Of a stretch of 37,746 bases of DNA, positions 1 to 37,746 are shown piece after piece (the stretch's first letter is position 1; every line of letters starts with the position of its first letter). The stretch spans positions 1-37,746 of the forward strand of contig RXJJ01000020.1 in the NCBI GenBank assembly GCA_003963145.1. Reading direction: 5' to 3'. A program made the translations under genes and the position numbers. The DNA is from Bradyrhizobiaceae bacterium (GTDB lineage: Bacteria; Pseudomonadota; Alphaproteobacteria; Rhizobiales; Xanthobacteraceae). The notes below the pieces were generated by a model, which saw nothing but the letters and a program-made list of their open reading frames with translations, did no database searches and had not been told where the DNA came from.

Positions 1-73
1 TGCAGCAATTGCCGATGGAGTTCGCGGTCGAGGCGCAGAAGCTGATCTCGATCTCGCTGGAAGGAAGTGTGGG

Positions 74-77
<4 letters not shown>
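1..77 (+). CDS. sufB: SufB, Fe-S scaffold subunit, C-terminal end only
   Basis: Partial gene cut by the left window edge; only the last 24 codons are present, ending FAVEAQKLISISLEGSVG and a TGA at 75-77. SufB is the scaffold subunit of the SufBCD complex on which new Fe-S clusters are assembled in the cytoplasm. The assignment rests on this SufB-like C-terminus and on sufC beginning at 74 inside an ATGA stop/start overlap, which implies translational coupling. Nothing can be said about its catalytic residues or promoter, which lie outside the window. Confidence 0.85.
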
Positions 78-832
<755 letters not shown>

Positions 833-843
833 TGAGCATCGTG

Positions 844-2166
844 ATGAACGTTGCATTGGCCAAATCTCCCACAGGGCAGCCTTTCGGCGATCTTTTCGCC
901 GCGGCGCGCGGCCGCCTGCCGGGAAGCGGCCCGGTCGCCGCTGCGCGTCAAACCGCATTCGACGATTTTGCCGCCAAGGGATTGCCGCATCGCCGCGTTG
1001 AAGAGTGGAAATACACCGACCTGCGCGCTTTGTTGCGCGAGATCGCGCCGCTCGCGGCCGAGCCCGACAAGTCGGCGATTGCCCGCGCCGCTGCGGCGGT
1101 GAAGGCGCTTGGCATCGATGGCTCCCACAAGCTGGTCCTTGTGGATGGTTCGTTCATCGCACAGCTTTCGGACGCAGCGCCTTTGAGCGAGGTTCATGTC
1201 CGCACCCTGCGGGAAGCCCTTGAAGACGCCGGCGACGACAATCGCGCCAGTCTGTTGGGAGTCAATACTCCTCCCGATGCGATGATTTCGCTGAACGCCG
1301 CGATGGCGACGGACGGTGTTGTCATATCAATTAAGGACAATGCGAGGCTTTCGAGGCCACTTCATATCGTGCACGTGGCGACCGCTGCGAGGGCGTCCGC
1401 ATTTACCCGCTCACTGGTGACGGTCGGCAAGGGCGCGCACGTCACGCTGGTCGAGAGTTTTGTCGGGGTGGATGGCGCGGATTCCTATCAGGTTCACGAC
1501 GCGCTGACTGTTTCGATCGGCGACGGCGCGGAGTTGCAGCACGTCCGGATGATGGAGGATGCGCGGAATGCCGCCAACATTTCCACCGGCGTGTTCACGC
1601 TTGGGGCGAGGGCAAAACTGAACACATTCGGTCTGACGAATGGCGCTGCTGTCAGCCGCTATCAGGGCTTTATCACCTTTGCCGGTGAGCACAGCGAACT
1701 GACAACCAATGGCGTCAATCTGCTGGGCGGCAAGCGTCACGGTGACACCACGCTGGTGGTCGACCACGCTGTTCCGAACTGCACCAGCCGGGAGATCTTC
1801 CGGGCTGTGCTCGACGACCGGGCTCATTCGGTATTTCAGGGCCGCATCATCGTGCAGCCCGACGCACAGAAGACCGACGGCAAGATGATGACCCGTGCCT
1901 TGCTGCTGTCGGATGAAGCGGAAGCCGACAACAAGCCGGAACTGGAAATTTTCGCGGACGATGTGACCTGCGGTCACGGCGCGACAGCGGGCGCCTTGGA
2001 CGAAAGTCTGTTGTTCTATCTGCGCGCGCGCGGCTTGCCCGAGAAGGAAGCGCAGGCGCTTCTGATCGCGGCCTTTGTGGGAGAGGCGATCGAGTCGATC
2101 GCTGCCGACGATTTGCGCGAGCTCGCTGTAGCCGCCGCCGAGCGATGGCTTACGACACGAGGCTGA
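844..2166 (+). CDS. sufD: SufD, Fe-S cluster assembly protein
   Basis: About 440 residues, SufB/SufD beta-helix family. It partners SufB in the SufBC2D complex and is linked in that family to iron acquisition and scaffold stability. The C-terminal hallmark CGHGATAGALDESLLFYLRARG is present, as is VVDHAVPNCTSREIF in the core. I chose the ATG at 844 (MNVALAKS); an in-frame GTG at 832 overlaps the sufC stop by one base and would add four residues. Neither start has a strong ribosome-binding site, consistent with coupling to sufC. It is followed by sufS with almost no gap. Confidence 0.95.
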   Translation: MNVALAKSPTGQPFGDLFAAARGRLPGSGPVAAARQTAFDDFAAKGLPHRRVEEWKYTDLRALLREIAPLAAEPDKSAIARAAAAVKALGIDGSHKLVLVDGSFIAQLSDAAPLSEVHVRTLREALEDAGDDNRASLLGVNTPPDAMISLNAAMATDGVVISIKDNARLSRPLHIVHVATAARASAFTRSLVTVGKGAHVTLVESFVGVDGADSYQVHDALTVSIGDGAELQHVRMMEDARNAANISTGVFTLGARAKLNTFGLTNGAAVSRYQGFITFAGEHSELTTNGVNLLGGKRHGDTTLVVDHAVPNCTSREIFRAVLDDRAHSVFQGRIIVQPDAQKTDGKMMTRALLLSDEAEADNKPELEIFADDVTCGHGATAGALDESLLFYLRARGLPEKEAQALLIAAFVGEAIESIAADDLRELAVAAAERWLTTRG

Positions 2167-2168
2167 CC

Positions 2169-3410
2169 ATGCATCCGGCCGTCGTCAACGGTTCTTACGA
2201 TATCGAGAAGGTCCGCGCCGATTTTCCCGCGCTGGCGACGAAAGTTTACGGCAAGCCGCTGGTCTATCTCGACAACGCGGCGTCCGCTCAGAAGCCGTCC
2301 GCCGTGCTGAACCGCATGACCGAGGCCTATCAGTCCGAATACGCCAATGTGCATCGTGGCTTGCATTATCTCGCCAACGCCGCGACCGAGGCCTATGAAG
2401 GCGGCCGCACCAAGGTGGCGCAGTTCATCAACGCGCGGCGCAACGAGGAAATCGTCTTCACCCGCAATGCCACCGAGGCCATCAATCTCGTGGCGTCGTC
2501 ATGGGGCGAGCCGAAGCTGAAAGAGGGCGACGAGATCGTGCTCTCGATCATGGAGCACCATTCCAATATCGTGCCCTGGCACTTCCTGCGTGAGCGGCAC
2601 GGCGTCGTTATCAAGTGGGCGCCAGTCGATGACGAGGGTAACTTCCTGATCGACGAATTCGAGAAGCTGCTGACGGCGCGCACCAAGCTTGTCGCCATCA
2701 CGCAGATGTCCAACGCGCTGGGCACCATTGTGCCGGTCAAGGATGTGGTGACGCTGGCCCATGCGCGCGGCATTCCGGTGCTGGTCGATGGCAGCCAGGG
2801 CGCGGTGCATCTCAATGTCGATGTGCAGGATATCGATTGCGATTTCTACGTTCTGACCGGCCACAAGGTTTACGGGCCGACCGGGATCGGCGTGCTTTAC
2901 GCCAAATACGATCATCTGGTCGCGATGCGCCCCTATAATGGCGGCGGCGAGATGATCCGCGAGGTCGCGAAGGACTGGGTGACCTACGGCGATCCGCCGC
3001 ACAAGTTCGAAGCCGGTACGCCGGCTATTGTCGAAGCGGTCGGGCTGGGAGCGGCGATCGATTACGTCAATTCGATCGGCAAGGACCGGATCGCGAAACA
3101 CGAAAACGATCTTCTCACCTACGCCACCGAACGGCTGCGCGAGATCAATTCGCTCCGCATCATCGGGACGGCCAAGTCGAAAGGTCCCGTTATCTCTTTC
3201 GAAATGAAGGGCGCGCATCCTCATGATGTGGCGACCGTGATCGACCGGGCCGGCGTCGCGGTGCGGGCCGGAACCCATTGCGTGATGCCGCTCTTGGAGC
3301 GATTCAACGTCACGGCGACCTGCCGCGCCTCGTTCGGCATGTATAATACGCGCGGTGAGGTCGATCAGTTGGCGCAGGCGCTCATCAAGGCGCGGGAGCT
3401 TTTCGCATGA
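2169..3410 (+). CDS. sufS: SufS, group II cysteine desulfurase
   Basis: PLP-dependent cysteine desulfurase that removes sulfur from L-cysteine as a persulfide for Fe-S assembly. The PLP lysine is in LTGHKVYGPTGIGVLY and the catalytic cysteine in RAGTHCVMPLLERF; DGSQGAVH carries the cofactor-binding Asp. I chose ATG 2169 (MHPAVVNGSYD; about 413 aa) because GAGG lies about seven bases upstream. An in-frame ATG at 2145 would add eight residues and overlap sufD by 22 bases without a clear ribosome-binding site. Its TGA overlaps the next start as ATGA. No sufE is visible; in this operon type it may be encoded elsewhere or outside the window. Confidence 0.96.
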   Translation: MHPAVVNGSYDIEKVRADFPALATKVYGKPLVYLDNAASAQKPSAVLNRMTEAYQSEYANVHRGLHYLANAATEAYEGGRTKVAQFINARRNEEIVFTRNATEAINLVASSWGEPKLKEGDEIVLSIMEHHSNIVPWHFLRERHGVVIKWAPVDDEGNFLIDEFEKLLTARTKLVAITQMSNALGTIVPVKDVVTLAHARGIPVLVDGSQGAVHLNVDVQDIDCDFYVLTGHKVYGPTGIGVLYAKYDHLVAMRPYNGGGEMIREVAKDWVTYGDPPHKFEAGTPAIVEAVGLGAAIDYVNSIGKDRIAKHENDLLTYATERLREINSLRIIGTAKSKGPVISFEMKGAHPHDVATVIDRAGVAVRAGTHCVMPLLERFNVTATCRASFGMYNTRGEVDQLAQALIKARELFA

Positions 3411-3805
3411 ACGACACCATCCAGACAGAAACGGGCACCAGCGAAAACAAGGGACCGCTCGGTCGGGTGGAAGCGCAGTCCGCCTTGCCGCCTGAAGAGA
3501 CGGAGCGTCTCGGGGCCGATATCGTTGCCGCGCTCAAGACCGTGTATGACCCCGAAATTCCGGCGGACATTTACGAGCTCGGACTGATCTACAAGGTTGA
3601 GATTGCCGACGACCGGGCGGTGAACGTTCAGATGACCCTGACGACTCCGAATTGTCCGGCGGCGGGCGAGCTGCCGACCATGGTCGAGAATGCCGTTGCA
3701 AGCGTTGCGGGCGTCGGTCCTGTCAGTGTCAATGTGGTCTGGGAGCCGACATGGACCCCAGACCGGATGTCGGACGAGGCGCGCCTCGTTCTCAACATGT
3801 GGTGA
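3407..3805 (+). CDS. DUF59/MIP18-family SUF-associated protein (SufT-like)
   Basis: 132-residue protein with a DUF59 (MIP18/PaaD-like) domain from about residue 40: YDPEIPADIYELGLIYKV and MTLTTPNCPAAGELP, which includes the conserved Cys. Such genes are annotated as SUF system Fe-S assembly proteins or SufT and are linked to cluster maturation or delivery; the exact reaction is not settled. The first 35 residues are polar and probably flexible (TETGTSENKGPLGRVEAQ). The ATGA overlap with sufS shows translational coupling, which supports a role in the same pathway. Confidence 0.88.
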   Translation: MNDTIQTETGTSENKGPLGRVEAQSALPPEETERLGADIVAALKTVYDPEIPADIYELGLIYKVEIADDRAVNVQMTLTTPNCPAAGELPTMVENAVASVAGVGPVSVNVVWEPTWTPDRMSDEARLVLNMW

Positions 3806-3877
3806 CCGGAATAAGATCGATCTGGGAATCAATTCAGCATTTCAGGGCAGCCTTGAACTGCCGCGAGGAATGAACAA

Positions 3878-4285
3878 ATGTCAGAGATGACGCCGAATGC
3901 TTCCGTAACTTCAAAACCCAAGGCCAGGCCGCGCCCTCAGGTGATGCGTTTGACCGATGCTGCGGCAAACCGTGTGCGCGAACTCTCCGAGCGAGCGGAT
4001 TCGGAGATTATCGGCTTGCGGGTGGGCATTAAAAACGGCGGCTGCGCCGGCCAGTCCTACACCGTCGAATATGCCCACGAGATACAGCCGACCGATGAAG
4101 TGGTCGAGGACAAGGGCGTGAAGGTTCTGGTCGATCCGAAAGCCGTTCTGTTTCTGCTCGGCACCGAGATGGACTACAAGGCCGACAAGATGCAGGCTCA
4201 GTTCGTCTTCAACAATCCGAACCAGGTCAGCGCCTGCGGTTGCGGCGAGTCGGTGCAACTGACGCCGGCCAAAATCGAAGGCTGA
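3878..4285 (+). CDS. sufA: SufA-type A-type Fe-S carrier protein
   Basis: 135 residues of the HesB/IscA family. The three ligand cysteines are visible: one in NGGCAGQSYT and two in SACGCGESV near the C-terminus. Such proteins bind a cluster from the SufBCD scaffold and pass it to apo-proteins. A 20-residue polar N-terminus precedes the domain, which begins around MRLTDAAANRVREL. The 72-base gap from the preceding gene holds a small hairpin (GGCAG/CTGCC) and GAGGAA before the ATG. It is the last clear SUF gene here. SufA rather than IscA or ErpA is inferred from the operon. Confidence 0.92.
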   Translation: MSEMTPNASVTSKPKARPRPQVMRLTDAAANRVRELSERADSEIIGLRVGIKNGGCAGQSYTVEYAHEIQPTDEVVEDKGVKVLVDPKAVLFLLGTEMDYKADKMQAQFVFNNPNQVSACGCGESVQLTPAKIEG

Positions 4286-4312
4286 TCCGGGCCGGTCTCG
4301 GCTGGATACGCC

Positions 4313-4789
4313 ATGGACCGCGACGATCTCGCAGATCTTTTCTCGTATTTCGGTCCCGTCTCCCTGCAGCGGATGTTCAGCGGGTATGGCATCGCCGCCG
4401 ATGGCGTGAACTTTGCGATGTCGCTACGGACGGGCATCATCCTGCGCGTCGATGACCAGACCGTCGGCCGTTTCGAGGCCGAAGGAGCAAAGCCCTTTCA
4501 ATATCGGACACGAAACAGGACCGTGGTCGTGAACTCATACCGGCATCTGCCGGAGAGGCTTTATGACGATCCGGAAGAACTGGCGGTCTGGGCGCGGGAA
4601 GCCGTTGGCGCGGCGCAAAGAGCAAAGGCCAAGAAGAAGTCTCGCAAGCCAGGGGACGTCATCCTGATGCCGGCAGGGCCGGCGGGCAAAACCCGGAACA
4701 TGAAACGGAAAAAGCCGGCCACGGCCAAACGCGGGAAACCTGTACCCAGGAAAACCCTGCGCAAGAAAGCCTCGCGCAAGAAATCCTAA
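4313..4789 (+). CDS. TfoX N-terminal domain protein with a basic C-terminal tail
   Basis: 158 residues. Residues 1-100 match the TfoX/Sxy N-terminal domain (LADLFSYFGPVSLQRMFSGYGI, GIILRVDDQTVGRFEAEG, YRHLPERLYDDPEEL). In gammaproteobacteria TfoX/Sxy controls competence, but stand-alone N-domains in alphaproteobacteria have no established role. Residues from about 103 to the end form a Lys/Arg/Pro/Ala-rich tail (RAKAKKKSRKPG, NMKRKKPATAKRGK, RKKASRKKS) resembling histone-H1-like tails, so nucleic-acid binding is plausible. It follows sufA by 27 bases and may share its transcript. It is convergent with the GGDEF gene and the two stop regions overlap by four bases. Confidence 0.8.
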   Translation: MDRDDLADLFSYFGPVSLQRMFSGYGIAADGVNFAMSLRTGIILRVDDQTVGRFEAEGAKPFQYRTRNRTVVVNSYRHLPERLYDDPEELAVWAREAVGAAQRAKAKKKSRKPGDVILMPAGPAGKTRNMKRKKPATAKRGKPVPRKTLRKKASRKKS

Positions 4790-5853
4790 GCGACCTGAAT
4801 CTGGTTGTTCGGGGTATATTCCGGATCGGCCTCGCAGATCACGCGATTGCGGCCATTGCGCTTGGCCGCATACAGGCAGGCGTCGGCGCGGTCGATCAGC
4901 GTATGTGCGTCATCACCGGGCCGCAGCATCGACACGCCCGCCGAAATCGTGACACGGCCGAGGATTTCGCCGGTCGATTTCTTTTTCAACTGCTTCGACA
5001 TCACCGCGCGGCGGATGTTGTCGGCCACCGCCATTGCCGGCCGGAGCGGTGTGTTCGGCAGGATCACTGCGAATTCCTCACCGCCATAGCGCGCGGTCAC
5101 GTCCTGCCCCTTGATGCTTTGTCTGAGAGACAGACCGACAAGACGCAGCACCTGATCGCCGGTGAGGTGGCCGAAATTGTCATTGAACGATTTGAAATGA
5201 TCGATGTCGATCATGAGAAGCGACAGCGGCTCCTCGCGTTCATTGGCTTGCGCGACGGCCTCTTCAATAGCCTGATCGAAATATTTGCGATTGCCCAGCG
5301 ATGTCAGCGGATCCGTCAGCGTCTCGGTCCGAATGGCTTCCAGACTCTGCTGAAGCTGGCTGATCTCTTCGCGCGAACTGGTCAGGCGGGATTCCAGCGC
5401 CTTGTTGGTTTCGTGCATGTCGCGCGTCGCCGAGACCAGGTTTTCGACGATCGCCTTGACCTGCTCTCGGTCCTTCGCCGAGGTCAGCCGCTGCGTTGCG
5501 CCTTCCAGCCGGTTTCCGAAATTTGTCGTCATGCCGAGCGCGTCGGTGATGAGAACCATCACATCGTCGATCTCGCTGATGACTCGCCCGCCGACCTTGT
5601 CGATGCGATCGGTCATGCGAACCTGCGACAGATAGTTGTCGTAGATCTGCTCAAGATCGGACTCGGTCAACTTGCCGTTGCGTCGCAGCGTCTCGTTGAT
5701 GATCTTGTTCAACTCGGGATTGTACCCGGTCGCATAGACATACCAGATTTCGTAATTGCGCGGGACGGCCGTCTGACTGAGAGAGCGAATCTGCCCCAGT
5801 GCAACTTCGGCGAACGCCAGTGTCCGCTCATGCTCTTGCAGCAGTTCAATCAC
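4786..5853 (-). CDS. GGDEF diguanylate cyclase with conserved N-terminal domain
   Basis: Makes cyclic di-GMP from two GTP. From a GTG at 5853 the protein has 355 residues: an N-terminal all-helical region (1-145; PRNYEIWYVYATG near 31), a coiled-coil stretch (145-178), then a GGDEF domain starting at DPLTSLGNR (181) with metal-binding Asp in LLMIDIDHF and the active site GGEEF at 257-261. The inhibitory I-site position reads KGQD instead of RxxD, so product inhibition may be weak. No membrane segment is seen. The frame is open to an ATG at 5958, but those 35 residues (Cys, Ser, Phe rich) look non-coding; the start is uncertain. An active cyclase is likely. Confidence 0.88.
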   Translation of the reverse strand: MIELLQEHERTLAFAEVALGQIRSLSQTAVPRNYEIWYVYATGYNPELNKIINETLRRNGKLTESDLEQIYDNYLSQVRMTDRIDKVGGRVISEIDDVMVLITDALGMTTNFGNRLEGATQRLTSAKDREQVKAIVENLVSATRDMHETNKALESRLTSSREEISQLQQSLEAIRTETLTDPLTSLGNRKYFDQAIEEAVAQANEREEPLSLLMIDIDHFKSFNDNFGHLTGDQVLRLVGLSLRQSIKGQDVTARYGGEEFAVILPNTPLRPAMAVADNIRRAVMSKQLKKKSTGEILGRVTISAGVSMLRPGDDAHTLIDRADACLYAAKRNGRNRVICEADPEYTPNNQIQVA

Positions 5854-5983
5854 GTTCTTGTCCCCAAAAGGCCGCTTCTGCCGCCCGAAAGAGCAATGCT
5901 CAAAATATGGCGACACGGTAGGGGAGGAGAATGAAAGAGGAGTAAACGCGCTGCACAATGAAAATGCCGCGCGTCAAATTTAA

Positions 5984-7375
5984 TCAGCCGCGCGCGCGGA
6001 CAGGACGAAGCAGAAATGCAGGCAAATGGGAATGATCGGCCGGTTCGCTGCTCTGCTCGCGGTAAGCCGGTGCAGGTGCGCGGCCGATGGATGGCGGTTG
6101 CAACGCGACGACAGACTGTTGTTTGGCGTGTTGAGTCCGCGGCGCCGCGCCTGACTTGTTTCGTCCGCCACGTGAGCGCCGGCGCGGCTTGTCATGGCTG
6201 GCGGTATCATCAGACTGATCGGGCTCGGTAGATGCCTTCGATTCGGTCTTGAACGATCCTTCCGCGTGGGGGATTGGCTGGCCAATGAGTTTTTCAATCG
6301 CAGCCATGGCCTTCTGGTCGATCGGGGCGACAAGTGAAACGGCAGTCCCCAGGCGTCCGGCGCGGCCGGTGCGGCCGATGCGGTGGACGTAATCATCCGA
6401 ATGATGCGGAACGTCGAAATTGAACACATGGCTGACTTCGGGAATATCGAGCCCGCGCGCCGCCACATCGGACGCAACCAGCAGGGGTAATTCGCCCTTG
6501 CGGAATTGTTCGAGCGAAGCCGTGCGGGCGGACTGATCCATGTCGCCGTGCAGCGCGCCGACACTGAAACCGTGTTTCTGAAGCGATTTGTAAACGACGG
6601 CGACTTCGCGTTTTCGGTTGCAGAAAATGATCGCGTTTTTCAGGTCGGTCGCCTCGCGAAGCAGTTGGCGAAGCGCTTCGCGTTTTTCATGGGACTCGCG
6701 GCCGACCGCCACCTGCGACTGCGTCACGGTCACGGCTGTCGACGCAGGCTTGGAGACTTCGACCTTGACCGGATTGTGCAGGAAAGTTTCGGTGATGCGG
6801 CGGATTTCAGGCGGCATCGTCGCGGTGAAAAACAGGGTCTGGCGGGTGAAGGGCACCAGCTTGCAGATGCGTTCGATGTCGGGAATGAAGCCCATGTCGA
6901 GCATTCGGTCGGCTTCATCGATGACCAGCAGTTCCACGCCGGTCATCAGGAGGCCGCCGCGTTCGGTGTGGTCGAGAAGCCGGCCCGGCGTCGCGATCAA
7001 GACATCGACCCCACGCATCAGCTTGGTGTCCTGATCGCCGAACGAGACGCCGCCGATCAGAAGCGCGACGTTGAGTTTCTGGCCGACGCCGTATTTGTCG
7101 AAATTCTCTTTCACCTGCGCGGCGAGTTCGCGTGTCGGCTCGAGGATCAGGGTACGGGGCATGCGCGCCCGGGCACGGCCCTTTTCCAGCATGGTGAGCA
7201 TTGGAAGCACGAAAGCGGCGGTCTTGCCGGTGCCGGTCTGGGCAATGCCGAGAACGTCCTGGCGAGCCAGTACGTGGGGGATTGCCTGTTCCTGAATGGG
7301 GGTGGGAGTGGTGTAGCCGGCGGCCGCTACGGCCGCGAGGACTTTGTCGGACAAGCCGAGATTGGAAAAGGACAT
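5984..7375 (-). CDS. rhlE: RhlE-type DEAD-box RNA helicase
   Basis: 463-residue ATP-dependent RNA helicase. Motifs in order: Q-motif TPTPIQEQAIP, Walker A AQTGTGKT, PTRELAAQ, VIDEADRMLDMGF, the SAT-type motif as FFTATMP, and HRIGRTGRAGR. The last 80 residues are disordered, with an RRRSRGGRNK patch that probably binds RNA. The start at 7375 (MSFSNLGLSD) places the Q-motif normally and has AGAGG upstream; the frame is open to 7498 but that extension is not helicase-like. A promoter is predicted at 7544-7571, leaving a leader of about 160 nt. The rhlE symbol is by family resemblance. Confidence 0.93.
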   Translation of the reverse strand: MSFSNLGLSDKVLAAVAAAGYTTPTPIQEQAIPHVLARQDVLGIAQTGTGKTAAFVLPMLTMLEKGRARARMPRTLILEPTRELAAQVKENFDKYGVGQKLNVALLIGGVSFGDQDTKLMRGVDVLIATPGRLLDHTERGGLLMTGVELLVIDEADRMLDMGFIPDIERICKLVPFTRQTLFFTATMPPEIRRITETFLHNPVKVEVSKPASTAVTVTQSQVAVGRESHEKREALRQLLREATDLKNAIIFCNRKREVAVVYKSLQKHGFSVGALHGDMDQSARTASLEQFRKGELPLLVASDVAARGLDIPEVSHVFNFDVPHHSDDYVHRIGRTGRAGRLGTAVSLVAPIDQKAMAAIEKLIGQPIPHAEGSFKTESKASTEPDQSDDTASHDKPRRRSRGGRNKSGAAPRTQHAKQQSVVALQPPSIGRAPAPAYREQSSEPADHSHLPAFLLRPVRARG

Positions 7376-7675
7376 TAAGCCTCTAAGAAGGACTGAGCCT
7401 CGACACGAGAGCGCCGTTCGGACTTCTCGGAAATGCTGCCGCGCCTCATCCCCGGAACGGCATGCTTTGATGCACGGGAATGGTAAAATCGCTGGCAAGC
7501 GGCTTGTCAGATGATCGCGTTTCGATCCTGGCCGCGTGATGGAAACATAATCCCGAATCGTGAAAAGTCAACGAATTGAAGGCCAAAATAGCCGAAAAGG
7601 CTTAATTTTACGCGTCATTTGGCTGACATAAGTCTCCCGCTATCGGGGGCTACGGATGCGGTGTAGCCTGAGGCC
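7376..7675. other. 300-base divergent intergenic region (rhlE / FAD monooxygenase)
   Basis: No convincing gene is seen in this gap. It contains the untranslated leader of rhlE (minus strand), the predicted rhlE promoter and an AT-rich patch at about 7560-7630. A small CCCG/CGGG hairpin lies at about 7637-7648 near the plus-strand gene. I could not define a convincing promoter for that gene. Confidence 0.6.
7544..7571 (-). promoter_or_regulatory. Predicted sigma70-type promoter of rhlE
   Basis: On the minus strand, TTGACT at 7571-7566 and TATGTT at 7549-7544 are separated by 16 bases. Transcription would start near 7537, giving an untranslated leader of about 160 nt before the rhlE ATG. Long leaders occur on cold-shock-type helicase mRNAs in other bacteria. 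This is a match by eye only. Confidence 0.45.
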
Positions 7676-8923
7676 ATGGCGGAAACAGCATCCGATTCTC
7701 CTGCAAAAACCCTCAACGTTCAGTGCTGCGTCGTCGGCGGCGGGCCCGCCGGCATGATGCTGGGCTATCTGCTGGCACGGGCCGGCATCAAGACAGCGGT
7801 GCTGGAAAAACACGCCGATTTCTTCCGCGATTTTCGCGGCGATACCGTGCATCCCTCGACCATGACGGTGATGAAGGAACTCGGTCTGCTCGATGAGTTT
7901 CTCAAAGTCCCGCACGATCGGGTGGACAAGCTCAGGGGGTTGTTCGGAACGACAGAGGTTCAGCTTGCCGATCTGTCGCGTCTCCATGTGCCGTGTCCGT
8001 TCATCGCCTTCATGCCGCAATGGGATTTTCTCAATTTCCTTGATGAGAAAGGAAAGCGCTTCGCCAATCTGAGCGTGCTGAAAAGTCACGAGGCGACCGA
8101 GCTGCTCAAAAATGGCGAGCACGTGACCGGGGTCATGGTGAAAACGCCGAACGGTCCGTTGCGCATCGACGCCGATCTGACGGTTGCCTGCGATGGCCGC
8201 CATTCGCTGATGCGCGAGCAGGCCGGCATGAACGTGCAGGATATCGGCGCGCCGATGGATGTGCTGTGGTTCAAGGTCGGCAAACCTCAAGGATCGGCAG
8301 ACAGCATGTTCGCGCGCCTTCAATCAGGGCAAATGATGATCATGCTGGACCGCACGACTTACTGGCAATGCGCCTATGTCATCGCCAAGAACGGCTTCGA
8401 AGCCGTCAAGGCGAAGGGACTGGACGCGTTTCGCAATAATATCGTCAAGCTGGCGCCGCTCACGCGCGAGCATATCGCCGATGTCAAAAGCTGGGACGAC
8501 GTCAAACTGTTGTCGGTCAAGATCGACCGGCTGGAGCGGTGGGCGCGACCCGGTTTTCTGTGCATTGGCGATGCGGCGCATGCGATGTCGCCGGTCGGCG
8601 GCGTCGGCGTCAATCTGGCCGTGCAGGATGCGGTTGCGACGGCCAACCTGCTGTCGGACAAGTTCGGGTCGGGCGGACCTCCGCTTGCAGATCTCGATAC
8701 GGTGCAGGCACGGCGGCTATTTCCCGCCAAGGTCACGCAAGCCGTTCAGGTCTTTGTGCAGAACAAGCTCATCAATCGCGCGATTACCGACCAGCAATTC
8801 GATCCGCCGCTGCTGCTTCGGATCGTGAGCAAGGTTCCGTTCCTGCAAGGTCTGACCGCACACCTGATCGGGATCGGCGTGCGGCCGGAGCATGTTAATT
8901 CGCCCGAGGTCAAAGCCTTCTGA
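7676..8923 (+). CDS. FAD-dependent monooxygenase (aromatic hydroxylase family)
   Basis: 415 residues. The dinucleotide-binding motif VVGGGPAGMMLGYLLARAG lies near residues 19-37. The DG motif is TVACDGRHSLMREQAG and the second FAD motif is FLCIGDAAHAMSPVGGVGVN followed by LAVQDAVATANLL. This is the group A flavoprotein monooxygenase (PHBH/UbiH) pattern: NAD(P)H-dependent hydroxylation of an aromatic or related substrate. The substrate cannot be read from the sequence; neighbours give no pathway. The ATG at 7676 has TGAGG just upstream. It is divergent from rhlE and ends nine bases from the parE stop, in convergent orientation. A house-keeping role or a small catabolic role are both possible. 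Confidence 0.88.
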   Translation: MAETASDSPAKTLNVQCCVVGGGPAGMMLGYLLARAGIKTAVLEKHADFFRDFRGDTVHPSTMTVMKELGLLDEFLKVPHDRVDKLRGLFGTTEVQLADLSRLHVPCPFIAFMPQWDFLNFLDEKGKRFANLSVLKSHEATELLKNGEHVTGVMVKTPNGPLRIDADLTVACDGRHSLMREQAGMNVQDIGAPMDVLWFKVGKPQGSADSMFARLQSGQMMIMLDRTTYWQCAYVIAKNGFEAVKAKGLDAFRNNIVKLAPLTREHIADVKSWDDVKLLSVKIDRLERWARPGFLCIGDAAHAMSPVGGVGVNLAVQDAVATANLLSDKFGSGGPPLADLDTVQARRLFPAKVTQAVQVFVQNKLINRAITDQQFDPPLLLRIVSKVPFLQGLTAHLIGIGVRPEHVNSPEVKAF

Positions 8924-8932
8924 CGGCCTGCG

Positions 8933-11023
8933 TCACACGTCCAGCAAATCTTCCGGCGCGAATTCGGCCTTCTCCGAAATAAACGCAAAACGCGCTTCGG
9001 CCTTGGTTCCCATCAGCCGCTCCACGGAATCGGCCGTGCCTTCACGGTCATCCGCGACCAGCGCGACGCGCAGCATCGTGCGCTTCCTCGGGTCCATGGT
9101 GGTTTCCTTGAGCTGCGCCGGCATCATCTCGCCAAGACCTTTGAATCGGCCGATATCGACCTTGGCGTTGGCGTGAAATTCGTTTTTCAGAAGTTCGTCG
9201 CGATGCTTTTCATCGCGCGCATAGACCGTCTTGCTGCCATGGGTGAGGCGATAGAGCGGGGGCACGGCGAGATAGAGATGGCCCTCGTCGATCAGCTTGG
9301 GCATCTGCCGGTAGAAGAAGGTAATGAGCAGCGAGGCGATGTGCGCGCCGTCGACGTCGGCATCGGTCATGATGATGATGCGGGCGTAGCGCAAATCCTC
9401 TTCGCGGTAGTGCGCGCCGGTGCCCGAGCCAATTGCCTGGATGAGATCCGAGAGCTGCGCGTTTTGCGTGATCTTGTCGCGCGTCGCGGAAGCGACGTTG
9501 AGAATCTTGCCGCGCAGCGGTAGGACGGCCTGCGTCTTGCGGTCGCGCGCCTGCTTGGCGCTGCCGCCCGCCGAGTCGCCCTCGACGATAAAAAGTTCGG
9601 AGCCCTCGGTTGCCGTATTTGTGCAGTCGGCCAGCTTGCCGGGCAGCCGCAATTTTTTCACGGCGGTCTTGCGCGAGATTTCCTTTTCCGCGCGGCGGCG
9701 CAAACGCTCGTCCGCGCGCTCGACCACGAACTCGAGAAGTTTGTTGGCCTGAAGCGGATTGCCGGTCAGCCAGTGATCGAAGGGGTCCTTGACCGCCTGT
9801 TCGACGATCCTCTGCGCTTCGGCGGTCGCGAGGCGGTCCTTGGTCTGTCCCTGGAATTCCGGCTCGCGCACGAACACCGACAGCATGACCGCTGCGCCGA
9901 CCATGACGTCCTCGGACGTGATGGACGCGGCCTTTTTTCCCTGTCCGATCCGCTCGGCATAGTCCTTCAGGCCACGCAGCAGCGCGCTGCGCATGCCGGC
10001 CTCGTGCGTACCACCATCGGGCGTCGGTACCGTGTTGGTATAGGACGACATGAATCCGTCCGCGTCGGCGGTCCATGCCACGGCCCACTCGCACGCGCCA
10101 TGGGCGCCGTTGCGGCCTGACTTGCCCGAGAAAATATCGGGATGGACCAGCGTGTCGGCGTGAATTGCCGCAGCGAGATAGTCTTTCAAGCCGCCCGGAA
10201 AATGGAATGTGTCCTCGGCCGGGACGTCCTCGATGCCCTTGAGCAATTCGGGGTCGCAGCGCCAGCGGATTTCGACGCCGCCGAACAGATAGGCTTTCGA
10301 GCGCGCCATCTTGAACAGGCGCTGCGGTTTGAACGCTGCCTTTGCGCCGAAAATCTCGGCATCCGGCTTGAAGCGGATGCTGGTGCCGCGCCGATTGCTG
10401 ACCTTGCCGAGCTCTTCCAGTTTGCCCTTCGGCTTGCCGCGCTCGAAGGTCATTCGGTAGAGCTTCTGGTTGCGCGCGACTTCGACCACAAGCTGCGTCG
10501 AAAGCGCGTTCACCACGGACACGCCGACGCCATGCAGACCGCCCGAGGTCTCGTAGACCTTGGAGTCGAATTTGCCGCCGGCGTGCAGCGTGCACATGAT
10601 GATCTCGAGCGCCGACTTGTTCTTGAACTTCGGATGCGGATCGATGGGAATGCCGCGGCCGTTATCGATGACGGTCAGAAATCCATCGGCGCCGAGATGG
10701 ACCTCGATGAAGGTAGCGTGGCCTGCCAGCGCCTCGTCCATCGAGTTGTCGATGACTTCGGCGAACAGGTGATGCAGCGCCTTCTCGTCCGTGCCGCCGA
10801 TATACATGCCGGGACGGCGGCGGACCGGCTCGAGCCCTTCCAGAACCTCGATGTCACGAGCGGTGTAACCGGCCTCAGCGCTCGACCCGCGCGCGGCGGA
10901 TGTGGCGGCGCCACGCGCCTTGCGCTCGTTGGCGGCAAACAGATCGCCCGCGCCCTTGGACTTGGCTGTGGGTTTGACGGCCGTTTTGGCCGCGGTTTTG
11001 GCGGACTTTGCGTTTGCTTTCAT
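8933..11023 (-). CDS. parE: DNA topoisomerase IV subunit B (ParE)
   Basis: About 696 residues. It has the GHKL ATPase (EVIDNSMDEALAGHA, VIDNGRGIPID, GGLHGVGVSVVNALS) and the TOPRIM domain (LFIVEGDSAGGSAKQARDR, ARIIIMTDADVDGAHI). ParE hydrolyses ATP to drive decatenation of daughter chromosomes with ParC. ParE rather than GyrB is favoured by its overall length near 690 and the RRRPGMYIGGTDEKALHHLF stretch. The N-terminus has an Ala/Lys-rich low-complexity leader of about 35 residues. I took ATG 11023 (MKANAKSAK); ATG 11035 would add four residues. It stands alone on this strand. parC is not in the window. Confidence 0.93.
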   Translation of the reverse strand: MKANAKSAKTAAKTAVKPTAKSKGAGDLFAANERKARGAATSAARGSSAEAGYTARDIEVLEGLEPVRRRPGMYIGGTDEKALHHLFAEVIDNSMDEALAGHATFIEVHLGADGFLTVIDNGRGIPIDPHPKFKNKSALEIIMCTLHAGGKFDSKVYETSGGLHGVGVSVVNALSTQLVVEVARNQKLYRMTFERGKPKGKLEELGKVSNRRGTSIRFKPDAEIFGAKAAFKPQRLFKMARSKAYLFGGVEIRWRCDPELLKGIEDVPAEDTFHFPGGLKDYLAAAIHADTLVHPDIFSGKSGRNGAHGACEWAVAWTADADGFMSSYTNTVPTPDGGTHEAGMRSALLRGLKDYAERIGQGKKAASITSEDVMVGAAVMLSVFVREPEFQGQTKDRLATAEAQRIVEQAVKDPFDHWLTGNPLQANKLLEFVVERADERLRRRAEKEISRKTAVKKLRLPGKLADCTNTATEGSELFIVEGDSAGGSAKQARDRKTQAVLPLRGKILNVASATRDKITQNAQLSDLIQAIGSGTGAHYREEDLRYARIIIMTDADVDGAHIASLLITFFYRQMPKLIDEGHLYLAVPPLYRLTHGSKTVYARDEKHRDELLKNEFHANAKVDIGRFKGLGEMMPAQLKETTMDPRKRTMLRVALVADDREGTADSVERLMGTKAEARFAFISEKAEFAPEDLLDV

Positions 11024-11264
11024 GGGCTTTCGCATATGTGTATATCTTGTAGGTTTCTTCGCCGGGGCGAATCGGCTTTGCCACTATGCCATGAATGCAT
11101 CGGCAATAGACGCTGGCCGGAACGTGATTGGCATGGAGCTGGCGGTCCTCATATGGGTGGAGACAGCCAGACGGAACAGGAATTTGAAAATTAGAAGGCA
11201 ATTGCGTCAGGGATATGTGCGCCGTCACGGGGCTGTTCCGGCCTGTCGGCGATAAGGGATTGTG

Positions 11265-11801
11265 ATGGGTGTTGAAAATATGGTCCACGAGCTTGTCGGC
11301 TTCGTGAAGGACCATCAGGGGTGGGCGGCTCCCATCGTTTTCGTGTTGGCATTCGGCGAGTCGCTGGCTTTCATTTCGCTGTTGGTCCCGGCATGGAGCG
11401 CCTTGATCGGCGTCGGCGCGCTGATAGGTGCGTCGGACATCAGCTTCTGGCCGGTGTGGATCGCAAGTGCCCTCGGCGCGGCGCTCGGTGACTGGCTTTC
11501 TTATTGGCTTGGCTATGTCTTCAAGGACCGGGTCGCGAACGTCTGGCCGTTGTCCCGCCATCCGCAGGTGCTTCCGCGTGCGGAAAAATTCATGAAGTCC
11601 TGGGGCGTGCCCAGCATCTTCATCGGGCGGTTTTTCGGACCCTTGCGCGCCGCGGTGCCTCTGGTCGCCGGCATTTTCGAAATGGATTACTGGCGTTTTC
11701 AGATCGCCAATTTCAGCTCCGCCTTTGTCTGGGCCGCAACGCTTCTGCTGTTCGGCGACGTTGCATCGAAGCTGGTCGCGATGCTCTGGCGCGCTTTGTG
11801 A
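11265..11801 (+). CDS. DedA-family membrane protein
   Basis: 178 residues with four to five hydrophobic segments. DedA hallmarks are FGESLAFISLLVPAW near the N-terminus, the glycine-rich GAALGDWLSYWLGY, and GRFFGPLRAAVPLVAG carrying the conserved Arg residues. DedA proteins act in the inner membrane in lipid carrier (undecaprenyl phosphate or phospholipid) flipping and envelope homeostasis; the specific substrate here is unknown. ATG 11265 is preferred over the adjacent GTG 11262. It is about 240 bases from parE, divergently oriented, and 270 bases upstream of argC, which has its own predicted promoter. Confidence 0.88.
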   Translation: MGVENMVHELVGFVKDHQGWAAPIVFVLAFGESLAFISLLVPAWSALIGVGALIGASDISFWPVWIASALGAALGDWLSYWLGYVFKDRVANVWPLSRHPQVLPRAEKFMKSWGVPSIFIGRFFGPLRAAVPLVAGIFEMDYWRFQIANFSSAFVWAATLLLFGDVASKLVAMLWRAL

Positions 11802-11832
11802 TATTCGCGTGACGGCGCGCCGCGATACGATC

Positions 11833-11861
11833 TTGACCCATGGGGAGCGTGGACCTATATC
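11833..11861 (+). promoter_or_regulatory. Predicted promoter of the argC leader transcript
   Basis: TTGACC at 11833-11838 and TATATC at 11856-11861 with a 17-base spacer. The expected start site is about 11867-11869, which coincides with the A of the ATG of the 24-codon ORF. The leader to argC would then be about 204 nt. This is one of the best promoter matches in the window. Confidence 0.6.
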
Positions 11862-11868
11862 CGCGTTC

Positions 11869-11943
11869 ATGACCGACGCATCGACCAGATTGAATCAGCG
11901 CCGCCGCCGTATCGTCACGGCATGGGCGGCCGGTCGCGTTTAA
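11869..11943 (+). CDS. Arg-rich 24-residue candidate leader peptide upstream of argC
   Basis: Small ORF of 24 codons ending TAA. Six codons are Arg: AGA at codon 7, CGC CGC CGC CGT at 11-14 and CGC at 23; the peptide contains NQRRRRIVTAW. The ATG lies seven bases beyond the -10 of the predicted promoter, so the transcript may be leaderless, as reported for the trp leader peptide of Sinorhizobium. Downstream RNA can form alternative pairings (11918-11924 with 11954-11960; 11957-11961 with 11974-11978; 11974-11978 with 12015-12019). Position before an arginine biosynthesis gene suggests Arg-dependent control. I know of no described arginine leader of this type in this family, and Arg runs can occur by chance in GC-rich DNA. 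Confidence 0.45.
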   Translation: MTDASTRLNQRRRRIVTAWAAGRV

Positions 11944-12072
11944 GATCGCTCGTCATGCCGCTGGAAATGGTCCGCGGCGTCTTGTTTCTCTCCCCTTGTT
12001 TCGTTCGCCAAACTGCCGCAAGACCTTATCCCGCAGCGCTTCGTTTTGAACCGCACGCGTAAGGACCCACTC

Positions 12073-13131
12073 ATGGCTGAGAAGAAGAAAATCGGCATCC
12101 TCGGCGCCTCGGGCTACACCGGCGCCGAACTCGTGCGGCTGTTGCTGCGCCACCCGCGCGTGCAGATCGAACTCCTGACGGCGGACCGGCGCGCCGGGCA
12201 GGCCATGGGCGATGTGTTTCCGCAGTTCGCACCTTACGATCTGCCGCGCCTTGTCACGATCGAAAGCGTGGATTGGGCAACCGCGGGTCTCGATCTTGTG
12301 TTTTGCGCGCTTCCGCACGCGACCACGCAGACGGTGCTGAAGGATGTCTTGACCAAAGCGCCTGCGACGAAGGTGGTCGACCTGTCGGCGGATTTCCGGC
12401 TTCAGGACCCGGCGGCCTATGCCAAATGGTATGGCCACGAACATCACGCCCTCGAGCTGCAGAAAGAGGCGGTGTACGGTCTTGTGGAAATGTACCGGCG
12501 CGATATCCGCAAGGCGCGGCTGGTCGCCAATCCCGGCTGCTACACGACCTGCGCGCAGTTGCCGCTGATCCCGCTGCTCAAGGCGAAGGCGATCAAGTCG
12601 GATGAGATCGTGATCGACGCGAAGTCAGGTGTGACGGGAGCGGGGCGTTCGCCCCGCGAAGACATCTTGTTCTCGGAGGTTTCGGAAGGCTTCCATGCCT
12701 ATGGCGTCGGTCATCACCGGCATATGGCGGAGCTCGATCAGGAATTCTCGAAGGCCGCCGGCAAGGAGGTGGTTGTGAGTTTCACGCCGCATCTCGTGCC
12801 GATGAACAGGGGAATTTTCTCGACGATCTATGTGCGCGGCCGGCGCGATAAAAACGCGCAGGAACTCTACGCCATCCTGTCGCGGCAGTATGAGAAGGAG
12901 CCGTTCGTTTATGTGCTGCCGTTCGGACGCATGCCGCAGTCGCGTCATGTGCGCGGCTCGAACATGACGTTCATCGGCGTTGCCAACGACCGGCAGCCGG
13001 GCCGGGCGATCATCATCTCGACTCTCGACAACCTCACCAAGGGGGCATCCGGGCAGGCGGTGCAGAACATGAATGCGATGCTCGGCTTTGCCGAAACCAC
13101 CGGCATCGATCAGCCGGCGATGTTTCCATAA
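12073..13131 (+). CDS. argC: N-acetyl-gamma-glutamyl-phosphate reductase (ArgC)
   Basis: 352 residues. Catalyses NADPH-dependent reduction of N-acetylglutamyl phosphate to the semialdehyde, the third step of arginine synthesis. The nucleotide-binding motif GILGASGYTGAELVRLLLRHP is at the N-terminus; the catalytic Cys is in VANPGCYTT; GVGHHRHMAEL carries the conserved His. Start ATG 12073 (MAEKKKIG) has TAAGGAC about eight bases upstream; an upstream TTG at 12046 is in frame but unlikely. It appears monocistronic, ending at a strong hairpin terminator. The leader contains an Arg-rich ORF, see the separate entry. Confidence 0.96.
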   Translation: MAEKKKIGILGASGYTGAELVRLLLRHPRVQIELLTADRRAGQAMGDVFPQFAPYDLPRLVTIESVDWATAGLDLVFCALPHATTQTVLKDVLTKAPATKVVDLSADFRLQDPAAYAKWYGHEHHALELQKEAVYGLVEMYRRDIRKARLVANPGCYTTCAQLPLIPLLKAKAIKSDEIVIDAKSGVTGAGRSPREDILFSEVSEGFHAYGVGHHRHMAELDQEFSKAAGKEVVVSFTPHLVPMNRGIFSTIYVRGRRDKNAQELYAILSRQYEKEPFVYVLPFGRMPQSRHVRGSNMTFIGVANDRQPGRAIIISTLDNLTKGASGQAVQNMNAMLGFAETTGIDQPAMFP

Positions 13132-13165
13132 TCGCAGGCGCAGCTGTTTCGTGGAGCAGCAAATG

Positions 13166-13192
13166 AAAAGGGACCGCATTGCGGTCCCTTTT
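13166..13192. terminator. Intrinsic terminator between argC and the MAPEG gene
   Basis: Perfect 12-base stem AAAAGGGACCGC / GCGGTCCCTTTT with a three-base loop; T-run on both strands because the stem ends are A/T. It lies 35 bases after the argC stop and 23 bases after the minus-strand MAPEG stop, so it can end both convergent transcripts. Confidence 0.9.
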
Positions 13193-13214
13193 GGTTTGGA
13201 ACGATGCAGGACGA

Positions 13215-13613
13215 TTACATCGCCTTGAAGATTGCCAGCGCCAGAACGGCCTGAGCTGCAAAGCCGACCAGAAAGCATACCGTGCGCAGAACCGGCAGCC
13301 CGAACGTATAGACGATGACGTGGGCAAGGCGGGACCAGAAGAACACGGCGCAGGCCAGCACCGTCCATTTCGTGGAGTAGTCGGCCGCGTTCAGGATCAA
13401 CACCAGCACGGCAAAGATAACGAGATTTTCCACCGCGTTGTCGTGCGAGAACATCATGCGGTTGGCCCATTCGTCCTGGGGCTTGGCGTCGCGCGAGGGG
13501 TTGGCGAGCGTACCGGCGATGCCACGAACCTTGATGCGGTCGAGCGTGTAGGGAATCCACAAAATTCCCGTCAGAATCGTTGTAAGGGCCAGCCAGAATA
13601 ATTCGCGCGTCAT
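13215..13613 (-). CDS. MAPEG-family membrane protein
   Basis: 132 residues with four hydrophobic segments (about 5-23, 60-78, 82-100 and 110-128). The conserved MAPEG region appears as RMMFSHDNAVENLVIFAVLVLIL and FWSRLAHVIVYTFGLPVLRTV. The family includes glutathione-dependent membrane enzymes; in bacteria the function is mostly unknown. It is downstream of phaC on the same strand with a gap of 221 bases, so co-transcription is possible but not shown. Stop is shielded by a shared terminator. Function is not inferred further. Confidence 0.85.
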   Translation of the reverse strand: MTRELFWLALTTILTGILWIPYTLDRIKVRGIAGTLANPSRDAKPQDEWANRMMFSHDNAVENLVIFAVLVLILNAADYSTKWTVLACAVFFWSRLAHVIVYTFGLPVLRTVCFLVGFAAQAVLALAIFKAM

Positions 13614-13687
13614 CGGAATGTCCTTTCAACCCTAAATGCCGCAGCCCGGCCGCGGCGATGATCGTTCCGGCTGCGCCGGATACTGAG

Positions 13688-13713
13688 CTGAATTCCACAG
13701 ACACGGAATTCAG
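13688..13713. repeat. Perfect 9-base inverted repeat between phaC and the MAPEG gene
   Basis: CTGAATTCC, an eight-base loop, then GGAATTCAG. It sits about 120 bases after the phaC stop and about 75 bases before the MAPEG start, both on the minus strand. No T-run follows on either strand, so it is not a standard intrinsic terminator; it may be an operator or an RNA hairpin. Confidence 0.5.
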
Positions 13714-13834
13714 AAAGCCGGAAATTCATAGACGATCACGCTTTCCACGCCAATGCAGTGCCGGAATTTTTCGATCACGATGATGCGGGCAAGCCACGGC
13801 AAGTCCTGGCGCAAACATCTCAGGAACGGTGACG

Positions 13835-15664
13835 TCAGGCCCGAACCCTGACATAGCTGCCGGGCGCGTCCTCGATCGGCTCCATCACGCCGCCGCCGGG
13901 CTCGCGTGCCGGGACGGTCTCGGCGTCCGTCGTCTCAAGCCACGCCCGCCAGTCTGTCCACCACGAGCCCTTGTGCTCACGTGCCCCCGCCAGCCAGCCA
14001 TCGAGCGTGGCGTCGGCGACGCTATCGTTGATCCAGTACTGGTACTTGTTGTTGGCGGGGGGATTGACGACGCCCGCAATATGCCCAGAGCCGGACAGCA
14101 CGAAACGCACCGGGCCACCAAAAAACTGCGAACCGTAAAAAACCGATTTGGCCGGGGCGATGTGATCCTCGCGGGTCGCGAGATTGTAAATCGGCACCTT
14201 CACCTTCGACAGATCGAGCAGGGTGTTATCCAGAACCATGGTTCCGGCCGAAAGCCGGTTTTCCAGATAGCAGTTGCGCAGATAATAGGAATGATTGGCG
14301 GCCGGCATCCGGGTCGCATCCGAGTTCCAGTGCAGAAGGTCGAATGTCGAAGGCATCTGACCCTTCAGGTAATTATTCACGACATAGGGCCAGACGAGAT
14401 CGTTCGAGCGCAGCATGTTGAAGGCCATCGCCATGCGCGAACCTTCGAGCACGCCAGCCTGTTGCATCTCCTGTTCGAGCGCCGCGATCTGCTCTTCGTC
14501 GACGAACACCAGAAGGTCGCCCGCATGGGTGAAGTCCACCTGTGCGGTGAGCAGGGTTGCGGACGTCACGCGCACGCGGCGTTTTTCAGCAAGCCAGGCC
14601 AGGGTCGCGGCGAGCAGGGTACCGCCGACGCAATAACCCAGCGCATGCACTTTCATTTCGCCGGTAATTTTCTCGATCACGTCCATCGCGGCGAGGGGAC
14701 CCTGCGCCATGTAGTTTTCGAAGGTCTTGGAGCCCAGCGTTTTGTCGGGATTGACCCACGAAATCACGAAGACGGTGAGGCCCTGATCGACGCACCACTT
14801 GATGTAGGATTTTTCCGGCTTGAGATCGAGAATGTAGAATTTGTTGATCCACGGCGGCACGATCAGAAGCGGCGTGCGCAGCACGGTCTCGGTGCTCGGC
14901 GCATACTGGATCAGTTGCATGAGATCGTTCTGAAACACGACCTTGCCGGGCGTCAGCGCCAGATGCGTTCCGACCTCCAGATCGGCCGCGGTTTGACGGA
15001 TTTTCAGCAGGCCGTTGCCGGCGCCGATGTCTTCGGCCAGCATCTGCATGCCGCGAACGAGATTTTCGCCGTTGCTGGCGAAGGTCTGCCGCAGCACCTC
15101 CGGATTGGTGAGAACGAAATTCGACGGTGCGATCGCGTTGCTGATTTGCTGAATGTAGAACTGTGCTTTTAGCCGCGTATGCGGATCGAGGTCCTTGGCG
15201 TCGCGCACGAGTTCGTCGGCCCACTTCGCGGTCAGGAGATAGGCCTGCATGACGAAGTCGAAAAACTGGTTGGCTCGCCAATCCTTGTCCTGAAAGCGCT
15301 TGTCGCGCGGATTGGGCTCGATTGTCGGCTCGGATGCCTCGCCGGCCAGGCGCTTCATCGCGCTGCCCCACAGGTCGAGATAGGATTTGCCGAGCCGGGT
15401 CTGCAAATCGGCGGCGCGTTTCTGATCGCCCATCCAGTAATCGAAGACGGCGTAAAGCGTCTTGACGATTTCGCCGAGTTCGCCCGGGGTACGATCGCCA
15501 TTTTCACGCGGCTGCAGATAGGCGCTCAGCGCGCGTCCCGTATTTTCCATCGCGCGCGCGAGATTGAGCGCGAAGGTTTCGGGATCGAACGTCTTTCCGT
15601 CGGTCGCACCGCTGCTGCTGGAACCGTTTGATGCGGAGTTTGGCGTGACGACTGTTTCACTCAT
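13835..15664 (-). CDS. phaC: Class I poly(3-hydroxyalkanoate) synthase (PhaC)
   Basis: About 609 residues, as expected for class I. It polymerises (R)-3-hydroxyacyl-CoA on the surface of PHA granules. The lipase-like box is GYCVGG (nucleophile Cys near residue 340); the catalytic Asp is in ATREDHIAPAKS and the His in GSGHIAGVVNPP. WINKFYILDL and GLTVFVISWVNPD are PhaC hallmarks. I chose ATG 15664 (MSETVVTP); the frame is open to 15805 with ATGs at 15742 and 15805, but those leader residues are not PhaC-like. No strong ribosome-binding site precedes it. The other PHA genes (phaAB, phaR, phaZ) are not in the window. The gene is divergent from the lipoprotein gene at 15921. Confidence 0.94.
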   Translation of the reverse strand: MSETVVTPNSASNGSSSSGATDGKTFDPETFALNLARAMENTGRALSAYLQPRENGDRTPGELGEIVKTLYAVFDYWMGDQKRAADLQTRLGKSYLDLWGSAMKRLAGEASEPTIEPNPRDKRFQDKDWRANQFFDFVMQAYLLTAKWADELVRDAKDLDPHTRLKAQFYIQQISNAIAPSNFVLTNPEVLRQTFASNGENLVRGMQMLAEDIGAGNGLLKIRQTAADLEVGTHLALTPGKVVFQNDLMQLIQYAPSTETVLRTPLLIVPPWINKFYILDLKPEKSYIKWCVDQGLTVFVISWVNPDKTLGSKTFENYMAQGPLAAMDVIEKITGEMKVHALGYCVGGTLLAATLAWLAEKRRVRVTSATLLTAQVDFTHAGDLLVFVDEEQIAALEQEMQQAGVLEGSRMAMAFNMLRSNDLVWPYVVNNYLKGQMPSTFDLLHWNSDATRMPAANHSYYLRNCYLENRLSAGTMVLDNTLLDLSKVKVPIYNLATREDHIAPAKSVFYGSQFFGGPVRFVLSGSGHIAGVVNPPANNKYQYWINDSVADATLDGWLAGAREHKGSWWTDWRAWLETTDAETVPAREPGGGVMEPIEDAPGSYVRVRA

Positions 15665-15867
15665 AGGCGGATGCTTGGCTGACAGGTCTGAATGAAATCC
15701 TTCAACGCGAATTCGTGTCGCCGGATCTCCTGGATTTGGCATAACATGGCATAGTTCGGTTAATGGTGCTTCCTTGCACCGCAGCATGCGTCGCGCTTCG
15801 GTCATAATCGAGCCGCACGGCTGCGCTTTAGAGATACCGTTTGGGTCGCAATGGATTTAATGCTTCG

Positions 15868-15885
15868 CGTGAGGATTTCTTCACG
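15868..15885. promoter_or_regulatory. Near-perfect palindrome in the phaC / lipoprotein divergent gap
   Basis: CGTGAGGA, two bases, TCTTCACG: an 8-2-8 dyad with one mismatch. It lies 36 bases before the plus-strand lipoprotein GTG and about 205 bases before the phaC start. It could be a regulator site; no matching factor is identified. Confidence 0.3.
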
Positions 15886-15920
15886 TAGCAGAATACCAAT
15901 TTGCCGGTTCGGTTTGTGGT

Positions 15921-16244
15921 GTGAGAGGGCTTTTGGCGCGTTTTGTCAGCATTTTCCGATCCCGGTCTGCTGCGAAGCCCGCGGCGGCGGGAGCCGTTTT
16001 GGCCGCGGGACTGCTGATGTGTGCCTGTTCCATGCCGCTCACCGACGCGCCGCTCCTCGGATTGCCGGAAAACATTCCGCCACGGCCCGAGACGCCTGCG
16101 GCCTATTTGCCCGTTCATGACATGCCCGCGCCACGCTCTGCACCTGTCCTGACCCCCGAGGAGCAGGCCAGGATCGAAAAGGAACTGGCCGCGGCCCGGG
16201 ATAGGCAGAACGCCAAAACAAACGCCCAGCGATCGGCGGAGTAG
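15921..16244 (+). CDS. Small predicted lipoprotein
   Basis: 107 residues from a GTG at 15921. After positively charged residues, a hydrophobic segment (AGAVLAAGLLMCAC) ends in a lipobox-like MCAC, so processing at the second Cys near residue 36 is likely. The mature part is short and Pro-rich (LGLPENIPPRPETPAAYLPVHDMPAPRSAPVLTPEE), ending in an acidic/basic helix (EEQARIEKELAAARDRQNAKTNAQRSAE). No known domain is recognised. A TTG at 15933 is another possible start. It precedes the aminotransferase gene by 121 bases and is divergent from phaC. Confidence 0.7.
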   Translation: MRGLLARFVSIFRSRSAAKPAAAGAVLAAGLLMCACSMPLTDAPLLGLPENIPPRPETPAAYLPVHDMPAPRSAPVLTPEEQARIEKELAAARDRQNAKTNAQRSAE

Positions 16245-16365
16245 GCGCAGCTTCCGGTGGCATGGCCGGGGGTTCGTGCTAGAACAAAACCATCCGGCGG
16301 GGAGTGATTTGCCTTCCAGGCGATACGCCAGCCGGTTCCGGAATCTCGAACAGAGCCTTGAACCC

Positions 16366-17583
16366 ATGGAAGAATTTTACCGCATCCGCCGACTGCCGCC
16401 TTATGTGTTCGAACAAGTGAATCGGGCCAAGGCAGCCGCGCGCAATGCGGGAGCCGATATCATCGATATGGGCATGGGCAATCCTGATCTGCCGACACCG
16501 CCCCATGTTCTGGACAAGCTCAAGGAAACGCTCGGCAAGCCCCGGACCGACCGCTACTCGGCCTCCAAGGGCATTCCGGGCCTGCGGCGGGCGCAGGCGG
16601 CCTATTACGAGCGCCGGTTCGGCGTCAAACTCAACCCGGAAACCCAGATCGTCGCCACGCTGGGCTCGAAGGAAGGTTTTGCCAACGTCGCGCAGGCGAT
16701 CACCGCGCCGGGGGACGTCGTTCTGGTGCCGAACCCCAGCTATCCGATTCACGCCTTCGGTTTTCTGATGGCGGGCGGCGTCGTCCGCTCGGTCCCGGCC
16801 GAGCCGACGTCAGACCTGTTCGGCCACCTCGAGCGCGCCATCAAGCACTCGATCCCCAAGCCGATCGCGATGATCGCGTGCTATCCCTCTAACCCGACCG
16901 CCTATGTGGCGTCGCTGGATTTCTACAGGGATCTCGTCGCGTTCGCCAAGAAGCACGACATCTTCATCCTTTCCGATCTGGCCTACGCCGAACTTTACTT
17001 TGACGGCGTCCCGCCGCCCTCGGTGCTGCAGGTGCCAGGCGCCATCGACGTGACGGTCGAATTCACTTCGATGTCGAAGACGTTTTCGATGGCCGGCTGG
17101 CGCATGGGATTTGCTGTCGGCAACGAGCGGATCATCGCCGCGCTGACACGCGTGAAATCGTATCTCGACTATGGCGCGTTCACGCCGATCCAGGTCGCTG
17201 CGGTCGCGGCGCTGAACGGACCGCAGGACTGCATCAAGGAGATGCGCGACACTTACGCAAAACGCCGCGACGCGCTGGTCGAATCCTTCGGCCGTGCGGG
17301 TTGGGACATTCCCCCGCCTGCGGCGTCGATGTTCGCGTGGGCGCCGTTGCCGGAAAAATTCCGCGACGTCGGCAGCATGGAGTTCGCGACCATGATGGTC
17401 GAGAAGTCCGGCGTCGTGGTCTCGCCCGGCGTGGCTTTCGGCGAATATGGCGAAGGCTATGTTCGCATCGCGATGGTCGAAAACGAGCAGCGCATCCGCC
17501 AGGCTGCGCGCAATATTCGCCGCTTCCTTGATACGGGCATCGAAACATTGCACAACGTGGTGCCCCTCGCCACCCGGCGATAG
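16366..17583 (+). CDS. Class I/II aminotransferase (AlaC-like)
   Basis: 405-residue PLP aminotransferase. Features: GMGNPDLPTPPHV, SASKGIPGLRRAQAAYYERRFGV, the PLP Asp in ILSDLAYAELYFDG, the Schiff-base Lys in SMSKTFSMAGWRMGF, and the C-terminal Arg in GEGYVRIAMVENEQR. It is closest to the AlaC / LL-diaminopimelate-aminotransferase-like group, which makes alanine from pyruvate and glutamate in E. coli; the substrate here is inferred only. ATG 16366 (MEEFYRIRRLPPYVFEQVN) fits the family N-terminus; the frame is open to 16276. It is upstream of hom by 80 bases on the same strand, an arrangement I regard as common in this family, implying shared transcription and a role in aspartate-family or alanine metabolism. 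Confidence 0.87.
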   Translation: MEEFYRIRRLPPYVFEQVNRAKAAARNAGADIIDMGMGNPDLPTPPHVLDKLKETLGKPRTDRYSASKGIPGLRRAQAAYYERRFGVKLNPETQIVATLGSKEGFANVAQAITAPGDVVLVPNPSYPIHAFGFLMAGGVVRSVPAEPTSDLFGHLERAIKHSIPKPIAMIACYPSNPTAYVASLDFYRDLVAFAKKHDIFILSDLAYAELYFDGVPPPSVLQVPGAIDVTVEFTSMSKTFSMAGWRMGFAVGNERIIAALTRVKSYLDYGAFTPIQVAAVAALNGPQDCIKEMRDTYAKRRDALVESFGRAGWDIPPPAASMFAWAPLPEKFRDVGSMEFATMMVEKSGVVVSPGVAFGEYGEGYVRIAMVENEQRIRQAARNIRRFLDTGIETLHNVVPLATRR

Positions 17584-17663
17584 GCACGATCTCGAATGCG
17601 GCATCCGGTCTCGGCCGGACCATGCCACGGTAACAACAGTCTTCCGGCAGGTTTGAATTCGAT

Positions 17664-18986
17664 ATGGTCGCTCCGCTCAAAGTGGGGATTGCGGGGCTCG
17701 GCACCGTGGGAGCCGAGGTTGTCCGTCTCATCGAACGCCAGCAGCGCAATTTGTCCCTGCGTTGCGGTCGGGGTGTGCGCGTGGTCGCGGTCACGGCACG
17801 CTCGAAGGCCAGAAAGCGTGGCCTCGACCTTGGCGGCGTTACATGGGCGAGAAACCCGCTCGCGCTGGCCAACGATCCGGAGATCGATGTCTTCGTCGAA
17901 CTGATGGGCGGCGCGGACGATCCGGCGTTGTCGGCTATCGAGGCCGCGCTCAGGAACGGCAAGTCGGTCGTCACCGCGAACAAGGCGTTGATCGCCAAGC
18001 ACGGCACGCGGCTCGCCGCGCTTGCTGAAAAGCACGGCGGCGCCTTGAACTATGAGGCGGCTGTCGGCGCGGCAATTCCCGTCATCAAGACCCTGCGCGA
18101 GGGGTTGGCGGGTACGAGCATTCATCGCGTCTATGGAATTCTCAACGGCACCTGCAACTACATCCTGACCCGGATGGAGCGCGAAGGACTGTCTTTCGCC
18201 GAATGCTTGAAGGACGCACAGCGGCTCGGCTACGCCGAGGCCAATCCGTCGTTCGACGTCGACGGTCACGACACCGCCCAAAAGCTGTCCATTCTGGCGA
18301 GTCTCGCCTTCGGCACGAAGGTGAACCAGAAGGCCGTTTACGTGGAAGGCATTTCGTCCATCGCGCCGGAGGATCTGCGCGCTGCCGACGAACTGGGCTA
18401 CCGGGTGAAACTGCTCGGTGTCGCGGTCCGCACCGAAACGGGGATCGAGCAGCGCGTGCATCCGACCATGGTACCGCGCACCTCATCCATCGCGCAGGTG
18501 ATGGACGTCACCAACGCCGTCACCGTCGACGGCGACGGCATCCCGCCGATCACGCTGGTCGGACCCGGCGCGGGCGGTGCGGCGACCGCCTCGGCTGTGG
18601 TCGCTGACATCGCTGATATCGCGCGCGGCGTTCGCGCCCTGCCGTTCGGCCGTCCGGTCGACAGGCTGAAGATGACAACGAAAGCGCCGATGCGCCGGCA
18701 CGAGGGCGGCTATTACATCCGCCTGATGGCACGCGATCTGGCCGGGACCGCTGCCACGATTGCCACCCGGCTGGCGGAACAGAAGATTTCGATCGAATCC
18801 ATCGTTCAGCGCCATCCGGATGGTGACCGGGCGGGAGCGGGCGCGACCGCAAAGTCGTCACCGGTTCCGGTTATCCTGATTACCTACGCGACGAGCGAAG
18901 ATGCCGTGCACCGCGCCTTGCAGGCGGTTCAGCAAGACCGGGTGATAACCGGCCGTCCGCAGGTCATACGTATTGAAAAGAACTGA
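17664..18986 (+). CDS. hom: Homoserine dehydrogenase
   Basis: 440 residues. It reduces aspartate semialdehyde to homoserine, the branch to threonine and methionine. NAD(P)-binding GIAGLGTVGAEVVRLI at the start, catalytic-domain signature VYGILNGTCNYILTRM, the conserved Lys/Asp region PSFDVDGHDTAQKL, and a C-terminal ACT domain (YYIRLMARDLAGTAATIATRL from about residue 350) that normally gives threonine feedback. The ATG at 17664 directly precedes the Rossmann fold. It follows the AlaC-like gene and precedes glpX by 51 bases with a hairpin in the gap. Confidence 0.95.
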   Translation: MVAPLKVGIAGLGTVGAEVVRLIERQQRNLSLRCGRGVRVVAVTARSKARKRGLDLGGVTWARNPLALANDPEIDVFVELMGGADDPALSAIEAALRNGKSVVTANKALIAKHGTRLAALAEKHGGALNYEAAVGAAIPVIKTLREGLAGTSIHRVYGILNGTCNYILTRMEREGLSFAECLKDAQRLGYAEANPSFDVDGHDTAQKLSILASLAFGTKVNQKAVYVEGISSIAPEDLRAADELGYRVKLLGVAVRTETGIEQRVHPTMVPRTSSIAQVMDVTNAVTVDGDGIPPITLVGPGAGGAATASAVVADIADIARGVRALPFGRPVDRLKMTTKAPMRRHEGGYYIRLMARDLAGTAATIATRLAEQKISIESIVQRHPDGDRAGAGATAKSSPVPVILITYATSEDAVHRALQAVQQDRVITGRPQVIRIEKN

Positions 18987-18994
18987 CAGGTCCG

Positions 18995-19013
18995 GCTTGC
19001 TGTTCCGGCAAGC
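18995..19013 (+). other. Short hairpin between hom and glpX
   Basis: GCTTGC, a seven-base loop, GCAAGC. It lies nine bases after the hom stop, without a T-run. It may mark RNA processing or partial termination; glpX translation starts 24 bases later with a good GAGGAG. Confidence 0.35.
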
Positions 19014-19037
19014 GGTCCCCGATTGAGGAGCTAGGTT

Positions 19038-20033
19038 ATGTCCGTGATTTCCGTCCCGCCGCAGCTTTTGCTGGAGCGCATTCTGACCCTCGAAATCGTC
19101 CGTGTGACGGAGCGGGCGGCTGTGTCGGCGGCGCGGTTGCGCGGCCACGGCAACGAAAAGGGCGCGGACCAGGCGGCGGTGGACGCGATGCGCCGCGAGC
19201 TGAACAAGATTCCGATCAAGGGCACGGTCGTGATCGGCGAGGGTGAGCGCGACGAGGCGCCGATGCTGTTCATCGGCGAGAAGGTCGGCGCGGAGGTCGG
19301 TCCCGAAGTCGATATCGCGGTCGATCCGCTCGAAGGCACGACGCTGTGCGCCAAGAATATGCCGGGCTCGATCGCGACCATGGCGATGGCGGAAGGCGGC
19401 ACGCTGCTCAACGCGCCGGACGTTTACATGCAGAAGATTGCGATCGGTCCGGGTTATGCGAAGGACGTGATCGATATCGACGCGCCGCCGGAGGAAAACA
19501 TCCGCCGTCTCGCCCGCGCCAAGGATGTCCATCCGTCCGCGATCACCGCGCTGGTTCTCGATCGGCCGCGCCATGCCGACATCATCAACGCCATTCGGGG
19601 CACCGGCGCTGCCGTGCGGCTCATCACCGATGGCGACGTGGCCGGCGTGATCCACACCGCCGATCCGGACAACACGGGCGTCGACATTTACATCGGGACC
19701 GGCGGCGCGCCGGAAGGCGTGCTTGCGGCCGCGGCGCTGCGCTGCATCGGTGGCCAGATGCAATGCCGCCTGATTCTCGACACGGGCGAAAAGGTCGAAC
19801 GCGCCGCCAAGATGGGCATCAAGGATCCGAAGATGGTCTATGGCATCGAGGACATGGTGAGGGGCGACTGCCTGTTCTCGGCGACCGGCGTGACCGACGG
19901 CTCGCTGCTCTCGGGCGTGAAATTCCGCAAGCACGTGATCGAGACTGAAACCGTGGTCATGCGTTCGGTCACCGGCACGGTCCGCACCATCAAGGCCGAA
20001 CACCGCCAGCTTGAGAAATTCCATCTCGATTGA
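19038..20033 (+). CDS. glpX: Class II fructose-1,6-bisphosphatase (GlpX)
   Basis: 331 residues. It removes phosphate from fructose-1,6-bisphosphate in gluconeogenesis (in autotrophs also sedoheptulose-1,7-bisphosphate). Family marks: IKGTVVIGEGERDEAPMLFIGEKVG, DIAVDPLEGTTLCAKNMPGS with metal-binding Asp and Glu, TGGAPEGVLAAAALRC and GDCLFSATGVTDGSLLSGV. The ATG has GAGGAG nine bases upstream. It lies within the same-strand cluster with hom and the GNAT gene. Confidence 0.95.
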   Translation: MSVISVPPQLLLERILTLEIVRVTERAAVSAARLRGHGNEKGADQAAVDAMRRELNKIPIKGTVVIGEGERDEAPMLFIGEKVGAEVGPEVDIAVDPLEGTTLCAKNMPGSIATMAMAEGGTLLNAPDVYMQKIAIGPGYAKDVIDIDAPPEENIRRLARAKDVHPSAITALVLDRPRHADIINAIRGTGAAVRLITDGDVAGVIHTADPDNTGVDIYIGTGGAPEGVLAAAALRCIGGQMQCRLILDTGEKVERAAKMGIKDPKMVYGIEDMVRGDCLFSATGVTDGSLLSGVKFRKHVIETETVVMRSVTGTVRTIKAEHRQLEKFHLD

Positions 20034-20044
20034 AGGTCTCCAAA

Positions 20045-20506
20045 ATGAATGAGCGCGTCGTCATCCGCCCGTTGCGCGAGGATGAACGCGCCGAATGGGA
20101 GCCGTATTGGCAGGCGTATCTGCGCTTCTACAAATCGTCCGTTCCCGCCGCGACGACGGACATGACGTGGAAGCGTTTCCACGATCCGGACGAGCCGATC
20201 TTCGCGCTCGGCGCGTTCGTTGACGGCAAGCTCGCTGGGATCGTCCATTATCTGTTTCATCGCTCGTGCTGGACCATCGGCGACTACTGCTACCTGCAGG
20301 ATTTATACGTCGACGAAAGCGCGCGCGGGCAGGGCCTTGGCCGCGCCTTGATCGAGGCGGCGGCGGAGCGCGCGAAGACCGCTGGCGCGAGCCGCATCCA
20401 CTGGCTGACCCAGCCGGGCAACACAACGGCACGCGCGCTTTATGACCAGCTCGCCGACGATTCCGGCTTCATGCAATATCGGCGTATTTTCAAGGGAGTG
20501 CCGTGA
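20045..20506 (+). CDS. GNAT-family N-acetyltransferase
   Basis: 153 residues. GNAT motif A is YLQDLYVDESARGQGLGRALIEAAAERA, which binds acetyl-CoA; motif B is IHWLTQPGNTTARALYDQLA. It acetylates an amine on an unknown small molecule or protein. ATG 20045 (MNERVVIRPLREDE) has GAAGG nine bases before; a TTG at 20030 is also in frame. The stop overlaps the next ATG (TGATG), so it is translationally coupled to the HAD gene. The substrate cannot be read from the sequence. Confidence 0.85.
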   Translation: MNERVVIRPLREDERAEWEPYWQAYLRFYKSSVPAATTDMTWKRFHDPDEPIFALGAFVDGKLAGIVHYLFHRSCWTIGDYCYLQDLYVDESARGQGLGRALIEAAAERAKTAGASRIHWLTQPGNTTARALYDQLADDSGFMQYRRIFKGVP

Positions 20507-21216
20507 TGTCTCAGGTGAGGGCGATTGTATTCGACACTTTTGGTACGGTCGTCGACTGGCGGGGCAGTCTGATTGCCGATTTCACGCAATGGGCGCAGGC
20601 CAAAAACATATCGGGTGACTGGACCGCGCTGGTCGATGGATGGCGCGCGGCCTATCGGCCCTCGATGGACGCGGTGAGAAAGAACCCGGCGCGCGGCTTT
20701 CTGATTCTCGATGAGCTGCAGCGCCAGTCGATTGAGCCGCTCACGGCGAGCCTCGGCATCAAGGGACTCGACGCGAAGGATTTCGATTATCTCACTTATG
20801 CCTGGCGCCGGCTCGATCCATGGCCGGACTGCGTGCCGGGTCTCACGCGGCTGAAAACGAAATTCATCATCGGCCCGCTGTCGAACGGCAATGTCGGCCT
20901 GCTGGTCGATCTCGCCAAATATGGGGGGCTGCCGTGGGATGTCATCCTGAGCGCCGAGCTGTTCGGCCATTATAAACCCGATGGCGAGGTTTATCGCGGC
21001 GCGGCCAAGCTGCTGTCGCTTGCGCCTGAACAGATGATGCTGGTCGCCGCCCACAATTACGACCTCGCCGCCGCGCAGAACGAGGGATTGAAAACCTGCT
21101 TCGTGCCGCGCGTCACCGAATACGGCCCGCACCAGAACTCCGATTTCAAGGCGGAGGGCAAGTGGGATTATGTGGTGAAGGATCTCGTCGATCTCGCCGA
21201 CCAACTGGGCTGTTGA
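20506..21216 (+). CDS. HAD-superfamily hydrolase, haloacid dehalogenase type II
   Basis: 236 residues. The nucleophile Asp is in VFDTFGTVVDWRGSL near residue 10; GPLSNGNVGLLVDLAKYGGLPWD and ILSAELFGHYKPDGEVY carry the Ser/Asn and Lys of motifs II and III. The final acidic motif reads AAHNYDLAAAQNEGL. This is the L-2-haloacid dehalogenase type II arrangement. True dehalogenase activity is not certain; many members act on other small molecules. The start overlaps the GNAT stop by one base. Confidence 0.86.
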   Translation: MSQVRAIVFDTFGTVVDWRGSLIADFTQWAQAKNISGDWTALVDGWRAAYRPSMDAVRKNPARGFLILDELQRQSIEPLTASLGIKGLDAKDFDYLTYAWRRLDPWPDCVPGLTRLKTKFIIGPLSNGNVGLLVDLAKYGGLPWDVILSAELFGHYKPDGEVYRGAAKLLSLAPEQMMLVAAHNYDLAAAQNEGLKTCFVPRVTEYGPHQNSDFKAEGKWDYVVKDLVDLADQLGC

Positions 21217-21280
21217 CGGCCCCTCGATTCGCGGCTCATTGAACTGGCATTAAACGCGCATTACTTGCACGTTAACTGTC

Positions 21281-23122
21281 ATGACCCCGTTCATCTCCGC
21301 ATTGCCGGTTGACACGCCGCAGCCCTTCCTCGGCGTGACGCTGTCGGCCACGAAAAAAATGTGGCGCGACCGTCTCGATGCGCGGGGCGCGGCGCGCGCG
21401 CTCGCCATCGCGCAGCGCTACCAGTTACCGGAGATGCTGGCGCGGGTGATCGCGGGGCGCGGCATCGACATCGACGCGGTCGAGGACTTTCTCGATCCGA
21501 CGATCCGCAAGCTGATGCCGGACCCGTCGACCGTCACGCAGATGGAGGTCGCGGCCAAGCGCATCGCCGATGCTGCCGCGCGCGGCGAGAAAGTCGCGAT
21601 CTTCGGCGACTATGACGTCGATGGCGCGACCTCGGCCGCACTGCTCGCCTGGCATTTGCGCCATTGCGGTCTCGATCCGCTGATTCACATTCCCGATCGC
21701 ATCTTCGAAGGCTACGGTCCGAACGTCGAGGCGGTGCGCGCTCTCGCCGCGAAGGGCGCGACGCTGCTCATCACGGTCGATTGCGGCACCACCAGCATCG
21801 AGCCGCTCGCCGAAGCCAAGAAGCTCGGCATGGATGTGGTGGTGATCGACCATCATCAGACCGGCGACGAATTGCCCGTGGTCGATGCGCTGGTCAATCC
21901 GAACCGGCCGGACGATCTGTCGGGCCTTGGCCATCTCGCCGCGGTCGGGCTCGTGTTCGTGACGCTGGTGGCCGTGAACCGCGAATTGCGCGGCCGCAAT
22001 TTCTGGACGAACGAAATGCCCGAGCCGGATCTGCTCGGCGTGCTGCATCACGTCGCGCTCGGCACGGTCGCGGATGTCGCGCCGCTGCTCGGCCTCAACC
22101 GCGCCTTCGTCGCCAAGGGCCTGATCGCGCTGCGCCGGCGCGATCATGTCGGTCACACCGCGCTGATGGACGTCGCGCGGCTCAGCGGTCCGCCGGAAGC
22201 CTGGCATCTCGGCTTCATGCTCGGCCCGCGCATCAATGCGGGCGGGCGTATCGGCCGCGCCGATCTGGGCGTCAAACTTTTACTCGAAGGCGATGTGTCG
22301 GAAGCCGCGCGCATCGCCGCCGAACTCGACCGGCTCAACACCGAGCGGCGCGTGATCGAGCAGGCCGCCGAGGCGCAGGCGGAAGCCGAGGCGATGGCGT
22401 CGCTCGGTCTCGAGGACAAGGGCGCGGTGGTCGTCACCGCGTCGGAAGGCTGGCATCCCGGCGTGGTCGGTCTCGTGGCTTCAAGGCTGAAGGAAAAATT
22501 TGCGCGGCCTGCTTTTGCCATAGCTCTGGAGCCCGGCGGCATCGGCACCGGCTCGGGCCGCTCCATTCCGGGCGTCGATCTCGGCAAGGCGGTGCGGCAG
22601 GCGGTGCATGACGGCCTTCTGCTCAAGGGCGGCGGTCACGCGATGGCGGCGGGCGTCACGCTGAGGAAGGAACGCCTCGCCGAATTCCGCGCCTATATCG
22701 ACAATGCCCTTGCCGCCGATGTCGCGCAGGCGCGGCATGTCAACGAGCTTTATATCGATGGCGCGGTGAGCGCGCGCGGCGTGACCACGGAGCTTGTGAA
22801 CACACTCAATCGCGCGGGTCCGTTCGGCAGCGGCAATCCCGAGCCGGTGATCGCGTTGCCTTCACACGAACTGGTCTATGCCGATGAAGTGGGGCAGGCG
22901 CATCTGCGCGTGCGGTTCAGGTCCGGCGACGGCGCCATCGTCAACGGCATCGCGTTTCGCGCGCTGGGCCAGAAGCTCGGCGACGCGCTGCTCGCCCATC
23001 GCGGCCAGATGCTGCATGTCGCCGGATCGCTCACGGTCGATCGCTGGCAGGGCGCGGAACGCGTGCAGTTGCGGGTGGCCGATGTCGCGGTGCCGGATTT
23101 AGGGCCGGCGGTGATTAGGTGA
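21281..23122 (+). CDS. recJ: Single-stranded-DNA exonuclease RecJ
   Basis: 613 residues. It degrades ssDNA 5' to 3' in recombination and mismatch repair. DHH-family motifs: IFGDYDVDGATSAALL, ITVDCGTTSIEPL, VVIDHHQT and NPNRPDD; the DHHA1 domain contains LLKGGGHAMAAGVTL, and a C-terminal OB-type region follows. ATG 21281 gives a family-like N-terminus (FLGVTLSATKKMWRDRL); no good ribosome-binding site precedes it, and ATG 21359 is an alternative. A weak promoter-like pair (TTGAAC, TACTTG) lies just upstream. It is the last gene of the plus-strand run. Confidence 0.94.
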   Translation: MTPFISALPVDTPQPFLGVTLSATKKMWRDRLDARGAARALAIAQRYQLPEMLARVIAGRGIDIDAVEDFLDPTIRKLMPDPSTVTQMEVAAKRIADAAARGEKVAIFGDYDVDGATSAALLAWHLRHCGLDPLIHIPDRIFEGYGPNVEAVRALAAKGATLLITVDCGTTSIEPLAEAKKLGMDVVVIDHHQTGDELPVVDALVNPNRPDDLSGLGHLAAVGLVFVTLVAVNRELRGRNFWTNEMPEPDLLGVLHHVALGTVADVAPLLGLNRAFVAKGLIALRRRDHVGHTALMDVARLSGPPEAWHLGFMLGPRINAGGRIGRADLGVKLLLEGDVSEAARIAAELDRLNTERRVIEQAAEAQAEAEAMASLGLEDKGAVVVTASEGWHPGVVGLVASRLKEKFARPAFAIALEPGGIGTGSGRSIPGVDLGKAVRQAVHDGLLLKGGGHAMAAGVTLRKERLAEFRAYIDNALAADVAQARHVNELYIDGAVSARGVTTELVNTLNRAGPFGSGNPEPVIALPSHELVYADEVGQAHLRVRFRSGDGAIVNGIAFRALGQKLGDALLAHRGQMLHVAGSLTVDRWQGAERVQLRVADVAVPDLGPAVIR

Positions 23123-23140
23123 ATAGTACTTTCAGAGTTG

Positions 23141-23811
23141 CTAAGCAGCTCGACGTTTAACTTGCGGTCGGTTTAATGGATCTTGCAAGCGTTCTTCATT
23201 GGCGCGCTTCATTTGCTCATTGAGTTGCTTTCTCAAGTCATCGATGGTGAAAGACCACGTTTTGGTGTCGCCATCAATTGTCACGGTGTAAGTGAACCCG
23301 CCAAATTCTCTTAAAAATTCGTCGGGTGTCATTCTTTTGGTAAAGTCTTCAAGGTGAACGCCATCATTTCGAAATTGAACACCTAGATTAAGTATTGCTC
23401 TGGATGGAACTGATCCAATATCGGCTAGGGGTGACCACGCGCCATTTATAGCGACGAACACAGGCAATGTTTTTTTATCGCGGAGCAAGGTCAAGTGGCA
23501 TCCACTTGGTTTAGTGTGTGTCCGGAAATATTCTCTCCGCCAAGATTCAATCCCTCGACAAAAAAAGAGAGTTTCTCTCCATCCCCCTGCCATTCAAGAA
23601 TTACAGGGAAACCGGTCGTTTGAAATGTCCAAGCTATTTTGGGCTTCTCTCTGGTCAGAAAATGGATGCCAGTTAATAATAAGGCTACGCTAAATAATAT
23701 AATTGCCCAAACTAGCGAGTTTGAAAAATAAGGGCGCCATTGCCAAGGAAGAAAGTCTCTAACTGTATCTGCGAAACCGAAAATTGCTCGCGGGTCGAAC
23801 GAAAAGTTCAT
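23141..23811 (-). pseudogene. Frameshifted single-pass membrane protein in an AT-rich island
   Basis: Two minus-strand frames that read as one protein with a one-base deletion. The first (from ATG 23811) has a membrane segment (SLVWAIILFSVALLLTGIHF) and a beta-rich part ending NISGHTLNQVDAT, then stops at 23493. From about 23497 the other frame continues LTLLRDKKTLPVFVAINGAW through WSFTIDDLRKQLNEQM to TAG at 23141. Restoring a T in ACTTG near 23494-23496 would give one protein of about 223 residues. No function is recognised. GC is about 40% against about 65% around it, suggesting foreign origin. It may be a true pseudogene or a sequencing error. Confidence 0.75.
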
Positions 23812-23840
23812 TTAATACCCCAAAAAAATCGTGCAGGATA

Positions 23841-25076
23841 TTACATCCCCTGCCTCAACCTTGCCAGAACCTTCAGCCCGGCATAGCCGTCGGCGGGATC
23901 GAGTCCCGCTTTCATCTGAAAATTCTTCACCGCCTGCATGGTGTCGTTGCCGACGCGACCGTCGGTGCCGCCGGTGTTGAAACCAGCATTGGTGAGGCGC
24001 GTCTGCACCTCCTGGATTTCCGCCAGCGTCAGCGCGCGCTCGGAGCCGGGGAAGGGCTGGCGGAACGGGCCCGCGCCGAGGATGCGGTCGCCGAGATGCA
24101 CGATGGCGAGCGCGTAGTTCATCGACGGATTGTAGGTCCGCACCGCGTAGAAATTCTGACCTAACAGAAATGTCGGACCGCCGGGTTCTGGCGTCCACAG
24201 CTTCGCGCTGTCATTTGGGCGCGGAAACGGCTGACCGTCGGCGCGCGTCACGCCCGCCGCTGCCCAGTTGGCGTAAGTCCGGCTGGCGCTCGCCGCGCCG
24301 CTCGCGCCCATGACCTCGTAGCCCCAGTGTTCGCCCGGCCGATACTTGCCGCGATTGACGAGATAGCGCGCGGTCGAGGCCAGCGCGTCGGCGGGATTTC
24401 CGAATGGCGAGACGCGGCCATCGCCGTCATAGTCGAAGCCGACATTGAGCCAGACTTCCGGCATCCACTGGGTGTGGCCCATCGCGCCCGCCCATGAGCC
24501 GCGCATCTCCTGCGGCGTCGCCCATCCCTTGTCGACGATGCGCAGCGCGTTGAGGAGTTCGCTTTCCCAATAGGGCCTGCGGCGCGGCGCATTCCACGCC
24601 AGCGCGGCAAGCGAGGGAAACACCGGCTTCATGTGGTTCTGCTGCACGAGCGGATCGCCATAGGCGCTCTCGACGCCCCACAGCGCCAGCAGCGTGCCGC
24701 GCTCGACGCCGAAATCATTCTCGATGCGCGCGAACAGCGCCGCATTCTTCTGCAGCGCGATCTTGCCGTTGATGATGCGCCAGTCCGAGACGCGGCGGTT
24801 GATGTATTGCCACGTCTCCTCGTTGAATTCCGGCTGATCGCCCATCTTGGCGAACACGCTCATGTCCGGCTCGACCCGGCTCATCGCGCGGATCCATGTG
24901 CCTTCGGAAATGCCTTTTGCCAGAGCCTTGGCGCGGAATTTCTCGCGCCATGCGTCGAAGGCCGCGGGCGCGGCGAGTGCGGATCGTGTAACGGGCGTGA
25001 CGATGGCCGCAGCCGCGCCAAGCAACGTACGCCGCGTGATCGAAAGTTTACTCCCGGCAGAATCGCTTTCGCTCAT
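23841..25076 (-). CDS. Lytic murein transglycosylase, MltB type
   Basis: 411 residues. A twin-arginine-like signal (ITRRTLLGAAAAIVTPVTRSALA) is followed by an SLT_2 domain with catalytic Glu in LLALWGVESAYGDPL, plus MGHTQWMPEVW and DYDGDGR, and a C-terminal peptidoglycan-binding domain from about residue 345 (LTLAEIQEVQTRLTNAGFNTGGTDG). It cleaves glycan strands to 1,6-anhydro products in the periplasm. No lipobox Cys is present, unlike MltB itself, so it is probably soluble. It is upstream of the frameshifted gene on the same strand. Confidence 0.92.
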   Translation of the reverse strand: MSESDSAGSKLSITRRTLLGAAAAIVTPVTRSALAAPAAFDAWREKFRAKALAKGISEGTWIRAMSRVEPDMSVFAKMGDQPEFNEETWQYINRRVSDWRIINGKIALQKNAALFARIENDFGVERGTLLALWGVESAYGDPLVQQNHMKPVFPSLAALAWNAPRRRPYWESELLNALRIVDKGWATPQEMRGSWAGAMGHTQWMPEVWLNVGFDYDGDGRVSPFGNPADALASTARYLVNRGKYRPGEHWGYEVMGASGAASASRTYANWAAAGVTRADGQPFPRPNDSAKLWTPEPGGPTFLLGQNFYAVRTYNPSMNYALAIVHLGDRILGAGPFRQPFPGSERALTLAEIQEVQTRLTNAGFNTGGTDGRVGNDTMQAVKNFQMKAGLDPADGYAGLKVLARLRQGM

Positions 25077-25178
25077 GCCGCCACCTTAGCTGCGTGTCCG
25101 CCATCAGGGCAAAACGAAAACATGAAATTGCTGCGGCTCATGGTATCACGGCAAGCCGCACCATATGGCGGCACATGA

Positions 25179-26087
25179 TCAGGTGTGGCCGGCTGCCGCC
25201 TTGATGAAGTCGACGAATGCCCGTAGCGGTGCGGGGACGAGACGGCGCCCGGGATAATAGAGGAACGGGCCCGGAAAACGCGGCCACCATGACTCGAGCA
25301 CCGGTTCGAGCGCGCCGCTTTGAAAATGCGGGTGTAGCCATTCCTCGAACAGGGGCACGATGCCTGTGCCCGCGATCGCAGCATCGACCAGCAGGTCGGT
25401 GCCACCGCCGATGCTCACGGTCAATGGGCCGCTTGGCTCGATTGAGACGGTCTCACCGCCGTGTTCGAACTCCCAGTTCATCGGGGCCCCGCTGGGAAAT
25501 TGTCCTTGCAGGCAGCTGTGGGCGAGAAGCTCGCGCGGATGTTGCGGCCGCCCGTGCCGGTCGAGATAGGCCTTCGCCGCGCCGAGAGCGAAACGCTGGT
25601 GCCGCGGCCCGATTGGTACCGCGATCATGTCCTGCTCAAGGCGCTCGCCGTAGCGGATGCCGGCATCGCAGCCCGCCGCCAGCACATCGACAAAACTTTC
25701 TTCGGCGATCACCTTCAAATGGATGTCCGGATAGGCGGCCAGAAACGCAGGCACGATCGCAGGCAGCACCAGCCGCACCGCGCTGACCGGCACGTTCAGC
25801 CTGAGGGTGCCCGCGGGACGTTTGCGAAAGCTGTTTACCACGTCCAGCGCCGCTTCGACTTCTGTCAGCGCGGGGCCGAGCCGGTCGTACAAACCCTGGC
25901 CGGCCTCGGTCAGAACCACGCTGCGCGTGGTGCGATTGAGAAGTCTTACGCCAAGTTGCGCCTCAAGGCGGCGGACCGCCTCGCTCAGTCCCGATGCGCT
26001 TGCTCCGCTGAGACGTGCACCGTCGCGAAAGCCTTTGGCCCGGGCGACGGCGAGAAAGGCGTTCAAATCACCCAGATCTGTCTTCAT
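25179..26087 (-). CDS. LysR-family transcriptional regulator
   Basis: 302 residues. An N-terminal winged helix-turn-helix (FLAVARAKGFRDGARLSGAS, LSEAVRRLEAQLGVRLLNRTTRSVVLTEAG) is followed by the substrate-binding domain (RLNVPVSAVRLVLPAIVPAFL, SIGGGTDLLVDAAIAGTGIVPLFEEWL). It is divergent from the aldo/keto reductase gene with a 94-base shared gap, the classic arrangement in which a LysR regulator controls its neighbour and itself. The effector is unknown. Confidence 0.93.
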   Translation of the reverse strand: MKTDLGDLNAFLAVARAKGFRDGARLSGASASGLSEAVRRLEAQLGVRLLNRTTRSVVLTEAGQGLYDRLGPALTEVEAALDVVNSFRKRPAGTLRLNVPVSAVRLVLPAIVPAFLAAYPDIHLKVIAEESFVDVLAAGCDAGIRYGERLEQDMIAVPIGPRHQRFALGAAKAYLDRHGRPQHPRELLAHSCLQGQFPSGAPMNWEFEHGGETVSIEPSGPLTVSIGGGTDLLVDAAIAGTGIVPLFEEWLHPHFQSGALEPVLESWWPRFPGPFLYYPGRRLVPAPLRAFVDFIKAAAGHT

Positions 26088-26125
26088 TGTTCGATATTCC
26101 GCACGACCTGTTACGATTGTACCAT

Positions 26126-26144
26126 ATTATAGCGCAGTAGTGCG
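26126..26144. promoter_or_regulatory. Candidate LysR operator and minus-strand -10 in the divergent gap
   Basis: The dyad CGCA-N4-TGCG at 26133-26144 lies midway between the two start codons, within a T-N11-A-like context. A perfect TATAAT on the minus strand is at 26131-26126. Consistent with a LysR-controlled divergent promoter; short matches only. Confidence 0.35.
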
Positions 26145-26181
26145 AGTGATAGTTGAGGGTGCGTAGTCACAGGAGACAAAC

Positions 26182-27057
26182 ATGCCCAACATTAAACACT
26201 CCGGTACATTCACTCTCGGCGATCATCGCGTGAATCGCCTCGGCTATGGAGCGATGCAGCTTGCGGGTCCCGGCGTTTTCGGGCCGCCCAAGGATCGCGC
26301 CGCGGCACTGGCCGTGTTGCGCGAGGCGGTCGCGAGCGGAGTGAACCATATCGACACCAGCGACTTTTACGGCCCGCATGTCACCAACCAGATCATCCGG
26401 GAAGCGCTGCATCCTTATTCAGAAGATCTTGTCATCGTGACCAAGATTGGTGCCCGGCGAGGCGAGGACGCTGCATGGCTGCCGGCTTTCTCGCCGGAAG
26501 AACTGACCAAGGCGGTGCACGACAATCTGCGCAACCTCAAACGCGACGTGCTCGACGTGGTCAATCTGCGGATCATGTTAGACATCCATGGACCGGCAGA
26601 AGGGTCGATCGAGAAAATGCTGACGCCTCTGGCCGAGTTGCAGCGGCAGGGTCTGGTGCGTCACATCGGGCTCAGCAACGTTACATCGGCGCAAATCGCG
26701 CAAGGGCGCAGCATCTGCAACATCGTCTGCGTTCAGAACCATTATAATCTGGCGCACCGCGCCGACGACACGACGATCGATCAACTCGCGCGCGACAATA
26801 TCGCCTACGTGCCGTTCTTTGCGCTCGGCGGATTTAGCCCGCTGCAATCGTCGCACCTGTCCGGTGTCGCTTCCGGCCTTGGCGCGACGCCGATGCAGGT
26901 AGCGCTCGCGTGGCTGCTTCGCCGCGCTCCGAACATCCTGCTGATACCTGGCACATCGTCGCTAGCGCATCTGCGCGAAAATCTCGCCGCAGCCGAACTC
27001 GTGCTGCCGGACGATACGATGAAAGAGCTGGACAGTGTGGCCGCCGCCGCAGCGTAA
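26182..27057 (+). CDS. Aldo/keto reductase
   Basis: 291 residues. NADPH-dependent reductase of the AKR barrel family. The catalytic residues are seen as HIDTSDFYGPHVTN (Asp and Tyr), VIVTKIGARRG (Lys), and LDIHGPAEGS at the His position. NADPH-binding PFFALGGFSPLQ and ILLIPGTSSLAHLRENLAA are at the C-terminus. The substrate is unknown. The ATG at 26182 has AGGAG upstream. Likely regulated by the adjacent LysR protein. Confidence 0.92.
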   Translation: MPNIKHSGTFTLGDHRVNRLGYGAMQLAGPGVFGPPKDRAAALAVLREAVASGVNHIDTSDFYGPHVTNQIIREALHPYSEDLVIVTKIGARRGEDAAWLPAFSPEELTKAVHDNLRNLKRDVLDVVNLRIMLDIHGPAEGSIEKMLTPLAELQRQGLVRHIGLSNVTSAQIAQGRSICNIVCVQNHYNLAHRADDTTIDQLARDNIAYVPFFALGGFSPLQSSHLSGVASGLGATPMQVALAWLLRRAPNILLIPGTSSLAHLRENLAAAELVLPDDTMKELDSVAAAAA

Positions 27058-27066
27058 ACCTGACGC

Positions 27067-27103
27067 GCCAGGGAGCTGCGGTCGGGCTATTCGGCCTGGC
27101 TTT
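27067..27103. terminator. Possible terminator between the aldo/keto reductase gene and efp
   Basis: GCCAGG at 27067-27072 and CCTGGC at 27095-27100 followed by TTT, with a 22-base loop. The two genes are convergent 44 bases apart. Weak. Confidence 0.3.
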
Positions 27104-27671
27104 AGTCCTTGGCGCGCTCGACGTAGGAGCCGTCCTCGGTCATCACCACGATGCGGGTGCCGACGCCGACATGCGGCGGCACGGCGGAGCGCACGCCGTT
27201 CGACAGGATCGCCGGCTTGTAGGACGAGGAGGCGGTCTGGCCCTTGGTGACGGGCTCGGTCTCGACCACTTCCAGCGTGACGCGCTGCGGCAGCACGATG
27301 GCGACCGCGTTGCCCTCGTGGATCGACAGCTTCACCGTCATGTTTTCCTGCAAGTACGGCGCGGCGTCGCCGACCACGTCCTTGGAAACCTGAATCTGGT
27401 CGTAGTTCTCGTTGTTCATGAAGTGGAAGCCGTCGCCGTCTTCATAGAGATAGTTGAAGTCGCGGTCCTCGACATGGGCGCGCTCGACCTGATCGGTGGT
27501 CTTGTAGCGCTCGGAAATCTTGGTGCCGTCGCTGAGGCGGCGCATTTCGATCTGGCTGACCGGGGTGCCCTTGCCGGGATGGATGTTCTCGGCCGTGAGC
27601 ACGACATACAGCTTGCCGTCCTGCTCGATGATGTTGCCCTTGCGGATCGAACTTGCGATAACTCTGACCAC
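27102..27671 (-). CDS. efp: Elongation factor P
   Basis: 189 residues. EF-P rescues ribosomes stalled at polyproline. It has the KOW-like N-domain ([20 protein letters not shown]), the modification loop IHPGKGTPV with Lys34 at the family position, and the C-terminal OB region ([36 protein letters not shown]). A GTG at 27671 is the start: it gives the normal N-terminus, has TTAGGAAC upstream, and the longer ATG at 27743 overlaps the predicted -10 box. The EF-P-modifying genes epmA and epmB lie nearby on the other strand, supporting beta-lysylation of Lys34. Confidence 0.95.
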
Positions 27672-27738
27672 GGATAATGTTCCTAAATTCTGTGGAAGGG
27701 GCGCCAGCGGAAGGGCGGCGCGAGGCGGATTCGGCCGC

Positions 27739-27766
27739 ACCATACTGAGTTGGGTCCCGTTGTCAA
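27739..27766 (-). promoter_or_regulatory. Predicted sigma70-type promoter of efp
   Basis: On the minus strand, perfect TTGACA at 27766-27761 and TATGGT at 27744-27739, 16 bases apart. The start site would be near 27732, about 60 nt before the efp GTG. Confidence 0.6.
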
Positions 27767-27860
27767 AAGGCTATATTTTGCGGGAGTTGTGAAACGACCT
27801 GCAAAATCAACGGCAAGCCCGGAGGCCGCTCGAATTCGATCCTCCGGATGCCGGCCGGCC

Positions 27861-28379
27861 TCAGGAGCGGGACGGGAAGAACGCGCGGACAAGATTGTGT
27901 TCGCCGACCCGCTCGGCGAGAACATGAAACGCGAAAAAAGGAACAAGGATCAGAAATCCGACGAAGCTGGTGGCGATGAGTTCGTCGAGATGTCCTCCCC
28001 CGATCTCGCTGAGCGAATCCGCCACGGTGCGGCGGTGGATCAGGCCGACCACGACTTCCTCGAGCGCATTCAGGAAAAGGATCAGAAGGAGAAACACAAA
28101 GGACCTGTACAAGGTCGGCCAGATCAGGGGCTTGCTTTTGAACCGCTCGCCGACATGAAAAATGCGGCCCAGCGAGACAAATTTCGCGCAGAGCAGCGCC
28201 TTGACGGCGGAGAACCCGAACGGCGCAAACGCAATGCCCTCGACCTTGAGAATTGTCGACTTGAGATAGAGGACCGCCGCGAAGCAGATGAAGAGATAGG
28301 CGCCTATCGCGGCGATTTCGACGATCTCGTTGATGATCTTTTTGAAGGTAGACACTTCCCCTGGCGTATCGCTAAGCAT
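27861..28379 (-). CDS. Conserved-looking integral membrane protein, unknown function
   Basis: 172 residues with about four hydrophobic segments: IVEIAAIGAYLFICFAAVLY, a weaker one around GIAFAPFGFSAVKALL, SFVFLLLILFLNALEEVVVG and SFVGFLILVPFFAFHVL. A charged loop FVSLGRIFHVGERFKSKPLI follows the second. No family is recognised. It sits between efp (same strand, own promoter) and divergent epmA, with a 137-base gap to the latter. A link to EF-P modification is only positional. Confidence 0.7.
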   Translation of the reverse strand: MLSDTPGEVSTFKKIINEIVEIAAIGAYLFICFAAVLYLKSTILKVEGIAFAPFGFSAVKALLCAKFVSLGRIFHVGERFKSKPLIWPTLYRSFVFLLLILFLNALEEVVVGLIHRRTVADSLSEIGGGHLDELIATSFVGFLILVPFFAFHVLAERVGEHNLVRAFFPSRS

Positions 28380-28516
28380 GTGCGCCTCGAAAATCTCGCG
28401 TCCCGGCGATGCGCGACAGCATCGCTGCGGGAAGCGTTGAAAAGGACAATTTTAAAGGGCTTAAAAGGGCCGACTTCAAGCTGTGTTTTGGTTATGAAGG
28501 TCCGGCTGACTTGCTG

Positions 28517-29560
28517 ATGGATATACCCGCAAAACCCTCGCCCTGGTGGCGCAGCGACCGCCACGCCGACCGCGCGCCGTTTCTGCGGGCGAGGACGGCT
28601 GTAACCCGCGCGCTTCGGCAATGGTTCGATGGACAGGGTTTCACCGAGGTCGAAACCGGCATCCTGCAGGTGTCGCCCGGCAACGAGACCCATCTGCATG
28701 CGCCGATGACGCGCCTGACGGGAGCGGACGGCGAAGAGAGCGTGCGTTATCTGCGGACCTCGCCGGAATTCGCCTGCAAGAAACTGCTCGCCGCCGGGGA
28801 GACGAGGATCGTCGAATTCGCAAAGGTTTTCCGCGACCGCGAGCGGGGGCCGGCGCACCTGACCGAATTCACCATGCTGGAATGGTATCGCGCCAATGAG
28901 CCTTATGACGCCGTGATCGCGGACTGCGTGGCGGTGATCGCGCAGGCGGCGCGTGCGACCGGTGTCAAAAGTTTTTCGTATCGCGGCCGCAGCGCCGATC
29001 CGTTCGCGCCGCCGGAACGCATCACGGTCGCGGATGCGTTCACGCAACACGCGGGCATCGATCTGCTGGCGACGATCAGCGGCAGGGACGGCGACCGCAA
29101 CGCGCTCGCCGCGGCTGCAGCAAATCTCGTGCGCGTCACGGACGACGATACGTGGTCGGACATTTTCAGCAAGATATTGACCCAGCATGTCGAGCCGAAG
29201 CTCGGGCAGGGGCGGGTGACCATTCTCGACGAATATCCCGCGCCGGAGGCCGCGCTGGCGCGGGCAAAGCCTTCCGATCCGCGCGTGGCGGAGCGGTTCG
29301 AGATTTATGCCTGCGGCGTCGAACTCGCCAACGGCTTCGGCGAACTCACGGACAGCGGCGAACAGCGCCGGCGTTTCGTGCAGGCGATGGACGAAAAAGA
29401 AAAACGCTATGGCGAGCGCTATCCGCTCGACGAGGATTTTCTCGCCGCGCTCGACCACATGCCGCAGGCGAGCGGCGTCGCGCTCGGCTTCGACCGTCTG
29501 GTGATGCTGGCGAGCGGCGCGAGCCGCATCGATCAGGTGGTGTGGAGTCCGCTATCGTGA
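28517..29560 (+). CDS. epmA: EF-P--(R)-beta-lysine ligase (EpmA/PoxA/GenX)
   Basis: 347 residues. A lysyl-tRNA-synthetase-like catalytic core without anticodon-binding domain, as expected for EpmA. Class II motifs: motif 1 around FLRARTAVTRALRQWFDGQGFTEVET, motif 2 VFRDRERGPAHLTEFTMLEWYRA, motif 3 SGVALGFDRLVMLASGAS. It attaches (R)-beta-lysine to Lys34 of EF-P. I chose ATG 28517 (MDIPAKPSPWWRSDRHADR); the frame is open to 28409. epmB follows with a 38-base spacer. Confidence 0.93.
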   Translation: MDIPAKPSPWWRSDRHADRAPFLRARTAVTRALRQWFDGQGFTEVETGILQVSPGNETHLHAPMTRLTGADGEESVRYLRTSPEFACKKLLAAGETRIVEFAKVFRDRERGPAHLTEFTMLEWYRANEPYDAVIADCVAVIAQAARATGVKSFSYRGRSADPFAPPERITVADAFTQHAGIDLLATISGRDGDRNALAAAAANLVRVTDDDTWSDIFSKILTQHVEPKLGQGRVTILDEYPAPEAALARAKPSDPRVAERFEIYACGVELANGFGELTDSGEQRRRFVQAMDEKEKRYGERYPLDEDFLAALDHMPQASGVALGFDRLVMLASGASRIDQVVWSPLS

Positions 29561-29567
29561 AAGCTGC

Positions 29568-29594
29568 GTCTTGAAAGTCATGTCTTGAAAGTCA
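29568..29594. repeat. Two tandem 13-base repeats in the epmA-epmB spacer
   Basis: GTCTTGAAAGTCA occurs at 29568-29580 and again at 29582-29594, one base apart, and a third partial copy (GTGAAAGTG) includes the epmB GTG start. A small tandem duplication of spacer sequence. Confidence 0.7.
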
Positions 29595-29598
29595 CGCC

Positions 29599-30702
29599 GT
29601 GAAAGTGCCCGCCACGCTGCGCCAGCCGCGCGAACTTGCCGAACACGGTCTTGCCGCGCAGGAGGATTTGCCTGCGCTCGAAAAAGTCGCCGCGCGTTAT
29701 GCGGTGGCGATCACGCCCGACGTCGCGGCGCTGATCGACCCCAACGATCCGCACGATCCCATCGCGCGGCAATATGTTCCGGACCCGCGCGAACTTGAGA
29801 CCCGGCCGAACGAGAACGCCGATCCGATCGGCGACCATTTGCATTCGCCGGTCGAAGGCATCGTGCACCGCTATCCCGACCGCGTGCTGTTCAAGCTGGT
29901 GCATGTCTGCGCGGTGTATTGCCGCTTCTGTTTTCGCCGCGAGATGGTCGGCCCCGGCAAGGACACCGCGCTGCCGCCCGACGCCTATGCGCGCGCGCTG
30001 GACTATATCCGCCAGCATTCCGAAATCTGGGAAGTGATTCTCACCGGCGGCGATCCCCTGATGCTGTCGCCGCGGCGGTTGACGCAGATCATGGCGGATC
30101 TGGCCGCGATCGATCATGTGAAAATCGTCCGCATTCACACCCGGATTCCCGTGGCCGATCCGTCGCGCATCACAGACGAGACTGTTGCCGCGTTGCGGCA
30201 TGAAGGCGCGGCCGCATCCGGCGCAACAACCTGGCTCGCGCTGCACGCCAATCACCCGCGCGAACTGACATCGCCGGCGCGTGCGGCGATTGCGCGCATC
30301 GTGAATAGCGGAATTCCGATGGTCAGCCAGTCGGTGTTGCTGCGCGGCGTCAATGACGACGCACTCACGCTCGAAAAGTTGATGCGCGCTTTCGTGGAAT
30401 GCCGGATCAAGCCCTATTATCTCCACCATGGCGATCTTGCGCCCGGCACCTCGCATTTGCGGACCACGCTGGCGGAAGGTCAGGCGCTGATGCGCGCGCT
30501 GCGCGGCCGTGTCTCGGGATTATGTCAGCCGGACTATGTGCTCGATATTCCCGGCGGCCACGGCAAGAGCCCGGCGTCAGCGGCCTACGTGACGCAGGAC
30601 GATGTCACGCCCGGCGGCGCACCGGACTATCGTATTCTCGACTATTGCGGCGACGTGCATCATTATCGCGATCAAACAGACGTCGCGGCTGAAACGGACT
30701 GA
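29599..30702 (+). CDS. epmB: L-lysine 2,3-aminomutase for EF-P (EpmB)
   Basis: 367-residue radical SAM, PLP-dependent enzyme. The cluster motif CxxxCxxC is CAVYCRFC, and the SAM-binding ILTGGDPL is present. PLP Lys lies in DIPGGHGKSPASA. It converts lysine to beta-lysine, which EpmA loads onto EF-P. Its length is close to that of EpmB and below that of fermentative LAM. The start is a GTG at 29599 (MKVPATLRQPRELAEHGL) without a clear ribosome-binding site, suggesting coupling to epmA 38 bases upstream. The [4Fe-4S] cluster implies dependence on Fe-S assembly. Confidence 0.93.
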   Translation: MKVPATLRQPRELAEHGLAAQEDLPALEKVAARYAVAITPDVAALIDPNDPHDPIARQYVPDPRELETRPNENADPIGDHLHSPVEGIVHRYPDRVLFKLVHVCAVYCRFCFRREMVGPGKDTALPPDAYARALDYIRQHSEIWEVILTGGDPLMLSPRRLTQIMADLAAIDHVKIVRIHTRIPVADPSRITDETVAALRHEGAAASGATTWLALHANHPRELTSPARAAIARIVNSGIPMVSQSVLLRGVNDDALTLEKLMRAFVECRIKPYYLHHGDLAPGTSHLRTTLAEGQALMRALRGRVSGLCQPDYVLDIPGGHGKSPASAAYVTQDDVTPGGAPDYRILDYCGDVHHYRDQTDVAAETD

Positions 30703-30723
30703 ATGGGAATGCAGGAGGCTGAA

Positions 30724-31008
30724 ATGGGCAGACAGGCAAAACTGATCGTTGGATTTTCGCTGGGTGTCTCGCTTCTTGCGCTTCCGGCGCTGGCACAGGG
30801 CGTTGGCGGCAGCGGGCTCAGCGCACCGGCCAATCCGACCGTGCCGCCCTCGCTGGCGCCTTCGGGAATGGGAACGCCCCAGGCGCCCGTGGGCCACTTC
30901 CAGCCGAGGCGCGACGCGGTGCCGCAGGAAAACAACAATCCCTATCAGGAATCCCCCGAGGACAAGGCGCTCGACCGCAAGATCAAGAGCATCTGCCGCG
31001 GCTGCTAG
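30724..31008 (+). CDS. Small secreted protein with C-terminal CRGC, unknown function
   Basis: 94 residues. Start ATG 30724 is set by a consensus AGGAGG seven bases upstream; ATG 30703 is in frame but lacks one. A signal peptide (KLIVGFSLGVSLLALPALAQ) precedes a Pro/Gly/Ser-rich part (NPTVPPSLAPSGMGTPQAPV), then a polar segment and a helix ending KIKSICRGC. The two Cys in CxxC-like spacing could form a disulfide or bind a metal. It is 21 bases after epmB and probably co-transcribed. No family is recognised. Confidence 0.68.
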   Translation: MGRQAKLIVGFSLGVSLLALPALAQGVGGSGLSAPANPTVPPSLAPSGMGTPQAPVGHFQPRRDAVPQENNNPYQESPEDKALDRKIKSICRGC

Positions 31009-31107
31009 TGCGTTTCGAGCGAAGTGGACACCGCTTCGCGCAAAGAAAACGCATCAGGACAGGAATCTGGAGCATCGGTTCTGATTCCATCAGAACCGAC
31101 GCTCTAG
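31009..31107. repeat. Two-hairpin intergenic repeat element
   Basis: About 99 bases directly after the secreted-protein stop. First hairpin: outer TGCGTTT (31009-31015) with AAACGCA (31047-31053), inner GCGAAG (31019-31024) with CTTCGC (31034-31039). Second hairpin: TCGGTTCTGA (31075-31084), loop TTCCA, TCAGAACCGA (31090-31099), then GCTCTAG. It resembles an interspersed repeat I recognise from Bradyrhizobium-group genomes; copy number cannot be tested here. Its GCTCTAG end provides the stop codon of the minus-strand DUF308 gene at 31104-31106. Confidence 0.65.
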
Positions 31108-31739
31108 GCGGGCTTTGACGGGTCGGCACCGGGTTTCGGCGAGGACGCCGGTGCATCGGCCGAGAGCTTGCCGTCGCGGGCAGCCAGCGCCATGCCGATC
31201 AGGGTCGCGCCGCCGAACACCAGATTGATGCCGGCGAGCAGGCCGACGGCCCACAGCGCCGAGCCGGGCAGGCCGGCGAGGATGACTCCGGAGATGATGA
31301 GGTCCATCACGCCGCCGAGCAGCACCCAGCCCCAGCGGCCGGTCAGTTCCTTGCGGTGCTCCAGCGCGTACAAGATGGTGGCGACGCCTTCGGCGAGGAA
31401 ATAGGCGCCAACCACGATGGTCAGGCTCAGCGTGCCCTCCAGCGGCCGCCACAGCAGGATGCCGCCGGCGACGATGGCGACAACGGCCGACAACAGCGCC
31501 CACCAGAAGCCCGGCACCTGACGCATCGAGAAGGTCAGGAACAGTCCGGCGATGCCGCTGATCAGGAACATCCAGCCCAGAAAGATCGCCACGCCGATGC
31601 TGGCCAGCGGCGGGACCGCGATGGCCCCGAAACCGAGAATGACGAGCAGGATGCCCTCGATCAGGAAGGCCTTCCAGTGCCGCGTCACGGAGGCTGTGAC
31701 CCTCTTTTCAATGTCGTCCATCGGTCCGGGAACGGTCAT
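31104..31739 (-). CDS. HdeD-family (DUF308) membrane protein
   Basis: 211 residues with six membrane segments (from AFLIEGILLVILGFGAIAVP to ALWAVGLLAGINLVFGGATL) arranged as three repeats of the DUF308 pair motif. HdeD is linked to acid resistance in E. coli; the molecular function is unknown. The N-terminus (DDIEKRVTASVTRHW) is cytoplasmic in type. CGGAG lies seven bases before the ATG at 31739. The tail (SADAPASSPKPGADPSKPA) is low complexity and ends in the intergenic repeat. A second DUF308 gene is at 36907. Confidence 0.85.
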   Translation of the reverse strand: MTVPGPMDDIEKRVTASVTRHWKAFLIEGILLVILGFGAIAVPPLASIGVAIFLGWMFLISGIAGLFLTFSMRQVPGFWWALLSAVVAIVAGGILLWRPLEGTLSLTIVVGAYFLAEGVATILYALEHRKELTGRWGWVLLGGVMDLIISGVILAGLPGSALWAVGLLAGINLVFGGATLIGMALAARDGKLSADAPASSPKPGADPSKPA

Positions 31740-32038
31740 CAGAATCTCCGTTAGTCAGTGCAATTGGCCCACACTAGCAAGTCTGCTCCCATCCACGATG
31801 AAAATTTCTACCGCAAGTGCGAGATTTTACGCGCGCCGGGGGGCACTTTTGTTCAATTGTGCAAAGCCTTCGCGCGGGCGCAGTATCGACGCGCGAGGGG
31901 GCTTCCTTTATTGTTTTGCAAGGAGCCCGTTCGGGCCTCCGGACCATCCGGTCGCCGCCGGGGAAGGGACGACAGCTGCCTGAATTGCGGCGTCTGGCTA
32001 TTCGGCCAATCAATCAAGAATACAGAGGGGAGATTTGA
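31740..32038. other. 299-base intergenic region without a gene
   Basis: No credible ORF. Contains a hairpin around 31921-31941 (GGAGCCCG TT CGGGC CTCC, one bulge) and several CCGG-type inverted repeats, upstream of the PsiF-like gene. No clear promoter consensus was found. Confidence 0.5.
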
Positions 32039-32332
32039 ATGTTTTCCAGGATCGTTTGTGTCGCCGCCGCGCTGACCTTGGCGGGCTCCGTGCTGACCGC
32101 TTCGGCGCAGACGCCGGCTCCGGCGCCAGCCGCGCCTGCCGCCGCCGCGCCGGCAGCGCCCGCAGCCGCGCCGTCGAAGATGAAACTGACCAAGGACAAG
32201 ATCAAGGAAATGCGCGCCAAGTGGACTGCCAACAAGCCGAAGCTGAAGGCTTGCCGCAGCGACGCCAAGAAGAAGGGTCTCGACGGCGACGACCGCGTGT
32301 TCTTCATCGAAGACTGCATGACCAAAGGCTGA
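32039..32332 (+). CDS. Small secreted PsiF-like protein
   Basis: 97 residues. A signal peptide (RIVCVAAALTLAGSVLTASA) is followed by a Pro/Ala linker (QTPAPAPAAPAAAAPAAPAA) and a basic segment ending KACRSDAKKKGLDGDDRVFFIEDCMTKG. The C-x(n)-A...G..R..F...C spacing matches the PsiF repeat, a periplasmic motif of unknown role first noted in a phosphate-starvation gene of E. coli. The region before the ATG contains GAGGGGAG. A strong terminator follows. Function unknown. Confidence 0.72.
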   Translation: MFSRIVCVAAALTLAGSVLTASAQTPAPAPAAPAAAAPAAPAAAPSKMKLTKDKIKEMRAKWTANKPKLKACRSDAKKKGLDGDDRVFFIEDCMTKG

Positions 32333-32356
32333 TCGGCGGCTTCCGATCGATCGAAC

Positions 32357-32387
32357 AAAGGCATGACGCATAGCGTCATGCCTTTTT
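32357..32387 (+). terminator. Intrinsic terminator of the PsiF-like gene
   Basis: Perfect 13-base stem AAAGGCATGACGC / GCGTCATGCCTTT with an ATA loop and two further T residues, 24 bases after the stop. Confidence 0.92.
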
Positions 32388-32443
32388 GATTGGTGCATAC
32401 AACATCGCGCCATCGTTTTCGCGATCACAGATCAGCGAATTAA

Positions 32444-32475
32444 AAAAAGCCCCCGGCTTTCGCCAGGGGCTTTTT
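32444..32475. terminator. Bidirectional intrinsic terminator
   Basis: AAAAAGCCCC at 32444-32453 and GGGGCTTTTT at 32466-32475 with an inner GGC/GCC pair. T-runs on both strands. It terminates the outer-membrane protein gene on the minus strand and backs up the plus-strand terminator. Confidence 0.9.
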
Positions 32476-32521
32476 GTTCAGCAAAGAATCTTTGCAGCGA
32501 ATAAATCGCTTTCAGCGGACC

Positions 32522-33226
32522 TTAGAAGTGATAGTTCGCGCCGAACAGGCCAATAATCTGATTATTGCTCACCCTCATGTTGTAAGACGTCTCGGTTATG
32601 CCGGTGACGTTCTGGCTGCCGAGATCGTAGTAAATCGCTTCACCGCGCAGGCTCCACTGGCGCGAGAGAGCATATTCAACGCCGCCGCCAACCGCGTAAC
32701 CGACCCGCCATCCCGTCCGGTTGAACTCGTTCGGATTGGAATTCTCATACCACTTGGAGTCGGGATTTCCGTAGGCAAGACCGCCTGTGACGTAGAACAA
32801 CGTCTTGTCCTGCGCCCAGCCGATCCGGCCGCGTACGCTGCCCATCCAGTTCGCGTTGGTGTTCACACCGGCGCACTCGCTGTTGCAGGTGTTCACAACC
32901 GCGGTCAATTTCGCGGTGTTGTAGTGCATGTCGGTTTCGACGCCATACACCCAGTGACCGCTCTGGAAATTGTAGCCCAGCTGGCCACCGAAAACGGCGC
33001 CGACCTTCGCGTGGGTGTAGCGTGCACCGTACCCGTTGTACCAGTCGTCGAGGTCCTCATAGGTGTTCTGAGCGGTGCCGAATCCAATCGAGCCGCCAGC
33101 GTAGAAACCGGTCCAGTTGTAAACCGGATCAACATAGGCAACCGGCGCCTTGCGCGGCAAGTCAGCCGCGTTTGCAACCAAAGGTGCGAGTGCAAAGGCT
33201 GCCGCAAAAACAAATTTCTTGATCAT
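32522..33226 (-). CDS. Outer-membrane beta-barrel protein (Omp25/RopB-like)
   Basis: 234 residues. A signal peptide (KKFVFAAAFALAPLVANA) is followed by ADLPRKAPVAYVDPVYNWTGFYAGGSIGFG, a start typical of small rhizobial outer-membrane barrels, and alternating beta strands to a C-terminal aromatic (GLFGANYHF), the BAM signal. It has two Cys (NTCNSECAGV) in an extracellular-type loop, likely a disulfide. Its role is probably structural or in host or environmental interaction. ATG 33226 has AGGGAA upstream; the frame is open to 33304. The terminator lies 46 bases downstream of the stop. Confidence 0.9.
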   Translation of the reverse strand: MIKKFVFAAAFALAPLVANAADLPRKAPVAYVDPVYNWTGFYAGGSIGFGTAQNTYEDLDDWYNGYGARYTHAKVGAVFGGQLGYNFQSGHWVYGVETDMHYNTAKLTAVVNTCNSECAGVNTNANWMGSVRGRIGWAQDKTLFYVTGGLAYGNPDSKWYENSNPNEFNRTGWRVGYAVGGGVEYALSRQWSLRGEAIYYDLGSQNVTGITETSYNMRVSNNQIIGLFGANYHF

Positions 33227-33620
33227 TGTATTCCCTAGGTCTTCAGGACGATTCCTGCCGGAAACTACAATACGTGGGCGAAGAGCTAAACGCTTAACCT
33301 GCAAGCGAAAATGGAAATCCGATTATTCTCCTGCGATGTTGCCTCCAGACCACAAAGCTGGCGAACTAGCGCAGTGAGACCCGTCCTTTTTTCTGCATCT
33401 GTATTCGGTTTTCATTTGTGTTTGGCCTACATTTGGCTGCATGGCGACGCTTGCCGGTCACGTCAAACGTCTTTATACGTGGCCCCGCTTCGGTCGGCCC
33501 TCGTGGGGATTTGGACAGAGGCTATCGCCAGATCGATCCAGGCAATCAATATAAGATATTGAATTTGCTTGGTTGTTTGTCAGGGCGAACGGTCTTCACG
33601 GGTCCCTGTGAACCGGCTTC
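33227..33620. other. 394-base intergenic region upstream of tRNA-Glu
   Basis: No credible gene; the reading frames here lack coding character. The GC content is lower than in flanking genes. It contains the leader of the outer-membrane protein gene, an AT-rich palindrome at 33546-33562 and a promoter-like pair (TTGCCG 33451-33456, TATACG 33474-33479, 17-base spacer) about 140 bases before the tRNA. Confidence 0.5.
33546..33562. repeat. Perfect AT-rich palindrome upstream of tRNA-Glu
   Basis: TCAATAT, AAG, ATATTGA: seven-base arms, three-base centre, 59 bases before the tRNA. It could be a regulator site; nothing ties it to a factor. Confidence 0.5.
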
Positions 33621-33695
33621 GCTCCCTTCGTCTATCGGTTAGGACGCCACCCTTTCACGGTGGAGAGAGCGGTTCGATTCCGCTAGGGAGCGCCA
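33621..33695 (+). tRNA. tRNA-Glu (anticodon UUC)
   Basis: Acceptor GCTCCCT pairs with AGGGAGC; D arm GTCT...GGAC; anticodon stem CCACC/GGTGG with the seven-base loop CTTTCAC, so the anticodon is TTC; T arm AGCGG-TTCGATT-CCGCT. The discriminator G at 33692 is followed by an encoded CCA (33693-33695). A complete, normal tRNA. I saw no repeated 3' end nearby that would mark an integrated element. Confidence 0.97.
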
Positions 33696-33750
33696 CACAC
33701 CCACGCTGTCCATTCGCGCGATTGCTTTCGTTCGTCCGGGCTGCGCGGCG

Positions 33751-34800
33751 TCAACCGGAAATCAGACGGCCGTTCTTTTCGGGCGATTTGCTGGACAGCA
33801 GCACCGCCAGCCAGCGGCTCGACGGCTGCTGTTCGCAATAGACCGCGAACGCGATCAGGATCGGGACGCCGATGAACGCGCCCGGAAGTCCCCACATGAA
33901 GCTCCAGAAGAACACGGCGAAGATCACCGCGAAAGGCGAGATCGTCAGCGTCGCGCCGGTGAGCCGCGGCTCGATATAGCTTCCGGTGATGAACTGGATG
34001 ACGTTCAATCCAGCAAAGATGGTCACGACCATCTGCCAGGAATCGTATTGCGCGATGGCGAACAGGGTCGGGAAAAGCGTCGCGACGAACGAGCCGAGGA
34101 AGGGAATGTAGTTCAGCGCGAAACCGATCGCGCCCCACGCCGCCGCAAGCTCGAGGCCCGTGCCCAGCGCGAATATCCAGATCCCGAGGCCGGTGAGGAC
34201 GCTGGCGAAGCTGCGCACCAGCATGAAGCGCCGCAGCTTGCGGCCGATCGCGGCGTTGGCGCGCAGGATTTTGATGCCGTAGGGCTGCGCCGCCGGACGC
34301 TTGAGACGGTTGTTGAAATCGTCGACTTCCAGAAGCCCCAGCATAACGAAAACAAAAACCAGACCGGCGAATCCCGCCGAACTCTGCAGCCGCTGCGCGG
34401 TGGCGCGCAGAAATCCGACAAACCACGTGACGTCGAATTTCTCGGTGATTGGACCCGCGATGGCGATGCCGTGTCCCTCCAGCCAGTCGCCCCAGCCGAG
34501 ATAGGCGGCTTCCAGACGCGCGGTGTTGGCGATCAGCCATTGTCCGACCCGTGTGAAGCCCCAGACGATGGCCGAGCCCACCGTGACAATGACGATCGCC
34601 GTCAGCATCAGCGTGATGAACAAGGCCAGCAGCTTCGGCAGATAACGCTGCAGTGCGATCTGCAGGGGCCAGACCAGTGCGATGACGAACAGGGAGAAGG
34701 CGAGAGGCCCGAACACCGATCTGGCGACGTAGAGCAGGCCGATGACAAGAATGCCGGTGATGACCGGACTTATGAGTTCTCGCTTATCCATGCTGCTCAT
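33751..34800 (-). CDS. AI-2E/PerM-family transporter
   Basis: 349 residues with about eight hydrophobic segments: an N-terminal pair (ITGILVIGLLYVARSVFGPLAFSLFVIALVWPL), GLVFVFVMLGLLEV, then the C-terminal group (TGLGIWIFALGTGL, FVATLFPTLFAIA, FAVIFAVFFWSFMWGLPGAFIGVPILIAF). The last stretch, FWSFMWGLPGAFIGVPI, is the family signature. AI-2E (UPF0118/PerM) members export varied small molecules or ions; the substrate here is unknown. The ATG at 34800 is used; ATG 34791 is three codons inside. It is divergent from the hydrolase gene at 34907. Confidence 0.9.
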   Translation of the reverse strand: MSSMDKRELISPVITGILVIGLLYVARSVFGPLAFSLFVIALVWPLQIALQRYLPKLLALFITLMLTAIVIVTVGSAIVWGFTRVGQWLIANTARLEAAYLGWGDWLEGHGIAIAGPITEKFDVTWFVGFLRATAQRLQSSAGFAGLVFVFVMLGLLEVDDFNNRLKRPAAQPYGIKILRANAAIGRKLRRFMLVRSFASVLTGLGIWIFALGTGLELAAAWGAIGFALNYIPFLGSFVATLFPTLFAIAQYDSWQMVVTIFAGLNVIQFITGSYIEPRLTGATLTISPFAVIFAVFFWSFMWGLPGAFIGVPILIAFAVYCEQQPSSRWLAVLLSSKSPEKNGRLISG

Positions 34801-34906
34801 CGCGCTGCATCATAGCTGCGGCAAAGGCATTGGCAACAAAAGCCGCCGCTAGCCGAAGAGACGGCTTGCCTCGCTCGCTGTTTGAAGGTTTCACTGATAG
34901 CGGGGA

Positions 34907-36616
34907 ATGCGAAGGGGGCACAGATTGCGCCAGTGGTTTTTGCGATATCTGCAGTCGTTGTCCACCACCGGGCTGTTTCTCGGCACGCTGTTCTTTGTTG
35001 CGTCACTCACGCCCACCCTGATTCCGCGAACCTATATCACGCAAGGCCTTCTTTCGGGCGCGTGTTTCGCGGCGGGTTACGGGCTTGGCGTGCTGTGCCG
35101 GCGGCTATGGGTGTATCTCGAATTGCCGCTGGCATCGGCGTGGGTGGCACGCAGCGTGAACACCGTGGCCGGGCTTCTGTGCGTGAGCGTGGCGGCGTGG
35201 TGCCTGTGGAGCACCACGGACTGGCAGAACTCGATACGCCAGTTGATGGGGATGGAGCTGCTCACCACGGCCAATCCCTTCAAGATCTGCCTGATCGCGG
35301 CAGTCACGTTTTTCATTCTGCTCAAGCTCGGCGTGTTCTTCGAATATGTTCACCGCACGGTCTCTGCCAAGGCCAACCGCGTCATCCCCCGGCGAGTCGC
35401 CAACGTGATCGGAATCGCGGTGGCCGCGATCCTGTTCTGGACGCTCGCGACCGGCGTGATCTTCCGCTTCGCGCTGCACGTTCTGGATAATTCCTTCCAG
35501 AAGCGCGACGCGCTGTTCGAGCCGCAAACCGCGAAGCCGACCTCGCCGATGAAAACCGGCAGCGCGGAGTCGCTGCTGCGATGGGCCGAACTCGGCCGGA
35601 CCGGGCGGGCGTTCATTGCCAGAGGTCCGACAGCCAGGGACATCGGCGATTTTACGCATAGGCCCGCGCTGGAGCCCATTCGCGTCTATGTCGGACTGCG
35701 CTCGGCCGAAACGGCGGCCGCGCGGGCAAAACTGGCGCTTGAGGAGATGAAGCGCGTCAAGGCGTTCGAGCGGTCCGCGATCATCGTCGTTACGCCAACC
35801 GGCACCGGCTGGGTCGATCCGTCCGCGATGAACAGCATCGAATATCTGCTCGGCGGCGATGTCGCGAGCGTGGCGATGCAGTATTCCTATCTCAACAGCC
35901 CGCTGTCGCTCATGGTCCAGCCCGAATACGGCGCGGAGGCGGCGCGCGCGCTGTTTCGGCAGGTTTACAGATACTGGACCGCGCTTCCGAAGGATAAACG
36001 GCCGAAGCTCTATCTGCACGGCCTCAGCCTCGGTTCGATGAATTCGGAAATATCGGCCGACCTGTTCGAGATGATCGGCGATCCGGTCAACGGCGCGCTG
36101 TGGAGCGGGCCTCCGTTCGAGAATGCGATCTGGCGGCAGGTCACCGACGACCGCAATCCCGGATCGCCCGCCTGGCTGCCGCAATTCCGCGACGGCTCCG
36201 TAGTGCGCTTCGCCAACCAGAACGGATTCACGGTGCCGCCGCAAACCCCGTGGGGGCCGATGCGGATCGTCTATCTGCAATATGCGAGCGACGCGATCAC
36301 CTTCTTCGACTACCGCGATTTCTACCGCGAGCCGGCATGGATGAAGGCGCCGCGGGGCCCGGACGTCTCGCCGCTTCTGCGCTGGTATCCGGTCGTGACC
36401 ATGTTTCAGCTGGCGCTCGACATGGGCGTGGCTGCCTCGACCCCGATGGGTTACGGCCACGTCTACGCGCCGGCGCATTACATCGATGCCTGGATCGCAG
36501 TAGCGAATATCCAGAACTGGTCCGCCGCGGACATCGAGCGGCTGAAACAGCATCTGTGGCCCGCGGCGCGGCCGACGCCGGAGCAGGACCAGGGCTACGA
36601 GAATCGGGGCGGCTGA
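34907..36616 (+). CDS. Membrane-anchored alpha/beta-hydrolase (Abhydrolase_9 family)
   Basis: 569 residues. The N-terminal half has about five membrane segments (TTGLFLGTLFFVASLTPTLIP; LLSGACFAAGYGLGVLC; TVAGLLCVSVAAWCLW; FKICLIAAVTFFILLKLGVF; VIGIAVAAILFWTLATGVIF). The C-terminal domain is an alpha/beta-hydrolase with the nucleophile elbow HGLSLGSMNSE (GxSxG). It matches the Abhydrolase_9 families, whose substrates are unknown; lipid or envelope turnover is a guess. The tail carries a likely catalytic His in GYGHVYAPAHYIDAW. It is divergent from the transporter by 106 bases. Confidence 0.88.
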   Translation: MRRGHRLRQWFLRYLQSLSTTGLFLGTLFFVASLTPTLIPRTYITQGLLSGACFAAGYGLGVLCRRLWVYLELPLASAWVARSVNTVAGLLCVSVAAWCLWSTTDWQNSIRQLMGMELLTTANPFKICLIAAVTFFILLKLGVFFEYVHRTVSAKANRVIPRRVANVIGIAVAAILFWTLATGVIFRFALHVLDNSFQKRDALFEPQTAKPTSPMKTGSAESLLRWAELGRTGRAFIARGPTARDIGDFTHRPALEPIRVYVGLRSAETAAARAKLALEEMKRVKAFERSAIIVVTPTGTGWVDPSAMNSIEYLLGGDVASVAMQYSYLNSPLSLMVQPEYGAEAARALFRQVYRYWTALPKDKRPKLYLHGLSLGSMNSEISADLFEMIGDPVNGALWSGPPFENAIWRQVTDDRNPGSPAWLPQFRDGSVVRFANQNGFTVPPQTPWGPMRIVYLQYASDAITFFDYRDFYREPAWMKAPRGPDVSPLLRWYPVVTMFQLALDMGVAASTPMGYGHVYAPAHYIDAWIAVANIQNWSAADIERLKQHLWPAARPTPEQDQGYENRGG

Positions 36617-36802
36617 CGCGCCGCGTCGGTTGCGCCTGTTGCGAAGCGACAAGGCGGGAGGGCCCGGGCCGTTTGCACGGTTTCATGACTCTGAAGCCGT
36701 TTCGATTTCGAAGCGTATTTGATTGAAACTATTCCGGCCAAGCGGGCTTGCGGGGAGGCAAGGCCGCAGGCGCGGGCAGATGGTTAGAGGGCCGCCTGCC
36801 GC

Positions 36803-36816
36803 TTGATGAAGATCAA
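36803..36816. promoter_or_regulatory. Perfect FixK/FNR-type box upstream of the DUF308 gene
   Basis: TTGAT-GAAG-ATCAA, a perfect 5-4-5 dyad that matches the FNR/FixK consensus. It lies about 91 bases before the DUF308 ATG; a site centred at -41.5 would put the start site near 36851. A chance match of this quality in a window this size is a few in a hundred. No -10 consensus was confirmed downstream. Confidence 0.6.
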
Positions 36817-36906
36817 AAGAGCGCGTCCCCGCCATCTTGCCGCTTGCAACATGTCGCCGAGTTCCATTTTATGGGACCAACGATTGTTTTTTAAGGAGAG
36901 TCGATC

Positions 36907-37509
36907 ATGCCAGCATTTCCAAGTGCTTTGTCGCCCGCCGCCGGACTCGATCTCGCTCCGCTTCGCGCCAAATGGGGATGGATCGTAGCTCTTGGCGTCG
37001 TTTACACCGTCGCCGGGTTCATTGCGCTCGGCAGCGTCGTGACCGCGACCGTGGTGAGTGTGTTCGTCGTCGGCGCCATGATGATCGTGGCCGGCGTCTT
37101 CGAGGTGATCAATTCGTTCCAGATCAAGACCTGGGGCAAATTCCTGTTCTGGCTCGCAATCGGCGTGCTCTACATCGTCGGCGGTTTCGCGACCTTCGAA
37201 AACCCGCTTCTGGTCGCGGCGTTTCTCACCTTCGTGCTCGGCTTCACGCTGATCGTCTCGGGCGTGGCGCGCATTTTTCTGGCCTTCAACATGAAGGCGG
37301 AAAGCATGTGGGTGTGGGTCATGCTGTCGGGTTTCATCACGCTGTTGCTTGGCGGTCTTATTCTGGCGCGGTGGCCGGTGTCCAGCCTCTATATCCTCGG
37401 ACTGTTTCTCGCCATCGACCTGATTTTCGCAGGCGCGGCGTGGATCAGCCTCGGCCTTGGCCTGCACTGGCACGACGAGCCGAAAACGCCGGCAGCCAAG
37501 CCGGCCTGA
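36907..37509 (+). CDS. HdeD-family (DUF308) membrane protein
   Basis: 200 residues with six membrane segments (GWIVALGVVYTVAGFIALGS, VVSVFVVGAMMIVAGVFEVI, FLFWLAIGVLYIVGGFATF, LVAAFLTFVLGFTLIVSGVA, VWVMLSGFITLLLGGLILA, SLYILGLFLAIDLIFAGAAW), the three-repeat DUF308 plan. AAGGAG lies nine bases before the ATG. The region upstream has a FixK/FNR-type box, suggesting oxygen-responsive expression. It probably forms a unit with the LapA-type gene 38 bases downstream. It is a paralogue, but a divergent one, of the gene at 31104. Confidence 0.87.
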   Translation: MPAFPSALSPAAGLDLAPLRAKWGWIVALGVVYTVAGFIALGSVVTATVVSVFVVGAMMIVAGVFEVINSFQIKTWGKFLFWLAIGVLYIVGGFATFENPLLVAAFLTFVLGFTLIVSGVARIFLAFNMKAESMWVWVMLSGFITLLLGGLILARWPVSSLYILGLFLAIDLIFAGAAWISLGLGLHWHDEPKTPAAKPA

Positions 37510-37547
37510 TCGGCTTTCGTGACATCCGCGTCAGATAAGGAGGACAT

Positions 37548-37746
37548 ATGCGCTGGTTTTATCTGTTCATCGTCATCCTGTTCGCGGCGGCGACGGCGAT
37601 CTTCGCGTTTCAAAATCTTGAACTCGTGACGATGACATTCCTCGGTTTCAACTTGCGCGCGCCGCTCGCGGTTGTCGCAGTGATCATGTACGTGCTCGGC
37701 GCCGTCACCGGCGGCGGGCTCTATGCCTTGCTCAAGCGCTCCTATG
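37548..37746 (+). CDS. LapA-domain (DUF1049) membrane protein, N-terminal part
   Basis: Partial at the right edge: 66 codons are visible. The protein begins MRWFYLFIVILFAAATAIFAFQNLELVTMTFLG, then a second membrane segment PLAVVAVIMYVLGAVTGGGLYALLKRSY. This two-helix plan with a basic end and FQNLELVTM is the LapA (lipopolysaccharide assembly A) type. TAAGGAGG lies seven bases before the ATG. It is cut off, so the C-terminal part is not known. Likely co-transcribed with the DUF308 gene. Confidence 0.82.
   Translation, partial: MRWFYLFIVILFAAATAIFAFQNLELVTMTFLGFNLRAPLAVVAVIMYVLGAVTGGGLYALLKRSY

Follow-up and report, generated by a model that had tools for sequence, protein, structure and literature searches.

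The argC gene at this locus raises the question of how its expression is controlled. Searches for the C-terminal domain of ArgR (PF02863) were negative in all 41 genomes examined (the bacterium's own, 24 of its genus and 16 of its order), with 8 of 14 controls positive, and a leader upstream of argC would answer how the gene is controlled in this genome and its 40 relatives. The window, by which we mean the whole stretch of DNA analysed, comprises positions 1 to 37,746 of contig RXJJ01000020.1 from a Bradyrhizobiaceae bacterium. A preliminary description of the window had proposed an arginine leader peptide and a switching RNA with argC as their target, and the comparisons presented here support all three elements. 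The region is probably a leaderless transcription attenuator, ribosome-mediated and responsive to charged arginine tRNA, with argC under its control.

Promoter, leader ORF and pairing segments of the window

Positions 11833-11990 contain, on direct reading of the sequence, a promoter followed at once by an ORF of 24 codons and then rival hairpins, with argC downstream. The features are as follows.

11833..11861, + strand: promoter, read directly from the sequence (-35 box TTGACC, 11833-11838; 17-base spacer; -10 box TATATC, 11856-11861)
11869..11943, + strand: leader ORF of 24 codons, MTDASTRLNQRRRRIVTAWAAGRV, with its ATG (11869-11871) 7 bases past the -10 box
11899..11910, + strand: regulatory codons CGC CGC CGC CGT (Arg11-14), of which 11906-11910 doubles as segment 1
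11906-11910, + strand: segment 1, pairs with 11917-11921 (helix 1:2)
11917..11925, + strand: segment 2 (ACGGCATGG), pairs with segment 1 or segment 3
11953..11964, + strand: segment 3 (TCATGCCGCTGG), pairs with segment 2 (antiterminator) or segment 4 (terminator)
11972..11980, + strand: segment 4 (CCGCGGCGT), 3′ arm of the terminator-like hairpin
11980..11991, + strand: T-rich tail TCTTGTTTCTCT, an imperfect U tract and predicted end of the attenuated transcript
12073..13131, + strand: argC, N-acetyl-gamma-glutamyl-phosphate reductase, predicted regulated gene (NCBIfam TIGR01850, 416.8 bits against a cut-off of 233.6)
13166..13192, + strand: hairpin with a T run past argC, seen by eye in the sequence

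The promoter, the ORF, its six arginine codons and their coordinates are all as first described. The arginine codons comprise an AGA, the run CGC CGC CGC CGT (11899-11910) and a further CGC; the rare AGA, which had been singled out, is present in the window's ORF but by eye is not conserved in relatives. This promoter is not listed by a stock scan of the window, which accepts only T as the sixth base of the -10 box. The strict pattern TTGAC-18-TATA-7..11-ATG occurs four times in the genome, and only the occurrence in the window opens a short ORF with an arginine run. The window has 143 ORFs of 12-30 codons that start with ATG; five of them contain three consecutive arginines (RRR) and one contains RRRR, the leader ORF itself.

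In the window and 75 related loci, the promoter spacer is 17 bases in 73 cases and 18 in three (the scoring slightly favours 17), and the ATG lies 6-9 bases past the end of the -10 box in 76 of 76. As suggested earlier, the ORF is probably leaderless, with transcription predicted to start at or beside the ATG.

The hairpin at 13166..13192 makes argC look monocistronic in the window. Neighbouring genes are parE (8933-11035, - strand) and a DedA/VTT membrane protein gene (11262-11801, + strand) on one side, and genes for a MAPEG protein (13215-13613, - strand) and a PhaC polyhydroxyalkanoate synthase (13835-15805, - strand) on the other.

Leaders in related bacteria and the genes behind them

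An ArgC-like match is present in 61 of 61 genomes, the bacterium's own included, seven of the matches being weak and partial. The nearest named argC loci belong to Afipia-like Xanthobacteraceae in the wide sense. Among named loci (the best 80 of 209), a leader with an arginine run lies upstream of argC in 76. Of these, 75 were found by a script (three arginines within four codons; RRR in 70), and one, L078, through the covariance model R1, which was built from 71 leaders; the L078 leader sits further upstream (MINLATSIIARRRRILAAGGDMRA). Promoter and ORF are present with a broken arginine run in L057 and L111, and L085 and L133 have no leader at the argC locus.

Because the script's picks for the named loci demanded arginine codons and an ATG, a second set was built, consisting of 59 hand-picked R1 matches, none from the window's genus, of which 13 repeat rows of the model and 46 are new. 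Here promoter spacing was the sole basis for choosing the ORF, and ATG, GTG and TTG were all accepted as starts. An arginine run is found in 58 of the 59 loci (45 of the 46 new ones), and all 46 new loci start with ATG; the set is not wholly independent, because R1 itself knows the arginine run. Conservation of the ORF and its run, proposed at the outset as a check, is seen in both sets (76/80 named and 45/46 new loci). R1 matches 158 of 248 genomes of the family at E ≤ 0.001, a total that includes the genomes from which the model was built, and six of these matches are poorer than 1e-10. Second matches occur in nine genomes, eight of them weak (E 1e-4 to 1e-3) and the ninth, in G163, at 9e-9. 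In L166 (G036) a leader remnant before argC seems to be split by an inverted-repeat insertion and gives two weak R1 matches.

The alignment A2 (71 rows) omits L083, L092, L123 and L068 (near-identical), L099 (divergent), and L057, L078, L085, L111 and L133. All 152 gaps between the ATG and the end of the arginine run in A2 are 3 or 6 bases long, a pattern favoured by the choice of rows for an in-frame run; behind the run, gaps are of many lengths. The 284 run-codon cells hold 212 CGC, 54 CGT or CGA, 17 non-arginine codons and one gap. The peptide behind the run varies freely and may end early (MIEPANRTLRRRRFAI, L062), and in 71 of 71 rows the leader stop codon lies 6-25 bases upstream of segment 3. 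Adding 45 of the 46 new loci to these 71 gives a set of 116 leaders, in which the segments of L081, L090, L281 and L301 were misplaced or shifted by the script and were kept in. The recurrence of this arrangement in many related bacteria makes the leader probably a switch.

The range of the leader extends beyond the window's family. In a second family of the same order (f20), a similar arginine leader is found in 12 of 12 genomes; it has 16 codons, two to four consecutive arginines and a TTGACA-17 promoter whose -10 box differs, and its hairpin precedes T6-T8. Since R1 matches these loci too (L210, E 6e-10; L202, 1e-7; L206, 6e-7), common descent with the leader of the window's family is likely. 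R1 matches are present in 32 of 297 genomes of an order-wide sample, ten of them strong and from the window's own family and 22 weak (E 4e-8 or poorer). Twenty further upstream regions yielded one standard leader (L183) and one leader of the second-family type (L169). A class-wide sample of 115 genomes, of which 83 have an argC-like match, gave no convincing leader in the 600 bases upstream of the 29 loci scanned; 26 of these were placed at the argC start and three (L218, L226, L233) were misplaced by contig ends. In many of these other Alphaproteobacteria (L219, L220, L223, L235-L237 and others of L217-L245), the gene ahead of argC is rpsI, which encodes an arginine-rich C-terminus (KARRSFQFSKR).

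The gene next to the leader, as picked by script, is argC in 61 of the 116 leaders, a paiB-like gene in 48 and undecided in seven. Both paiB-like genes that were tested match FMN_bind_2 (PF04299). Such a gene stands between leader and argC in a large clade (e.g. L020:821-1501 and L255:331-1014), and in L255 it overlaps the start of the next gene, argC_other. Whether directly or behind a paiB-like gene, argC (TIGR01850) or argC_other (TIGR01851) is found downstream of the leader; the ArgC behind the paiB-like gene is of the TIGR01851 form in several genera (L255 and L294; L260 by eye). The two ArgC types are distantly related, and the leader precedes either, so that what appears constant from these gene assignments is the leader together with the pathway step, not the enzyme family.

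Rival helices and the position of the ribosome

Helix 2:3 joins 11917-11925 to 11953-11961, and helix 3:4 joins 11955-11961 and 11963-11964 to 11972-11980 (window coordinates). Both were compared with shuffled controls on A2. For 2:3, 87.4% of positions are paired against 83.6% in shuffles, with a covariation score of 0.208 against 0.140 (0/500 shuffles); for 3:4 the corresponding values are 96.4% against 92.6%, and 0.172 against 0.095 (0/500). Helix 1:2 is 92.4% paired, with a score of 0.225 against 0.187 (0/500), and the only one of its pairs to change on both sides involves the third base of the last arginine codon. Numbers of pairs changed on both sides are less firm, being reached by 10 (2:3), 200 (3:4) and 244 (1:2) of 500 shuffles. 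These counts are not probabilities, because the shuffles do not keep relatedness.

Segments 3 and 4 vary jointly (ATGCCGC/GCGGCAT, GTGCCGC/GCGGCAC, CTGCCGC/GCGGCAG), and segment 2 follows the changes of segment 3 in part, often through G-U pairs. On A3 (47 rows, the window and the 46 new loci), 3:4 holds, with 93.3% paired and 0/500 shuffles; 2:3 is 85.2% paired against at most 59.7% when slid, and its covariation is weaker, the score being reached by 40 and the pair types by 205 of 500 shuffles. When partners were swapped among the 116 leaders, own partners beat swapped ones for both 2:3 and 3:4 (0/2000 permutations each). The rival helices alone are stabler than shuffles (z -3.3 and -3.1; 3:4 hairpin z -3.3), whereas longer single-sequence folds are not (z 0.39, 0.26, -1.0 and -0.15). 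An RNAalifold consensus, computed with no structure given, contains four pairs of 2:3 and two of 1:2; the 3:4 stem is replaced there by pairing of segment 4 with the arginine run. The predicted antiterminator 2:3 and terminator-like 3:4 are mutually exclusive and both are conserved, 2:3 more weakly in the second set.

All three pairings of the preliminary description are present in the window's sequence. The third of them (11974-11978 with 12015-12019) does not generalise and was dropped from the mechanism: a GCCGC partner occurs 10-55 bases past segment 4 in only 22 of the 116 leaders, 12 of which are the window and near relatives, and it lies beyond the predicted end of the attenuated transcript.

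The effect of the ribosome was modelled by folding the RNA behind it alone, codon by codon, with the edge set at the first A-site base + 12. Across the 116 leaders, the median probability of 3:4 is 0.12 at the first arginine codon, 0.19 at the second, 0.71 at the third and 0.90 at the fourth and beyond; when the stretch from the run to segment 3 is shuffled, it is 0.89 at the first arginine codon. With no ribosome, 3:4 exceeds 0.5 in 82 of 116. There are exceptions, 3:4 exceeding 0.5 at the first arginine codon in 27 of 116 leaders and never reaching it at the stop in 8 of 116. The second family behaves similarly (mean 0.18 at the first arginine codon and 0.92 at the stop), with L206 (0.97 at the first arginine codon) and L205 (0.30 at the stop) as exceptions. 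In the folding model, the RNA moves from 2:3 to 3:4 at the arginine run as the ribosome advances.

In the window itself the probability of 3:4 is 0.29, 0.62 and 0.72 at the first three arginine codons and 0.99 two codons past the run, and because of the first three values its switch is shallow. At 30 °C its two forms lie 0.1 kcal/mol apart, and behind Arg11 at 37 °C the best fold contains 3:4 and the centroid 2:3. These are equilibrium folds, and real RNA folds during synthesis; since segment 4 is made later, folding during synthesis should favour 2:3.

The preliminary description had supposed that stalling at the arginine codons would block the first pairing and free the second. Ribosome-placement folds point to the reverse order. 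RNA polymerase would start at or beside the ATG, and a ribosome could then load directly at the 5′ end of the new RNA, with no need of a Shine-Dalgarno sequence. When arginine is scarce, the ribosome would wait at Arg11 or Arg12, where its edge ends before segment 2 (11917-11925); segment 2 would be free to pair with segment 3, 3:4 could not form and argC would be transcribed. With arginine plentiful, the ribosome would run to the stop codon and cover segment 2, freeing segments 3 and 4 to form the hairpin before the T-rich stretch, and transcription would end at 11980-11991. Overall, waiting at arginine codons would open the switch and running on would close it, the order of a classic attenuator, and the predicted response is to arginine.

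Output of the proposed switch, alternatives and known systems

Whether the output is transcription termination depends on what follows the hairpin. In the window, the 11955-11961/11974-11980 hairpin (-14.3 kcal/mol) is followed by GTCTTGTTTCTC, which is T-rich but broken; a stock scan of the window lists no terminator (1.5 expected by chance). The tract is poor in some relatives too, such as L055 and L082. Across 45 of the 46 new loci, the T fraction in the 14 bases past the hairpin is 0.38, against 0.19 in DNA 180-300 bases behind the ATG. The earlier statement that no T-run terminator is visible is not supported: a 3:4 hairpin with a broken T-rich tail is present, and T6-T8 stands at the same place in the second family. 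Given this T enrichment and the second-family terminators, termination is the most likely output, with a weak tract in the window's own clade.

An alternative with the same arginine sensor is that 3:4 or later pairings affect how the next gene is translated, termination by Rho or the decay of the RNA; the preliminary description had itself allowed for control by translation or Rho. We consider this unlikely, though not negligible: the window's U tract is imperfect, but the T enrichment and the T6-T8 terminators speak for intrinsic termination. A candidate fifth segment, complementary to segment 3, also bears on this alternative. Over all 116 leaders its mean z against shuffles is -1.9, and own partners pair at -17.2 against -16.4 when swapped (0/2000) and -15.3 in control DNA upstream of the promoter. 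In the 48 leaders of the paiB clade, where the complementary segment lies just before the ribosome site and so favours such an output, the own partner gives -19.6 kcal/mol, against -18.6 when swapped (0/1000 as low) and -14.9 in the upstream control. Where argC follows directly (61 leaders), the extra pairing is no stronger than the control (-15.3 against -15.5), which argues against this output there, yet own partners still beat swapped ones (13/1000). As a general feature the fifth segment was rejected, being clearly above the upstream control only where a paiB-like gene follows, and the window gives no signal for it (z -0.1 against shuffles). In several paiB-clade loci (L255, L262, L077, L082 and others), the complement to segment 3 reads GATCCGGCGG or similar and stands immediately ahead of the paiB ribosome site.

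A second alternative, which appears very improbable, is that arginine (or ornithine) is bound by the nascent peptide, which then arrests its ribosome in the manner of fungal AAP and enterobacterial SpeFL. Arginine-sensing, arginine-rich upstream ORFs are indeed known, and according to the available text on Salmonella speF, sensing there is by pausing at arginine codons (PMC6386406). Against it, the sequence behind the run is not conserved (...RRRRFAI* in L062, ...RRRRIVTAWAAGRV* in the window, ...RRRILIQR* in the second family), and the length and position of the run vary, while the codon run and pairing bases are kept. That there is no regulation at all, the ORF being a chance arginine-rich one in GC-rich DNA or part of an unrelated small RNA gene, is hardly credible: GC-rich sequence easily yields arginine codons and hairpins, and whole-leader folds are no better than shuffles, but promoter, frame, run and both helices are conserved and tied to argC.

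An attenuator that reads charged arginine tRNA, the reading we prefer, can be set beside several known systems. Bacterial attenuators are textbook cases for tryptophan, histidine, leucine, isoleucine/valine, threonine and phenylalanine. In the trp leader of Escherichia coli the ORF stops between segments 1 and 2, whereas the argC leader ORF runs through segment 2 and stops before segment 3. Classic attenuators (trp, his, ilv, phe and others) are described, in the available text of one review, as having a codon run in region I and mutually exclusive I:II, II:III and III:IV pairings, with stalling leading to II:III and read-through (PMC1183508); the argC leader is alike in its regulatory codon run, its exclusive pairings and its predicted read-through upon stalling. 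Arginine is not named among attenuators in the available parts of PMC1183508 and PMC1262725, the latter of which names T-boxes for arginine.

There is a close likeness to the leaderless trpL/rnTrpL/peTrpL system of Sinorhizobium. According to the portions of two papers at hand, the first bases of the S. meliloti trp transcript are the ATG of a leader ORF of 14 codons, which bears consecutive codons of the pathway product, its antiterminator and terminator are mutually exclusive, and the Bradyrhizobium japonicum peTrpL has 15 residues (PMC7298713, PMC10117765). The argC leader shares the codon run of the pathway product and the exclusive antiterminator and terminator, with an arginine run and argC here in place of tryptophan codons and trpE there. 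By analogy with rnTrpL, for which alone a trans-acting role is known, a speculative and somewhat doubtful extension is that the attenuated transcript of ~120 bases may also act in trans.

Two further systems share single elements, as far as their available descriptions go. In ORF34/SpeFL of Salmonella and relatives, two consecutive arginine codons in the leader ORF sense arginine via ribosome pausing (PMC6386406), as proposed here, but that leader controls ornithine decarboxylase through Rho, masking of a ribosome site and RNase G; its conserved peptide core and its Shine-Dalgarno site are both without a counterpart seen in the argC leader. The core as printed in the available text (HIRRT*HIMM, PMC6386406) is absent by eye from the leader peptides, and argC, not speF, follows them. 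The alphaproteobacterial upstream ORF uORFC-8-2 before cysS in Rhodobacterales is likewise proposed, in the text available, to sense its cognate amino acid by its codons (PMC8632094), but that amino acid is cysteine and the gene encodes a tRNA synthetase.

Rfam 15 gave no match at E ≤ 1 for 11800-12100, and none at gathering score for nine related loci. The only match at gathering score in the window is a tRNA gene at 33621-33692. Literature searches confined to an open-access library turned up no attenuator for an arginine biosynthesis gene, argC included; the proteobacterial survey of Vitreschak et al. (2004), which lies outside that search, may predict one. In the main text of a Bradyrhizobium start-site paper (PMC4842269), argC, leader peptide and attenuat are all without a hit. 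Devices of this kind are known already; the amino acid and sequence family seem to be new.

The history of the leader can be outlined only tentatively. One Tardiphaga locus (L078:572-3559 of Tardiphaga sp. P9-11) carries the leader, a paiB-like gene, argC_other and argC in tandem (genes named by eye), and looks as if it were caught midway in an enzyme exchange. We would offer as a speculative, somewhat doubtful scenario that the attenuator stayed fixed while the enzyme was swapped between argC and argC_other, both of which stand in tandem in that locus, and that a fifth segment was added in the paiB clade; a single leader ribosome would there govern transcription by way of 3:4 and also, by way of 3:5, how accessible the following gene is.

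Several things make the leader of interest: the amino acid that it would sense; its wide distribution, which takes in relatives from soil or associated with plants, Rhodopseudomonas and Tardiphaga among them; the lack of an ArgR match in the genomes searched; and its possible persistence through an exchange of the enzyme.
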